Translations under genes and position numbers: made by a program
Notes under the pieces: model-generated
The model's database searches: none
What the model saw: the letters and a program-made list of their open reading frames with translations, nothing else
Told to the model about the DNA's origin: nothing
Source of the DNA: an uncultured Verrucomicrobiota bacterium
Lineage (GTDB): Bacteria; Verrucomicrobiota; Verrucomicrobiia; Chthoniobacterales; JACTMZ01
Length of the DNA stretch: 64,000 nt
Direction: 5' to 3'
Assembly (NCBI GenBank): GCA_903953565.1
Contig: CAJBKE010000004.1
Location: 140,594 to 204,593, forward strand
Shown here: positions 1-64,000 of the stretch, piece by piece
How the letters are laid out: every line of letters begins with the position of its first letter
How positions within the stretch are numbered: position 1 is the stretch's first letter

Positions 1-1
1 C

Positions 2-313
2 ATGGGCGGCAATGTCTGGAACTGGTGCAGCGATCTTTACCGCGCCGACACCTTCGCGGAGCGGGCAAACGACAAAGGTGCTTGCTGCGATCCGCGAGGT
101 CCCCTCACCGCAGAGGGAGAAACACCGATCCCGGGCGATCCTTCCCCTCCGAGCGTTCCCGGTGCCGAACGCCGCGTGACCAAGGGCGGCTCGTTTCTCT
201 GCAATCCCTCGTATTGCGAGAGCTACCGACCATCAGCCCGCCGCGGCACACCTCCCGACACCGGAAGCAGCCATGTCGGCTTCCGGTGTGCGATGGATGC
301 ACCTGCCCCCTGA
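2..313 (+). CDS. Formylglycine-generating enzyme (FGE/SUMF1)-family protein, C-terminal part (5' truncated by window edge)
   Basis: GGNVWNWCSD...RVTKGGSFLCNPSYCESYRPSARRGTPPDTGSSHVGFRCA matches the FGE-sulfatase C-terminal motif pattern. Confidence 0.85.
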   Translation: MGGNVWNWCSDLYRADTFAERANDKGACCDPRGPLTAEGETPIPGDPSPPSVPGAERRVTKGGSFLCNPSYCESYRPSARRGTPPDTGSSHVGFRCAMDAPAP

Positions 314-343
314 GCCTTGGCCGCGGGAATCCCGCGGGCCACG

Positions 344-1015
344 TCATCGCTGAGACTGCTCGAACCCTGTCTGCGCACCACGCAGAGCCGGACTCTCTAC
401 TTCGGTGCCCGCAGCACGTCGCAAGCCCTCCAGCAGCAGCTCGCGGATCCGGCGATCCTGTCCGCAGATCGCCTGCACCGCCTCGTGTGCGCGCGGGTTC
501 AGGCTGAAATCCGGGTAATCCTGCTGCACCGCACGCCAAGCAGCCGTGGCCTCGTGATCGATCCCGGACAACCCGAGGAGTGCCGCGCGGAGCACAAGCA
601 GGTTGCTGCGAGAGTGATCAGCATGCGGGAGACAGGCTTCATTGTAGTGGCTACTCACAATGTAGCGGCCTTTGGCAAACGACAAATGAATGGGATCCGT
701 TTTCCCGCATTTCAAATAGTAAGTCTCCAGATCGCGCCGCAGTTTCGCCGCTTCTATCCGGACGATCGGATCTTTCAGCGAGTCAAAACTGGCCGGACGT
801 CCAAAAACCTCCACCGCCACCTCGCGGGCCGAGGTCGTCCGTCCTTGCAGACTGTTCTCCACCACGCGCTGCAGGAACCTCCGGTTGCGATCCGAGGCGG
901 GAAAATCGGAACTTTGCACGATGTGACGAACTTGGGTCATAACCTCCGCGGCATCGGGAACGCGGGGAGGTGCCGGGGTGGCTGTGGGGACGGGGTGCGG
1001 GTTGATCGTTTGCAA
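344..1015 (-). CDS. Hypothetical protein with N-terminal winged-helix-like region of the adenylate-cyclase/TPR-associated type
   Basis: FLQRVVENSLQGRTTSAREVAVEVFGRPASFDSLKDPIVRIEAAKLRRDLETYY resembles the 'VFGRP.FD...DPIVRVEA.RLRR.LEEYY' module. Confidence 0.6.
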   Translation of the reverse strand: MQTINPHPVPTATPAPPRVPDAAEVMTQVRHIVQSSDFPASDRNRRFLQRVVENSLQGRTTSAREVAVEVFGRPASFDSLKDPIVRIEAAKLRRDLETYYLKCGKTDPIHLSFAKGRYIVSSHYNEACLPHADHSRSNLLVLRAALLGLSGIDHEATAAWRAVQQDYPDFSLNPRAHEAVQAICGQDRRIRELLLEGLRRAAGTEVESPALRGAQTGFEQSQR

Positions 1016-1117
1016 GGTTCGCAGTCTACCGTCCGACTGCCTCCCCCGCGCTATGCAGTTTCCGAAAAATCAACCACGCGCGACAAGCGGCGAAAATAGG
1101 ATTAGATGTATTGCCCC

Positions 1118-2119
1118 ATGGATTCGCTGACCCAGATCGCTTTGGGATCCTGCGTCGCCGCCGCGTGTGTCCCGGGACGGCAGCGCCGCAAAGCTGCCCT
1201 CCTCGGCGCTGCATTGGGGACTGTTCCCGATCTTGATGTCTTCGTCGATTACGGCGATCCCGTTGCGAATTTCACCATGCATCGCGGGTTCAGCCACTCG
1301 CTGCTCGTCCTCGCCCCTTTGGGGCTCGTTCTTTGGGGCGCACTAAAAGTGTGGTGGCCTCCGGTCCGCGAGGCGCCGCGCCAATGGTTGGCCGCCATTC
1401 TCCTCGCCCTGCTCACCCACCCGCTGCTCGACGCGCACACCGCCTATGGCACGCAGCTCTTGTGGCCATCCGGCCTGGCCCCGGTCTCATGGGCCACATT
1501 GTTCATCATCGATCCGCTTTACACCCTGCCGCTTTTGGCCGGAATGATCGCCGTTTTGATTCGGCCCGCCTCGCGCTGCGCCGGGCGTTGGTTGGTCGCG
1601 GGGCTTTTCCTCAGCACGCTCTATATGGGCTGGTCATGGACCGCAAAAACTTTGGTCGAAGCCCAAGCGCGGCAAGCACTCCAAGCGCGCGGACTCGCCG
1701 ATGCCCCGATGTTTATCACTCCAACACCTCTCAACACGCTGCTTTGGCGCGTCGTTGTTCGCACCGACGGAGGATATTACGAGGGACTCGACTCCGTGGT
1801 GGCCGATGACGGGGAGATCGAGTTTACCTTCCATCCTTCCGATGACGCCGCATTGACTGCAGCGGCTGATGTGCCCGCGCTCGCGCGATTGTCTTGGTTC
1901 GCCGATGGCTTTGTCAGCGGCACCATGGACAAGGACACGCTTGTCATTGCCGATCTTCGCATGGGACAGCACCCCGACTATGTCTTCCGCCATGCAGTGG
2001 CCCGACGCGGGAATCCTCATTGGCAAGAGGTCGAGCCGCAACGGATCGCGGCAAGGATGCGGACAAACCTTCTCGCGTCCCTTTGGCAGCGAATCTGGTC
2101 GGCCGAGCCGGATCTTTAG
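1118..2119 (+). CDS. YdjM/DUF457-type membrane-bound metal-dependent hydrolase
   Basis: MDSLTQIALGSCVAAA...PDLDVF...HRGFSHSLL plus several hydrophobic segments; ORF track start 1106, ATG at 1118 preferred. Confidence 0.75.
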   Translation: MDSLTQIALGSCVAAACVPGRQRRKAALLGAALGTVPDLDVFVDYGDPVANFTMHRGFSHSLLVLAPLGLVLWGALKVWWPPVREAPRQWLAAILLALLTHPLLDAHTAYGTQLLWPSGLAPVSWATLFIIDPLYTLPLLAGMIAVLIRPASRCAGRWLVAGLFLSTLYMGWSWTAKTLVEAQARQALQARGLADAPMFITPTPLNTLLWRVVVRTDGGYYEGLDSVVADDGEIEFTFHPSDDAALTAAADVPALARLSWFADGFVSGTMDKDTLVIADLRMGQHPDYVFRHAVARRGNPHWQEVEPQRIAARMRTNLLASLWQRIWSAEPDL

Positions 2120-2190
2120 AGGGGTTTACGAAAATCTGTGGTCGCTCGTCATTCCGGCAGCGTCCCTGCTTGCGAGGCCAAGTCCCGCTG

Positions 2191-2925
2191 CTACGGAACA
2201 GCTCGCCGATTGGCAGGTTGGACCTGCGGACTTGTATCCTGCGACTCCAACCTTTTCACCCTCTCCTTCGTCCCGCGCAACGCGTACCCCTGCGTCTCCA
2301 GTTTCTCCGCCATCGCTGCTGTGATCATCCGCGCCGTGCGCTTCTGGTCGGCGGTGACTCCGGTTTTGGCGAGAGACACGAGAGCGCGTATGCCTCCGCC
2401 GATCGGCGTCGGAAACGTGAGCATACCGGGCTCGGCATTCGATCCGCCGGTTGTTTCGATTTCCGCAATCATCCGCCGTGTGCCGCGTGCGCCTACAACC
2501 GAAACGGTGGTCCGCGCTTCCATTTTCGTGCCTCCGGCTCCGAGTCCGACCACGCTGCGCAGCAGACGGCTGCCTTGATTGAGCCGCAAGAAGCGGCCCT
2601 CCACGATCCACGCGCCTTTCGAGGGCCGCAGCCCTTTGGTCAGCGGCACGGCCGGCGCGATTCGTTCCGAGATCCGCTCACATAGCTCGTTGGTGAAATT
2701 TTTCAGGACGGTCTGGCGGAAGTCTTCAAGCTCCGGGCCGGCGCGATCCACATCGAGGGCATCTGCCGGCACCTCAAAGTCGGCAACATAGACCCGGGTC
2801 GGCATGGCGAGACGATCCTGGGACCATTTGTCTTCCTTCACGCTGACCGAGGCGCAGCCGGCCATAAGGAGACACCCTGCGGCTCCAGCCAGCACCGGAC
2901 CAACGCGGAGTGGGTGGACTTTCAT
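2191..2925 (-). CDS. DUF4410-like lipoprotein
   Basis: Lipobox LLMAGCASV; VYVADFEV...GAWIVEGRFLRLNQGSRLLRSVVGLGAGGTKMEARTTV resembles DUF4410. Confidence 0.6.
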   Translation of the reverse strand: MKVHPLRVGPVLAGAAGCLLMAGCASVSVKEDKWSQDRLAMPTRVYVADFEVPADALDVDRAGPELEDFRQTVLKNFTNELCERISERIAPAVPLTKGLRPSKGAWIVEGRFLRLNQGSRLLRSVVGLGAGGTKMEARTTVSVVGARGTRRMIAEIETTGGSNAEPGMLTFPTPIGGGIRALVSLAKTGVTADQKRTARMITAAMAEKLETQGYALRGTKERVKRLESQDTSPQVQPANRRAVP

Positions 2926-3036
2926 CCGCTCCAACTTAGTGCCGGCCTCCACATGCCGTAAGTCTAATCGTCTTGCTCCAACGAAGAAGGTGAATCGCGG
3001 TGGCCCTACCGCGGTCTCTCACAGGAGTCCGACAAC

Positions 3037-6840
<3,804 letters not shown>

Positions 6841-6949
6841 GGGGAAGAAAATTCAGAGTCCAATTTTTAAAGGTGCCCGGAACGGATGGCAACCACACAT
6901 ACTACTAATTGTGGTGCGTCCGGCCAGTGGGCCCCATATTTAGCTAAGA

Positions 6950-8317
6950 ATGCCCTTATCTGCGAACAGTTTCTCGTTTGCCGAGAAGTCCGATATGGAC
7001 CTCCTCTTTGAACTGCTGCGCTTCCGCAGCGTGTCGACCAAGCCGGACCACGCGCCGGAAATGCGGGCCTGCGCGGATTGGCTCTGCGCCCTGCTCCGCC
7101 ATGGCGGGTTCCAGGCGGAGGTCGCGGAAACCGGCGGACACCCCGCTGTGCTGGCCCGCGGCCCCGAAGCGCCAGGCAAGCCGACTGTGCTGATTTACGG
7201 ACACTATGACGTCCAGCCCGAGGAGCCTCTGAATCTCTGGACCTCGCCGCCCTTCGAGCCGGCCATCCGCAACAAACGCGTCTTCGCCCGCGGGGCGACG
7301 GACAACAAGGGACAAATTCTCGCCCACATTCTCGGCGCCACCCACTTGTTGCGCGAGGAAGGGGCTTTGCCGGTGAATCTCATTTTCCTGATCGAAGGCG
7401 AAGAAGAGGTAGGAAGCACGAACCTTGATGACTTCATTCGCGCCCGCCGCAGCGAGCTACGCTGCGACATCATCGCCATCTCGGATACCGGGATGATCGC
7501 CGAGGGATATCCGACTTTGACCCAAAGCCTGCGTGGCATCGCGGCGATGGAGGTCATCGTGCGCGGCCCGGGGACGGATTTGCACTCCGGCATTTTCGGC
7601 GGCGCGGTCATGAATCCGGCCACCGCCCTCGTCAGAATGCTGGCCAGCCTGCATGATGACCGCGGTCGGATTGCTGTGCCCGGATTTTATGATGATGTGA
7701 CCAAACTCGACACCGCGGAACGCGAAGCGCTGGCTGCTTTGCCGGTCACTGAATCCGATTACCAACGCGAAACCGGCGTCCTCATCCTCGCCGGGGAGGA
7801 AGGCTTCAGCACCGTCGAGCGTATCGGTATTCGCCCCACGGCCGAAATCAACGGTCTGACCAGCGGCTACCAAGGCGCAGGCACCAAGACCGTGCTGCCA
7901 TCCGTCGCCTCGGCCAAACTCACCTTCCGCCTCGTTCCCAACCAAAAGCCCGACCGCGCACTCAATCTGGTGGAAATCCATCTGCAAAACGTTCTGCCGC
8001 CCGGCGTCGAAATGGAGATCGTTCGGGGTCACGGCGGAATGCCCTACGCGCTGGATTTGAAAAGCCCGTGGTGCGGCGCCGCATTACGCGCGCTTGAACA
8101 AACCTTCGGCCGTCCGCCTGCTCTGATGCGCGAAGGCGGAAGCATTCCCATCGTGCAAACTTTCCGCGAACTTCTCGGGTCGGACACGCTGCTCCTCGGT
8201 CTCGCCGCGCCGGACTGCAAAGCGCATGCGCCGGACGAAAACTTTCCGATCGAAAACTTCGAAGCCGGCATCCGGCTCCATCAAAATCTCCTGCACGAAC
8301 TTTCTCGTGGCGCCTGA
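6950..8317 (+). CDS. M20/M25/M40-family dipeptidase/peptidase
   Basis: VLIYGHYDVQPEEPLNLWTSPPFEP, RGATDNKGQ, EGEEEVGS, GGSIPIV motifs. Confidence 0.9.
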   Translation: MPLSANSFSFAEKSDMDLLFELLRFRSVSTKPDHAPEMRACADWLCALLRHGGFQAEVAETGGHPAVLARGPEAPGKPTVLIYGHYDVQPEEPLNLWTSPPFEPAIRNKRVFARGATDNKGQILAHILGATHLLREEGALPVNLIFLIEGEEEVGSTNLDDFIRARRSELRCDIIAISDTGMIAEGYPTLTQSLRGIAAMEVIVRGPGTDLHSGIFGGAVMNPATALVRMLASLHDDRGRIAVPGFYDDVTKLDTAEREALAALPVTESDYQRETGVLILAGEEGFSTVERIGIRPTAEINGLTSGYQGAGTKTVLPSVASAKLTFRLVPNQKPDRALNLVEIHLQNVLPPGVEMEIVRGHGGMPYALDLKSPWCGAALRALEQTFGRPPALMREGGSIPIVQTFRELLGSDTLLLGLAAPDCKAHAPDENFPIENFEAGIRLHQNLLHELSRGA

Positions 8318-8451
8318 GCACTTCTGGCCTGCGGCCTGCGCGCCACGGCCTCGAGCGAAATCCCCTTCGCCGACGGCATCTGCCGACCGCGGATCGCGTC
8401 ACGCACCGAAAAACTTGCACCACCCTCCCGAGTCGCTATGGTTTTACCCGC

Positions 8452-8535
8452 GCTCGGGTGGTGAAATGGCAGACACGTACGTTTGAGGGGCGTATGCCGC
8501 AAGGCATGGGGGTTCAAGTCCCCCCCCGAGCACCA
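8452..8535 (+). tRNA. tRNA-Leu (anticodon GAG), CCA encoded
   Basis: Acceptor GCTCGGG/CCCGAGC, anticodon stem TACGT/GCGTA around loop TTGAGGG, long variable arm TGCC-GCAA-GGCA, T-arm GGGGG-TTCAAGT-CCCCC, 3' ACCA. Confidence 0.93.
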
Positions 8536-8552
8536 CTTCCCTCCGCTTGCCC

Positions 8553-9938
8553 ATGAAGACCCGCCGCGAAACCGACACCATGGGAGCCATCGAGGTTCCC
8601 GCCGACCGCTACTACGGCGCGCAGACCGCGCGCTCGCTCGTCCATTTCGACATTGGCGACGACACCAAGCCACGCGAACTCGTCCGCGCCCTCGGGGTGC
8701 TCAAAAAAGCCTGCGCCCTCGTCAATCAAGACCTCGGCAAACTCCCCGCCGATAAAGCCAATCTCATTGCGCAAGCCGCCGACGAGGTCATCGCCGGCCG
8801 ACTCGACGACCATTTCCCGCTGCGCATCTGGCAAACCGGCTCCGGCACCCAGAGCAACATGAACGCCAACGAGGTCATCTCCAACCGCGCCATCGAAATG
8901 GCCGGCGGCGAAATGGGATCGAAAACGCCGGTGCATCCCAACGACCACGTCAACATGTCGCAGTCCTCGAACGACACCTTCCCCACGGCCATGTCCATCG
9001 CCGCAGCCGAAGTCGTCGTCCACAATTTGCTACCCGCCGTGCGCGAACTCCGCGACGCCCTCGACGCCAAAGCCAAGGCCTTCGACGGCATCGTCAAAAT
9101 CGGACGCACCCACCTGCAGGACGCGACCCCCATCACGCTCGGCCAGGAGTTCTCCGGCTACGTCGCCCTCCTCGACGCCGACCTCGCCCGCATCGAAGCC
9201 ACACTGCCGGGCGTCATGTCTCTCGGCATCGGTGGCACCGCGGTCGGCACCGGACTCAATTCGCATCCCGAATTCGGCGAACGCGCCGCCAAAAAAATCG
9301 CCGAATTGACCAGCCTACCGTTCACCTCGAACCCCAACAAATTTGCCGCACTTTCCGCTCACGACGAATTCGTCTTCGCCTCCGGCGCGCTGAAGACGCT
9401 CGCCTGCTCGCTGATGAAAGTCGCCAACGACATCCGCTGGCTGGCCAGCGGACCGCGTTGCGGACTCGGCGAGTTGACCATTCCCGAAAACGAACCCGGT
9501 TCCTCCATCATGCCGGGCAAAGTGAACCCGACGCAAAGCGAGGCCATGACCATGGTCTGCTGCCAGGTCATGGGAAACGACGCCGCCATCGGCTTCGCCG
9601 GATCGCAGGGCAATTTCGAACTCAACGTCTTCAAGCCCGTCATCATCCACAACTTCCTGCACTCCGTCCGGCTTCTCTCCGACGCCTGCCGCTCCTTCAC
9701 CCACCATTGCGCCAGCGGCATCGAGCCCAACATGGAGCGCATCAACCACTACGTGCAGGACTCGCTCATGCTCGTCACCGCGCTCAACCCGCACATCGGT
9801 TACGACAAAGCCGCGCAGATCGCCAAAACAGCGCACAAAGAAAAAAGCAGCCTCCGCGAAGCCGCCATCGCCTCCGGCCACCTTACCGGCGAACAGTTCG
9901 ACCAGTGGGTCAACCCGGAAGCCATGACCCGTCCTTAA
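8553..9938 (+). CDS. fumC: Class II fumarate hydratase
   Basis: [57 protein letters not shown] signature. Confidence 0.95.
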
Positions 9939-9946
9939 CCGGACGG
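9929..9946. terminator. Possible hairpin between convergent fumC and the 9954 ORF
   Basis: CCGTCC-TTAACC-GGACGG inverted repeat spanning the fumC stop; a second pairing TTAACCG/CGGTTAA (9935/9958). No T-run, so weak. Confidence 0.35.
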
Positions 9947-9953
9947 TTCGCGG

Positions 9954-12900
9954 TCAGCGGTTAAGGTGCAGTTTCAGCCGCCAGAATTGCTTCCTCGAGT
10001 CTGTCGGCAACCCGAGAGGCAGCTCATTCGCTTCGCCAACGGTGGTGATCAAGTCAGCCGGAATCGCCGTGGCGAAGTCATTTATGAGGCTCAAAGCGGT
10101 CTGCAATTCATAGTTGAACGATGCCGCATAGGCCGCAGGAAACTTCCAGTGCATGGTGTATTTTGAGTCGGCTGCCCTGCTCAAACGAAGGTCGCGGGGG
10201 AACAGGTCGACCAAGGGAGAGCCCGATCCAAGCGAAGGATCGGAGCCGTCCAAGTAAAGTTGGACGAGCGATTTGCCGCCCGCTCCTTTTGCGTAGGCAT
10301 TCTGACCCGTGCCGCCGAAAAATGCCTGCTCGTAGGCATCGCCCAACAAGTTTCCGTCTGTGTCTGCGCCGGGCGAAGTGGGCAGGCTGAGCAATGCAAC
10401 AGATTTTACCTCGATGGCTTGGCCGTAGAAACCGGCAGGTGGAGAAACATCAGTGTAGCCGGTTACGACGATCCGCGCGCCGGGGCGAAGGTCCAGGCTC
10501 TTGTTGAAGGCATAAGGCTTCCCACCCGCTTCGAGAAGCTTGTAACCGATCGGCATCGAGGGGAATCCTCCCCCGGGCAGCTCAAACTCGCCCGAATAGC
10601 TCATGGTCAGGGTAACAACACCCTCGGGACGCGGAACGGCGGAGCCGAGAATTTCAGCCACCCCGCTTATGGCGTTGGAGACCACGACAGGTTCAGGCGC
10701 GTTGCTGACACGTGGATCGACCACACCGGTCCGAATAAAAGAGCGCAGGATGTCGATGGGCAGCCCCGGCGCAGATGCAATGCCGGGGGTTGTGATATTG
10801 GTGAGGACATTGCTGATCTCCGACTCGGAGAGAGGACTTGCAGTCTCGTTGGTCCTCCGGCTGCTGAATTCGTAAACCGCATTGGCCACTTGAAGGAGCG
10901 CCGCCGCACTGGGCGAAGGTTCGGCTGTGGTGACCGCTTCCCGGATCGGGCCACTCAGCCCCGCGAATGTGTAAGCTGGTACTCCGGACACCCCGCCCGA
11001 TGACAGCATGGACAAGTCGGAAGATCCAAGAGGCACACGTGATTCATCTCCGGCGCGTCCAGGCAAGACTGTGAGGTTTGTTCTTCCCAGGAGTGCTCCG
11101 AGCTTCTCCTCAACCAATAAAGTGGAAACGGTTTCGGCCACCGACGCGAGGGCAGCGACCTTCTGTGCGGCAGGCGTCACAACAATTTCAAACACGAGCG
11201 GAGTGCCCACTCCGGCCGTCTGCCTCTCGCCGATGCGCACCGAGCAGAACGGCTCCAAAGTCGAAAGAGCTTGGATGCCGCTTGCCCCGGTTCCAGCCGG
11301 CGCGGCAATGCTGACAATGAAGCGAGGCATCGAGCCCGTGACAGTCGAGGGCCCGCTGTTCAACCAACCCGCTCCGGAGTTGGCTGCATCGAGTCGGGCT
11401 TTGACCAGCGCGGCATCCGCCGAGGCCGGAATCGTCGCCGAACCGCCGCCGGCGAGAATGATCGAACCGGCCGTCGGAAGGTAACGCGCGTGGAGGGCGC
11501 TGACCCAGTTGCTCGCCGCCGAGGCGACGCTGCCACCCCAGAAGTAAGCCTCGGGCAGAACCGATCCGCTGGCCGGAACGGCAACAAGACTTGCCATCTC
11601 CCGGCCGGGGGCAGGGCAATTGGTATTGGTTGCGCCGGTGAGTGCGAAATTTTGCGGCGTGCGGGCACTGACATAAGGCATCGAGGCATCCGTGGCCAAA
11701 CGGGCTATCGTGGCCGTGGCTGAACCGCCGAGGACAGCGGTGCGCGCGCTGCGGAGAAGAGCTCCGCTGGGCGACTGGACTGAGACCGTAACATTGGCAG
11801 CGGCCGGACGATCCGCCGCCGGGCTCGAGCTGCCGTCTCGGGCCAGCACGCTGACGGCCAGGTCGAAGGCTACTTGGTCCAGAGCCCCCAGCCTTGTGCC
11901 ATCCGGGGCACGGGCAATGGCATCGGAGGGGTCTGCGGGATCCGTGCCTGCAGCAATCTCCGACAGATCAGCATCTCCGTCCCCATCCGCATCGAAACCG
12001 GAGCGGGGATCGAGCTCCTTGGCTTGCTCGACGTAATCGGGCACTCCATCGCCATCGGAGTCCATGGCATCGGATCCGGAATCGAAGGAGAACACGGCAG
12101 ATGCAACCGGACTGCGCTCTCCCCCGGCCGATTCCGAATAAAAGGCGAGCACACCGCTCTGCAAAAGAATCAAGGGGACCGCGGGATCGTAGGCCTGCCA
12201 GGCGCCTGTCTCGTATGAGGTGTCAAACCTGCTATAGATCGTCCGCGTGGCCGGCATCCCTGCAGCCGCCAAACGCGCGTTTTCCGCCGAGGAAAGTTCC
12301 ACCTCTACAGCTGAATCGAACGAGCCGCCCGAAGGACTGGCCGTCACGGTGTCCGCGATGCCGGAGGTCGCGGGGGCTAGGTTGAAATAGGAGATGTCCG
12401 CCGCGAACTGACTGCCAAGCGCATGGGTGGCACCGGTGGGTGGCGTGCCGGCACTGGTGCTCGAAGGCGAGCCAAGACCGGTGGAGGAACCAAGGAAGAG
12501 CTCCCGCGTGACGTTCAACGGCGAAGGGAGAGGAACGCCTGCCGCCACCCCGCTGCTCCAATCGCCGGCGTTGGCTGTGCCGACCAACCGAGCGTTAGGA
12601 TCGACCAAGGGAGCGCCCTTGAAAAACAAAACATTGCCCCTCGAAGCGAGATTCGCCGAGGCGGGAAGTGCGGTGCTTCCGAGAAAAGCGCCGTCCCGGT
12701 CGTAACGCGCCATGGAGCTGCTGGCGCCGTCCCGCGAGGAGCCCTCGAACATGACGAAATCGCCGTTTGCCATGGGCACGCCGCCGATCAAAGCGGCCGC
12801 AGTTTTCGGGGAGAGCTCCTTCACGAGCTGAGGAAAACTGCCCGGAATATAATCGTAGACTCCCGCCAAAGGACTACCTCCCTCGAAGACGACCAGCAAA

Positions 12901-13862
12901 CGGTCGGGTGCCGAGCCGATGCCACGCACAGTCGCGAGCGATGCAATGGTCCGCGAAGGAAACACCATGTATTGCGGCGAGTAATCCGGCGCGGCGTTCG
13001 GCGTTCCATTGACAATGGAAAGGGGCGATGCCGTCAGCTTGTAGCTTTTGAGAAAGCCCGAGCTCAGCACGAGCATCCGCCAGTCGAGCGACGGACCGAA
13101 GAAACCCGAAACAATCTTGTCCTGAGAACCGACGGACAGGGAGACATCCGGTGACGATACGTTCATCACTCCATCGCCAACGTCGTGCAATTGCAGCGCG
13201 GCGGAACCGTAGGGCGAACCGACGACCAAAGCGGCGAGCACCTTGGATGGAGTGCGATCCACGCTGATCGGAAACATGCGCAGAACTTCCTGGTAAGACG
13301 GCAAGGTTCCGGCCGCGGCAAGATTGGCCAAAGAGCCTCCTGTATTGCGCCGGGTCTCCACTTTGCTCTCAGAGGGCGCGCCGTTCAGCGAACTCAACAC
13401 TACGGCATCGTCAAAACCGGCCGGTGCACCGCTGCCGACCCGGAGGAGCAAAGCTTTGTCCGGCCCGATGCCTGCGGTATCGAGCGGAACTGACGACAAC
13501 ATGTCAGGGCCGGAAAGCTTCACCCCTACGGCGCGGCCGTAGCGTGGATGCATGACGATGGCGTCACTGGCAGTCGCGGAAAACAGATGGCCGACGGCCA
13601 GCCCGGATATCTCGGGCAGGACGGCCCGCGGGCTCGAAACCGTGAAGGCACCGCCGGACGAACCGAGAGCCACGCGCAACTGTCCGTTTTCGCGATCGGC
13701 AATCAGGATGTCGGGATGCGTGTCGTTGTTAAAATCGGCCGAGATCGCCGTTTCCCGGCCAAAGGCCACATTGCAATCGGCGCAATTCGGAACGATGGGC
13801 GCGGGAGACGTCGCGATGAGAAGGCCGGAGGCAGAGAGGAAGCTGAAGAGGTGCTTGTTCAT
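9954..13862 (-). CDS. Large secreted protein with FG-GAP/VCBS-like N-terminus and Ca-binding (thrombospondin-3-like) DxDxDG repeats
   Basis: Signal peptide; SADFNNDTHPDILIADRENGQLRVALGS; DSDGDGVPDYVEQAKELDPRSGFDADGDGDADLSEIAAGTDPADPSDA. Confidence 0.75.
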   Translation of the reverse strand: MNKHLFSFLSASGLLIATSPAPIVPNCADCNVAFGRETAISADFNNDTHPDILIADRENGQLRVALGSSGGAFTVSSPRAVLPEISGLAVGHLFSATASDAIVMHPRYGRAVGVKLSGPDMLSSVPLDTAGIGPDKALLLRVGSGAPAGFDDAVVLSSLNGAPSESKVETRRNTGGSLANLAAAGTLPSYQEVLRMFPISVDRTPSKVLAALVVGSPYGSAALQLHDVGDGVMNVSSPDVSLSVGSQDKIVSGFFGPSLDWRMLVLSSGFLKSYKLTASPLSIVNGTPNAAPDYSPQYMVFPSRTIASLATVRGIGSAPDRLLVVFEGGSPLAGVYDYIPGSFPQLVKELSPKTAAALIGGVPMANGDFVMFEGSSRDGASSSMARYDRDGAFLGSTALPASANLASRGNVLFFKGAPLVDPNARLVGTANAGDWSSGVAAGVPLPSPLNVTRELFLGSSTGLGSPSSTSAGTPPTGATHALGSQFAADISYFNLAPATSGIADTVTASPSGGSFDSAVEVELSSAENARLAAAGMPATRTIYSRFDTSYETGAWQAYDPAVPLILLQSGVLAFYSESAGGERSPVASAVFSFDSGSDAMDSDGDGVPDYVEQAKELDPRSGFDADGDGDADLSEIAAGTDPADPSDAIARAPDGTRLGALDQVAFDLAVSVLARDGSSSPAADRPAAANVTVSVQSPSGALLRSARTAVLGGSATATIARLATDASMPYVSARTPQNFALTGATNTNCPAPGREMASLVAVPASGSVLPEAYFWGGSVASAASNWVSALHARYLPTAGSIILAGGGSATIPASADAALVKARLDAANSGAGWLNSGPSTVTGSMPRFIVSIAAPAGTGASGIQALSTLEPFCSVRIGERQTAGVGTPLVFEIVVTPAAQKVAALASVAETVSTLLVEEKLGALLGRTNLTVLPGRAGDESRVPLGSSDLSMLSSGGVSGVPAYTFAGLSGPIREAVTTAEPSPSAAALLQVANAVYEFSSRRTNETASPLSESEISNVLTNITTPGIASAPGLPIDILRSFIRTGVVDPRVSNAPEPVVVSNAISGVAEILGSAVPRPEGVVTLTMSYSGEFELPGGGFPSMPIGYKLLEAGGKPYAFNKSLDLRPGARIVVTGYTDVSPPAGFYGQAIEVKSVALLSLPTSPGADTDGNLLGDAYEQAFFGGTGQNAYAKGAGGKSLVQLYLDGSDPSLGSGSPLVDLFPRDLRLSRAADSKYTMHWKFPAAYAASFNYELQTALSLINDFATAIPADLITTVGEANELPLGLPTDSRKQFWRLKLHLNR

Positions 13863-16800
13863 GGCACGGTAACCGGGTTGACGACCGGAATGATGTCCTT
13901 CGGTTCCTTGGATTCTTTGTCGAAGCGCACCAGCACGTAGCGGTAAGTCGCCCCACTAACGACCGGAAGCGTATCTGTAAGAAACATACTCATCACCGTT
14001 TTGCCGCCCGACTGACCGGCGTAGGACAAGCGGATGAACGGATCGTAGATCCGGGTGTTGATCCCGGCGGCATTCGCGTTGCCGGTGCCGTCGATAAATC
14101 CGTAAGCCACCGACTGCATGAGCGGGGATACTTGCACCATATCATTCTTCACCCCCGGGTCGGCGGCATCCGCCACGCGATGGCGGTAGAGCGCACAGGG
14201 GAAAAGTCCGGTGCCGCCGCTGTCCTCGATAGCAACGCGGTAAATGCCCCTGTTGGGGTCCAATCTGTCTGAGGCAAAGGTCGAAGTGCCCCCTTGCCCG
14301 TCGGTCTGGGGCCTCGAGACGGAGACCAAACGCCCGATGGATACCCCCACGCCGTCGAAATCCCCGGTATCGGCTATGGTCAGAACCTTGGCTTCGACTG
14401 CCGTCGATGCGGCTAACGAAAGCACCGATGCCGGTTCCGAAGGACCGAGGTGATAGAACAGCGGCTCCAACTTGGCAGGAAGGGGACGTTCCGGCCACGG
14501 CACCGAGGCCGTTACCGGCGATTCCTCGACCCAAGTCCCCGAGCGGACATTGCTCAGGTCGCCGACCGACGAGGATGCCGACACGGCCCTGACAGCAACG
14601 GTGTAGGTGGAGCCTTCGTCGGCGGGAAGATCGATGGAAAATTCCGCCGGTGGCTCGGGTGCGGCGAGAGAGTTCGCTTCGCCCGCAAATGCGCCCTCGA
14701 CCCGCGAGGACTCGTATCGACCAAACTTCTTGGCTCCCTCACCCGGAAGGGTTTCGCCGTCGCCCAAGGCGGAATTTTCACGTAAAAGGCCGACGCCGAG
14801 GCTGGCGGGAGGCATTTGGCCATCCTTCGAGACGTAAACGTGAAAGCGGTCGACCCCGACCGGCGGACAAACCCACATCACCCGGAGAGTGCGCGAACCT
14901 CCCGAGGCCGGGTTCGGAGTAATGCGGTCGAGGTATGGCACGGGTGTGACCAGCGACGGAAAATCGACGCAATCCAGACGAAGATAAGGGCCAGCGTTGC
15001 CATCCCTGTCAGAAGCTTGGGCATAGTAGCAAACGCGCCCGCCGTTGAGGGGCAACGGGCCCGGGTCGGACCAAGGCACACTCTCGATGGACATCGATTC
15101 GGCCAGCGTGGCATGATAAATAAAACTCATCGGACCTTGGTCGACCCGCCGGTAAAAATTCACCTCGCGCGTCAGCGGTGGCACTTCGACTGATCCGCCG
15201 GGACTTGCGATCTTGCCGGAACCCTTGTCGACCAGACCGGGATCACCGCCCTCCGGGCAACGTTGGGACGACGGAACCATCTCGGTGACCACATCGGCAA
15301 CGAAAGGAATCACGCCGGCAAGCACACCTCCCTGGTCAGCACCCAACCCAGTCGTATCCGCTGCAGCCGCGGCGGAGACAGCACCATTGTCTGTTCCCAC
15401 GCGGCACTTGATGAGGCCGATGGTCGCCGCGGCCTGCGCGAAGGTCGCCGCGTCGTAGGTGACCGTGTGTTCGGCCACGTCGTTCCCGCCAAAATGAACT
15501 TTCGCCAGCACCGTGCTACTCGGACCCGAAGTCGTCGAAGGCTGGTACAAAAATTCCGCCCAGACAATGTCCGCTTTGAGTCTTGTGCAGCGCAGCGTCA
15601 TAGGAACGCGACGACCCACTTCGGTGCTCGTGCCCTTGCTTGTCAACGGGCGTGCCGCGGTCACGGAGGGACGCTTGCAGGGAATGTCCACGCGACCGCT
15701 GACCACGCCGGGTCCCTCGCGGTCACGGATCACCCCGAAAACAGGCGCGCTGTGACCACCATAGAATTTTTGCGTGCCGAAACCGGAGACGCTGACGGTG
15801 CTGACCGCACGCACCGTATACCACCAAGTTTTGCCCGCATCCGACTCGGATGGGCTGCCGGCTATGGCGTCTAGAAATGCGGTGGTTGCGCTGGTGACTT
15901 TGGCCACCGGCGTTGCCCCTACCGCACGTCGCGCGCCGTCATAGGAATTCCAACGGAAAATTTCATACTCCAGCGTGCCGGTCTCGGGTGTTGTCGGCAC
16001 GGCGTCCCAGGAAAGCTTCAACCTCTGCCTACCCACGGTCGCCGACCACGCGTAATCGTTGACCACCTCGAGTCCGCGCACCACTTTGGGCGGTATGCGA
16101 TTGTAGATCGCGACCTTTGTCCCCGGTGAGACGGCCCCGTCGCGGCCGAGAACGTCCACTGCGGTTACGAAGTAGACAAACGCCGCCCCGCCGCCGGGAA
16201 GCACGGCCGTGTCGGGACGCAGTTCCTGCAGCGGACCCACCTGGTCGGCGAAGAAAAATGTCTCGGTGTTGGAAGGGTCGGCGGCCATGGCAGCGTCGAG
16301 GTCCTCAAGGTTGAACACCGGCAGGGTGTTCACCTTGACGGGACCTGCCGCCATGAGGTCCGTGAACGTCGGACCGGTTGCGCCACCAACCCACCCCGGA
16401 GGAACCGACCCGGCGGGAAGGCGATAGACATTGTAGCCGTTCTGAAGGATCGACCTTTGGCGCAGCGGATCGGGAGTCGCCCAACGCAAGCGCACGGCGC
16501 GGTTAACCCTCTGCCCCTGCAACTGGCTGCTCAGAGCATTGAATCCGCTGACGGCCTTGGCGTTGTTGCCGGGCAGAGCGCGGAAGTCGGCGAAAAGTGT
16601 GGCGGGCAAAGTCGGAGGCTCTACATCAACACCCGCATTGACCGGGGATCCCGGGGCAGGCAATGCCGCGGGCGACAAGGAAGCATCCACGATGACACGT
16701 CCCACTACTGCAAGATCCTCGCCGCTGGTGGGATGCCGCAGGCGTATTTCGAAAGTGGACGGCCCTGCGGCGGAAACGGGACCGGCCCATGCGTTGCCCA

Positions 16801-17338
16801 GACAAAGGTTCACGCCGGGAAACGATTTTCCGAGCAGCGCGAGATTGTCCCGGTATTCGGGGTCGGACATTCCGGCGGCGATGACGTTGGCCAGCTTCGT
16901 GGCAACCGGCTGGCCGGCCGCGGACGAGGCAAGGCTGCCGAACATTTGGTCGAGTTTTGCCGACAGCCCCGATTCCTGAGCCGAGGGTGTGAGGTCGGGG
17001 CGCAAACTCCAGGCCCGCTGCAACAAGGCGCCGACAGTCGCAGGATCCACCGCGGCGCGCATCACTCCCACCGGAGCGTAAGAACCTGCCGCCGAGGGAA
17101 GCCCGTCTTTGCGGTAAACGGTAAAGGCCGGATCTGTTCCCGCCTCCTCCGGCAAGGCCCCTTCGATCTGCGTAATAATGTAGGCCGTTGCCGACGCGCC
17201 GCTTTTGACAAATGTCGCCCCGGACATCATCGAACGGTTGGCCACGTCGCAGTCCGCGCAATTGGGGATGATCGGAGCAGGCGATGACGCGACCATCAGG
17301 CCGGATACGAGGAAGAAGGACGAAAGGAGTCTCTTCAT
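13859..17338 (-). CDS. Large secreted protein with fibronectin-III-like modules
   Basis: Signal peptide MKRLLSSFFLVSGLMVASSPAPIIPNCADCD; repeated segments such as LRWATPDPLRQRSILQNGYNVYRLP and LKLSWDAVPTTPETGTLEYEIFRWN resemble FN3 strands. Confidence 0.65.
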   Translation of the reverse strand: MKRLLSSFFLVSGLMVASSPAPIIPNCADCDVANRSMMSGATFVKSGASATAYIITQIEGALPEEAGTDPAFTVYRKDGLPSAAGSYAPVGVMRAAVDPATVGALLQRAWSLRPDLTPSAQESGLSAKLDQMFGSLASSAAGQPVATKLANVIAAGMSDPEYRDNLALLGKSFPGVNLCLGNAWAGPVSAAGPSTFEIRLRHPTSGEDLAVVGRVIVDASLSPAALPAPGSPVNAGVDVEPPTLPATLFADFRALPGNNAKAVSGFNALSSQLQGQRVNRAVRLRWATPDPLRQRSILQNGYNVYRLPAGSVPPGWVGGATGPTFTDLMAAGPVKVNTLPVFNLEDLDAAMAADPSNTETFFFADQVGPLQELRPDTAVLPGGGAAFVYFVTAVDVLGRDGAVSPGTKVAIYNRIPPKVVRGLEVVNDYAWSATVGRQRLKLSWDAVPTTPETGTLEYEIFRWNSYDGARRAVGATPVAKVTSATTAFLDAIAGSPSESDAGKTWWYTVRAVSTVSVSGFGTQKFYGGHSAPVFGVIRDREGPGVVSGRVDIPCKRPSVTAARPLTSKGTSTEVGRRVPMTLRCTRLKADIVWAEFLYQPSTTSGPSSTVLAKVHFGGNDVAEHTVTYDAATFAQAAATIGLIKCRVGTDNGAVSAAAAADTTGLGADQGGVLAGVIPFVADVVTEMVPSSQRCPEGGDPGLVDKGSGKIASPGGSVEVPPLTREVNFYRRVDQGPMSFIYHATLAESMSIESVPWSDPGPLPLNGGRVCYYAQASDRDGNAGPYLRLDCVDFPSLVTPVPYLDRITPNPASGGSRTLRVMWVCPPVGVDRFHVYVSKDGQMPPASLGVGLLRENSALGDGETLPGEGAKKFGRYESSRVEGAFAGEANSLAAPEPPAEFSIDLPADEGSTYTVAVRAVSASSSVGDLSNVRSGTWVEESPVTASVPWPERPLPAKLEPLFYHLGPSEPASVLSLAASTAVEAKVLTIADTGDFDGVGVSIGRLVSVSRPQTDGQGGTSTFASDRLDPNRGIYRVAIEDSGGTGLFPCALYRHRVADAADPGVKNDMVQVSPLMQSVAYGFIDGTGNANAAGINTRIYDPFIRLSYAGQSGGKTVMSMFLTDTLPVVSGATYRYVLVRFDKESKEPKDIIPVVNPVTVP

Positions 17339-17339
17339 C

Positions 17340-20300
17340 TCAGTAAGTCACCTCCGGCGCGCTGATTGTTCCGTTGCTGGCGCTGAATTTGACGCCCACG
17401 CTCTTGTTGAATTTGACGCAGAAGGGACAAACACCGACTTTGCCTTTGACCGTCCCCTTCCCCGCGAAACGCATCGGACTGGTAAGATCAAAGCCCTCTT
17501 TGACGCCGACCAGAGACATTCGTCCGCCGATGGACACGAGGCAAAGGGCCTCCCCGCTGACCTCGCCGACGAGTTTGCCGCCGATGGTCGGTCCTTCGGC
17601 GAACACAAACACCCCGGCGCCCGCACCGACGACAACATTGAGCATGCAGGTCGAGGGAATTCCGATGAGTTCGTTGATCGGGAGGCGGGCCTCCCCGTAA
17701 AGATAGGCGCCGGTGAACGGCGGAGCTCCGAGCACGCCAGCCACTTCGGGGTCGATCAGCGCGATCGGATCAAGCGAGCAGGAACGGCCGAAGAAAACCC
17801 CTCCTGCCATGCCGTATTCGCCGATCGTCAAGTCGGCGCTGGCCGCGAGGTAATTCTCCGCTTTGAGTGGGTCACCGTCGATCGCACCGAAGGCGAGAGC
17901 GGCATTCATGTCATTGACTTGGAAAGCCTCGAAGCTGAGCGGACCTCCGGTCATGTCGAAGAATCCGCCGAGGCCGACGGGATCTCCGCCCATGAGGGTG
18001 AACTTGACCCCGAGGCTCGCGACAAGATCCGGCGAAATCCATTTCAACGGCACCCTCTCCGCACCGATGAGGATTTCGTTGGCCGTGTCGCCTGCCGGAA
18101 TGCACCCGCCCGTGTTGTCAGACGTCAGCCTCCTGATCTGGAGGTAAGCCTTGAGTTCCAAGTCGTCCGGCACTTTGAAGCGAAAAAGCCCGTCAACCCG
18201 CAACATGCTCAGCGAGTCGCCCTCGATGTGCGCGTAGCCGTTGAGCCGCCCGGAACCGATCATGTCGCTCATCGGTCCGAGAATTTCGCCGTTGATCGAC
18301 TCGTCCACCTCGGCGAGACGGGTGGCAATCACGTCGCGCAACGTCCCGTTGACCTGCTGCAATCCGTTGTCGAGTTGGTTGGTCACCGCACCGACCGCAT
18401 CCTGCGCGTATTGCCGCAACTGCGTCTGCAGAACACCGAGAATCTGGCTCTCGATCAGATTGTCGATGATTTCCTGGCGGATGTAGGCGCGCAACTGGAC
18501 TCGCGGGACCTCCGGAAGATCGATGTTTGCTCCGACCGCATAGTGCCCCAACTCGTCCTCTATCGAATCGGCAATGGAATCCGTGAGCGTCCCGATCTCC
18601 GAATTCACCGAATCCTGCAACTGGGCAACCAGGCCGGTCGAGGGGTCCGTGATACGCGTGCGCATCTCCGCAAGGATAACATTCACATCGACGAGCGAAC
18701 TGCGGACCTGCTCAAGCGCGGGAGAATTGATGACGTCATCAAGCGCGGCGCCCGCAAGCTCCCCTGCAATCAGGCTGATGAATTGCGGTGCCTCACGCGC
18801 AACCAGCGAGCTGACCAGTTTTTTGACACCTGCCGTGCGCAAAAGTCCGTTAGGATCGGCAACGAGCGTGCCTACGCCGCCTTGGACCGCCGCGAGCTTC
18901 TCATCGGCCAACGCGGTTGCCGTGCCTACACCGGTGGAAGCAAACGCGTTATCGATCCCCTGACGCACGGCTCCTCCCGCGTTGCGCACGCGGTTCGTGA
19001 GCGCAGTGGTGGCATTCGCTGATGTGATCTGCACGGAGGCCGATCCGGGAAGACCATAAAGATCGTCGAGCAGTTGATCGACCGCAGTCATGACCGGACC
19101 GTCGATGACCGGGGCGATGAGTTTTTCGAGTTCGTTGGAAAGCAGGTCCCTGCCCGCATCGATACCCCCGAGCAACTGATCCGTCGCCGTTGCCCCCAGC
19201 GCATCGATCATGTTCTGGGTGTAACCCACCCCCGCATCGAGCGCGCTGGTGGCAAGGCCCGCGATATTGAGTTGCGGCAGACCGTCGTATTCGAGACCGA
19301 AAGTCAGCTCCGCCGTGTCGGGGCAAAGGTATTTGGCGCGATGCGTGAGCGATGCGACGAAGAAGTCCTTGGTCACATCATCCGAGGAGAAAGCCCGGCC
19401 GCCTTCATTCCAGCGCAGGTTGTAGTGGAAAGCATCTGTGATACCGAGCCAGTCCTGTTCGGCTTCGACCGCGTAGTCACCGCCTTCGGCCGAAGACTGG
19501 CGGTATCCTTCGGCGTTTCCGCCGGCAAAGCCGACATTCCCCGGGTCGAAGAAAACCGAGTTGAAAAAAGTGTCCGTGCCATCCACCCAGCCGGCAGCCA
19601 CGGCATAAAGCGAGGACGGCAGACCAGGGACGTATTTCCCCTTGGTGTGCACGTTCCACTTGAGGTCCTTGAAAAACGGAACATCGACCGAGCCGGCCAG
19701 ATTGAGGAAACCTACCGCAGGGGCCCCCACCTTGTTCTGAGAGTTGAAGTAAGCGTCCTGGCAAGGAGTGAACGCATATGTCTTGGTGCCCGGACCCGGC
19801 AGACCGACCGAGGGCACTTTGAGCCGCGAGTCGAAGGGCGCTGCTACATCCATCCTCGTGGCGATCTGCCCGTTGGGTTGGAAGCCCAGCTCCCCCCGGA
19901 GTTTGTCCTCGAAGAGTTCGCAGCGAGCCTCCACTCCAAGGACAAGAACTGCCGGACCGCCCGGATCGCAACCGCCCGATGATTCAAACCGCAAAGAGAG
20001 CGGCGTGATCGGTGCGTTGTCCCAATACTGCAATTCAACATCGCTGGACGAGTCGACCTGTGCATCGCCCAGGCCCCCCGGACAAGTGAGAGACAACTCA
20101 TCGAAGGCGATGGTGAAAGCGGACGGCGCAGGCAAGGTGATGCTCGCCGAGGTGAGCGAATCCTCGTTGAAGTTGTCCAGATACGAAAATTTGAACGCTG
20201 CGAAGACTACCGGATAGCCATACAGAAGCAGCGACTCTTTGAATGATTGCGCTTCATGCACGCCGCTCACCCCCGCGTTGCGGGCATAATATTGCGAGCG

Positions 20301-22712
20301 GAGCGTGAGATCGTAGGCAGGCGTGGCCGTGCCAGCGATGCGACTGGCCGCGGTGGCCGCGCCGAGGTCGCTGACTCGGAAATTCACGCCGGGGTAGTCG
20401 GCGATCTGCACGTCGCTCTCGAGGTAGGAAGCCGTGCCCGGACGAACGACATTATCGTCGGCAACCGCCGAGCGATCCACTCCGCTGTAAAGCAGCGAAC
20501 CTACACCCATCCAAGCCGACGTGGAAACGCCGGGCGCGGTCGAACTTGTGCCACTGATACCTCCGATGAGCGATGAACCCGCCATGAGATACGAACCACC
20601 GCTGAAGAGTGTGTTGAAAGTGTGCGCGTATTTGGCGATATCCGTCGGATCCTGGCCCCATTTGAGTCGGAAATCCCCGCCCCCAATCGCGTCGTCCGTG
20701 GCGCCGTCGCCCTGCAACCCGCCATCACGGGTCAAGCGAAGACCGCCCCCCGCAGGGGTGAAACGCACCCGGGCCGTATCCGGCGCGGCACCGCACAAGG
20801 GCGTGGCATCGGGCTTGTCCGCACACGCGCGATTGTGGGGAATATCAAATGCCGCGACGCCACCGAGCGAACTCGAAGCAGGCAGCACCTTGTCGGCCGC
20901 GATGTCGACCGCACCGTTGACGTAGCTAATGTCCTGATTGCTATCGGTTACATCCGCGCAGGGCATATGAGGGTAAAACTTCGCGGCACCGAGGACAAGA
21001 CGCGTAGTCAGCGTTCCATTCTTGTTAGCGTCGAGGCCGATCGTGAGGGTGCCGCCAACCACGGAATTCGCGCCGAGGTAGACGTGGTCGTTGGCCGCTT
21101 TGGTCGCGGAGGAAACATCGGCCAATTTGAGCCGGTTTGCGAAAAGAGCGTCCAAGCTCGCCTTGCGCACCGGCGTCACCCCCGTCACCGTGGCAGCGAA
21201 GGTGCCCGCAGCGCCGGTCCAACTGATATCGGAAACGGTAAACTGGAGCGGCTTGGATTCTTCGGTCAGTTGCCCTCCGGCAAAGGACACCATGCCGGAA
21301 GGGTTGAGGTTCTGGTCGAGCGACACAGCGCTTTGCGAAATCGTGGACTCGAACTGCCTGGTTCCGGCGGTGGCCGTGTAGCCGACACCGGAGGGAAGCG
21401 CGACCACAAGCGTTCCAGCTTTCAAGCCGGCAGAACTGAGCGCCATATTTTGCCGCTTGAAATTGATCGAGTTCAGCGTGTCGGAATCCGTCGCCGGCCC
21501 GGTCACCGGAACACTTCCCCCGCCGGTGAAGTAAGCGCAGCCTGACGCGTCGACCCCGATCGACATGCCCACTCCGCCGAATTTGTGGGTGGAACCCGCA
21601 CCGTCAATCGTGCCGTTCGCGGCGGCAACGTTTAACGTGGTCGGCAACCGGCCTCCAACGACTGCGCCCGCTGCGGTTGCCGGATCGTTGGTAATATCGG
21701 TGAACATCGTCGCGATGGATCCGAATTTCAACTGGCCGCTCAAATCGACCAGGCGCGAGAACGCGGTCGAAGCTCCATTCAGCACGCTCGTGTAAACGCC
21801 GGCCGTATCCTCGTAAGCCACCCTGACCGTCGCGGTATAGGTTCTGTTGACCGGATCGAGCTGACCGGAAGGCTTGATTGTCAGGGGAGACACCGCGACG
21901 CCGGTCTGCGCGTTCGGCGCGTATGCGAATAACGGCCAACCGCCGCTCAAGGTGTAGGGCTGCACGCCGCTCACCGTCCGGTCGAATACGGACGACTCCA
22001 GCGCGACCGCATTGCCGAGGTCGTCCTGCATGGTGACGGTGAAACGGATGTCGATGTTGGCTGTGGTGGCCACTGCCTCGTCAAACCGGTAAAGGTCGAT
22101 CGTCGGAGTGACGGTAAACCCCGAGTCCGAAGAAACGGACGATGCTGTTTGCACGCGGAAGCGCTGCGCGTAAGCGGCGCCGGACATTTTCGCCACGACC
22201 TGCAGCGCCGCGGCCTCCGTGCTGGGAAAATGCACGTAAGTTTTACCCGGCGACTGCACGCCCGATTGCGACAAGTTGGTCGGTGGCGCTGGGAACGGGG
22301 TGGTGGCGTCGAAAATGGAGACGAGTTCGAACCGGTAGATCCGTGAAGGGTCGAGCGCGGCGTACGGCACGATACTCGCCTCCACCGTGTAAGCGGAGAG
22401 GACGCCCTTCACCGCGGCAACCGTTGTGGTTACAGTCACGGAGCTTTGATATGCCGGCGACTCACCGTCGACGTATATGCCGACGGGGTTGTCTTGGTCA
22501 TCGAGCAACCTCCAACTGGACCGCAGGCTTCTGCTGCCTGTGGCGCCGAAACTGTAGACAAAATCGGCGCGCGCCGTGATGAACCTGCCCGAGGTGCGGG
22601 CCGACAAGTATCCGGGCGCACTGTAGTCGGGCGTGGTGACTGTGGCACCGCGAAGGGCAAAACCGGAGCAGAAGAGTACAACAAAGACTATTGCTAGCGT
22701 TTGGTGCTTCAC
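17340..22712 (-). CDS. Giant secreted protein of unknown function
   Basis: Very long continuous ORF; GTG start at 22712 gives signal peptide VKHQTLAIVFVVLFCSGFALRGA. ORF track extends to 22829 but that overlaps the divergent gene's start. Confidence 0.7.
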   Translation of the reverse strand: MKHQTLAIVFVVLFCSGFALRGATVTTPDYSAPGYLSARTSGRFITARADFVYSFGATGSRSLRSSWRLLDDQDNPVGIYVDGESPAYQSSVTVTTTVAAVKGVLSAYTVEASIVPYAALDPSRIYRFELVSIFDATTPFPAPPTNLSQSGVQSPGKTYVHFPSTEAAALQVVAKMSGAAYAQRFRVQTASSVSSDSGFTVTPTIDLYRFDEAVATTANIDIRFTVTMQDDLGNAVALESSVFDRTVSGVQPYTLSGGWPLFAYAPNAQTGVAVSPLTIKPSGQLDPVNRTYTATVRVAYEDTAGVYTSVLNGASTAFSRLVDLSGQLKFGSIATMFTDITNDPATAAGAVVGGRLPTTLNVAAANGTIDGAGSTHKFGGVGMSIGVDASGCAYFTGGGSVPVTGPATDSDTLNSINFKRQNMALSSAGLKAGTLVVALPSGVGYTATAGTRQFESTISQSAVSLDQNLNPSGMVSFAGGQLTEESKPLQFTVSDISWTGAAGTFAATVTGVTPVRKASLDALFANRLKLADVSSATKAANDHVYLGANSVVGGTLTIGLDANKNGTLTTRLVLGAAKFYPHMPCADVTDSNQDISYVNGAVDIAADKVLPASSSLGGVAAFDIPHNRACADKPDATPLCGAAPDTARVRFTPAGGGLRLTRDGGLQGDGATDDAIGGGDFRLKWGQDPTDIAKYAHTFNTLFSGGSYLMAGSSLIGGISGTSSTAPGVSTSAWMGVGSLLYSGVDRSAVADDNVVRPGTASYLESDVQIADYPGVNFRVSDLGAATAASRIAGTATPAYDLTLRSQYYARNAGVSGVHEAQSFKESLLLYGYPVVFAAFKFSYLDNFNEDSLTSASITLPAPSAFTIAFDELSLTCPGGLGDAQVDSSSDVELQYWDNAPITPLSLRFESSGGCDPGGPAVLVLGVEARCELFEDKLRGELGFQPNGQIATRMDVAAPFDSRLKVPSVGLPGPGTKTYAFTPCQDAYFNSQNKVGAPAVGFLNLAGSVDVPFFKDLKWNVHTKGKYVPGLPSSLYAVAAGWVDGTDTFFNSVFFDPGNVGFAGGNAEGYRQSSAEGGDYAVEAEQDWLGITDAFHYNLRWNEGGRAFSSDDVTKDFFVASLTHRAKYLCPDTAELTFGLEYDGLPQLNIAGLATSALDAGVGYTQNMIDALGATATDQLLGGIDAGRDLLSNELEKLIAPVIDGPVMTAVDQLLDDLYGLPGSASVQITSANATTALTNRVRNAGGAVRQGIDNAFASTGVGTATALADEKLAAVQGGVGTLVADPNGLLRTAGVKKLVSSLVAREAPQFISLIAGELAGAALDDVINSPALEQVRSSLVDVNVILAEMRTRITDPSTGLVAQLQDSVNSEIGTLTDSIADSIEDELGHYAVGANIDLPEVPRVQLRAYIRQEIIDNLIESQILGVLQTQLRQYAQDAVGAVTNQLDNGLQQVNGTLRDVIATRLAEVDESINGEILGPMSDMIGSGRLNGYAHIEGDSLSMLRVDGLFRFKVPDDLELKAYLQIRRLTSDNTGGCIPAGDTANEILIGAERVPLKWISPDLVASLGVKFTLMGGDPVGLGGFFDMTGGPLSFEAFQVNDMNAALAFGAIDGDPLKAENYLAASADLTIGEYGMAGGVFFGRSCSLDPIALIDPEVAGVLGAPPFTGAYLYGEARLPINELIGIPSTCMLNVVVGAGAGVFVFAEGPTIGGKLVGEVSGEALCLVSIGGRMSLVGVKEGFDLTSPMRFAGKGTVKGKVGVCPFCVKFNKSVGVKFSASNGTISAPEVTY

Positions 22713-22820
22713 TGTTGAGGGAGATACGCAGAACCCTGCGCGTGAATTGAAAATAACTATCCCGACTTCGTGCGCAAAGTATTTTTGCACAAAAAGATAC
22801 CTATCCTGTAAGTTGAAGAT

Positions 22821-23465
22821 ATGCGCCACCTAGCCATCATCTTGCTTTTGGCACCTGCCCCCATGGTTGAAGCGCTGGAATGGCAAGAGACGACGCTGGT
22901 TCGTGCAGCCCGCTCTGCGGACGAAAGGGTAGAGGCCTCCTACAGCTTCTCCAACAACACAACAAACACCGTGCGCATTCTTTCCGTATCCACATCCTGT
23001 GGTTGCACCGTGGGCAAGCCGCAAAAGCAGGAATACGGCCCCGGGGAAAAGGGCTCACTTTTGGTCAGCCACGATCCGGAGGGGCGCACCGGCACCCGCG
23101 CCTACCGCATCACGGTGAACACGGACGAATCCGGGCGCAATGCTGATGAACTCACCTTGCAAGTCAGCGTCGCCCGCCAGATCGAGGCTGGGGTGCGAGT
23201 TGCCGTCTGGGAGGCCGGCGAGCCCCGCACCGCAAAAACGATTCCTTTTAAAGTGGATCCATCTTCGCCTGTCTCTGTGCTCGGAGCGGAACCGGAGCGA
23301 GACATTATCAATGTGGAAGTGATCGAAGGACCCTCACCGACAGAAAAGTTGCTCAAAATAACGCCGAAGGATTCTGCCATGCCCGGTCAGACCCGTGTCC
23401 GACTTATCACCGAGCCGGCTCTTTACGATTCCTTGGGGGGACTTTTCTTCGCGGTTCTCCGCTGA
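22821..23465 (+). CDS. DUF1573 domain-containing protein
   Basis: YSFSNNTTNTVRILSVSTSCGCTVGKPQKQEYGPGEKGSLLVSHDPEGRTGTRAYRITVNTDE matches DUF1573 pattern (SCGCT). Confidence 0.8.
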   Translation: MRHLAIILLLAPAPMVEALEWQETTLVRAARSADERVEASYSFSNNTTNTVRILSVSTSCGCTVGKPQKQEYGPGEKGSLLVSHDPEGRTGTRAYRITVNTDESGRNADELTLQVSVARQIEAGVRVAVWEAGEPRTAKTIPFKVDPSSPVSVLGAEPERDIINVEVIEGPSPTEKLLKITPKDSAMPGQTRVRLITEPALYDSLGGLFFAVLR

Positions 23466-23486
23466 ACTCACGCCGAAAGCCCGCGG

Positions 23487-23918
23487 CTACTCCCTGCGGT
23501 ATAGATGCTTGAAGTAGTTGCCGACGAGCACGCGGACGTCCCGGACTCCGGCCTCGTTCTGCAGACGATTAGCCAATTCGGCCGCGAGACTGCATGTAGG
23601 CGAGCCGCAATAGACTACTACCACGCTATCTTGTGGCCATTCCGCGACGGCGAAACTCAGATATTCGGCAGGTGCGTCGGCCGGCAGCGAATACGCGCCC
23701 GGTAAGTGGCCGTTGGCGAATTTCCTCTCACTGCGCGCATCGACAAGGACCCACTCGCCGGACGCCAAACGAGACTTCACATCCTCCCACTCCAGAGTCT
23801 CAAGTCCGGCCAGCGTCGGATGCTCCTTGCTCAGCCATAGCCCCGACGCAAAGACCGCGTAAGCAGCTACGGTGACAACAGATAGGATGATGACAAGCCG
23901 AACGCGCGGGGAGGACAT
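23487..23918 (-). CDS. Membrane-anchored rhodanese-like protein
   Basis: N-terminal TM; WVLVDARSERKFANGHLPGAYSLP...VVVVYCGSPTCSLAAELANRL. Confidence 0.85.
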   Translation of the reverse strand: MSSPRVRLVIILSVVTVAAYAVFASGLWLSKEHPTLAGLETLEWEDVKSRLASGEWVLVDARSERKFANGHLPGAYSLPADAPAEYLSFAVAEWPQDSVVVVYCGSPTCSLAAELANRLQNEAGVRDVRVLVGNYFKHLYRRE

Positions 23919-24020
23919 GGATGGCACTCTGTCTGCTGCACCGGACGGATAAGCGCAAGCTACTCGTGACCGTCCTTGACGCGTTCTCGCTTTCTCCCTC
24001 ATCTTCTCTCCCTCCACATC

Positions 24021-24050
24021 TCTCATCCCTCAACCTTCAGCTCTCAACTA
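24021..24050. repeat. TTGAGGG/TTGAGAG-family repeat end (solo)
   Basis: TCTCATCCCTCAACCTTCAGCTCTCAACTA just upstream of the peroxiredoxin ATG. Confidence 0.7.
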
Positions 24051-24056
24051 AACATC

Positions 24057-24539
24057 ATGCTTAACACCGGATCCACCGCCCCCGACTTCTCACTCTCTTC
24101 CAAAAATGCCGATGGCCTTAACTTGGTCAAACTCTCCGACCACAAAGGCAAAAACGTCCTGCTGCTTTTCTTCCCCATGGTCTACACCAGCGTCTGCACC
24201 GACGAATTCTGCTCGGTGTCTAAGGGCCTTGCCGACTTCGCCGGCGCCACGGTCATCGGAATCAGCGGCGACAACCCGTTCGCGCAGGAAGCCTGGGCGC
24301 AGAAAGAAGGTATCACCGTCACTTTGGCCAGCGACTACGACCACAAAGTCGCGCAGGCCTATGGCATCGCCTACGAGCAGTTCGCGCCGCAGTTCAATCT
24401 GCCTATGGGCGGTGTGCCCAAGCGCTCGGCCTTCATCGTCGACAAAAACGGCGTCATTCAATACGCCGAATCCCACGACGATCCGCGCGAGTTGCCGAAC
24501 TTCGAGGCAATCAAAGCCAAACTCGCCCAACTCAATTAA
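24057..24539 (+). CDS. Peroxiredoxin (AhpC/TSA family)
   Basis: GSTAPDFSLSSKNADG...LLLFFPMVYTSVCTDEFCSVSKGLADF; ATG 24057. Confidence 0.92.
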   Translation: MLNTGSTAPDFSLSSKNADGLNLVKLSDHKGKNVLLLFFPMVYTSVCTDEFCSVSKGLADFAGATVIGISGDNPFAQEAWAQKEGITVTLASDYDHKVAQAYGIAYEQFAPQFNLPMGGVPKRSAFIVDKNGVIQYAESHDDPRELPNFEAIKAKLAQLN

Positions 24540-25476
24540 CTTTCCGGATTCGTAGCGAAAGCGCTGCGTTTGGAATTTCCGCGGGCGCGGTTCCCGGATC
24601 AATTTTTGAAGGCGACGCTCGAAGTGCGTCGTTGCAAATATGTTTAAGGTCCTCACCAGACCACTCCGCGTAATTGCACGACACCAATAGCCCTCCGCCG
24701 GGTTCCAGCAGTTCGAAGCAGTCGCTGACCAAGATCGGAAGATCCTTTTCGATGCGGAATACGCGGCCGTCCGCCCGGCCGAAGGTCGGCGGGTCGAGCA
24801 CGATGAGGTCGAAGGTCTCACCGCGTTTCATCAACCGGGGAACAACTTTCATGGCATCGTCAGCCAAAAAGCGATGCCCCTCCGCCGCGGAGAATCCATT
24901 CAGCTCCAGATTCCGCCGACCGATGCCTAGCACGCGCTTTGCAGCATCGACGCTGCAGGTTTCCGCCCCGGCCGATGCCGCGCAGACCGTGAAGCTGCAG
25001 GTGTAGGCGAAAAGATTGAGCATGCGCTTTGCGCCGAACCCGGCAACCCATTGGCGATTCAGTCTTTGATCGAGAAACAATCCGGACGAATACCCGCCGG
25101 CCGGTTCGACGAAGTAGGACAATCCATTTTCCTGCACCGTAATTTCACCGGGCTCTTCCCCCGCGATAAGTGCCCCCGGCTTTTGGTCAGCTGCTTTGCG
25201 CACCAGCTCGCGCGCCAAATATCCGCGCGGGGCAAATCCGTAACGCGCTGCAAGCTCATCCCTCAGCATTTCCACCTGCGGAGGCTTGGCTCCGCTCCAA
25301 AGAATCCAGTCCCCGTAGCGATCAAGCCATCCGTCCGTCCCGTTGGCTAGGCGATGCGCGTCGGTTTTTTCAGCGCCGAATGCTGTCCACTGCGCGGGGG
25401 AAATCCAGTCCATGTGCCGGCAAGATGCATCAGATGGTTTGCCGCGCCAACCCTTCGCTTGCATCCTGCTATCCAT
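24532..25476 (-). CDS. RlmI/RlmK-like class I SAM-dependent rRNA methyltransferase
   Basis: SSGLFLDQRLNR...RMLNLFAYTCSFTVCAASAGA...VDAAKRVL...FDLIVLDPPTFGR. Confidence 0.85.
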   Translation of the reverse strand: MDSRMQAKGWRGKPSDASCRHMDWISPAQWTAFGAEKTDAHRLANGTDGWLDRYGDWILWSGAKPPQVEMLRDELAARYGFAPRGYLARELVRKAADQKPGALIAGEEPGEITVQENGLSYFVEPAGGYSSGLFLDQRLNRQWVAGFGAKRMLNLFAYTCSFTVCAASAGAETCSVDAAKRVLGIGRRNLELNGFSAAEGHRFLADDAMKVVPRLMKRGETFDLIVLDPPTFGRADGRVFRIEKDLPILVSDCFELLEPGGGLLVSCNYAEWSGEDLKHICNDALRASPSKIDPGTAPAEIPNAALSLRIRKVN

Positions 25477-26407
25477 GCCGCCGCGCCTGCGCTGCTTCTA
25501 CCATCCGGATTATTTTCTCCCATTGCCCACCGAGCACCCCTTCCCCATGGAGAAATTCCCGCAAGCGCACGAGTTGCTCGTCTCGGCTGGCGCACCCGTC
25601 GACATCGATCTCGTTGCACCGGCCACCCTGCGCCAACTGCGCCGCGTGCACGAGAGCGCCTATCTTGAGAAACTCAGCCGCGGAACCCTCGATAACATGG
25701 AGGTCTACAAGATGGGTCTCCCTTGGCAAGCCAGGCTGCTTTACCGCTCATCCTTGGAAACAGCGGGAACGATCGCAGCCTGCCGCCACGCGCTCGAACA
25801 CGGTATGGCCGCCAATCTCGCCGGAGGCACGCATCATGCCTTTCCCGATCGCGGTCTCGGGTATTGCGTGCTCAACGATGTCGCCGTGGCCATCCGCGAT
25901 CTGCACGAGGCGCGTCCGGACCTTCGGGTCTTTGTTGCCGACACCGACGCGCATCAAGGGAACGGAACGCACGCCATCTTTCGCGGCGATGAACGCGTCT
26001 TTACTTACTCGATCCACGGAGGGCGCAACTACCCGAGCGCGAAAGAACCGGGCGATCTCGATGTCGGACTCCCCCGAGAGGTGAGCGGGGACGATTACCT
26101 CGCCGCGCTTGCCGACACCCTGCCATCAGCCCTGACCAATTTTCCGTGCGACCTCGTCATTTGGATTTCCGGGGCCGATGTGCACGAGCAGGACCGGTTC
26201 GGTCAGATGCGGTTGAGCACGGAACAAATGATCGAACGCGACCGCATGGTGCTGACTTGGTGCCGCGAGCAACATCTTCCCGTGGCGGTGCTTTACGGGG
26301 GCGGATACCACCGCGAACTGGGTATGACCGCGCGCCTGCACGCCAACACTATCGAAACCGCCGCAGCGATCTTCGCGGCCGATTGTCATGATACCTCCGC
26401 GATTTGA
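25475..26407 (+). CDS. Histone deacetylase-family protein
   Basis: GGTHHAFPDRGLGYCVLNDVAVA...VADTDAHQGNGTHAIF...YSIHGGRNYP; ATG at 25475. Confidence 0.92.
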   Translation: MPPRLRCFYHPDYFLPLPTEHPFPMEKFPQAHELLVSAGAPVDIDLVAPATLRQLRRVHESAYLEKLSRGTLDNMEVYKMGLPWQARLLYRSSLETAGTIAACRHALEHGMAANLAGGTHHAFPDRGLGYCVLNDVAVAIRDLHEARPDLRVFVADTDAHQGNGTHAIFRGDERVFTYSIHGGRNYPSAKEPGDLDVGLPREVSGDDYLAALADTLPSALTNFPCDLVIWISGADVHEQDRFGQMRLSTEQMIERDRMVLTWCREQHLPVAVLYGGGYHRELGMTARLHANTIETAAAIFAADCHDTSAI

Positions 26408-27101
26408 GTTGGTCGTTGCCCGTTACGGCGAGGACCTCGCGTGGCTGAAACGTGCGCCGAAGGAATTCCAAGTCAGGGTTTACGACAAAGGCGATGGCTC
26501 GAGCGGCGGATTCGCCCTGCGCAACGAGGGACGCGAGGCGCACACGTATCTGCACCATCTGACCGAGCGCTACGACTCGCTCGCCGATATCACTGTCTTT
26601 GTTCAAGGCCATCCTTTCGATCACGCGCCGGATCTGCACAAGCGCCTCCGGGCCCTTGTCGACGGACACGAAAACGTTCCGGATTTTCATTGGCTTGGCT
26701 TCCTGGCCGATACCGACGACTCCCGTGGACGCCGCCTCTTTGTTCCTTGGAGCAAAAATCCCGAACGCAACGAACTCCCCCTCGACGATTTTCATCAACA
26801 AATCTTCGGCACCGCCGGACCCGACAGCTATCGCTTCTTTGTCGGCGCCCAGTTCATGGTAACCCGCGCCACGGTCCTCCGCCGCGACAGGGCCTTTTAC
26901 CAGAGGGCGCGCGAACTCTCCGTCTCGTCCCCCCTCGCGCCCCACTGCTTCGAACGCTGTTGGGACCGCATCTTCGCCGCCAACGGGACCGCCGGCCGCC
27001 TCCCGCCCGACCAACTCACCGCCTACTTCAAACCTGTCAAGCGCCTGCAGATCCCCCCGGTCCCTCTCCTCTCCTCTTGCCCCGCCCGCAAACCGCGCTA
27101 A
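26388..27101 (+). CDS. DUF3431 domain-containing protein
   Basis: ELVVARYGEDLAWL...YDKG...NEGREAHTYLHHL...DITVFVQGHPFDH. Confidence 0.8.
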   Translation: MIPPRFELVVARYGEDLAWLKRAPKEFQVRVYDKGDGSSGGFALRNEGREAHTYLHHLTERYDSLADITVFVQGHPFDHAPDLHKRLRALVDGHENVPDFHWLGFLADTDDSRGRRLFVPWSKNPERNELPLDDFHQQIFGTAGPDSYRFFVGAQFMVTRATVLRRDRAFYQRARELSVSSPLAPHCFERCWDRIFAANGTAGRLPPDQLTAYFKPVKRLQIPPVPLLSSCPARKPR

Positions 27102-27115
27102 ACTTTTATTTTCCT

Positions 27116-27952
27116 GTGATCACGCAACGCGGCCCCGAGAACTACGACCCAATCACTTGGGTCGGGCGCCTGCCTGTCTACGCCACGACCATCATCGTGG
27201 CACTGTACGTTGTCTGCATGATCGGTGTGGCCGTTGCCTTGGCTTCGGGCGCAGAGGCTAGCCTGTCCAAGCTGACTTTCGATACCGCCTCGGTGCTGCG
27301 TCACGGCGAACTTTGGCGCTGCCTCACTTACGCTTTCGTCAATCCGCCCGACCCGTGGTTCATCATCGCCCTCGTCATGCTCTATGTTTTCGGGCGCGAC
27401 GTGGAGCAATACCTCGGCCGCACGGGATTCGTTCGGCTCTATCTCGGATTCCTCCTGCTCGGACCATCGCTTCTGCTCGCCGCTTCCATGGTGACGGGCC
27501 AAAACTACGCCATCTCGCAGAGCTGGGCCAATTTTGCCGTCTTCCTCGCCTTTGCCGCGCTTTACCCAGGCGCGCAACTGCTTTTCCAGATCACCGCCAA
27601 GATCTTCGCTTTGGTGTTCCTCGGTATTTCCCTATTACAGCTTCTCGCCGGACGCCAATGGCCCGAAATGTTCGTGCTGCTCGCGACCGCGTTCCTGGCT
27701 TGGTATGCCATCCGCCACGGCTCCGCCCTCAATCTTGATTTCATGTCCCGCCTCCGCCCGGTTTCCCACCGGACCAAGCGCCCTCGCCTCCGGGTCGTCA
27801 AAAACCCCGATGACGAACCCGTCGATCCCCACCGCATCATGGACCCGCTTCTGGAGAAAATCTCCCGCGACGGACTGGCCAGTCTGACCCGCCGCGAACG
27901 CGAGCAGCTCGAGCGTGCCCGCGCGGTCCTGCTGGAAAAGGAACGGCGCTGA
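27116..27952 (+). CDS. Rhomboid-like integral membrane protein
   Basis: GTG at 27116 in frame; multiple TM helices, GELWRCLTYAFVNPPDPWFIIALVMLYVFGRDVEQYLGRTGFVRLYL. Confidence 0.7.
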   Translation: MITQRGPENYDPITWVGRLPVYATTIIVALYVVCMIGVAVALASGAEASLSKLTFDTASVLRHGELWRCLTYAFVNPPDPWFIIALVMLYVFGRDVEQYLGRTGFVRLYLGFLLLGPSLLLAASMVTGQNYAISQSWANFAVFLAFAALYPGAQLLFQITAKIFALVFLGISLLQLLAGRQWPEMFVLLATAFLAWYAIRHGSALNLDFMSRLRPVSHRTKRPRLRVVKNPDDEPVDPHRIMDPLLEKISRDGLASLTRREREQLERARAVLLEKERR

Positions 27953-27956
27953 CCCG

Positions 27957-28658
27957 ATGGACGGCGACCGCGCCATCACCCGCACCGACGGCAACGAGTT
28001 GCACGACCCGTGCTACGTCAATGCCATGTCGCACTTCTACCGCGGCGAACTCGGCCGCATCATGGTCTGGCGTCAGCGCCTCGACATCACCACCACCTGG
28101 GCCATCACCAGCACGACCACCATCATCACCGTGGCCTTCTCCTTCCGTGACATCCCGCACATCGTCTTCTTCTTCAACCTCGTTATCGTCTGGATGATGC
28201 TCTGGATTGAAGCGCGTCGTTACCGCTTCTATGACGCCTTCCGTGGTCGTGTCCGCATGATCGAATCCCACTTCCTCGTCGCCACTGTTTCCCGTAATCC
28301 CAATCTCCTCGGCGGCGATTGGCAGAAGCTCGTCTGCGAGGACCTCATTCTTCCCTCCTTCAAGATCAGCAAACTCGAAGCCGTTGGTCGCCGCCTCAAA
28401 CGCAACTACGTCTTCATCATTGCCATCATCGTTGTGGCTTGGGTGACCAAAATCTTCATGCACGCCAGCCCGGCCATCCATTCTTGGTCCGCCTTCTATC
28501 AAGCCCTTGCCGTCGGCGAACTGCCATCTCTCCTCATCGCCGCAGTTCTCATCTTCACCATCATAGCGACCACGGCGCTGACTTGGTATGTTTCGGTCAA
28601 CAGCGCCGGTGAAGTCACCGACCTCCGCGGCAGCCACAAGGAGCAATGGCGCATCTAG
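27957..28658 (+). CDS. DUF2270 domain-containing membrane protein
   Basis: MSHFYRGELGRIMVWRQRLDITTTWAITSTTTIITVAFS...IEARRYRFYDAFRGRVRMIESHFL. Confidence 0.8.
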   Translation: MDGDRAITRTDGNELHDPCYVNAMSHFYRGELGRIMVWRQRLDITTTWAITSTTTIITVAFSFRDIPHIVFFFNLVIVWMMLWIEARRYRFYDAFRGRVRMIESHFLVATVSRNPNLLGGDWQKLVCEDLILPSFKISKLEAVGRRLKRNYVFIIAIIVVAWVTKIFMHASPAIHSWSAFYQALAVGELPSLLIAAVLIFTIIATTALTWYVSVNSAGEVTDLRGSHKEQWRI

Positions 28659-29440
28659 AGAATCTGCCGGCGGAACCCGTCGCCCGCCTCCGCGCCATCG
28701 TCAGCCTCCTTCGCTCGCCCGAAGGTTGTCCTTGGGACCGCGAACAAACCCACGAATCCCTCCGCGCCGGACTACTCGAGGAAGCCTGCGAAACAATTGA
28801 CGCCATTAGCAATGCCGATGACGCCAACCTCCGCGAGGAACTCGGCGACCTCCTCCTCCAAGTCGTTTTTCACACCGACCTCGCCGCCGAACGCGGCGCC
28901 TTCACCCTCGAGGACGCCGCGCAGCACACCCGCGAAAAACTCATTCGGCGACACCCCCACGTCTTCGGCGATGTTGACGCCGCCGACACCCAAGCCGTCC
29001 TCCGCCAGTGGGAGCAAATCAAACGTGAAGAAAAAGGCGACCGCACCTCGATCATGGACGGCATACCCCGCGCGCTGCCCGCCCTGATCCGTGCCGCCAA
29101 CATCCAGAAGAAAGCCGCTCGCGTCGGTTTTGACTGGCCCGACACGGCGGGGGTGATCGATAAGTTTCGCGAGGAACTTGCCGAGCTCTCGGTCGAACTG
29201 GAATCCGGCGATCAGCAAAAACTCGAACACGAACTCGGCGACCTCCTTTTCACTACGGTCAACATGGCCCGCAAACTCGGCATCGAGCCCGAACTCGCCC
29301 TGGAACGCGCCAACCAACGCTTCCTCGCCCGCTTCCAACACATGGAAAAATCCGCCGCCACCGAAAACCAAAAACTCGAAAGCCTCGCCCCCGAAAAACT
29401 CGAAGATCTCTGGCGCGAAGCCAAGTCGGCCAACTTGTAG
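28646..29440 (+). CDS. mazG: Nucleoside triphosphate pyrophosphohydrolase MazG
   Basis: LRSPEGCPWDREQTHESLRAGLLEEACETIDAI...REELGDLLLQVVFH. Confidence 0.95.
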   Translation: MAHLENLPAEPVARLRAIVSLLRSPEGCPWDREQTHESLRAGLLEEACETIDAISNADDANLREELGDLLLQVVFHTDLAAERGAFTLEDAAQHTREKLIRRHPHVFGDVDAADTQAVLRQWEQIKREEKGDRTSIMDGIPRALPALIRAANIQKKAARVGFDWPDTAGVIDKFREELAELSVELESGDQQKLEHELGDLLFTTVNMARKLGIEPELALERANQRFLARFQHMEKSAATENQKLESLAPEKLEDLWREAKSANL

Positions 29441-29460
29441 CGGCGGTCTATGACCGTCGG
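29437..29460 (+). repeat. Dispersed repeat GTAGCGGCGGTCTATGACCGTCGG
   Basis: 24 nt, 2 mismatches to 31167-31190. Confidence 0.75.
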
Positions 29461-29472
29461 TCGCCTTCCCCC

Positions 29473-30219
29473 ATGACCCGCCACCACACCATCAACGCGG
29501 TCATCTCCGTCCTCCTCGGCGCCATTCTCCTCGCCGCCGCCTGCTTCGCTATCCTCCAAGCCATCAGCTGGAACTGGTCCGGCGTCTGGGCCTACCGGGA
29601 AGTCTTCTGGCGCGGCTGGCTCAACACCATCTGGATCTCCGCCGCCGCGCTCGTCCTCAGCGTCGTCCTCGGACTCCTTGCCGCCCTCGGACGCCGCGCG
29701 CCCTATCCCGCATTGCGCTGGCTCTCCACCGGCTACGTCGAACTCATCCGCGGAACCCCGCTGCTCGTCCAACTTCTCATCCTCTTCTACGTCGTCGCCG
29801 ATGCCGTGGGCCTGCAAAACCGCTACACCGCCGGCATTGGCATCCTCGCCACCTTCAGCGGCGCCTACATCGCCGAAATGATCCGCGCCGGCATCGAAAG
29901 CGTCGGCAAATCACAATTGGAATCCGCCCGCGCCATAGGACTCACCCGATGGCAAACCTACCGCCACGTCATCTTCCCTCAAGCCATCCGCCACATCGTG
30001 CCCCCGCTGGCCGGACAAGCCGCCTCCATTATCAAGGATAGCTCCCTGCTTTCCATCCTTGGCATCGAGGAATTCACCCTCGCCGCCCAACAAGTCAACT
30101 CCGCCACCTACAGCACATTGGAAAGCTATCTCCCCCTCGCCATCGGCTATCTTGCCTTGACCCTGCCGGTCTCCCTTCTGGCCCGCTACCTCGAGCACAA
30201 ATACCGGTATGAAACATAG
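29473..30219 (+). CDS. Amino-acid-type ABC transporter permease (HisM/GlnP family)
   Basis: GWLNTIWISAAALVLSVVLGLLAALGR...ELIRGTPLLVQLLILFY...IAEMIRAGIESVGKSQLESARAIGLTRWQTYRHVIFPQA. Confidence 0.92.
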   Translation: MTRHHTINAVISVLLGAILLAAACFAILQAISWNWSGVWAYREVFWRGWLNTIWISAAALVLSVVLGLLAALGRRAPYPALRWLSTGYVELIRGTPLLVQLLILFYVVADAVGLQNRYTAGIGILATFSGAYIAEMIRAGIESVGKSQLESARAIGLTRWQTYRHVIFPQAIRHIVPPLAGQAASIIKDSSLLSILGIEEFTLAAQQVNSATYSTLESYLPLAIGYLALTLPVSLLARYLEHKYRYET

Positions 30220-30220
30220 G

Positions 30221-30390
30221 GAGTTGAGGGTTGAGAGATGAGCGTTGAGAGACATCCAAAACCGCTGGAGGGCGGCCGTCCCCGGCCGCCGCAAAGCACC
30301 GAGGCAAGCGCACCCCGCAGTTCGCGAGGACGCTCGCCCTCCAATCAATCTCCTCCCTCCCTCAACCCTAAACCCTCAACTCTCAACTAG
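30221..30390. repeat. Inverted-repeat-bounded element (TTGAGGG family) with internal hairpin unit
   Basis: GAGTTGAGGGTTGAGAGATGAGCGTTGAGAGA (30221-30252) and CTCAACCCTAAACCCTCAACTCTCAACTAG (30361-30390) flank GGAGGGCG...CGCCCTCC (30267-30342). Confidence 0.75.
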
Positions 30391-30392
30391 AA

Positions 30393-31124
30393 ATGCTCCT
30401 GCATTTCCACCACCTCACCAAACGCTACGGCGACAACACCGTGATCGACGACATCACGGCCACGCTCGATTTCCCCCACGTTCTCGCTTTGCTCGGACCC
30501 TCCGGCGGCGGCAAGTCCACCCTTCTGCGCCTCGTTGGCGGATTGGAGTCTCCCGAGCGAGGTTCCCTCACTGTCGATCACGAACCCGTTCCGACCTCCG
30601 ACAAATCTCTCCGCACCTACCGCAGCAACATCGGAACCGTCTTCCAATCCTGGAACCTATTTCCCCATCTCGACGCCCTCGCCAACATCATGCTCCCCCT
30701 CACCGCCGTGCACGGACTGGCCCCCGACCAAGCCCGCGCTCGCGCCGAAGAACTTCTCGAGCGCTTGCATCTCAACGGTCACGGCCAAAAGCGCCCGGCG
30801 GAACTCTCCGGCGGACAGCGCCAACGCGTCGCCATCGCGCGCGCCGTGGCTATCCGGCCCAAGTTGCTTCTCTTCGATGAGCCCACCTCCGCCCTCGATC
30901 CCGAAATGACCGCCGAAGTGTTGGAAGTCATCGCCGACCTCAAATCCGAAGGCCGCACTTTTATTCTCGTGACACACGCCATGAACTTCGCCCGCACCGT
31001 AGCCGACCAAGTCGCCTTCCTGGCCAACGGCCAGATCCTCGAACAAGCGCCCGCAAAAGAATTCTTCTCCGCCCCCACAACCGAAACCGCCCAACGCTTC
31101 CTCGCGAAAGTCCTCAAGTATTAA
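30393..31124 (+). CDS. Amino-acid-type ABC transporter ATP-binding protein (GlnQ family)
   Basis: Walker A GPSGGGKST, LSGGQRQRVAIARA, LLLFDEPTSALDPEM. Confidence 0.93.
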   Translation: MLLHFHHLTKRYGDNTVIDDITATLDFPHVLALLGPSGGGKSTLLRLVGGLESPERGSLTVDHEPVPTSDKSLRTYRSNIGTVFQSWNLFPHLDALANIMLPLTAVHGLAPDQARARAEELLERLHLNGHGQKRPAELSGGQRQRVAIARAVAIRPKLLLFDEPTSALDPEMTAEVLEVIADLKSEGRTFILVTHAMNFARTVADQVAFLANGQILEQAPAKEFFSAPTTETAQRFLAKVLKY

Positions 31125-31166
31125 GCCAAACGAAAAGTCGCGCCGAGACGGCGCCATCCACCTGAT

Positions 31167-31190
31167 GTAGCGGCGGTCAGTGACCGTCGG
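31167..31190 (+). repeat. Dispersed repeat GTAGCGGCGGTCAGTGACCGTCGG
   Basis: 24 nt, 2 mismatches to 29437-29460. Confidence 0.75.
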
Positions 31191-31247
31191 AACCCTCACT
31201 CAGGTTTCCCCTCCTCTGCGCTCTCTGCGTCCTCAGTGGTCAAACAA

Positions 31248-32006
31248 TTACGCCGTTGCCTCAACCGCATTACGCACGCTGGCTAGCGCGTAATCCCTAT
31301 TCATCTTGGCAATAAACGCCGCCGGCACCCCAGCCGGACAAACCGCCTCGCATTCATAGTAGTTGGAACAATTGCCGAACCCTTCCTTGTCCATTTGCGC
31401 GACCATACCGCGCACGCGCCGCCCGGCCTCCGCCTTACCCTGTGGCAACAGACCCAAATGCCCCACCTTGGCTGCAACGAAGAGCATGGCCGATCCGTTC
31501 GGACAGGCCGCCGCGCACGCCCCGCAGCCGATGCAGGCCGCCGCATCCATGGCATAGTCCGCAACCGTCTTGGGAATCGGCGTGTCGTTGGCATCCTGGG
31601 CGTTGCCGCAGCGCTCGCTGATGAAACCGCCCGCGGCAATGACGCGATCGTAAGCCGAACGGTTAACGACCAAGTCCTTGACCACCGGAAAGGCGCCGAC
31701 GCGGAACGGTTCGATGTAGATCGTGTCCCCGTCGCTGAACTTCCGCATATAAAGCTGGCAGGCCGTCCCACGTCCGGGGCCCTGCGGGATCCCGTTGATC
31801 GTCATACTGCACGCACCGCAAATGCCCTCGCGGCAATCATGATCGAAAGCCACCGGCTCCTCACCTTTTTCGGTCAGCCGGTCGTTGACGATGTCGAGCA
31901 TCTCCAGAAACGAAGCCTCGGAAGGAATGTCGCGCGCCGCCACTTCCTGAAATTTTCCCTGACCGCTCCCTTCCTCCTGCCGCCAAATCTTGAGGTTGAA
32001 GTTCAT
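31248..32006 (-). CDS. sdhB: Succinate dehydrogenase/fumarate reductase iron-sulfur subunit
   Basis: [67 protein letters not shown]. Confidence 0.93.
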
Positions 32007-32011
32007 GAAAT

Positions 32012-32460
32012 AGTTGAGAGGTGAGGGTTGAGGGTTGAGGGATTAGCTACGTAGATGGTTACGCAGGCCGCTGAGCATGCGGATGAGTGCCTCCGAGTCA
32101 GAGTAAAGTTTTTGAAATACTTGTTCGTCGAGAAAACCTTGCTTTTGAGCAATGAAACCTTGGCTGACCAGCTCGTAGAGCGAGCCGACGGCCAGCTCGA
32201 CGAATCGGGCAAAGTCCTGACGTGAGGAACGCGAACTTCCCTCGGCGATGTTGGAAGAGACCGACACAACCGCACGCCGCATCTGGCTCGTGATGCCGAA
32301 TCTTTCATCGGACGGAAACTTTCCCGTAACGTCGTAGATGAACGCAGCGAGATCAACCGCTCGCTGCCAGACATCGAGCTTTTCAAAGTTGAAGCCTCTT
32401 TTTGTTTCATCCGGCATCTCTGGATCCTGTGTCTCTCAACTCTCATCCCTCAACCCTCAG
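32012..32460 (-). mobile_element. Candidate TTGAGGG-family element carrying the S23 four-helix-bundle gene
   Basis: 32012-32042 AGTTGAGAGGTGAGGGTTGAGGGTTGAGGGA and 32432-32460 TCTCTCAACTCTCATCCCTCAACCCTCAG are inverted and flank ORF 32043-32417 between sdhA and sdhB. Confidence 0.55.
32043..32417 (-). CDS. Four-helix-bundle protein (S23 / 23S rRNA intervening-sequence protein family)
   Basis: FEKLDVWQRAVDLAAFIYDVTGKFPSDERFGITSQMRRAVVSVSSNIAEGSSRSSRQDFARFVELAVGSLYELVSQ is a typical S23-family sequence. Confidence 0.93.
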   Translation of the reverse strand: MPDETKRGFNFEKLDVWQRAVDLAAFIYDVTGKFPSDERFGITSQMRRAVVSVSSNIAEGSSRSSRQDFARFVELAVGSLYELVSQGFIAQKQGFLDEQVFQKLYSDSEALIRMLSGLRNHLRS

Positions 32461-34382
<1,922 letters not shown>

Positions 34383-34386
<4 letters not shown>

Positions 34387-35150
34387 GATTGCGCGGAAGC
34401 TGTGAGTTCAGGCGCAACCCGACGGTCATCCGGAAGCACCTTCAAAAAACCCGCCACCGAGGCGACGGGAATCGAGGCAAAGCCGAGCATCAACGCCCAA
34501 GAAACGAGCAACGCCCCGTGCTTGATCAGCTTGGCCGATTTGCGTCCGTTCAGGCCGAAGGTCTGGAACACGCTGGAAATACCGTGGCTCAGGTGCATCC
34601 CAAGCAGCACGAGGCTGAGCAGATAAAATCCGGAGACCAGCGGGTTGTGGAAACTCAGGATGATCATCGCGGCCACATCATGCCGTCCCTCGAGGTCATA
34701 AAGATGCGAGTGCGGGCTCATCCCCGCCGCGAATTGCAGCACATGGAAAATGAGAAACGAAAGAACGACCAGCCCGCTCAACGCCATGGTCCGGGCAAAA
34801 ATCGTGCTCTGCACCCGCGCCTTGACCGCATAGCGCTGCGGCCGCGCGCGCCGGTTCTCGAGGACAAGCGACAACGTGGTGAAAATGTGCACGAGAAAAA
34901 CAACCAGCAATCCGCCCCGCGCCCCCCAAAGAAGAATCGGACTGGCGTGCAGCGCCTGCGCATACACATTGATGCCCTCACCGTAAGGCCCGACGTAGAT
35001 CGTCAAGTTGCCCGCCAGATGGGCGAGGACAAACAAGACCAGTAGCCCGCCCGATATCCCCACGATCCACTTGCGCCCGATCGATGACTTGGCAAAAGCG
35101 CAGAGTGGATTTTGCTGGCGGGGACCCTGGTAGACCGAGGCGACAGACAT
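34383..35150 (-). CDS. sdhC: Succinate dehydrogenase/fumarate reductase cytochrome b subunit
   Basis: [33 protein letters not shown], 5 TM helices; overlaps sdhA start. Confidence 0.88.
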
Positions 35151-35268
35151 GATTGCGTAGACTATTAGATTGCCTAATAGTTGCAACGCTTAAGATCGGC
35201 CTCCGGATGCGTTTACTGCGTCGGGAGCACTTGCACTGACCGCGGAGCCGCTATACCGGTCAGGCCTG

Positions 35269-35988
35269 ATGAAAACCCTACCTCTGATTCTGGTCGGCAC
35301 CCTGCTCGCTTCTTCTCACGCTCTCCTCGCCCGGGGCGGTGGCGGCGGCGGTGGTGATTTTCGTGGCGGTGATTTCGGCGGGGGCGGACTCCGGGAGGAA
35401 GGAGTGGACGATGCCGCGTTCCGGCAGGAGGCCCCGCGGGTCGATGAAAGCATCGATGGTGACGCCGCCTTGGCGCGTCAGGACGACGACGCGACCATCG
35501 ATCGCACCGGTCAGGACAGCTTTCGCATCAACGACAACAACGGCTCGGCCGCCGTCAACGTCCGCCCCGAAGGCGATGACACAGCCAACGTCAATGTGCG
35601 CACCGCCGACGGACGCGACTACGACACCACCGTGGCGGGGCCGGATGGCTACCGCGCCGGCTACGTCTGGCAGAACGGCGACTATGTGGCCGTCAACTGT
35701 GATCCGTTCGTGCCCTACGCCGCTCCGTTCGGCATGTGGGCCGGATGGAACATTGTTACCCAGCCCGAATACGTCCAATACCCGGTCTACGCCACCTACC
35801 CGGTCGAAACGGCCGTCGAAGTCGCCCTGCAAAAGCTCGGCCTCTACACCGGACCGATCGACGGCAACGCCGCTTCCTGCGCCGGCGCCATCGAGCAATA
35901 TCAGTCGCAGAACAACATGCCGGTCACCGGCACAATCACGCCGGAATTGCTCACTGCGTTGGGCATCCAAGCAAGTTTCGGTCAGTAG
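35269..35988 (+). CDS. Secreted protein with C-terminal peptidoglycan-binding-like domain
   Basis: Signal peptide, Gly-rich stretch, C-term VEVALQKLGLYTGPIDGNAASCAGAIEQYQSQNNMPVTGTITPELLTALG. Confidence 0.75.
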   Translation: MKTLPLILVGTLLASSHALLARGGGGGGGDFRGGDFGGGGLREEGVDDAAFRQEAPRVDESIDGDAALARQDDDATIDRTGQDSFRINDNNGSAAVNVRPEGDDTANVNVRTADGRDYDTTVAGPDGYRAGYVWQNGDYVAVNCDPFVPYAAPFGMWAGWNIVTQPEYVQYPVYATYPVETAVEVALQKLGLYTGPIDGNAASCAGAIEQYQSQNNMPVTGTITPELLTALGIQASFGQ

Positions 35989-36054
35989 GTGGATTGCGAT
36001 GTCCTCATCGCGATAACCTCCCTCACCGATCGCGCCCGGAGGGCACGATCCACC
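35987..36054. repeat. Palindromic intergenic element (GGTGGAT...ATCCACC ends)
   Basis: AGGTGGATTGCGATGTCCTCATCGCGAT...GGGCACGATCCACC; first 28 nt match 43171-43198 with 4 mismatches. Confidence 0.65.
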
Positions 36055-36087
36055 TTGGGCATCCAAGCCAGCTTCCAGTAGTCACGC

Positions 36088-37389
36088 TCAACGCGGCGCC
36101 AGAATCCCGGCCACCGCGCCGGTCATGAAACAGGCGAGGTTGGCGCCGATCAGCGCTCTCCATCCGAGCTGCGCCAGGGTCTGACGCTGCGATGGCGCCA
36201 TCGCACCGATGCCGCCGATCTGCACACCGATAGAGACAAAGTTGGCGAAGCCGGTCAGCGCGTAGGTCAGGATCATCAGGTTGCGTGGATCCGTGTAGAG
36301 CCCGGCCGCCTTCATCTCGCCGAGGCGGACAAAGGACACAAATTCGTTGAGCACGGTGCGCAGGCCGAGAAACTCACCCGACTGCAAGACGGCGTCGCCG
36401 CTGATCCCCATGAGCCAGGCAATGGGTGCAAAAAGGATCCCCAAGATGAATTCAAGCGAAAATCCCTCGTAGACGCCGTTGGTCCATTGCGCGACCAACT
36501 CGTTCAGTCCGGTCGGCGCACCGATCCATTGCCCGAGAATAAAATTCACAAAGGCCACCAGCGCGGTGAAGACAAGGAGCATGGCGCCGACATTGACCGC
36601 CAGCTTCACGCCCTCGGTGGTGCCGTGACAAATCGCATCGAGCAGGTTCACGCCGTTGCGCTCCGGCGCGAGCTGCAGTGATTTGTCCACTTCTTCGGTC
36701 TGCGGCAGCAGGATTTTCGACATGAGCAACGCCGCCGGCACGGAAATGACCGACGCCGTGAGCAAGTGCGTGGCGAAGACGAGTTGCTGCTGCGGGTCCC
36801 CTGCTCCAAGCAGACTGATATAGGCCACCATGACCGCACCGGCCACGGTGGCCATGCCCCCGACCATGACGCACAAAATTTCCGACCGCGTCATGCCGGC
36901 CAGCCATGGACGGATAAGCAGCGGTGCTTCGGTTTGCCCGAGAAACACATTCGCAGTGGCGGAGAGCGTCTCCGGCCCGGAAAGACGCATCGTCTTCGAG
37001 AAAAGCCACGCCATGCCACGCACGATTCTCTGCAGGATTCCCAGGTAGTAGAGCGCGGCACTGAACGCGGAGAAAAAGATGACCGAGGGCAGCACGGCGA
37101 GCGCAAAAATCACCCCGTGGGTCTGCTCGTCGAGCAATGTCCCGAAAAGAAACCGCGTTCCCTCGGCCGTGAAGCCGAGCAGCTTGACGAAGAAAAGTCC
37201 GACCGCTTCGACCGCGACGCGCACCGGCGGAAAATGGATAACGAGGGCGGCGAGGACGAATTGCAGGGCGATCCCGACCCCCACCACGCGCCAGGGGATA
37301 TTTTTCCGATCGGCGCTGAACAGGACGGCGATACCGAGAAAGACCGCTATACCGAGGAAACCGCGACAAAGATCGACGAACGTTTCCAC
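36088..37389 (-). CDS. NupC-family concentrative nucleoside transporter
   Basis: FLGQTEAPLLIRPWLAGMTRSEILCVMVGGMATVAGAVMVAY...GFANFVSIGVQIGGIGAMAPSQR; GTG start at 37389 preferred. Confidence 0.9.
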   Translation of the reverse strand: METFVDLCRGFLGIAVFLGIAVLFSADRKNIPWRVVGVGIALQFVLAALVIHFPPVRVAVEAVGLFFVKLLGFTAEGTRFLFGTLLDEQTHGVIFALAVLPSVIFFSAFSAALYYLGILQRIVRGMAWLFSKTMRLSGPETLSATANVFLGQTEAPLLIRPWLAGMTRSEILCVMVGGMATVAGAVMVAYISLLGAGDPQQQLVFATHLLTASVISVPAALLMSKILLPQTEEVDKSLQLAPERNGVNLLDAICHGTTEGVKLAVNVGAMLLVFTALVAFVNFILGQWIGAPTGLNELVAQWTNGVYEGFSLEFILGILFAPIAWLMGISGDAVLQSGEFLGLRTVLNEFVSFVRLGEMKAAGLYTDPRNLMILTYALTGFANFVSIGVQIGGIGAMAPSQRQTLAQLGWRALIGANLACFMTGAVAGILAPR

Positions 37390-37561
37390 GGTGCGCGGGC
37401 GGGGAACAAAAACCGCGCAACGTTCAGCGCCCGCCGCCGCGGTTGTCGCGCCGCGCCTGCTTGCGCGCTTGCGCCGCACGTTGATGCGTGCCGATCCGTT
37501 TCCCGACCGCGGTCTTGTTGGATTTCTTCAAGCTCTTCGTTTTTTTCATAAATGATCCTGA

Positions 37562-38974
37562 TCAATGCATACCAGAGTCGCCGGCCAGAGTCTTGGCCAT
37601 ATCGCCGACCACCGCTTTGGCATCGCCGAACACCATGAGCGTTTTGTCCATGGCATAAAGTTCATTGTCGATCCCGGCAAAGCCCGGCTTCATCGAACGC
37701 TTCACCGCGAGCACCGTCTTGGCGCGGTCGGCCTCGATGATCGGCATGCCATGGATCGGCGACTTCGGATTGTTCTTCGCCGCGGGATTGACCACGTCAT
37801 TGGCCCCGAGCACCAGCACCACGTCCACTTGCGGCATCTCCGGGTTGATCTCGTCCATTTCGACCAAGTCATCGTAGGGAATATCCGCCTCGGCCAGCAG
37901 CACATTCATGTGACCCGGCATGCGACCAGCCACCGGATGAATGGCGAACTTCACCTTGATGCCGCGTTTGGTCAGCTGATCGTAAAGTTCGCGCACGCGG
38001 TGCTGGGCCTGCGCTACGGCCATGCCGTATCCGGGGACAATGACCACCGTGTCGGCCTGCTCCATAATCTCCGCCGCCTCCGCTGCCGTGGCGCTCTTCA
38101 CCGTCTGCCCCTCCTGCCCTCCCGTATCGGCCTGCGCGCTGCCGAACGCGCCAAAGAGCACATTGCTGAAGCTCCGATTCATCGCCTTGCACATGATGAT
38201 GGACAGAATCAGTCCGGACGAACCATCGAGCGCACCGGCAATGATGAGCAACGTGTTGTCCAAGACAAAGCCCATGGCCACGGCGGACAACCCCGCATAA
38301 GCATTGAGCAGCGCAATGACAGTCGGCATGTCGGCCCCACCGATCGGAATGATCAACATTACCCCGAAGGCCAGGGAAAGAGTGATCAATAGCGGAAACA
38401 AAAAGGTCAGCTGTGGATTAATGATAAGCCCCACGGCACACGCGATGGCCCCGCCCAAGGTGAGAAAGTTCACGATGAGCTGACCTCGATACGTAATCGG
38501 ACGCCCCGGCAGGATTTCCTGCAACTTGCCCGCGGCCATGAGGCTGCCGGTGAAGGTGAGGAATCCCAGAATGACCTCCGCCGAAATGGCGAACATCCGG
38601 AACGTGGTTAGGTTGTGTCCGCCATCGTGGATCCACAGGTAGTATTTCGCCGTGCCGACCAGGCCCGCGGCCAATCCGCCGAAGGCATGCGACAAAGCTG
38701 TCCGCTGCGGCACCGCAGTGAGTGGCACTTTGGAGAGCGGCACACCGATGAGGCCGCCGACCATGACGGCCAGTGCGATCCACGGCAGGCTGGAAACGGC
38801 CACGGCCGGATTGAGCAAGGTGCCACCGATGCCGAGGACCATGGCCCAGACCCCTGCCCACACGCCGCGCCGCGCGCTCTGCGGCGAATTCATCCACTTG
38901 AGCGAAAAAATGAAGAGCACACTGGCCACCAAATAGGCCAGCTGCACAACCGCGTCCCGCGACTCCGGAGTCAT
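37562..38974 (-). CDS. pntB: NAD(P) transhydrogenase beta subunit
   Basis: PIGGADMPTVIALLNAYAGLSAVAMGFVL...VVIVPGYGMAVAQAQHRVREL...KFAIHPVAGRMPGHMNVLLAEADIPYD. Confidence 0.96.
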   Translation of the reverse strand: MTPESRDAVVQLAYLVASVLFIFSLKWMNSPQSARRGVWAGVWAMVLGIGGTLLNPAVAVSSLPWIALAVMVGGLIGVPLSKVPLTAVPQRTALSHAFGGLAAGLVGTAKYYLWIHDGGHNLTTFRMFAISAEVILGFLTFTGSLMAAGKLQEILPGRPITYRGQLIVNFLTLGGAIACAVGLIINPQLTFLFPLLITLSLAFGVMLIIPIGGADMPTVIALLNAYAGLSAVAMGFVLDNTLLIIAGALDGSSGLILSIIMCKAMNRSFSNVLFGAFGSAQADTGGQEGQTVKSATAAEAAEIMEQADTVVIVPGYGMAVAQAQHRVRELYDQLTKRGIKVKFAIHPVAGRMPGHMNVLLAEADIPYDDLVEMDEINPEMPQVDVVLVLGANDVVNPAAKNNPKSPIHGMPIIEADRAKTVLAVKRSMKPGFAGIDNELYAMDKTLMVFGDAKAVVGDMAKTLAGDSGMH

Positions 38975-39318
38975 GATTTATCCTCCGGTTTGCGGCTCTT
39001 GAACATCTTGAGCATGCGGTTGGTGATGAGGAAACCGCTCACGATGTTGACCGAGGCCGCCGCAATGGCGATGAGCCCAAGAATGGTGATCCACAATGGA
39101 TGGTCGTCGCCCACTTGCGGACCGGCGACCAGAATGGCGCCGACAATGACGATGGCCGAGATGGCATTGGTCAGCGACATCAGCGGCGTGTGCAGCAATC
39201 GCGAGACATTGCGGATGACTTCCAATCCGATGAACGTGGCCAGAATGAAAACAAAGATCAGCGGAATGTAAGCATTGAGCCCGTCGGGCGCGGCAGCAGC
39301 GAGGAGAGGAGTCATCAT
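38971..39318 (-). CDS. NAD(P) transhydrogenase alpha subunit, membrane part (PntAB-like)
   Basis: FILATFIGLEVIRNVSRLLHTPLMSLTNAISAIVIVGAI...GFLITNRMLKMFK. Confidence 0.93.
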   Translation of the reverse strand: MMTPLLAAAAPDGLNAYIPLIFVFILATFIGLEVIRNVSRLLHTPLMSLTNAISAIVIVGAILVAGPQVGDDHPLWITILGLIAIAAASVNIVSGFLITNRMLKMFKSRKPEDKS

Positions 39319-40433
39319 GATTGGGCCCGGAATTGCGGATGCACGACTTGGCCACCGTGGGTCAACAGGCAGCCGGAAAGGATTTCTTCGGACGGATCGA
39401 TCTTCAGCGACTTCGATTCCTTGTCCCACAGGTGCTCGATCAGCGCGAGGTAGTTGTTCGAAAGCATTTGGCTGGCATTGACCGCCACATGGTCGGCGAG
39501 ATTGCGCGCACCGATCAGCAAGGCGCCGCCGACCTTATTCTCCACGCCTGGCTCGGAGCCTTCCACATTGCCACCGGTTGCCGCGGCCATGTCGATGACC
39601 ACGCTGCCCGGACGCATGGCTTCGACCATCGTTGTGGTGAGAATACGTGGAGCCGGACGGCCGAAGACTTGCGCCGTGGTGATGACGACGTCCGATTGCG
39701 CGACCTGCTTGGCCATCACCTCGCGTTGCTTGGCCAATTGCTCTTCGGTCAGCGCCTTGGCATAGCCCTGCTCCGTTTGCCCGGTTTCGCCCAGATCCAC
39801 TTTGACAAACTTGGCACCGAGACTCTGCACCTGTTCCTCCACCGCCGGACGCGTGTCGAAGGCTTCGACTTTGGCTCCAAGTCGTTTCGCCGTGGCAATG
39901 GCCTGCAGCCCCGCGACGCCGGCACCGATGATGAAGACCTTCGCTGCGGCAATCGTCCCCGACGGAGTCATCATCATGGGGAATACGCGATCCAAACGCT
40001 CCGCCCCGAGAATGACCGCAGCATAACCCGCGAGACTGGCCTGCGAGCTGAGCACATCCATCTTCTGCGCGATCGTCGTGCGCGGAATCATTTCCACGCT
40101 GATTGCGGACACACCCGCCGCTGCGAGCTCGTCGACCAAAGCGCGCTCCCGGAAGGGATCGAGATTGCTGATGTGCACTGCACCCCGCGCCGCGGCGCCC
40201 GGCATCGTGGGTTTGTCCACGCGCACGACAAGACCCGCCTCGGAAAGAGCCTTTGTCGCATCGCTGACCACCTCGGCTCCCTTGGCCGCATACTGCTCGT
40301 CACTCCAGCCTGAAGCGGCACCAAGCCCTGACTCCACCACGACCTGCAAGCCGGCCTTGGTCAGTTTGCCGGCATTATCGGGAGTCAGCGCGATACGTGC
40401 TGCTCCTGGTTCACGGGGGAAGAAAACCGTCAT
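39315..40433 (-). CDS. NAD(P) transhydrogenase alpha subunit, NAD-binding part (PntAA-like)
   Basis: FFPREPGAARIALTPDNAGKLTKAGLQVVVESGLGAASGWSDE...VFIIGAGVAGLQAIATAKRLGAKVEAFDTRPAVEEQVQSLGAKF; ATG 40433. Confidence 0.95.
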   Translation of the reverse strand: MTVFFPREPGAARIALTPDNAGKLTKAGLQVVVESGLGAASGWSDEQYAAKGAEVVSDATKALSEAGLVVRVDKPTMPGAAARGAVHISNLDPFRERALVDELAAAGVSAISVEMIPRTTIAQKMDVLSSQASLAGYAAVILGAERLDRVFPMMMTPSGTIAAAKVFIIGAGVAGLQAIATAKRLGAKVEAFDTRPAVEEQVQSLGAKFVKVDLGETGQTEQGYAKALTEEQLAKQREVMAKQVAQSDVVITTAQVFGRPAPRILTTTMVEAMRPGSVVIDMAAATGGNVEGSEPGVENKVGGALLIGARNLADHVAVNASQMLSNNYLALIEHLWDKESKSLKIDPSEEILSGCLLTHGGQVVHPQFRAQS

Positions 40434-40512
40434 GAGCTGTCCCCGGCTTATAGGCACCGCAGCGCCCCGCGACAACGCGAATATTTCGCCGCGCGAAGAA
40501 CCGGGAACCGGT

Positions 40513-41397
40513 TCAACGATCACCCGCCGGCTGCAGCAGACGACGCATTGTTTCGATCGACACGCAATCGCGGAATACCATTTGTACATCCTCCGCCGCG
40601 GGTTCTTCGCCTTCCTCCGTATCGGCCAAGAGCGCCGCCGTGGTGGAAACAGTGCCGACCACCTTACCCGCCGCATTGAGCACAGGAGCGCCCGAGCTGC
40701 CCGCTCCATAATCCGCTGTCACCGTGACCCAAGTGCGCCGCACCTTGTCCTCGCCGCCCGATTCGGAAAACACCCGCGATACAATCCCCTCGCTCAGCGT
40801 GTAGAAACGTCCGTCCGGATGACCAATCACCCGCACCGCTTCCCCGGTGCGCACTCCATCCGCCAAAGACAAAGCGGACAACTCCGCATCACCCGGATCG
40901 ATTTCCAAAATGGCCGCGTCCCCATCGCGATCCGAGGCCAGCACGCGACGCACGGCGAATACCCGCCCATCAAAAGTCATCACGCCGAGCTCACCCGCCT
41001 TCTTGTCCTCGAGCACATGGTGGTTCGTCACAATGCGTCCGCGCGGATCGATCACCCACCCCGTGCTGACCGCACCCATGTGCGTTGTCTTGCAGTCCGC
41101 GCAATATTCCGCCGAACCGACAATGACCACCGCCCGGCATGCCTGCTCGTAATCCGAAGCCGCTTCTCCTGACCCTTCATCAACCTCGACGATCTTCCCC
41201 TGCGCTGCGGCCAGAGCCTCGATAGCCTCCGCGCCACTGATTCCGTCCACGCCCGCCTGCTGCAAGCCCTCGGTGAACTTCGCCTCCAAGGCCGCATCAT
41301 CGATCACCGGCGCCGCCTGCGCCGCGGCAAGAGAAAGCAGCAAACAAAACAAACCACCACGGACTCCACGTGCTCGCCTCTTTCTCTCAACCCTCAT
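40513..41397 (-). CDS. Trypsin-like (S1C-type) serine protease
   Basis: GWVIDPRGRIVTNHHVLE...DAAILEID...GYGAGSSGAPVLNAAGKVVG-like triad context (TADYGAGSSGAPVLNAAGKVVGTVS). Confidence 0.85.
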   Translation of the reverse strand: MRVERKRRARGVRGGLFCLLLSLAAAQAAPVIDDAALEAKFTEGLQQAGVDGISGAEAIEALAAAQGKIVEVDEGSGEAASDYEQACRAVVIVGSAEYCADCKTTHMGAVSTGWVIDPRGRIVTNHHVLEDKKAGELGVMTFDGRVFAVRRVLASDRDGDAAILEIDPGDAELSALSLADGVRTGEAVRVIGHPDGRFYTLSEGIVSRVFSESGGEDKVRRTWVTVTADYGAGSSGAPVLNAAGKVVGTVSTTAALLADTEEGEEPAAEDVQMVFRDCVSIETMRRLLQPAGDR

Positions 41398-41417
41398 CAC
41401 TCAACCCTCAACTCCCC
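41382..41417. repeat. TTGAGGG-family repeat end (solo)
   Basis: TCTCTCAACCCTCATCACTCAACCCTCAACTCCCCT between PDZ-gene stop and protease start. Confidence 0.7.
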
Positions 41418-42695
41418 TCAGCTTCCCGGCCGGAAAATGATCTGCTCGCGTCCGAGTGTCACCACGCGCGGCGGCGAACCGTCCCCCGATTGCACCTGAA
41501 GCGTCACACGCGTGTTGGGCTCGCCCTGGATCATGCGGACCACATCACCCAGGGGGCGGTTGCGCGAGTTGACCCACGATCCGCTGGCATCCGCGATGGC
41601 GAGAACACGATCGCCGCCGCGCAATTCGCCGCTGGCGCTGGCCGGGCCTCCCGGCACGAGCGAATCGAGCACCGGCAGACCATCAGCGCCGGCGGACAAA
41701 CGCGCACCGATCCCGATGGGCGCCGCGCTGCGGATGCCCCGCTTGGCCGCTTCGCGATCTGCCTGGTTGCTCAAGGAATCCGACCATTGCATTGCCGCCA
41801 AAGTATCATTGGCCGCCCACTGCGACGCGATCTGCCGTGCCGTGCGTTGGCGCACTTCGCCATCTTCCGGCGGCATCTGGGCGAACGTCTGCGCGGCGCC
41901 CACCGGGTCGGTCTTCACCTGCTCGGCCAGCACGCGGCTCATCAGGCGCGCCCGTGTTTGTGGATCCGGCACCTGCAGCGCCCAAGCGCGGGCTGCTTCC
42001 GGCGCGGTCGACGCCCAACCCGAAACAAAACGGGAAAGAAAACGCGTCTGCTGCCAATCCGTCAGCCCATCACCCATGGCCAAGGCGGCAGTGGGATCGG
42101 TCGCGGCCAACTTCTCCGCCGTCCGGGAGAGCACACCCACCCGCTGATCGCTGGAAAGAAATTCATTCGCCATGCCCGCCGCCTGCTGCGGGGTGATTTT
42201 CCCGCTGTTCATCAATTGCAAAGCGAGTGCGCCCGCCACGCCGAAGCGGCCGATATCGCCGCGCTGCGCCAATTCCGTCACAGTTGATCCCGACCACTCG
42301 CCGAGCAGGGCGAGCATGGCCATATCCTGCGACTCCGCATCCGGCAATTCTCTGACCCGCGCCATGGCTGCCTCCACCCCTTGGGCCGCGATCGGGCGAA
42401 ACATGGCATTGAGGTAGTCCTCGCGCGCCCGCCCGTTCTCGACTTCCACCTGTGCCGCAGACGCGCCCGTTTTCGGCGCCGCAGCCCCGTTCTTTTTCAC
42501 CGATGCCTTGGCCGCGCCGGCAAATCCCTCCTCGGGCGCCTCTTGCTCGCGCTCTGCTCCGCCCGCCTGTTCCGCAGCCGTTCCTTCCGGCACGTCCGCT
42601 GCTGCAATCCCGCCCGCTCCGGAATAGAAGATGCCACCCGCCAGCAGAACGCCGGCGAGGAGCAGGACGGCCACAATCACGCGCTGCTTTTTCAT
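41418..42695 (-). CDS. Membrane/secreted protein with C-terminal PDZ-like domain
   Basis: N-terminal TM MKKQRVIVAVLLLAGVLLAG; C-term GARLSAGADGLPVLDSLVPGGPASASGELRGGDRVLAIADASGSWV. Confidence 0.75.
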   Translation of the reverse strand: MKKQRVIVAVLLLAGVLLAGGIFYSGAGGIAAADVPEGTAAEQAGGAEREQEAPEEGFAGAAKASVKKNGAAAPKTGASAAQVEVENGRAREDYLNAMFRPIAAQGVEAAMARVRELPDAESQDMAMLALLGEWSGSTVTELAQRGDIGRFGVAGALALQLMNSGKITPQQAAGMANEFLSSDQRVGVLSRTAEKLAATDPTAALAMGDGLTDWQQTRFLSRFVSGWASTAPEAARAWALQVPDPQTRARLMSRVLAEQVKTDPVGAAQTFAQMPPEDGEVRQRTARQIASQWAANDTLAAMQWSDSLSNQADREAAKRGIRSAAPIGIGARLSAGADGLPVLDSLVPGGPASASGELRGGDRVLAIADASGSWVNSRNRPLGDVVRMIQGEPNTRVTLQVQSGDGSPPRVVTLGREQIIFRPGS

Positions 42696-42826
42696 CTCCA
42701 CAACCTACAAAGTGTCCACGCCGACCCTTGGTTCAAGCATTGTTTTGCCAAAGCTTACGCCCGGAAAAATGCCGCGCAGATTAAACCGCGTTGACCGGGA
42801 ACGCTCTCCATCCTCTAATGCCCCTG

Positions 42827-42988
42827 ATGAAGGCCATGCTTCTCCGTGTTCTCCTCGCCGCGGCAATCGCGCCATGCCTCACAGGTTGCGCGCTGCTCTT
42901 TCCTCAAGCGCCCACCGAGGTTCGCAACACCCGGATGCATGTCGACAGCAGCCCGATCTATTACGGCGGCCCGCTGTATCCGCGCTGA
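42827..42988 (+). CDS. Small putative lipoprotein
   Basis: MKAMLLRVLLAAAIAPCLTGCALLFPQ lipobox; short ORF. Confidence 0.5.
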   Translation: MKAMLLRVLLAAAIAPCLTGCALLFPQAPTEVRNTRMHVDSSPIYYGGPLYPR

Positions 42989-43019
42989 TTCGACAGCTGC
43001 AATACAGCCTCTGATTTCG

Positions 43020-43101
43020 GGTAGGGCGGGGCCTCCGGACCCGCCGTGTGCCCCCAAAGAAGAGCGATCATCCCGGCGCGCCGAGGACGTCGCGCCCTAC
43101 C
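43020..43101. repeat. REP-like palindromic element (GGTAGGGCG...CGCCCTACC)
   Basis: 9-bp inverted ends plus an internal GGCGGG..CCCGCC hairpin. Confidence 0.6.
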
Positions 43102-43170
43102 TTTTCATCCATGTTGATCACCCAGCTACTTCCCGGCACGCTTTACCCGCGCCGATTCCACAGCTGCATG

Positions 43171-43198
43171 AGGTGGATCGCGATTTCCCTATCGCGAT
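43171..43198. repeat. Second copy (partial) of the AGGTGGATYGCGAT element
   Basis: AGGTGGATCGCGATTTCCCTATCGCGAT. Confidence 0.6.
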
Positions 43199-43296
43199 TT
43201 CCAGCGTTCACGACAACGCAACGGTCTCTGATACGCACAAGGCTCCAAGAAGAACCCGTGACGGGCGCGCGCTAAAAGGATAACTCTTCGGGTTGC

Positions 43297-44946
43297 ATGG
43301 ATAAATTGACCTTCGACCGGCTAGGGCTTTCGCCGGAAGTTTTGAAAGCCGTCGCCGCGTTGGGTTTCGAGGAGGCGGCTCCGATCCAGGCGGCTGCCAT
43401 CCCGGTTCTGCTTGAGGGACGCGATGTCGTCGGACAATCGCAGACCGGCTCGGGCAAAACGGCGGCCTTTGCCATTCCGGCCATCGAGCTGTCCGTCGCC
43501 GCCGAGCGCGCCGTGCAGGTGTTGGTGCTTTGTCCCACGCGGGAGCTGGCCACCCAGGTGGCGGAGCAAGTGCACAAATTGGCCGCCTTCAAGCGTGGCA
43601 TGCAGGCGCTGCCGGTTTATGGCGGGGCGTCTTTCGAGCGGCAGGCCTATGAGCTGAAGCGCGGCGTCCAGATTGTTATCGGGACACCGGGCCGCGTCAT
43701 TGATCACTTGGAGCGCGGCACGATGAATTTGGACCGCGTGCGACTCGTCGTGCTCGATGAAGCGGATCGCATGCTCGACATGGGATTCCGCGATGACATC
43801 CGCAAGATCCTCGATTCGGTGCCGGAACAGCGGCAAACCGCGTTCTTTTCGGCCACCATGTCGCCGGGCATCCGCAGTCTGATCAACCGCTATTCCCGCG
43901 AGCCCGTCGCATTGCAAATCGAGCAGAAGGAGGTTGCGGCGCCCGCGATCGAACAATGGTTCTACGAAGTGCCGCCGCGGGGGAAGTTCGACGCCTTGAT
44001 GCGGTTGATCGATTTCCATGCGTTCCGTTCGGGCGTCATTTTCTGCAACACGCAGCGGATGGTCGATCAGTTGGCCGATGACCTGCAGGCGCAGGGCGTG
44101 CCGGCCGATCGCTTGCACGGGGGCATCGCGCAGGCGCAGCGCACGCGTGTCATGAACAAATTCAAAAAGGCCGGATTCGAATTTCTGGTCGCGACGGACG
44201 TGGCCGCGCGCGGCATCGACGTGCACGATCTGGAGTTGGTCGTGAATTTCGATCTGCCCTACGATCCGGAGGATTACGTGCATCGCATCGGAAGAACCGG
44301 GCGCGCGGGCAAACATGGCATGGCGGTGACTCTGGTCAGCGGTCGCGATCTGCGCAAAATCCAGTTTCTCGAACGTTTCGCCCGCACGAAGATCCGTCGG
44401 GGAACGCTGCCCACGGCGGGCGAAATCGGGGAAAAGCGGGCGGACGCACTCTTGTCGAAAGTGCGCACGGTGTTGGACGAAGGCACCTGGCGCGGCCAGG
44501 CTTCTTTGGTTGACCGCTTGCTCGAGGAAGGCGTCGACTCCACGGAATTGGCGGCCGCACTGTTTCAGATCCTGACCGGACCGGCGCCCGAGGCCACCGA
44601 GACCGTGGCTCCGGCCAAAGCCGCCCTGCCCTCACCGGACCGCGCAGTGGCTGCGAAAAGCGCTCCCCCGAAGTCCCGCGGCGGTCGCGCGTGGATTACG
44701 CTCAGTCTCGGACGCGGTGAGCTGTCCGGACCGCGTGATGTGGTCGATCTGTTCGTGGATTATGCCGGTCTTTCCGCGCAGGACGTCGGGCGGATCGAGT
44801 TGGGTGATGGCTCCTCGCTCGTCGAAGTGCCCGCTGGCTTTGCCCAAGGACTATCAACGGGCGGGAACTGGTTCGAGACCGCGAATGGCAGCGTGAACAT
44901 TTCCCCCGTGGCCGAGGCGCAAAAGGGGCGGAAGACGCGCCGTTGA
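43297..44946 (+). CDS. DEAD-box RNA helicase
   Basis: QSQTGSGKTAAFAIP, PTRELATQVAEQV, VLDEADRMLDMGF, FSATM, HRIGRTGRAG; C-terminal DbpA-like RNA-binding domain. Confidence 0.95.
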   Translation: MDKLTFDRLGLSPEVLKAVAALGFEEAAPIQAAAIPVLLEGRDVVGQSQTGSGKTAAFAIPAIELSVAAERAVQVLVLCPTRELATQVAEQVHKLAAFKRGMQALPVYGGASFERQAYELKRGVQIVIGTPGRVIDHLERGTMNLDRVRLVVLDEADRMLDMGFRDDIRKILDSVPEQRQTAFFSATMSPGIRSLINRYSREPVALQIEQKEVAAPAIEQWFYEVPPRGKFDALMRLIDFHAFRSGVIFCNTQRMVDQLADDLQAQGVPADRLHGGIAQAQRTRVMNKFKKAGFEFLVATDVAARGIDVHDLELVVNFDLPYDPEDYVHRIGRTGRAGKHGMAVTLVSGRDLRKIQFLERFARTKIRRGTLPTAGEIGEKRADALLSKVRTVLDEGTWRGQASLVDRLLEEGVDSTELAAALFQILTGPAPEATETVAPAKAALPSPDRAVAAKSAPPKSRGGRAWITLSLGRGELSGPRDVVDLFVDYAGLSAQDVGRIELGDGSSLVEVPAGFAQGLSTGGNWFETANGSVNISPVAEAQKGRKTRR

Positions 44947-45189
44947 TCAGCGATCGGCCAAGGCCTCGATCTCGGCCAGCGTCACCGTGCCGCTGCCGTC
45001 TGCGTCAATCTTGCTGAAGTTGGCCGCAACGCGCGGCATGCCAGCCTGGGCTTCGGCCAAGGTGAGGCGTCCATCATGGTTTGTATCCGCGGCGGCAAAG
45101 CGCTCGGCGATCTCTTCGTTGCGCGAAGTGTCTGCACCGGCGGCGGGCCAGGCCAAGATGAGGGAGAAAGCCGCAACGAGGAATTTCAT
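44947..45189 (-). CDS. Small secreted EF-hand protein
   Basis: Signal peptide MKFLVAAFSLILAWPAAGA; AADTNHDGRLTLAEAQ and IDADGSGTVTLAEIEAL. Confidence 0.8.
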   Translation of the reverse strand: MKFLVAAFSLILAWPAAGADTSRNEEIAERFAAADTNHDGRLTLAEAQAGMPRVAANFSKIDADGSGTVTLAEIEALADR

Positions 45190-45419
45190 GCGCGGATGGA
45201 AGAGAAGAAGTGATCGCATCGGTCCACTCTCGCGGGACCGGCGCGGAAGTAAAGACAGGACCCCTCCCCCCGCAGACCGCAAACGCATCCCGCGAGTTTT
45301 GCGTAGGACAGGCTTTCTACGCAACCACAGCGCACCGGCGGTCATCGTCATTGAGCCACCGTGCACTTGGCCGTTTGCGGTGCGCCCGGAGAATAAACGT
45401 CGGCCGAGGTCACTCCGGA

Positions 45420-46271
45420 TCAAGGCACTTCGTAAGCGAGCAACTTGTGCGCGGCGGCAAGCTGCTCCCAAAAGGCATCCGACTTCCCTCCCATCGCGAC
45501 ACCATAAAGGCGCGTGTTATCTTCTTCCCACACTAGGGCGACGCAGTCCGACGCCGCTGCGGTGTAGCCAATTTTGCCGCCGCGACAGTTGGGGTGCCGA
45601 TGAAGAATGCCGAGAGGGTTGCGTAAAAGCTGCGACGTGCCATCAGTCTTGCGCCAAAAGAGGAATTTGGTGGCGTTCGCCTGCCGGATCAGCGGATTGG
45701 CGTAAGCTGCCCTGAGTATTTGCACCATGTCAGCGGCAGTCGTGTGTTGGCCGCCAACACTGAATCCGGCGCTGTCTCTGAAGACCGAGTTCGTGGCGCC
45801 CACGCGACGCGCCATCGCCGTCATTTTTGCACCGAAAGCGGATTCGCTGCCGCTATTGTCGCGAGCCAAGGCCCGCGCCGCGTCGTTTGCGCTCACCACA
45901 AGCATGGCCTGCAACAGTTCGCGGCGGGTGTAGGCGCCCCCGACCGACTTCGGCAACCTCGTGCGGGGGCAGTTGGCATCTCCCGCTGTCACCGTGACCA
46001 GCTTGTCCAAGTTTCCGGCCTCGGCAATGACCAGGGCGGTAACGAGCTTCTGCAAGCTGGCTGCTTGCCGAGGTTGGTTGGCATTCTTTGCCGCGACCAC
46101 GCGGCCGGAGGAGTTGTCTACAATAATCACCGACTCCGCTTCGACACGTTGAGCCGCATTGCGGGCAGGGTATGTCCCGTTAACTTTCGGATAAAACGGT
46201 CGCGCCTCTGCGCTGAAGACAGAGAGAATCAGCACAGACAACAAGGTGAGAGCGAGACCCGGGCGAATCAT
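45420..46271 (-). CDS. D-alanyl-D-alanine carboxypeptidase (S11 family)
   Basis: QAASLQKLVTALV (SxxK), VSANDAAR (SxN), RGGKIGYT (KxG). Confidence 0.9.
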   Translation of the reverse strand: MIRPGLALTLLSVLILSVFSAEARPFYPKVNGTYPARNAAQRVEAESVIIVDNSSGRVVAAKNANQPRQAASLQKLVTALVIAEAGNLDKLVTVTAGDANCPRTRLPKSVGGAYTRRELLQAMLVVSANDAARALARDNSGSESAFGAKMTAMARRVGATNSVFRDSAGFSVGGQHTTAADMVQILRAAYANPLIRQANATKFLFWRKTDGTSQLLRNPLGILHRHPNCRGGKIGYTAAASDCVALVWEEDNTRLYGVAMGGKSDAFWEQLAAAHKLLAYEVP

Positions 46272-46400
46272 GTCGGCATAAAAAGCCGGTCGGGATACGC
46301 AGGGCAAGACAATCGCCACCGCCGCCCCTGGGCGGTAACAGGCCCCGCCACCGATAGTGCCATTCTAGTGCCATTTCACTGCCATTTTCGTGACGTTTCT

Positions 46401-46450
46401 TGGCAAACTTTCGCCAACTTCGCCCAACTTCTGCCGACTCCGCCGATATC
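46401..46450 (+). repeat. Degenerate 10-bp tandem repeat
   Basis: TGGCAAACTT/TCGCCAACTT/CGCCCAACTT/CTGCCGACTC/CGCCGATATC. Confidence 0.6.
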
Positions 46451-46509
46451 AGCAAACACCCGCGAAGCCTGTATACTTGCGGGTTTAAGAGGGAATGGCC
46501 TCAAAAAAA

Positions 46510-46560
46510 GGAAGCGACCCTAACGGGATTCGAACGTGAGCCTCAGAGACTTCCGCACCA
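46510..46560 (-). other. tRNA 3'-end-like fragment (possible attachment-site scar)
   Basis: Minus strand GTTCGAATCCCGTTAGGGTCGCTTCC reads as tRNA T-loop to 3' end, but the 5' T-stem (TCACG) does not pair with CCCGT. Confidence 0.45.
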
Positions 46561-46754
46561 ATGTTCGTGGATTGGAAGTGTGTCATATGTAACAAGATGC
46601 AGATTATGGACATTTTTGCCAACGTCAAGTTATCGTGTGAATTTTTGCGTTCGGCGGCACTTCAACTGTCAGATTTGTCAGAGGTTTTTCCGATCCAACA
46701 CTCAAGGCCAATCGGGCCAATCGAAGCTGCTCCGAAATTTGATCCGTCCGCGGA

Positions 46755-48152
46755 TCAGGGCGAGCTATTGCTATCCTGATCAGCAACCGTGAGCAATTCC
46801 TCCGCGCGACGGCACTGCCCTGCCCTCAGCAGCCCCGAAATCTGATCAAGCTTGGCCTTTTCGACGCCCCCCGCTTTGCGCAGCGCATAAAGGCGGGCCG
46901 GCAGGCGGAGATCCTCGGCCGTGAAAGTGAAGGAATCGCCCAATTCCTGCCGGCGGGCATCTTGCACGGCCTCCAAGGCTGCGTAGCCATCTTCGTGGGT
47001 CGGCTCAATCACCGTGCCTTCGCCGTAATCATTCCACGTAACGAGTTGCACGACGGGCCATGGACCGTCCATCGCGGCCTTGAGCGTTTCGCGCATGGTG
47101 CGGCCTTCGCGACGCCCAAGGTTGTGCAAGCTGGTTTCGTAAACGTCCTCGAAGCCAGGATAGACTGACGGGATGGACTTGAGCGGGTCCGGGGAGCGGT
47201 AGTTGTGGGTGTCGGTGAGACGCTGCAAGATGACCTCTTCTCCGGGTTCGCCGTCGAACGGTTCGGTATGAACCCACGAAAAGCCACCGTCCGCCCCGGC
47301 ATCCTGCCACAGATGGTGAAGCGCGAAGAATGCGGGGTGCGGATCGCATGCGTCAACGGCACCGGCCCACGCTTCTTTTTCCTTCACGTAAATGGGACCG
47401 AAGTTGAGGAGCAAAGGACGACCTTCGAACTGGAAATACTGGGGGGCGCCGAACCATTCCGCGGCAGCCCACTTGAGGTTCTCGGCGAGTTGGGCGGGAA
47501 CTTCTGCGGGGGAAATTTTGCCCCAGTTCACAAGCAACTCGAGCGACCGATCCTCGTAGCATGCGGCGAACTTCATGCCGAATTTTCCGCACGCGTCGAA
47601 CATGGCCTTCGTAGCCTCATGGATCGCCGGGTAGTCCGCCGTGGGATAAGTGCCATACCAATCGACAATGACACCGTTGGCGCCGGCCAACTTCATTTGC
47701 AGGAGCTGACATTCGAGCACATCGGGGTCTGTTGAGTCGTAAAGCCCGATCAACGGATGAAACTTCGACCAGATGTCGGGCAAGCCGTTTTCTTTGATGA
47801 CTTCCGGGTCGTGCTCCTTGTTGTGACCGGTCCAGTGCGCACCCCACCGCCCCCTCACCGCGGGGGTTTCATACCACGGCATGTAGTGCATGAGCAGGGA
47901 CTTGGCCTGACCGTCCGACAAAGCGGACAAAGCGGGCGCCGTTTTGGCCGGCTCGATCGCTGCCGCCGGCGAGGGCTGCGGTTCCGGGGTAGCGGATATC
48001 TCGGGCGATGGCGAGGGCGTCGGGGACGAGGAGACCACTTCGATCTGCGTGGACGGCGCGGACGGTTTGCAACCGGAAACAGCCAGCAAAACCAGGGCGG
48101 ATGCTAGGAGTGTGGAGGCGCAGGAGCGCACCACGCGGGCAAGTTTGGCCAC
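46755..48152 (-). CDS. Glycoside hydrolase family 71/99-like lipoprotein
   Basis: Lipobox LAVSGCKPS; LLMHYMPWYETPAVRGRWGAHWTGHNKEHDPE...GVIVDWYGTYPTADYPAIHEATKAMFDACGKFGMKFAACYEDRS. Confidence 0.8.
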   Translation of the reverse strand: MAKLARVVRSCASTLLASALVLLAVSGCKPSAPSTQIEVVSSSPTPSPSPEISATPEPQPSPAAAIEPAKTAPALSALSDGQAKSLLMHYMPWYETPAVRGRWGAHWTGHNKEHDPEVIKENGLPDIWSKFHPLIGLYDSTDPDVLECQLLQMKLAGANGVIVDWYGTYPTADYPAIHEATKAMFDACGKFGMKFAACYEDRSLELLVNWGKISPAEVPAQLAENLKWAAAEWFGAPQYFQFEGRPLLLNFGPIYVKEKEAWAGAVDACDPHPAFFALHHLWQDAGADGGFSWVHTEPFDGEPGEEVILQRLTDTHNYRSPDPLKSIPSVYPGFEDVYETSLHNLGRREGRTMRETLKAAMDGPWPVVQLVTWNDYGEGTVIEPTHEDGYAALEAVQDARRQELGDSFTFTAEDLRLPARLYALRKAGGVEKAKLDQISGLLRAGQCRRAEELLTVADQDSNSSP

Positions 48153-48161
48153 TCTGGGGGA

Positions 48162-48869
48162 TTACTGGATTTTGGCGACGTGGGTCTCGGTCTCGGCTTT
48201 GAGACCCGGATTCAGTTCACCGGCCTTCGCATAAGCTTCTCTGGCGTTGGCGCCATTCTTCAGACTGTATTGCTCGGTGAGTCCGATGTTCAACCATGCC
48301 ACGCCCTTGAATTCGTTCGAAACCCCCGGCATGTCGAGAATGCTACGGTAGGAGGCCACGGCGGCATCGAACTTGCCGGTTCCCCGCTCCGCGTCACCGC
48401 GGATCATCGCCAACTCCGGCTTGGCCCAATCGACTCCGGAAAGTCCGACGGCCCGGGTCATCGACTCGAGCGCACCGGCGTAGTTTTTTTCGTGAAGTTG
48501 ACATTTGGCGAGCGCCTGCAACGCAGTGACTTCGGCCACCGGTTCGATGGGCGCATTGGTGGAAAGCGCGCTGTCAGCTGCCTCTCTGGCACTGGCGTAG
48601 TCCTGCTTCTGAGCCAACACCATGGCCTTTTTGCCCAAGGCCAAAGCGCGCTGGGTTGGCGTTTGCGCGTCGGCGACCGCAGCGTCATAATCGGCAACCG
48701 CTCCGTCGTGGTTGCCGGAGGCAGACTTCGCATCGCCTGCTTGGAGTTTTTCGGTGTAAGGGTCGGCTGACTGGGCGAGTGCGGCGACCGGCGCGAACAA
48801 TGCCAGGCTGACGGCCAGCACCAAGGGACGGGAAATCACGGCAAGCATATGGGAGGGTTCGGTGTTCAT
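48162..48869 (-). CDS. Secreted tetratricopeptide-like repeat protein
   Basis: Signal peptide ending PVAALAQ; helical repeats DYDAAVADAQTPTQRALALGKKAMVLAQKQDYASAREAAD. Confidence 0.75.
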   Translation of the reverse strand: MNTEPSHMLAVISRPLVLAVSLALFAPVAALAQSADPYTEKLQAGDAKSASGNHDGAVADYDAAVADAQTPTQRALALGKKAMVLAQKQDYASAREAADSALSTNAPIEPVAEVTALQALAKCQLHEKNYAGALESMTRAVGLSGVDWAKPELAMIRGDAERGTGKFDAAVASYRSILDMPGVSNEFKGVAWLNIGLTEQYSLKNGANAREAYAKAGELNPGLKAETETHVAKIQ

Positions 48870-48917
48870 AGCGTTCACATCTGAGCATCGAATGGGCAGG
48901 TGCCAAAAGGAAAAGCA

Positions 48918-48931
48918 ACTTGACGTAAAGT
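48918..48931. promoter_or_regulatory. Candidate regulator site, palindrome variant ACTTGACGTAAAGT
   Basis: Lies between divergent TPR/GH71-like and ROK kinase units; matches CTTTA..TAAAG sites at 51123 and 60621 with one altered half-site base. Confidence 0.45.
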
Positions 48932-48982
48932 GGCCACGGAAGCGCCCCAACCGAGCCCTACCCCTTCAATGGACTCACACCA

Positions 48983-50017
48983 ATGAAGGGAAACATTTAC
49001 ATCGGCACAGACAGCGGGGCGACCACGACGAAGATCGCGGCGGTCCGCGGCAACGGCGAGCCGGTTGCTAAGGGGGTGCTCCAACGGCCGACGGAATCCG
49101 CTGCGGGACGCGGCGGCGTGATCGACGGCTGGATCCGGGCGATCGACGCATTTCTCGCGGCCCACCATTTCTCGTGGGAGCACATCGCCGGCGTGGGACT
49201 GGCCATTCCCGGACCGTATCTTGGCTACGGCATCATGGACCGCTCGGCGAATTTTCCTGCCGAGTTCGCCGGCTGGAATGTGCATGAGGACTTCGCCCGC
49301 GCTTTGTCCTCGCGCGCCGGACACCCGCTTCCCTTGGTTGTGGGCAACGATGGCAATTTCGGCGGGGTGGCCGAGGCGAGATTGGCACGGGCCGGGCGCC
49401 GGGCCTCGGTGCTCATGCTCATGCCGGGATCAGGTCTGGGTTGCGCTTACATCGACGCCGACGGCCGTCCGCTGGATGGCGACACGCTCGCCGGATTGGA
49501 GTCCGGTCACCAACCAGCCGCCATGCACATGCTGGGATGGAATAAGAAGCCCTTACCCTGTGGTTGCGGACGCAGCTGGGGATGCGTGGAGGCTTACACG
49601 ACGATCTCCGGTCTCGGACACTTGCTGGAGGAAAAGCTCGCAGAATTTCCCGACCACGAACTGGCAACTTCGACCATACCGCGAAAGACCAAAGTGCTCT
49701 CGCTGCGCGATCGCGCCCAGCAGGGCGATCCTCTCGCGACTAGCATCTTCGACCTGCAAGCCCGTGTGATGGGCCTGAACGTGGCCTCGCTCACGATGAC
49801 CCTTGATGCCGGAATCGTGGTCATCGGCGGAGGCCTCATGGATCCTGAGGCAACCACGGAGGAATTCCGCGAACGTTACCTGCGCCTTGTGCGGGAAACG
49901 GCACTGCCCTTCCTCTGGCCTGCACAAAAGGAGAAGATGGAGATCCTGCCGGCGCGTCTCGGGGATCTGTCACAGGCCATCGGCGCCGCCCTCGTGGCCC
50001 TGGCAAACAACCACTGA
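48983..50017 (+). CDS. ROK-family sugar kinase
   Basis: YIGTDSGATTTKIAAV, VGLAIPGPY, GNDGNFGGVAEA, Zn-type motif CGCGRSWGCVEAY, IVVIGGGLM. Confidence 0.9.
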   Translation: MKGNIYIGTDSGATTTKIAAVRGNGEPVAKGVLQRPTESAAGRGGVIDGWIRAIDAFLAAHHFSWEHIAGVGLAIPGPYLGYGIMDRSANFPAEFAGWNVHEDFARALSSRAGHPLPLVVGNDGNFGGVAEARLARAGRRASVLMLMPGSGLGCAYIDADGRPLDGDTLAGLESGHQPAAMHMLGWNKKPLPCGCGRSWGCVEAYTTISGLGHLLEEKLAEFPDHELATSTIPRKTKVLSLRDRAQQGDPLATSIFDLQARVMGLNVASLTMTLDAGIVVIGGGLMDPEATTEEFRERYLRLVRETALPFLWPAQKEKMEILPARLGDLSQAIGAALVALANNH

Positions 50018-50020
50018 CCT

Positions 50021-51121
50021 TCAGCGCCCACCGGCTTTTTTGCCGCGCCGGTTGCGCGTGCTCCCGCCTTCGCGCCAGGTTCCCTCCACCTCGAGCCGGA
50101 CGGGATGCTCCGGCACGCCGCGCTGCCCGCGTTGGATGGCGGCCACGAGCATGTCGACGGCCGCGGCGCCGACTTGGCGCGAGTTCTGATCGATACCGCT
50201 CAACTCAAATCTCGGAGAGTCTTCACCGTCGAGATCGAGGGACGCATAGCCAACATCGCGCGGAATACGGCAACCCCGCGCCTTCAACAAAGCCAAGCCA
50301 AAGCCATCGACACTGACCACCACCTCCGGCTGATAGCGCTCGAACCAGCGATCGAACGGCGACTGGCGGGGCCCTGGCAAAATGAGCGGAGGCACCAGAT
50401 CGCCCTCGCCGTGACGGTTGCGGTGCTCGAGAAAGGCCGCGGTCCATTTGCCGTTGACCCGGAGGTCGAGAGAATCCTCTACAACAAAACCAATGCGCCG
50501 GTAACCAATGGCGCACAACTCGTGCAGACAACGCTGCATAGACGTGTATTGGTCATGGATCGAACGATCGAGATCGGGCGTTTCGAAGGTCTCGCTGATT
50601 TCGACGGCGGCAAAGCGCTCCAGATCAAAGTCGAGATCCCGGGCACCGCGTCCGGACAGCTTGCCTTGCAATGGCGCGATAATCACCCCCTCGATACCGC
50701 GGTTCCAGATGATGCTGGCCAATCGGTCCCGCGTCATGCCGGACTCGTTGAGCCAGAACTCTTCCAGCCGGTAGCCGTATTCACCTGCCCGCTCGGTCGC
50801 TCCCTCGACATACTTCCGTTCGGTCACCAGACGTTTCCAGTCACCCGGACTCGAACCGGAGGTCAGCAGGGCGAGACAGGAGCCGATCTCGGCCGGCGCC
50901 CGGCTACGGATGCGCGCCAACAGCTTCGAGACCTCCGGATCGGGTCGGTAGCCGAGCTGCTCGGCCAGTCGGAGAATCTTCTTACGGGTCGTATTTGAAA
51001 CTCCGGCCTTGCCGCGCAGCGCGAGAGATACCGCCATACGCGTGACGCCGGCCTTTTCCGCGATCTCGCGCAGGGTGGCACGTGCTGAGGCGCTTTCGGG
51101 CATGGGCATGAAACTGGACAT
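50021..51121 (-). CDS. LacI-family transcriptional regulator
   Basis: ATLREIAEKAGVTRMAVSLALRGKAGVSNTTRKKILRLAEQLGYRPD HTH; C-terminal periplasmic-binding-like domain. Confidence 0.93.
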   Translation of the reverse strand: MSSFMPMPESASARATLREIAEKAGVTRMAVSLALRGKAGVSNTTRKKILRLAEQLGYRPDPEVSKLLARIRSRAPAEIGSCLALLTSGSSPGDWKRLVTERKYVEGATERAGEYGYRLEEFWLNESGMTRDRLASIIWNRGIEGVIIAPLQGKLSGRGARDLDFDLERFAAVEISETFETPDLDRSIHDQYTSMQRCLHELCAIGYRRIGFVVEDSLDLRVNGKWTAAFLEHRNRHGEGDLVPPLILPGPRQSPFDRWFERYQPEVVVSVDGFGLALLKARGCRIPRDVGYASLDLDGEDSPRFELSGIDQNSRQVGAAAVDMLVAAIQRGQRGVPEHPVRLEVEGTWREGGSTRNRRGKKAGGR

Positions 51122-51135
51122 GCTTTACCTAAAGT
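51122..51135. promoter_or_regulatory. Candidate regulator site GCTTTACCTAAAGT
   Basis: 12-bp core CTTTACCTAAAG is identical, reverse-complemented, to 60621-60632; directly upstream of the LacI-family gene. Confidence 0.5.
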
Positions 51136-51161
51136 CAATCGTGATCTCTGTCCCCTTCCGG

Positions 51162-51184
51162 CACTAGCCCGGCAAGGGCTAGTG
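51162..51184. promoter_or_regulatory. Perfect 9-bp inverted repeat CACTAGCCC-GGCAA-GGGCTAGTG
   Basis: Direct reading; in the divergent LacI/GH87-like intergenic region. Confidence 0.5.
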
Positions 51185-51268
51185 TCTGAACGATCTGCAC
51201 TTTGACCTGTCTGTGTATAGAGTGTATTTTATCGCGAGTTCAGGCCCTGCGTCTTGACCGCCCGTCCC

Positions 51269-54200
51269 ATGCCAAACCGTTGCTTCAATCTCCGCCGCTT
51301 ACTTTTGCTGCTGAGTCTCGGCCTTCTGCTGTCGGCTCGGGCGGAAGCACGCACCTTTTTGGTGGACCTGAATTCTTCGAAGGGTTTTCGCGGGGCGGAT
51401 CCTGTTTCACCCGATGCCAACAGCAACCACTGGAATAGCTTCCCGCATCCGGCGACCGGATCCTCTCAACTCAACGGGTTGATCGCTTCTGACGGAACCG
51501 GCAGCACCGTCGACTTCGGATCGAGCACGCCTTTCGGCAGCGACAGCTACAACGGGCCAGCCGGCGCCACAGGGGAGCCAATAACTCAGGCCATGGTCGA
51601 TGCCACAGACATCGATGCCGCCGCTTTGCGCGAACTCGGCGGTAGCAAGGCGGCGGCTTTCGACTACATCGCCACGGTTTCGCACACCAACGTGCCGACC
51701 GGACAATCCTCTCCAGTCAACGATGCGCGTTTCGCGATTCAAGGACTCGATCCGCAACTGACCTACACGCTCAAGCTTTTCGGTTCGCGGAAATACGCGC
51801 CGGAAAGCACCACCATTTACGAGGCTTACTCCGATCCAGCGTACGAGTATCTGTCCGCATCTTCGACATTGGAGGTGCAAGATGCCGCTTCACCCGGCAA
51901 CCACAACCGGTCCAACGTAGCCACGCTCCCCGGCATCCGCCCGAGCGCCAACGGGGCCATCTACTTGCGTGTCCGGGCGGAGGGCGGCGAACAGGGATTT
52001 TTGAACTCGATGCAAATTATCGAGGGCACTCGACCCGTGGACAGCCGCGGCATTCTTTATGTCCGCCTCGAGAACCCCGCCACCGGACGGGAGATCGTGA
52101 GCGACAGCGACCTCGGTCCCATTGCCCGGTTGGATCCTCCCGCGACCAATCTGCGCGGGCACTGGTATTTGATGACGCGCACCGACAATACGCTCGTCTG
52201 GATTGTCAACCGCGTGACCGGCGAAGCGCTGCGCGCCGCCAACGATTCCGGCGCTGTGAGCACCGCGGCATGGAATCCTGACGATCCCCGGCAGACTTGG
52301 CGTATCACCACAGCCAGCGGTGTTTCGCGCCTTCGCATCGAGGGAACCCAAGCCACGCTCACCGTGGGTGCGGACGGGGCACCGCCGACCGTGGCTCCGG
52401 ATGCGCCTGGCAGTGCGGACCAAAATTGGATCCTCCCCGAATTGCCGCGCGGAGGCCTCTTCCCGTGGACAGCCTACGACGAGGACAACATCGGGACCCT
52501 CACCGCTCCGGCCGAAGTGATCCGGTCAGCCTACAGCGATGGCCCCTCTCCCGTCGCCGCCGAGGCGCAAAAGCGCGGCGTCATCCTCCTCAACAGCTTC
52601 GGCACCGGTGTGGTTTGGAACACGATTGCGCCAGCCGATGCCATGACCCTGCGCTACAGCGTGGCCGACGGCGATACCGGAACCCTCACGCTGAACGTCC
52701 GCCGTGCCGGCCAAATCGTGGAAAGCAAAAAGATCCCGGTTACCTCCGCGCAGGCCTGGGTCTACTTCGACAGCCAAGGCAACGAGTTGCAGTCTCCGGG
52801 CACCGGCCGAACCCCCGCAAAGCGTTTCAATGAAGCGCGCATCAAGCTCGTCTCTGCGATCGCCATAGGCGACACCATCGAGCTTCGGCGCGACAATGGT
52901 GATGCCATGGTCTGGGTCGATGTGCTGGAGGCCGAGGTTTCGGATTTTGTCCCGCTGCCGGACGCCGCGTCCTATCTCGTCGCCAGCGACTTCGGTGCGA
53001 CAGGCAACGGGACGACAAACGATACAGCAGCACTGAAAAGTGCCGTCGCCGCGGCTGCCTCGCAGGGCAAAAAGCTTTATCTCCCGCGGGGAACCTACCG
53101 ACTCGAGGAGGAGATTATTCTACCGGCCGGCTTCGTTCTACAAGGCGCTGGCATGTGGAAAACCGAGCTCGTCTTCTCGCGAACCGCCGCGTCAGCTTAT
53201 GGCGGGCAAGCGCTCGGGGGAATCAAGGGCAGCGGATCGAACACAGTTGTCCGCGACCTCTACATGAAAAGCGCGCAGAGCGCGCGCAGTCTCGGTTACC
53301 ACGCACTCAAAGGTTCGTGGGGCACCGGCTCGCTAATCGAGAATGTTTGGGCCGAGCATTTCGAAACCGGAGCGTGGATTGCGGACTTCAGCAACGACGG
53401 GAACATTTACACCGACGGGTTAGTTATCCGGAATAGCCGCCTGCGCAATGCCTTCGCCGATGGCGTGAACTACGCGAGCGGAACACGCAACTCGGTGGTG
53501 GAAAACACGCACGTGCGCGGCTGTGGCGATGACGGTCTCGCCTCCTACGCATCGGGACGAACACTGAACAAGCCCACCACGCGAAACATCCAATTCCGTT
53601 ACAACACGATCGAGTGTGTTTACCGCGCAGGCGGCATCGGAATTTTTGGCGGCGAGGGCCACAAGATTCACCACAACATCATCAGGGACCAAGTGGCCGG
53701 TCCGGGGCTGCGCCTCAACACCATCTTCGTCTACCTCAGCGGCACCCTCGAGGGTTACCCCTTCGGATCCCAGCTCATCCAATTTTACAACAACACACTG
53801 CAACGCACCGGTGCGCTGACCGTCTTCAATGAGCAGGCCGGGGCCATCGAATTGCAGACGTGGTATACGGACGTGGAAAACATCCGCTTCACCGATATAG
53901 ACATCGACACCACGCGCTACGAGGGCATCCGCTACAGTCGAGTCGGACAAGTGACATCGGCGGGATTCCAAAACATCATCTTCACACGCACTGGGTTTGC
54001 GAGCGTCCCCTTCGGCACGCTCGTCACCTCATCGGCATCCGGCGAGTCGTCCTTCGACACGCAGACCAGTTCGGCCGGCATCAACAACCAGGCCGGAGCT
54101 AACTTCACGGTGAACGGGGAGCCACCGCCGCCACCAACCATCACGTCATTCAATCCGGCAGCAGCCGGACGCGGCTCGGAGGTGACAATCACCGGCACTT

Positions 54201-57200
54201 ACTTGAGTAGCACCACGCTCGTTGAGGTTGGTGCCCAGAGCGCGAGCTTCACGGTGGTCAACGACAACACCATCCGTTTCACCGTGCCGCCACAAGCCGT
54301 GACCGGACGCATCCGCGTGACGACTGCATTCGATGAATTTGCCCAGACATCCAGCCAGTTGGTCGTTCCCGAGAACAACGAAAGCCCTGTTATAACACTG
54401 GGCGTTCCCGGTTCTGTTAGCATCCCCACTGGCGCCGGACTCCGGATTGCTGCGAGCATCTCCGACGACGGCTTGCCCAATCCCCCCGCCACCCTCTCCC
54501 ATTCGTGGTCCGTGGCTACTGCTCCGGCAGGGGCTAGTGTGTTGTTCGATGATGCTTCACAACTATCAACCGGCGCGACATTCAGCGCGGCCGGCAACTA
54601 TTTGCTGCGACTGACCGTCTCCGACGGCGAGTTGCAAAGCACAGCGGATATTGCCGTGGCCTACGGCGGCTCAGCGACGGGATCGGCGCAGGATGTGGGT
54701 AGTGTCGCACTTGCCGGAAGCAGCACATCGACAGCAGGAACCTGGACCATCCAAGCGTCCGGCGCCGACATCTGGGATACGGCCGATGGATTTCATTTCC
54801 GTTACGCGGAATTGCGAGGAGACGGGTTTGTGCAGGTGCGCTTGCTCGGACAGACCTACACGGATCCATGGGCGAAGGCCGGCGTGATGATCCGCGACAA
54901 TCTCACTGCGGGCTCCCCCCACGCCATGCTTGTCGGCACGACCGGCAACGGGCTCGCTTTGCAGAATCGCTCGACGGCCAACGCGCTCAGCCAGCATCAA
55001 GCACTCGGCGCTTATTCCTACGGCGTCTGGTTGCGCTTGGTTCGGTCAGGCAGCACCATCACGGCGTATCGTTCCGAGAATGGCACGACGTGGACTGCTA
55101 TCGGCACAAGCCTTTCACCCGCGATGGCAGATCCCGTCTACGTGGGTCTGGCGGTGACGAGCCATAACAATGGTGCGCTGAGCACGGCAACTTTCGACAA
55201 CCTGCAAGGCAGTGGTTTTGGCATCACGGCGCCGACTGTTTCAGCCGGCTCCGACGCGACGACCGATTTCGGAAACACTGCAACGCTTTCCGGCAACGCG
55301 ACAGGCGCATCGTCAACCTTGTGGGAAAAAATTTCCGGTCCCGGCAATTTGAATTTCGGTTCGCCATCAGCCCTCTCGACAACCGTGGTCGCTTCCGCGG
55401 CGGGCGTCTACCGCGTGCGACTCAACGCCGGCAACGGAACCGTGACAACGTTCGACGACTTGGCGCTCAACTTCGTCGACAACAACAAGCTGCCCGCGAC
55501 CGTCTCACTGACCGGCCTCTCCGCGACTTACAACGGGGCCGCGCAACCGGTCAACGCGACGACCACGCCGGAGAATCTCGCAGTAACAGTGACTTACAAT
55601 GGTTCTCCGATACCCCCGACGGATGCGGGCTCCTATGCGGTTCTGGCCACAGTCAACGACGCCAACTACCAAGGCACCACCTCCGGAACTTTGGTCATCG
55701 CCAAAGCCGGGGCAAACATCGTGTTGACCGATTCTGCGATCTCCACTGTTTACGACACGCTGGCCAAAGCGGCCACTGCTACCACCACACCGCCCGGTCT
55801 AGCGGTAGCTATCACCTACAACGGATCGGTCACCGAACCGATTAACGCCGGCACCTACTCCGTGGTGGCCGCGATCACTAATCCCAACTACCAAGGCAGC
55901 ACAACCGGAAGCCTTGTTATCGCCAAAGCCCCAGCAAACGTGGTGATCGGCAATCTGGCGCAAACCTACGACGGGTCGGCCCGCAGCGCGTCCGTAACGA
56001 CGACACCGCCTGGTCTGGCCACCGTCGTCACCTACAACGATTCCGCCACGTCTCCCGTCAATGCGGGCACCTACCATGTCGCCGCGCAAATCAGCGATCC
56101 GAATTATGAAGGCTCGGCCACAGCCTCGCTCGCCGTGGGCAAAGCGGCGGCCACCGTGCTTCTCGGCAATCTCGAGGCGACTTTCGATGGTTCGCCCAAG
56201 CAAGCGACTGCCTCGACCGTTCCCCCCGGCCTCGGCACAACGGTCACCTACAACGGATCGCCTTTAGCTCCCTCCGCCTTGGGGAGCTACCCGGTCCTCG
56301 CCACCATCACAGACGCAAACTATCAAGGCTCCGCGACCGGCTCACTGGTTATCTCCCTTGATGCACCCGCCGCCCGCGGCACGGCCTTGGTCGATTTCGG
56401 CCCGACACCCACAACGAATGCCCCGACGGGCATTTATTGGAACAACTTCACCAACGCCGATGCCGGATACGCGCTGGCCAATCTCGTCGCAACAAACAAT
56501 TCATCGACCGGCTTCGGCGTTTCCATGACGACGGTGAATTCAATCAACACGGGCTGGATCAGTGCAGGCGACTGGGTGTCCAACAACGCAACCGGCTTGG
56601 GATTGCTCAATTCGCAAACCGCAGCAACCGACGGCTTCTTCGTCAACCAGCAACAAGGAAAGCGCGGCGTGAAAATCACCGGTCTGGACACAAACAGGAC
56701 GTACAACCTCGGCCTATTCGGCACGCGCAACGCCTCCGAAACACGCTCCACCACCTACACGGTGCGCGGCGCCTCCACCAACACCGGCGTTTTGACCAAC
56801 TCCGGAACGGGTATTGGCGTCGGAGGCGCAAACTTCAACAACAACAAAGTTCTCTCCTTTTCCAATGTGACGCCGGATGCCACGGGCGCCATCGTCGTGG
56901 AGTATCAGCGACTGCAGGGCTCCTTCGGATATCTCAATGCGCTGTCCATCCAGGAAAATGGTCCCGTGATCACGGCCACCGGTTCCATAAGTGCTCTCTC
57001 CACGACTTATGGCACGCCCTCCTCACCGGGCTCGTTCACTGTTTCCGCAACCAGTTTGCTCGAAGGCATCACAGTCTCCGCTCCATCCGGCTATGAGGTG
57101 TCCACGAACAGCGCATCAGGCTATGCTGCCTCGATTACCCTTGGGTCTGCCGGAACAGTGGCATCGCAAAGTATCTTCGTCCGCCTCAGGGCAAGTGCCC

Positions 57201-58123
57201 CGGCAGGCACACATGCCGGAGCGGTTACGGTTTTCAGTCGCGGAGCATCGACGCGCATCATCCCGGTCGCGACCGGAACTGTCTCACCTGCCGCTCTCGG
57301 GACAGTTACTTTCACGCCGCCAGCGAGCCTTTCATCCGACGGCTCGGCGAAAGACTTCACTGCTGCCGCAGCTGGCGTTTCGTCATTCAGTTTTCTTTAT
57401 ATCGGACGTGCCGGAACGGCTTATGGTCCCTCGACATCTGCGCCAACATTGCCCGGATTTTATACGGTGACGGCGACGCCCGACGAAAACTTCACCGGAG
57501 CCGCGGAGGAAAACTTTTTCATTACCGGACCGCTGGCTGAGAGCGATGAAGTTTCCGTGACGCTGACGGTGCCCGCCGAAGGCGCACCGATTCCGGTGGT
57601 GTCGCTGCTGCTCAACGACCGCCGGATTGATAATAGTGGTTCCGTCGTCAGCAGCGGTCTTTCCATCACTTCGCTCGGTCTGGCCAGCGGAGGAACCCAG
57701 CCCGTTCTCATGGGCGGTAATGTGCTTTTTACTCCTTCATCGACCTCTGCTGGTGTGGAAACCTTCACTTACACGGTCGCTGACGAAGCAGGCTCGGAGT
57801 CGAGCGCCACCGTGACCGTCACAATGACGGCCCCCGCGCTGCCGCCACCGCAAGTGCAACTCCATTTGGTAGGTAATGCTCTGTACCAAGCCGCCACGGA
57901 CACCACACGCATCGTACACCGCTTTTCCGGACCGCCGAACCAAAGTCTTGTCTTTGAATACACCGAGCAGCCGGGGTCGGCCTTCCGGGGTGCAGCGCAG
58001 GGAGGCTACGCGGCCAGCGTCCAGTCCGACGCGAACGGCATCTTTGAACTCTCCATCACCGAAGCCGGCAACAAAGCGGCACTGTGGAATTCGAAAATGT
58101 TTTTCCGCGTTCGGAGACCATGA
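51269..58123 (+). CDS. Giant secreted multidomain protein with GH87-like (alpha-1,3-glucanase/mycodextranase) beta-helix, IPT/Ig-like and MBG-type repeat domains
   Basis: VASDFGATGNGTTNDTAALKSAVAAAASQGKKLYLPRGTYRLEEEI...HALKGSWGTGSLIENVWAEHFETGAWIADFS...FADGVNYASGTRNSVVENTHVRGCGDDGLASYAS...GGIGIFGGEGHKIHHNII. Confidence 0.7.
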   Translation: MPNRCFNLRRLLLLLSLGLLLSARAEARTFLVDLNSSKGFRGADPVSPDANSNHWNSFPHPATGSSQLNGLIASDGTGSTVDFGSSTPFGSDSYNGPAGATGEPITQAMVDATDIDAAALRELGGSKAAAFDYIATVSHTNVPTGQSSPVNDARFAIQGLDPQLTYTLKLFGSRKYAPESTTIYEAYSDPAYEYLSASSTLEVQDAASPGNHNRSNVATLPGIRPSANGAIYLRVRAEGGEQGFLNSMQIIEGTRPVDSRGILYVRLENPATGREIVSDSDLGPIARLDPPATNLRGHWYLMTRTDNTLVWIVNRVTGEALRAANDSGAVSTAAWNPDDPRQTWRITTASGVSRLRIEGTQATLTVGADGAPPTVAPDAPGSADQNWILPELPRGGLFPWTAYDEDNIGTLTAPAEVIRSAYSDGPSPVAAEAQKRGVILLNSFGTGVVWNTIAPADAMTLRYSVADGDTGTLTLNVRRAGQIVESKKIPVTSAQAWVYFDSQGNELQSPGTGRTPAKRFNEARIKLVSAIAIGDTIELRRDNGDAMVWVDVLEAEVSDFVPLPDAASYLVASDFGATGNGTTNDTAALKSAVAAAASQGKKLYLPRGTYRLEEEIILPAGFVLQGAGMWKTELVFSRTAASAYGGQALGGIKGSGSNTVVRDLYMKSAQSARSLGYHALKGSWGTGSLIENVWAEHFETGAWIADFSNDGNIYTDGLVIRNSRLRNAFADGVNYASGTRNSVVENTHVRGCGDDGLASYASGRTLNKPTTRNIQFRYNTIECVYRAGGIGIFGGEGHKIHHNIIRDQVAGPGLRLNTIFVYLSGTLEGYPFGSQLIQFYNNTLQRTGALTVFNEQAGAIELQTWYTDVENIRFTDIDIDTTRYEGIRYSRVGQVTSAGFQNIIFTRTGFASVPFGTLVTSSASGESSFDTQTSSAGINNQAGANFTVNGEPPPPPTITSFNPAAAGRGSEVTITGTYLSSTTLVEVGAQSASFTVVNDNTIRFTVPPQAVTGRIRVTTAFDEFAQTSSQLVVPENNESPVITLGVPGSVSIPTGAGLRIAASISDDGLPNPPATLSHSWSVATAPAGASVLFDDASQLSTGATFSAAGNYLLRLTVSDGELQSTADIAVAYGGSATGSAQDVGSVALAGSSTSTAGTWTIQASGADIWDTADGFHFRYAELRGDGFVQVRLLGQTYTDPWAKAGVMIRDNLTAGSPHAMLVGTTGNGLALQNRSTANALSQHQALGAYSYGVWLRLVRSGSTITAYRSENGTTWTAIGTSLSPAMADPVYVGLAVTSHNNGALSTATFDNLQGSGFGITAPTVSAGSDATTDFGNTATLSGNATGASSTLWEKISGPGNLNFGSPSALSTTVVASAAGVYRVRLNAGNGTVTTFDDLALNFVDNNKLPATVSLTGLSATYNGAAQPVNATTTPENLAVTVTYNGSPIPPTDAGSYAVLATVNDANYQGTTSGTLVIAKAGANIVLTDSAISTVYDTLAKAATATTTPPGLAVAITYNGSVTEPINAGTYSVVAAITNPNYQGSTTGSLVIAKAPANVVIGNLAQTYDGSARSASVTTTPPGLATVVTYNDSATSPVNAGTYHVAAQISDPNYEGSATASLAVGKAAATVLLGNLEATFDGSPKQATASTVPPGLGTTVTYNGSPLAPSALGSYPVLATITDANYQGSATGSLVISLDAPAARGTALVDFGPTPTTNAPTGIYWNNFTNADAGYALANLVATNNSSTGFGVSMTTVNSINTGWISAGDWVSNNATGLGLLNSQTAATDGFFVNQQQGKRGVKITGLDTNRTYNLGLFGTRNASETRSTTYTVRGASTNTGVLTNSGTGIGVGGANFNNNKVLSFSNVTPDATGAIVVEYQRLQGSFGYLNALSIQENGPVITATGSISALSTTYGTPSSPGSFTVSATSLLEGITVSAPSGYEVSTNSASGYAASITLGSAGTVASQSIFVRLRASAPAGTHAGAVTVFSRGASTRIIPVATGTVSPAALGTVTFTPPASLSSDGSAKDFTAAAAGVSSFSFLYIGRAGTAYGPSTSAPTLPGFYTVTATPDENFTGAAEENFFITGPLAESDEVSVTLTVPAEGAPIPVVSLLLNDRRIDNSGSVVSSGLSITSLGLASGGTQPVLMGGNVLFTPSSTSAGVETFTYTVADEAGSESSATVTVTMTAPALPPPQVQLHLVGNALYQAATDTTRIVHRFSGPPNQSLVFEYTEQPGSAFRGAAQGGYAASVQSDANGIFELSITEAGNKAALWNSKMFFRVRRP
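55490..56361 (+). repeat. Four tandem MBG-like protein repeats (~72 aa each) within the GH87-like protein
   Basis: Repeating TYNG(S)..A..TTTPPGLAV.VTYNGS...P.NAGTY.V.A.I.D.NYQGS.TGSLVIAKA four times. Confidence 0.85.
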
Positions 58124-60612
58124 CTCTTACCGTCATCTTTCGTTTAGTCGCCCGATCCCTAGCATGTTCAGCTGCTCTTGCCTGCGGGACCTTCAAACTG
58201 CAAGCGGCCGCTCCTGAACTGAGCATGGTGTCGCCTCCGCCCGCCCTGCGCTTTGCCATAGACCCCGCCGACTCGGCTGCCACCGTCTTTGAGACGACGA
58301 CGGATTTGCAGCAAAGCTGGAGTCCGCTTGAAGCTTTCATCACCCGCCCCACGGTTCTTCCCGCAGACAGCTCGTCACCGAGACGTTTCTTTCGCACGCG
58401 AGCGCTGAGTCCAAGCGGAGCACTCCTGCGCGTGCCGACCGGAGCCGGAGGCGTAGTTCTCTCGTTGCCCGCAGGACAACATGGGCCAAGCCAGAATCCC
58501 TACGCACCTCAACGTATTCCCGCCATTCCCAAGGTGGTGGCAGGAAACGAGGAACCGGTGCCGACATGCTCATGGTGGTCGAGCGCGGTGTGGGACTTCG
58601 GGAACACGGGCACCTCGGGGCTGCCCCTCTTCGCATGGCCCCTCGCCTATGTGCCGGTGGCCAAAGGTATGGACTTCGGTTTGCCGACGGTGAAAGCCAT
58701 CTCCACTTACGAATACCATTGGGAATTCGTCTATGGAGCCGCGGGCGAAAGGCCGGTCAATGTGGGTCTTGCCGACATGACCTCGCCACAATTCGCGGTG
58801 GAAAGCTGGGGAGATTGGACGGTAAAGCTGCGTTGGGCCCAGGACAGCAAAACGATGAGCGCCACGATCGGCATGGGCCTACCCATGGCATGGTTCGCTT
58901 CGTCGGGAGCCGACCTCGAAATCACTCCCGCGACCGGATCCGGCCTTGTTGTCTGGCGGAACACGGGAAACGAACTCGGGTTGCGCGTCTTTGGGACAAA
59001 CTACCTTTTCTTTGCGCCGGAGGGAGCCACTTGGAACAGTCAATCACCATTCCGCGCGACCATTGCCAATTCACTCATCGCCGCCGTTCTGCCAGACACC
59101 ACCAACGCCACCCTCGAACGCTTTCGCGGTTGCGGGGCACCGACGAATTCGCGCGTCTCATGGTCCTACAACGAAAGCACGGCCACATTGCTCGCAACCT
59201 ACTCCTTATCCGTTCTGGCCGGTGAGAAGGCGCCGCCCATGGCTCTGTTCCCGCATCAATGGCTGCACACCGCAGCGACGGTGACGGACGCCTATGATTC
59301 GCCGCGCGGCCGAATGAAGTTGGTCGACGGCGGAAGCTTCACGACCGCGATGACGTTCCCCGGGATTATCCCCCACCTGCCTGCACCGGCGGCAGACGCA
59401 TCATTCAATCCGGCGGTGCTGCAAGGCAATCTCGATGATGTCGCACACGAAGGCATTCCGAGCGGAGCCGATACCTACTGGGCGGGCAAGGCGATGGGCA
59501 AACTCGCCTGCCTCGTACCAATCGCTCGCCAGTTCGATCGCCACTCGCTGGCCAACACGTGGCTCGACCGGCTCAAGTCCTCGCTGCAGGACTGGCTCGA
59601 CGGGCAAGAGCCGAATCTTTTCCGCTATGACAAAACATGGTCTGCGCTCTACGGATTTCCCGCAGGTTACGAGACAAACGGCTATCTCCAAGACCACCAT
59701 TTCCACTGGGCTTATTTTCTGCAGGCCGGAGCGCTGATTGCGCGGGAAGATCCGGCTTGGGCCGCACAATACGGACCGGCTCTCGAGTTGCTCATCCGCG
59801 ACACGGCGAATTGGCGCCGCGAGGATAAAACCTTCCCCTTCCTGAATTCTTTCGAACCTTACGCGGGTCACGCTTGGTCGAACGGACCCGCGGGCTTCCA
59901 CGCGGGCAACAACCAGGAATCCAGTTCGGAGTCGCTCAATTTCGCCGCTGGAGTCTACCAGTGGGGCCTGGCCACGGGGAACAAGGCCATCCGCGACCTC
60001 GGGATCTATCTGTATACCACCGAAGTCGAAGCCGTGCGCCGCTATTGGTTCAACGAGGGCCGTTATGCTTTCCCCTCCGGTTTCAACTGGCCGATGGTCG
60101 GAATTCTTTGGGGCAACGGCGGCGCCTACGCCACGTGGTTCGGCGGACACCCCGACAACACCCAATTCATCCACGGCATCAACTTCTTGCCGCTCACGCC
60201 GGCCTCGCTCTACCTCGGGTTCAACCCTTCTCATCTTTTGTCGAACCTCGCGCCATTCGATGCCTCGCCGCCCGCGTCGTGGTTCGACATCATCACCATG
60301 GCACGGGCCACAGCGGATCCCGATGATGCCGCGGCGCGGTTGGCCGCCAACACATCTTATGCCCCGGAAGGCGGCGAGACCCGCGCCCACACTTACCATT
60401 GGATCCACGCCTTGCGGCAATACGGAACACCGGCCGGCACCGACGTTACCGCCAATCGAGCATCCGTCACTGTGCTGCAAAACGCCGGAAGGAAAACCCG
60501 CATCTTTTGGAATCCAACGGACAGCACGGCCACAGCCGCGTTCTCCGACGGCACATCAGTCACCGCATCGCCGAAAGCACTTTCGGTGCTGACGGATTCA
60601 GCGGGAAACTAG
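58120..60612 (+). CDS. GH81 endo-beta-1,3-glucanase
   Basis: GYLQDHHFHWAYFLQAGALIAREDPAW, FPFLNSFEPYAGHAWSNGPAGFHAGNNQESSSESLNFA; ATGA overlap with the upstream stop. Confidence 0.9.
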   Translation: MTLTVIFRLVARSLACSAALACGTFKLQAAAPELSMVSPPPALRFAIDPADSAATVFETTTDLQQSWSPLEAFITRPTVLPADSSSPRRFFRTRALSPSGALLRVPTGAGGVVLSLPAGQHGPSQNPYAPQRIPAIPKVVAGNEEPVPTCSWWSSAVWDFGNTGTSGLPLFAWPLAYVPVAKGMDFGLPTVKAISTYEYHWEFVYGAAGERPVNVGLADMTSPQFAVESWGDWTVKLRWAQDSKTMSATIGMGLPMAWFASSGADLEITPATGSGLVVWRNTGNELGLRVFGTNYLFFAPEGATWNSQSPFRATIANSLIAAVLPDTTNATLERFRGCGAPTNSRVSWSYNESTATLLATYSLSVLAGEKAPPMALFPHQWLHTAATVTDAYDSPRGRMKLVDGGSFTTAMTFPGIIPHLPAPAADASFNPAVLQGNLDDVAHEGIPSGADTYWAGKAMGKLACLVPIARQFDRHSLANTWLDRLKSSLQDWLDGQEPNLFRYDKTWSALYGFPAGYETNGYLQDHHFHWAYFLQAGALIAREDPAWAAQYGPALELLIRDTANWRREDKTFPFLNSFEPYAGHAWSNGPAGFHAGNNQESSSESLNFAAGVYQWGLATGNKAIRDLGIYLYTTEVEAVRRYWFNEGRYAFPSGFNWPMVGILWGNGGAYATWFGGHPDNTQFIHGINFLPLTPASLYLGFNPSHLLSNLAPFDASPPASWFDIITMARATADPDDAAARLAANTSYAPEGGETRAHTYHWIHALRQYGTPAGTDVTANRASVTVLQNAGRKTRIFWNPTDSTATAAFSDGTSVTASPKALSVLTDSAGN

Positions 60613-60619
60613 AGCGCAA

Positions 60620-60633
60620 GCTTTAGGTAAAGT
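60620..60633. promoter_or_regulatory. Candidate regulator site GCTTTAGGTAAAGT
   Basis: Same 12-bp palindromic core as 51123-51134; upstream of the esterase-GH65-pgmB unit. Confidence 0.5.
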
Positions 60634-60662
60634 ATCCGGTCCTTTGTCGGACGGCGCGGGCT

Positions 60663-61529
60663 GTGGCTTCTTGCGACCGGATGCAAATTCCCCGCCAGTT
60701 TGCCCTCTTCGCCTTCGCCGCATTGTGCGCCGCGCGGGCTGATGATGCGCCTTCCGTGCCCCACCGCATCGAGGAAAACATTCCCTACCGTTTGCTGGAG
60801 GGGGCGGACGAAGCGACCAAAGAACGCTGTGCGCTCGATGTCCACTATCCTGAAGGCGGCAAAGATTTGCCGGTCATCATCTGGTTCCACGGCGGCGGCC
60901 TGACCGAGGGTAAACGATTTCTTCCCGAGGAGCTAAAGAACCAGGGCGTCGTCGTGGTCGCGCCGGGTTATCGCCTCAGCCCCGGCGTGAAGTCGCCTAC
61001 TTACGTTGAGGATGCGGCCACGGCGGTTGCCTGGGTTTTCGCCAACATCGCGAAATACGGCGGCTCTCCGGACAAAATTTATCTCAGCGGCGCCTCGGCC
61101 GGCGGCTACCTCGCCGCGATGGTCGGATTGGACAAGAAATACCTCGCGGCGCACGGGATCGATGCGGACAAGCTGGCGGGACTGGTTCCCCTCACCGGAC
61201 AGATGGTGACCCATTTCACCGTCCGCCAGGAACGCGGCGGCTCGAACCTGCAACCGGTCGTCGATGAGATGGCCCCGCTCTATCACGTGCGGAAAGACGC
61301 TCCGCCGGTCCTCGTCATCACCGGCGACCGCGAACTCGAGCTCCTGGGCCGCTACGAGGAGAACGCCTATTTCGTCCGTATGATGAAAGTCGTCGGGCAC
61401 CCGGACATCACCCTTTACGAGTTGCAGGGGCACAACCACGGCGAGACCACGCCCACCGGCAACCGCCTCCTCCTGCGTCACGTCAAAACCAAGAGCGGCA
61501 TACTACCGCAGGAAAAATCACCATCATGA
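60663..61529 (+). CDS. Secreted alpha/beta-hydrolase esterase/lipase
   Basis: VIIWFHGGGLTEGKR, VVVAPGYRLSPG, YLSGASAGGYLAAMVG. Confidence 0.87.
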   Translation: MASCDRMQIPRQFALFAFAALCAARADDAPSVPHRIEENIPYRLLEGADEATKERCALDVHYPEGGKDLPVIIWFHGGGLTEGKRFLPEELKNQGVVVVAPGYRLSPGVKSPTYVEDAATAVAWVFANIAKYGGSPDKIYLSGASAGGYLAAMVGLDKKYLAAHGIDADKLAGLVPLTGQMVTHFTVRQERGGSNLQPVVDEMAPLYHVRKDAPPVLVITGDRELELLGRYEENAYFVRMMKVVGHPDITLYELQGHNHGETTPTGNRLLLRHVKTKSGILPQEKSPS

Positions 61530-63856
61530 AAAAGCCAACAACAGAACAAACATGGTATGCCGCGGGCGATCCTTGGATCCTGACCCAGACCGAATGGACG
61601 CCGGACGACAACATTTACCGCGAAACCATCTTCACCCAGTCCAACGGCTACATGGGGATCCGCGGTTACGAGGAGGAAAAGAACACCGGACTCGAGAGCC
61701 ATCGCGAAGGCTATCTCGGAGGCGTTTTCGCCCACGTCGATGCGGCCGCGGCCAAACAGGTGAAAGTTGTTCCCGAATGGCCCCTTCTCACCATGATTTC
61801 GCTGCCGGAAATTTTCGGCTGCGCCATCGAGCTCGACGGCGAGACGTTCTCCATGTCCTCGGGCAAGATCCACAGCTTTACCCGCATGCTCGACATGCGC
61901 AACGGTCTGCTCACGCGACTGATCGAATGGGAAAGTCCGCGCGGACGCCGCACGCGACTCCTCTTCCGTCGCTTCCTCTCCGCCGCTGTCCCGCACCTCG
62001 CCATGCATCAGATCACGCTGGAGGCGCGGGATTGGAGCGGTCCGGCCACATTGCGCTACGACCTCGACGGAGACACGCCGGCCTACTTCCGTTGCGGCGA
62101 ACGAACCCTTCCCCATCTACCCCAGGCAGTGCTGGAGAATCCACGCATGACGGCCGGAAAATCCGGAGCCGGCTTGCTGACCGTCAGCACCCGCGGAACC
62201 GGTCACACTGTCTCGATCGCGGCGGAAACCGTCGGTGGACTCTGCACACTTGCCAAACCGAGCCCGGCCATACTGCGCCAGACCGTGGCGTTGGAACTCG
62301 CGGCGAAAGCCCCTACCGCGGTGACGCGCGCGGCTGCCGTGGTCAGTTCCCGGGACAGCGTCGACGCCGCCAAGGTTCCGAAGGTCGCCGCGGACATAGC
62401 TGCCGAAGCGATTCAATCCGGCTTCGATGTCGTCTTGGCCGAATCGACATCCGTTTGGGAACACCTGTGGTCCGTTTCCGATGTGGAAATCGACGGCCCG
62501 GCGCGCGATCAGGCCTACATCCGCTATGCGACCTTCAGTATGTTGCAGATGGCGCCGTTCCACACGGAAAACATGAGCATTCCCGCGCGGGCCTATGCGT
62601 ACAATCGATACCACGGCCTCTACTACTGGGATAGCGAGACATTCCTCCTTCCCCAATACCTTCACACGCATCCCGAAGTCGCGGAGCACCTCTTGGCCTT
62701 CCGCCACCGCACGCTGGAGGGAGCGCGACGCAACGCCAGGCACCTCGGCGGATCGGGTGCCGCATTCCCGTGGATGACCGATTCCGACGAAGGTTTCGAA
62801 CAAGGGCCTTGGGGCATCGGGGAATACCTCTGGCACCAAAACGCGGACATCGCCTACGCGATCGACCAATTCGTGCGCACCACAGGTAACACGCAATTCA
62901 TGCTCGAGCAGGGACTCGAAATGATCGTGGAGAGCGCGCGGTTCTGGATGTCGCGCTTCGACGAGGACAGCAAAGGTGTTTTCCATCTGCATGACACCGT
63001 CGGGCCCGATGAACTCGACAAGCATGGAAAAGACAACGGCTACGCCAGCCTCCTGGCGCGCCGCCATCTGCGCCTTGCCGGAACCTGGGTGAAAAAGATC
63101 GCCGCGCTCTATCCGGCCGAAGGCGCCCGGCTCGTCCAAAAACTCGAGATCACGGCGAGCGAAGTTGCCGCGTGGTTGAACGCCGCGGAAAAACTGGCCG
63201 TGCCCAACGTTCCCGGCCACGACTTCCCGCTGCAGGACGAATTCCTGCTGGCCAAGAAGCCCTTGAGCTTCGAAGGCCTCACCGCCGACGAGGCTTATGC
63301 CATGCGCCATACCCACCGCGTGGTCAAGCAGGCCGACATCATCCTCGCGATGTATCTCCTGCAGGACGAATTCACCGACGAGCAGCTGGCAGGAGCCTAC
63401 GACTTCTACGAGCCGATGTGCCTGCACTTCTCGTCGCTCAGTTACAACACGCACTCCATCCTCGCCAACAAGATCGGACGTCCGGACCAGGCCTACGATT
63501 ATTTCCTCAAGGCCGCCGGACTCGATCTCGACAACCTGCGCGGGGCGACCAAAGACGGACTCCACGCGGCCGCTCTGGGCGGGACTTGGCAGACCATCGT
63601 CTACGGATTCCTCGGCATGCGTCTGCTCGATGACGCCATTTCCTTCCAACCGCGCCTGCCCGAGGCCTGGAAGTCGATCAGTCTGCGCATCGTCTTCCAT
63701 GGCTACGTGCTGAACCTCGATTTCAACCGCGACTCGCAGCGCATCACGGTCGAAGGCGGCGAAGGCACGGGCCCCGCCCACGTCATTCTCAACGGCGAAT
63801 CCCATCTTCTCGTTGACGGTCTCAAGGTTCAGTCCGTGCCGGCAACGGTTGCCTGA
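61526..63856 (+). CDS. GH65-family disaccharide phosphorylase
   Basis: [89 protein letters not shown]. Confidence 0.9.
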
Positions 63857-63876
63857 AGCGCATCACACCTGATTTT

Positions 63877-64000
63877 ATGGAAAAAATAGCAGCAGTTATC
63901 TTCGATCTCGACGGCGTCATTGTTTCGACCGACGAGTTTCACTACCTCGCTTGGAAAGAATTGGCCGACGCCGAAGGCATCCCATTCGATCGCGAAGACA
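63877..64000 (+). CDS. pgmB: Beta-phosphoglucomutase (HAD family), truncated by window edge
   Basis: [37 protein letters not shown]. Confidence 0.85.

Follow-up and report, generated by a model that had tools for sequence, protein, structure and literature searches.

A probable intervening-sequence-type S23 element with inverted heptad arms at the sdhA-sdhB junction of a Verrucomicrobiota bacterium

S23 (23S_rRNA_IVP) genes were previously noted in rRNA insertions (PMC11270868) and in cas operons (PMC3936711), and the homology between S23 and Avd of diversity-generating retroelements was also noted (PMC10053308). The intervening sequence (IVS) in the 23S rRNA of Coxiella burnetii has a length of 428 nt, a 28-bp terminal stem and tandem GACAGAT heptamers upstream of its S23 ORF; it is excised by RNase III, and the solved S23 homologue was described as a homopentamer (PMC4990558). 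Heptameric repeats are also found in intergenic regions: GGGAATC in Xanthomonas, GGGGA(T/C)T in Nostoc (PMC4692102), and TAACTGA in Beggiatoaceae, for which translational regulation was proposed (PMC4679880). The Xanthomonas heptads are mostly organized in four units, often in inverted pairs, with 70-75 per genome, and some bacteria show a general excess of heptameric repeats (PMC4692102). Neither of these two repeat papers mentions S23 or IVS, and a search of openly accessible literature returned no paper that connects S23 genes with heptameric intergenic repeats. The STRR repeats of cyanobacteria are further heptameric intergenic repeats.

We analysed a 64,000-nt stretch of DNA, referred to here as the window, from an uncultured Verrucomicrobiota bacterium. 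Its succinate dehydrogenase operon lies on the minus strand in the order sdhC, sdhA, insert, sdhB, and comprises the genes for the cytochrome b subunit (sdhC, 34383-35186; TIGR02046, 4e-48), the flavoprotein (sdhA, 32461-34386; TIGR01811, 2.5e-287) and the iron-sulfur subunit (sdhB, 31248-32006; NF005746, 3.2e-117). The initial annotation of this DNA had described an S23 gene between inverted TTGAGGG/TTGAGAG-type arrays inside the sdhA-sdhB operon, and this description was confirmed, the arms being inverted repeats of four heptads each. The insert is 454 bp long; its first base directly follows the sdhA stop codon and its last base directly precedes the sdhB ATG. It contains, in order, a 28-bp arm of four heptads, the S23 gene, and another such arm in inverted orientation. 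Read along the minus strand, the stop codon TAG of sdhA (32461) is immediately followed by CTGAGGGTTGAGGGATGAGAGTTGAGAG (32460-32433), the S23 ORF (32417-32043, 124 aa), TCCCTCAACCCTCAACCCTCACCTCTCAACTATTTC, and the ATG of sdhB at 32006. The left (5') arm, 32433-32460, reads CTGAGGG, TTGAGGG, ATGAGAG, TTGAGAG and abuts the sdhA stop codon. The right (3') arm, 32014-32041, is pyrimidine-rich on the sense strand (CCCTCAA, CCCTCAA, CCCTCAC, CTCTCAA; on the other strand TTGAGAG, GTGAGGG, TTGAGGG, TTGAGGG) and ends 7 bp before the sdhB ATG. In the predicted minimum-energy fold of the junction RNA the two arms pair and S23 is placed in the loop (z = -2.78).

The encoded four-helix-bundle protein (32043-32417, minus strand) belongs to the S23 family by a PF05635 score of 122.8 bits (8.7e-36; family cut-off 33.8 bits) and a TIGR02436 match (9.3e-34). 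Its sequence, FGITSQMRRAVVSVSSNIAEG, has the same GxxRxxxSxxxNxxE-type motif as in PMC3936711, and its solved homologue is the Xanthomonas protein XCC0516 (2GSC, 1.2e-22). The dN/dS values for S23 are mostly 0.05-0.2 (0.05-0.11 at the sdhA-sdhB junction in the genus and 0.01-0.20 at the metK-ahcY junction); this purifying selection indicates that the protein is produced and is of importance for the element or for the host. No match to S23 was found among the defence-system families of PADLOC or in phage records.

The initial annotation had mentioned rRNA IVSs as background only; in fact, the architecture of the sdh insert closely matches them. As in the 23S rRNA IVSs of Coxiella burnetii and Leptospira, the S23 gene occupies the loop above a stem of terminal inverted repeats, the stem is about 28 bp long, heptameric repeats are found in the stem or the 5' region, the size is about 430-480 bp, and the distribution is patchy, with forms that have and lack the ORF. 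A direct representative of this group was identified on plasmid AZO_p2 of Azospirillum lipoferum 4B (locus L220), where the Rfam match to bacterial LSU rRNA (286-3348 of the locus) spans an S23 insert at 1501-1848. This insert is a genuine 23S rRNA IVS of the same plan, and its arms consist of TCAGAGGACGGATGACAGAGGACGGAGGACAG and its inverse, again heptads. The differences concern the heptad and the location: the sdh insert, although it encodes S23/IVP and has inverted repeats at its ends that can pair into a stem enclosing the ORF, is not in an rRNA gene but in a protein operon, between the stop codon of sdhA and the start codon of sdhB, and is therefore of IVS type rather than a strict-sense IVS. 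In addition, S23 of Coxiella is regarded as a decaying gene without translation, whereas S23 of this genus is under purifying selection. Taken together, the insert is probably an IVS-type S23 element, placed where one gene of a protein operon stops and the next starts.

Three other known systems share some features with the insert. Its arms have in common with the repeats of Xanthomonas, Nostoc and Beggiatoaceae the heptad unit, the intergenic location and the restriction to particular lineages, and with those of Xanthomonas also the predominance of four units and the frequent inverted pairing. Avd is a homologous four-helix bundle that gives weak profile matches to S23 (NF033474, phrog_3206); however, the insert lacks the reverse transcriptase, template and variable repeat of diversity-generating retroelements, the NF033474 score is 21 bits against a cut-off of 80, and no reverse transcriptase (RVT_1) was found in the genome. 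The REP/BIME palindromes tagged with GTAG (PMC3733652) are short intergenic palindromes, similar to the REP-like ones (GTAGCGGCGGTC...GACCG(C/T)CGG) that we observed at 31140-31210 of the window, downstream of sdhB, and inside arm pairs of two related genomes, G004 and G006 (loops L194 and L196). The heptad arms differ from them in sequence and structure, the REP/BIME units have no heptads, and no RAYT-type Y1 transposase was found in this genome.

The inverted heptad arms proved to be a general feature of S23 genes. In total, 80 S23 loci from named genomes were surveyed, 79 of them scorable, in a sample that leans to Verrucomicrobiota and Bacteroidota; a locus was counted as armed if the best inverted match between its two flanks reached a score of 12, and all locus types were scored identically. 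Arms were present at 81% of the 79 S23 loci, compared to 6.4% of 266 other ORFs that these loci contain and to 1.6% of random windows (Mann-Whitney P = 3e-34). The armed fraction was 95% in the Verrucomicrobiota-type loci, 74% in Bacteroidota and 57% in other phyla; thus, clear arms are missing at about one S23 locus in five, and at 43% in the small sample of other phyla. Self-similarity of the arms peaks only at lags 7 (0.56) and 14 (0.55), with 0.26-0.33 at other lags; the median aligned arm is 38 nt long and arms typically contain four to five heptads. Heptad sequences vary between lineages: TTGAGAG, TTGATAG and TTGAAAG in Verrucomicrobiota, CAAGANN in Cyclobacteriaceae, and TAGGGAG, GGTGACA and AAAAGCT on cyanobacterial plasmids. 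Nevertheless, the two arms of one element are matched, as own arm pairs score 24.1 versus 18.1 for permuted pairs in Verrucomicrobiota (p < 2e-4) and 25.7 versus 17.6 at the orthologous livK-livH junction (p = 3e-4). The arms also have a polarity: in the S23 sense, purine content of the 5' arm exceeds 60% in 64 of 94 cases and is below 40% in one. Co-orientation of S23 with the neighbouring genes is only modest (48/75 versus 119/229 for control ORFs). Among mismatches within arm pairs, G.U-compatible ones are not in excess of A.C-type ones (188 versus 173, p = 0.46). This lack of a wobble bias means that the arms do not demonstrate selection on an RNA stem, and a role at the DNA level is equally plausible.

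Operon junctions that hold S23 include sdhA-sdhB, livK-livH, metK-ahcY, cas6-cas4 and cas10-cmr3. In plasmid records, S23 is located between cas6 and cas4, between cas10 and cmr3, and, in antisense orientation, between nrdB and nrdA; in the CRISPR operons of cyanobacterial plasmids (L210, L217, L218), repeats were seen on the flanks of the inserts at cas6-cas4 and cas10-cmr3. In Flavobacterium columnare (PMC5524665), a four-helix-bundle gene, an S23 at an operon junction, lies between the genes for guanylate kinase and nicotinate-nucleotide adenylyltransferase in both genomovars.

The genome under study contains seven S23 genes. The initial annotation had suggested a check of whether other S23 genes have TTGAGGG flanks as well; the other six have different heptads or none that are clear, and most of them are armed, with heptads of the AGGCTAG, AGGCGAT, TGGAGCA and AGATGGA types. 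A glycosyltransferase-rich, polysaccharide-type operon beyond the window (G000:C33:84000-119000; L259, L260) has four S23 genes and many heptad tracts at its junctions, of the types AGGCNNN, GTGACNA and GGTCAGA; the AGGC heptads have 23 matches in the genome, 21 of them on one strand and none outside this region.

Conversely, TTGAG arrays are not confined to S23 genes. The heptad pattern has 69 matches in the genome versus 13 for the reversed control, and the three-heptad pattern TTGAGNNNTGAGNNNTGAG has 38 versus none. The arrays are not loose microsatellites, a candidate that was rejected, but a fixed intergenic 28-mer with unit-specific bases, whose consensus heptads are TTGAGGG, TTGAGGG, ATGAGNG and TTGAGAG and which is nearly always preceded by AG. 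About five array sites in the genome are inverted pairs, and the remainder are single. One S23-less relative is found in the window (30220-30392, plus strand, 173 bp), where it separates the gene for an ABC permease (29473-30219) from that for its ATPase (30393-31124). Between its arms, 30224-30251 and 30359-30386, there is a GC-rich palindrome but no gene, and its predicted fold has z = -5.56. Solo arrays are located on the minus strand at 24020-24047 (degenerate, directly before an ATG) and at 41384-41411 (TTGAGGGTTGAGTGATGAGGGTTGAGAG). Most TTGAGGG arrays in the genome are without S23. Similarly, the related genome G008 has no TTGAG-armed S23 and yet 35 TTGAG array matches, so that an array does not strictly require a cognate S23 in the same genome. 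In Bacteroidota, CAAGANN is dispersed in four genomes with CAAGANN-armed S23 genes (321, 74, 100 and 5 matches versus 7, 1, 0 and 0 for the control). An exclusive association of TTGAGGG with S23 is ruled out by the S23-less arm pairs and by the S23 genes with different heptads; what recurs in general is an S23 gene with matched arms of one heptad or another, rather than TTGAGGG with a cargo.

The history of single junctions was followed in draft assemblies of the genus, with G000 denoting the genome under study. The sdhA-sdhB junction carries S23 in G000, G003, G009 and G010, is a gap of 2 bp in G002, 7 bp in G008 and 8 bp in G001, and has a 180-bp REP-type insert in G006. The annotation had read the junction as an insertion to be checked by empty sites in close relatives; such sites of 2-8 bp within the genus, together with the sharp boundaries of the insert at the stop codon of sdhA and the start codon of sdhB, bear this out, and S23 is not present in all relatives. 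In the sdhB tree, however, the empty pair G001 and G002 groups with G010 (100/100), within the S23-bearing genomes, and the sdhA-sdhB S23 copies of the genus form one clade. This nesting rules out a recent insertion at the junction; the simplest reading is a single old insertion with clean later losses. The G010 copy (L061/L088) has an in-frame TGA and is possibly decaying. The ABC permease-ATPase junction has S23-less arm pairs with differing loops in G000, G006 and G004, and is empty in G001, G002 and G007 (0, 0 and 13 bp).

Exchange is seen at the metK-ahcY junction (loci L169-L172, L262, L264, L281, L290 and L291), which is empty in G000, G003 and G006, holds a cassette A in G001, G002, G004 and G008, and a cassette B in G005 and G010. 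Protein identity between the two S23 versions is no more than 53-56%, and A and B also have different arms, which are matched within each cassette. Between G002 and G005, the DNA identity is 96.5% for metK and 95.2% for ahcY and only 63.3% for the cassette, while between G005 and G010 the cassettes are 97.1% identical and the flanks 90.7% and 93.7%. Since the identity of the cassette is decoupled from that of its flanks, S23 and its arms were exchanged together and independently of the host genes. A remnant of the A-type S23 is present in G007, and S23 also occurs at this junction in G026, from another family. The ahcY gene beside metK is about 65% identical at the DNA level between G004/G008 and G002/G005/G010, compared to 75-90% for metK, which suggests that ahcY itself may have been replaced beside the cassette. 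The S23 gene of L116, located at a different site, nests in an sdhA-sdhB clade and shares the arms of that clade; S23 genes otherwise group by junction in the tree, so that jumps appear to be rare. Thus, of the initially proposed mobile element that lands between operon genes, insertion and exchange elsewhere are upheld, whereas at sdhA-sdhB the element is ancestral in the genus rather than newly arrived.

Of the alternative explanations, the one that survives best, and which we nevertheless consider unlikely, is a host regulatory module that is kept because it is useful and not because it is mobile. Here, the heptad hairpins would be operon-internal RNA signals for processing, stability or downstream translational coupling, and S23 would be a host RNA-binding reader. 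The strong purifying selection on S23, its repeated placement at the five operon junctions named above, the long conservation at one junction and the translational regulation proposed earlier for the TAACTGA heptads (PMC4679880) are all consistent with such a module. It is harder to reconcile with the clean absence of the cassette from close relatives that have an intact operon, with the substitution of an unrelated cassette for it inside a single genus, with S23 genes that are antisense to both neighbours, and with arms that have no wobble signature of RNA selection.

Less probable still is a non-autonomous transposon or MITE, in which the arms would be terminal inverted repeats mobilized by a conventional transposase acting in trans, with S23 as a passenger. 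The inverted ends, the sharp borders, the occurrence of solo ends and the varying content of the loops would fit this explanation, but between lineages the arms share only the 7-bp period and mutual complementarity, with none of the conserved sequence of transposase-recognised ends, and S23 is the only gene that recurs inside them. Moreover, no target-site duplication is evident at the sdhA-sdhB or metK-ahcY borders, and the genome was found to have neither a Y1 transposase nor a reverse transcriptase, both of which were rejected as resident movers. A passive origin, in which replication slippage left heptad microsatellites in intergenic gaps and S23 is adjacent by chance, is very improbable: S23-free tracts do exist and heptameric repeats are over-represented in some bacteria (PMC4692102), but the arms are more than ten times as frequent at S23 genes as at ORFs in the same loci, and they are inverted, matched within the element and of fixed polarity (purine-rich 5' of S23 in 64/94, the reverse in one).

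We favour the IVS-type S23 element. Evidence that weighs against it comprises the lack of a G.U bias in the mismatches, the rarity of jumps, the TTGAG arrays in genomes that have no cognate S23, the S23 genes with no clear arms and the internal stop of the G010 copy; in addition, neither a target duplication nor a catalytic activity was identified. The following scenario can be proposed for the element. The element would persist by doing little harm, as it sits between a stop and a start codon and its arms could pair so that the S23 loop is folded away from the rest of the operon mRNA; RNase III might, as in rRNA IVSs, remove it or cleave the mRNA at this point. S23 would be the element's own factor that recognises the heptad arms, and the homopentameric homologue together with arms of four to five heptads makes one heptad per subunit an attractive speculation. 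The solo arrays and S23-less hairpins would be relics or non-autonomous derivatives. The DNA step of the movement would be performed by host enzymes, because the element carries neither a transposase nor a reverse transcriptase. More tentatively, and with distinctly less confidence than for the sdh insert itself, S23 and its matched inverted heptad arms may constitute one bacteria-wide class of minimal mobile elements without transposase, recombinase or reverse transcriptase, in which an S23 pentamer acts on the heptad stem. This class would then have given rise to rRNA IVSs, to the orphan S23 genes found in the cas, liv, sdh and metK operons, and at least in part to the heptameric repeats known from cyanobacteria, Xanthomonas and Beggiatoa.

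S23/IVP is a widely annotated family without a known function, and the heptameric repeats of intergenic regions have long been puzzling. The pairing of S23 with heptads, following one plan in rRNA and in protein operons, would offer a common and testable explanation for both. The rRNA IVSs would then be one habitat of a broader element that inhabits operon junctions, where it is exchanged as a whole.
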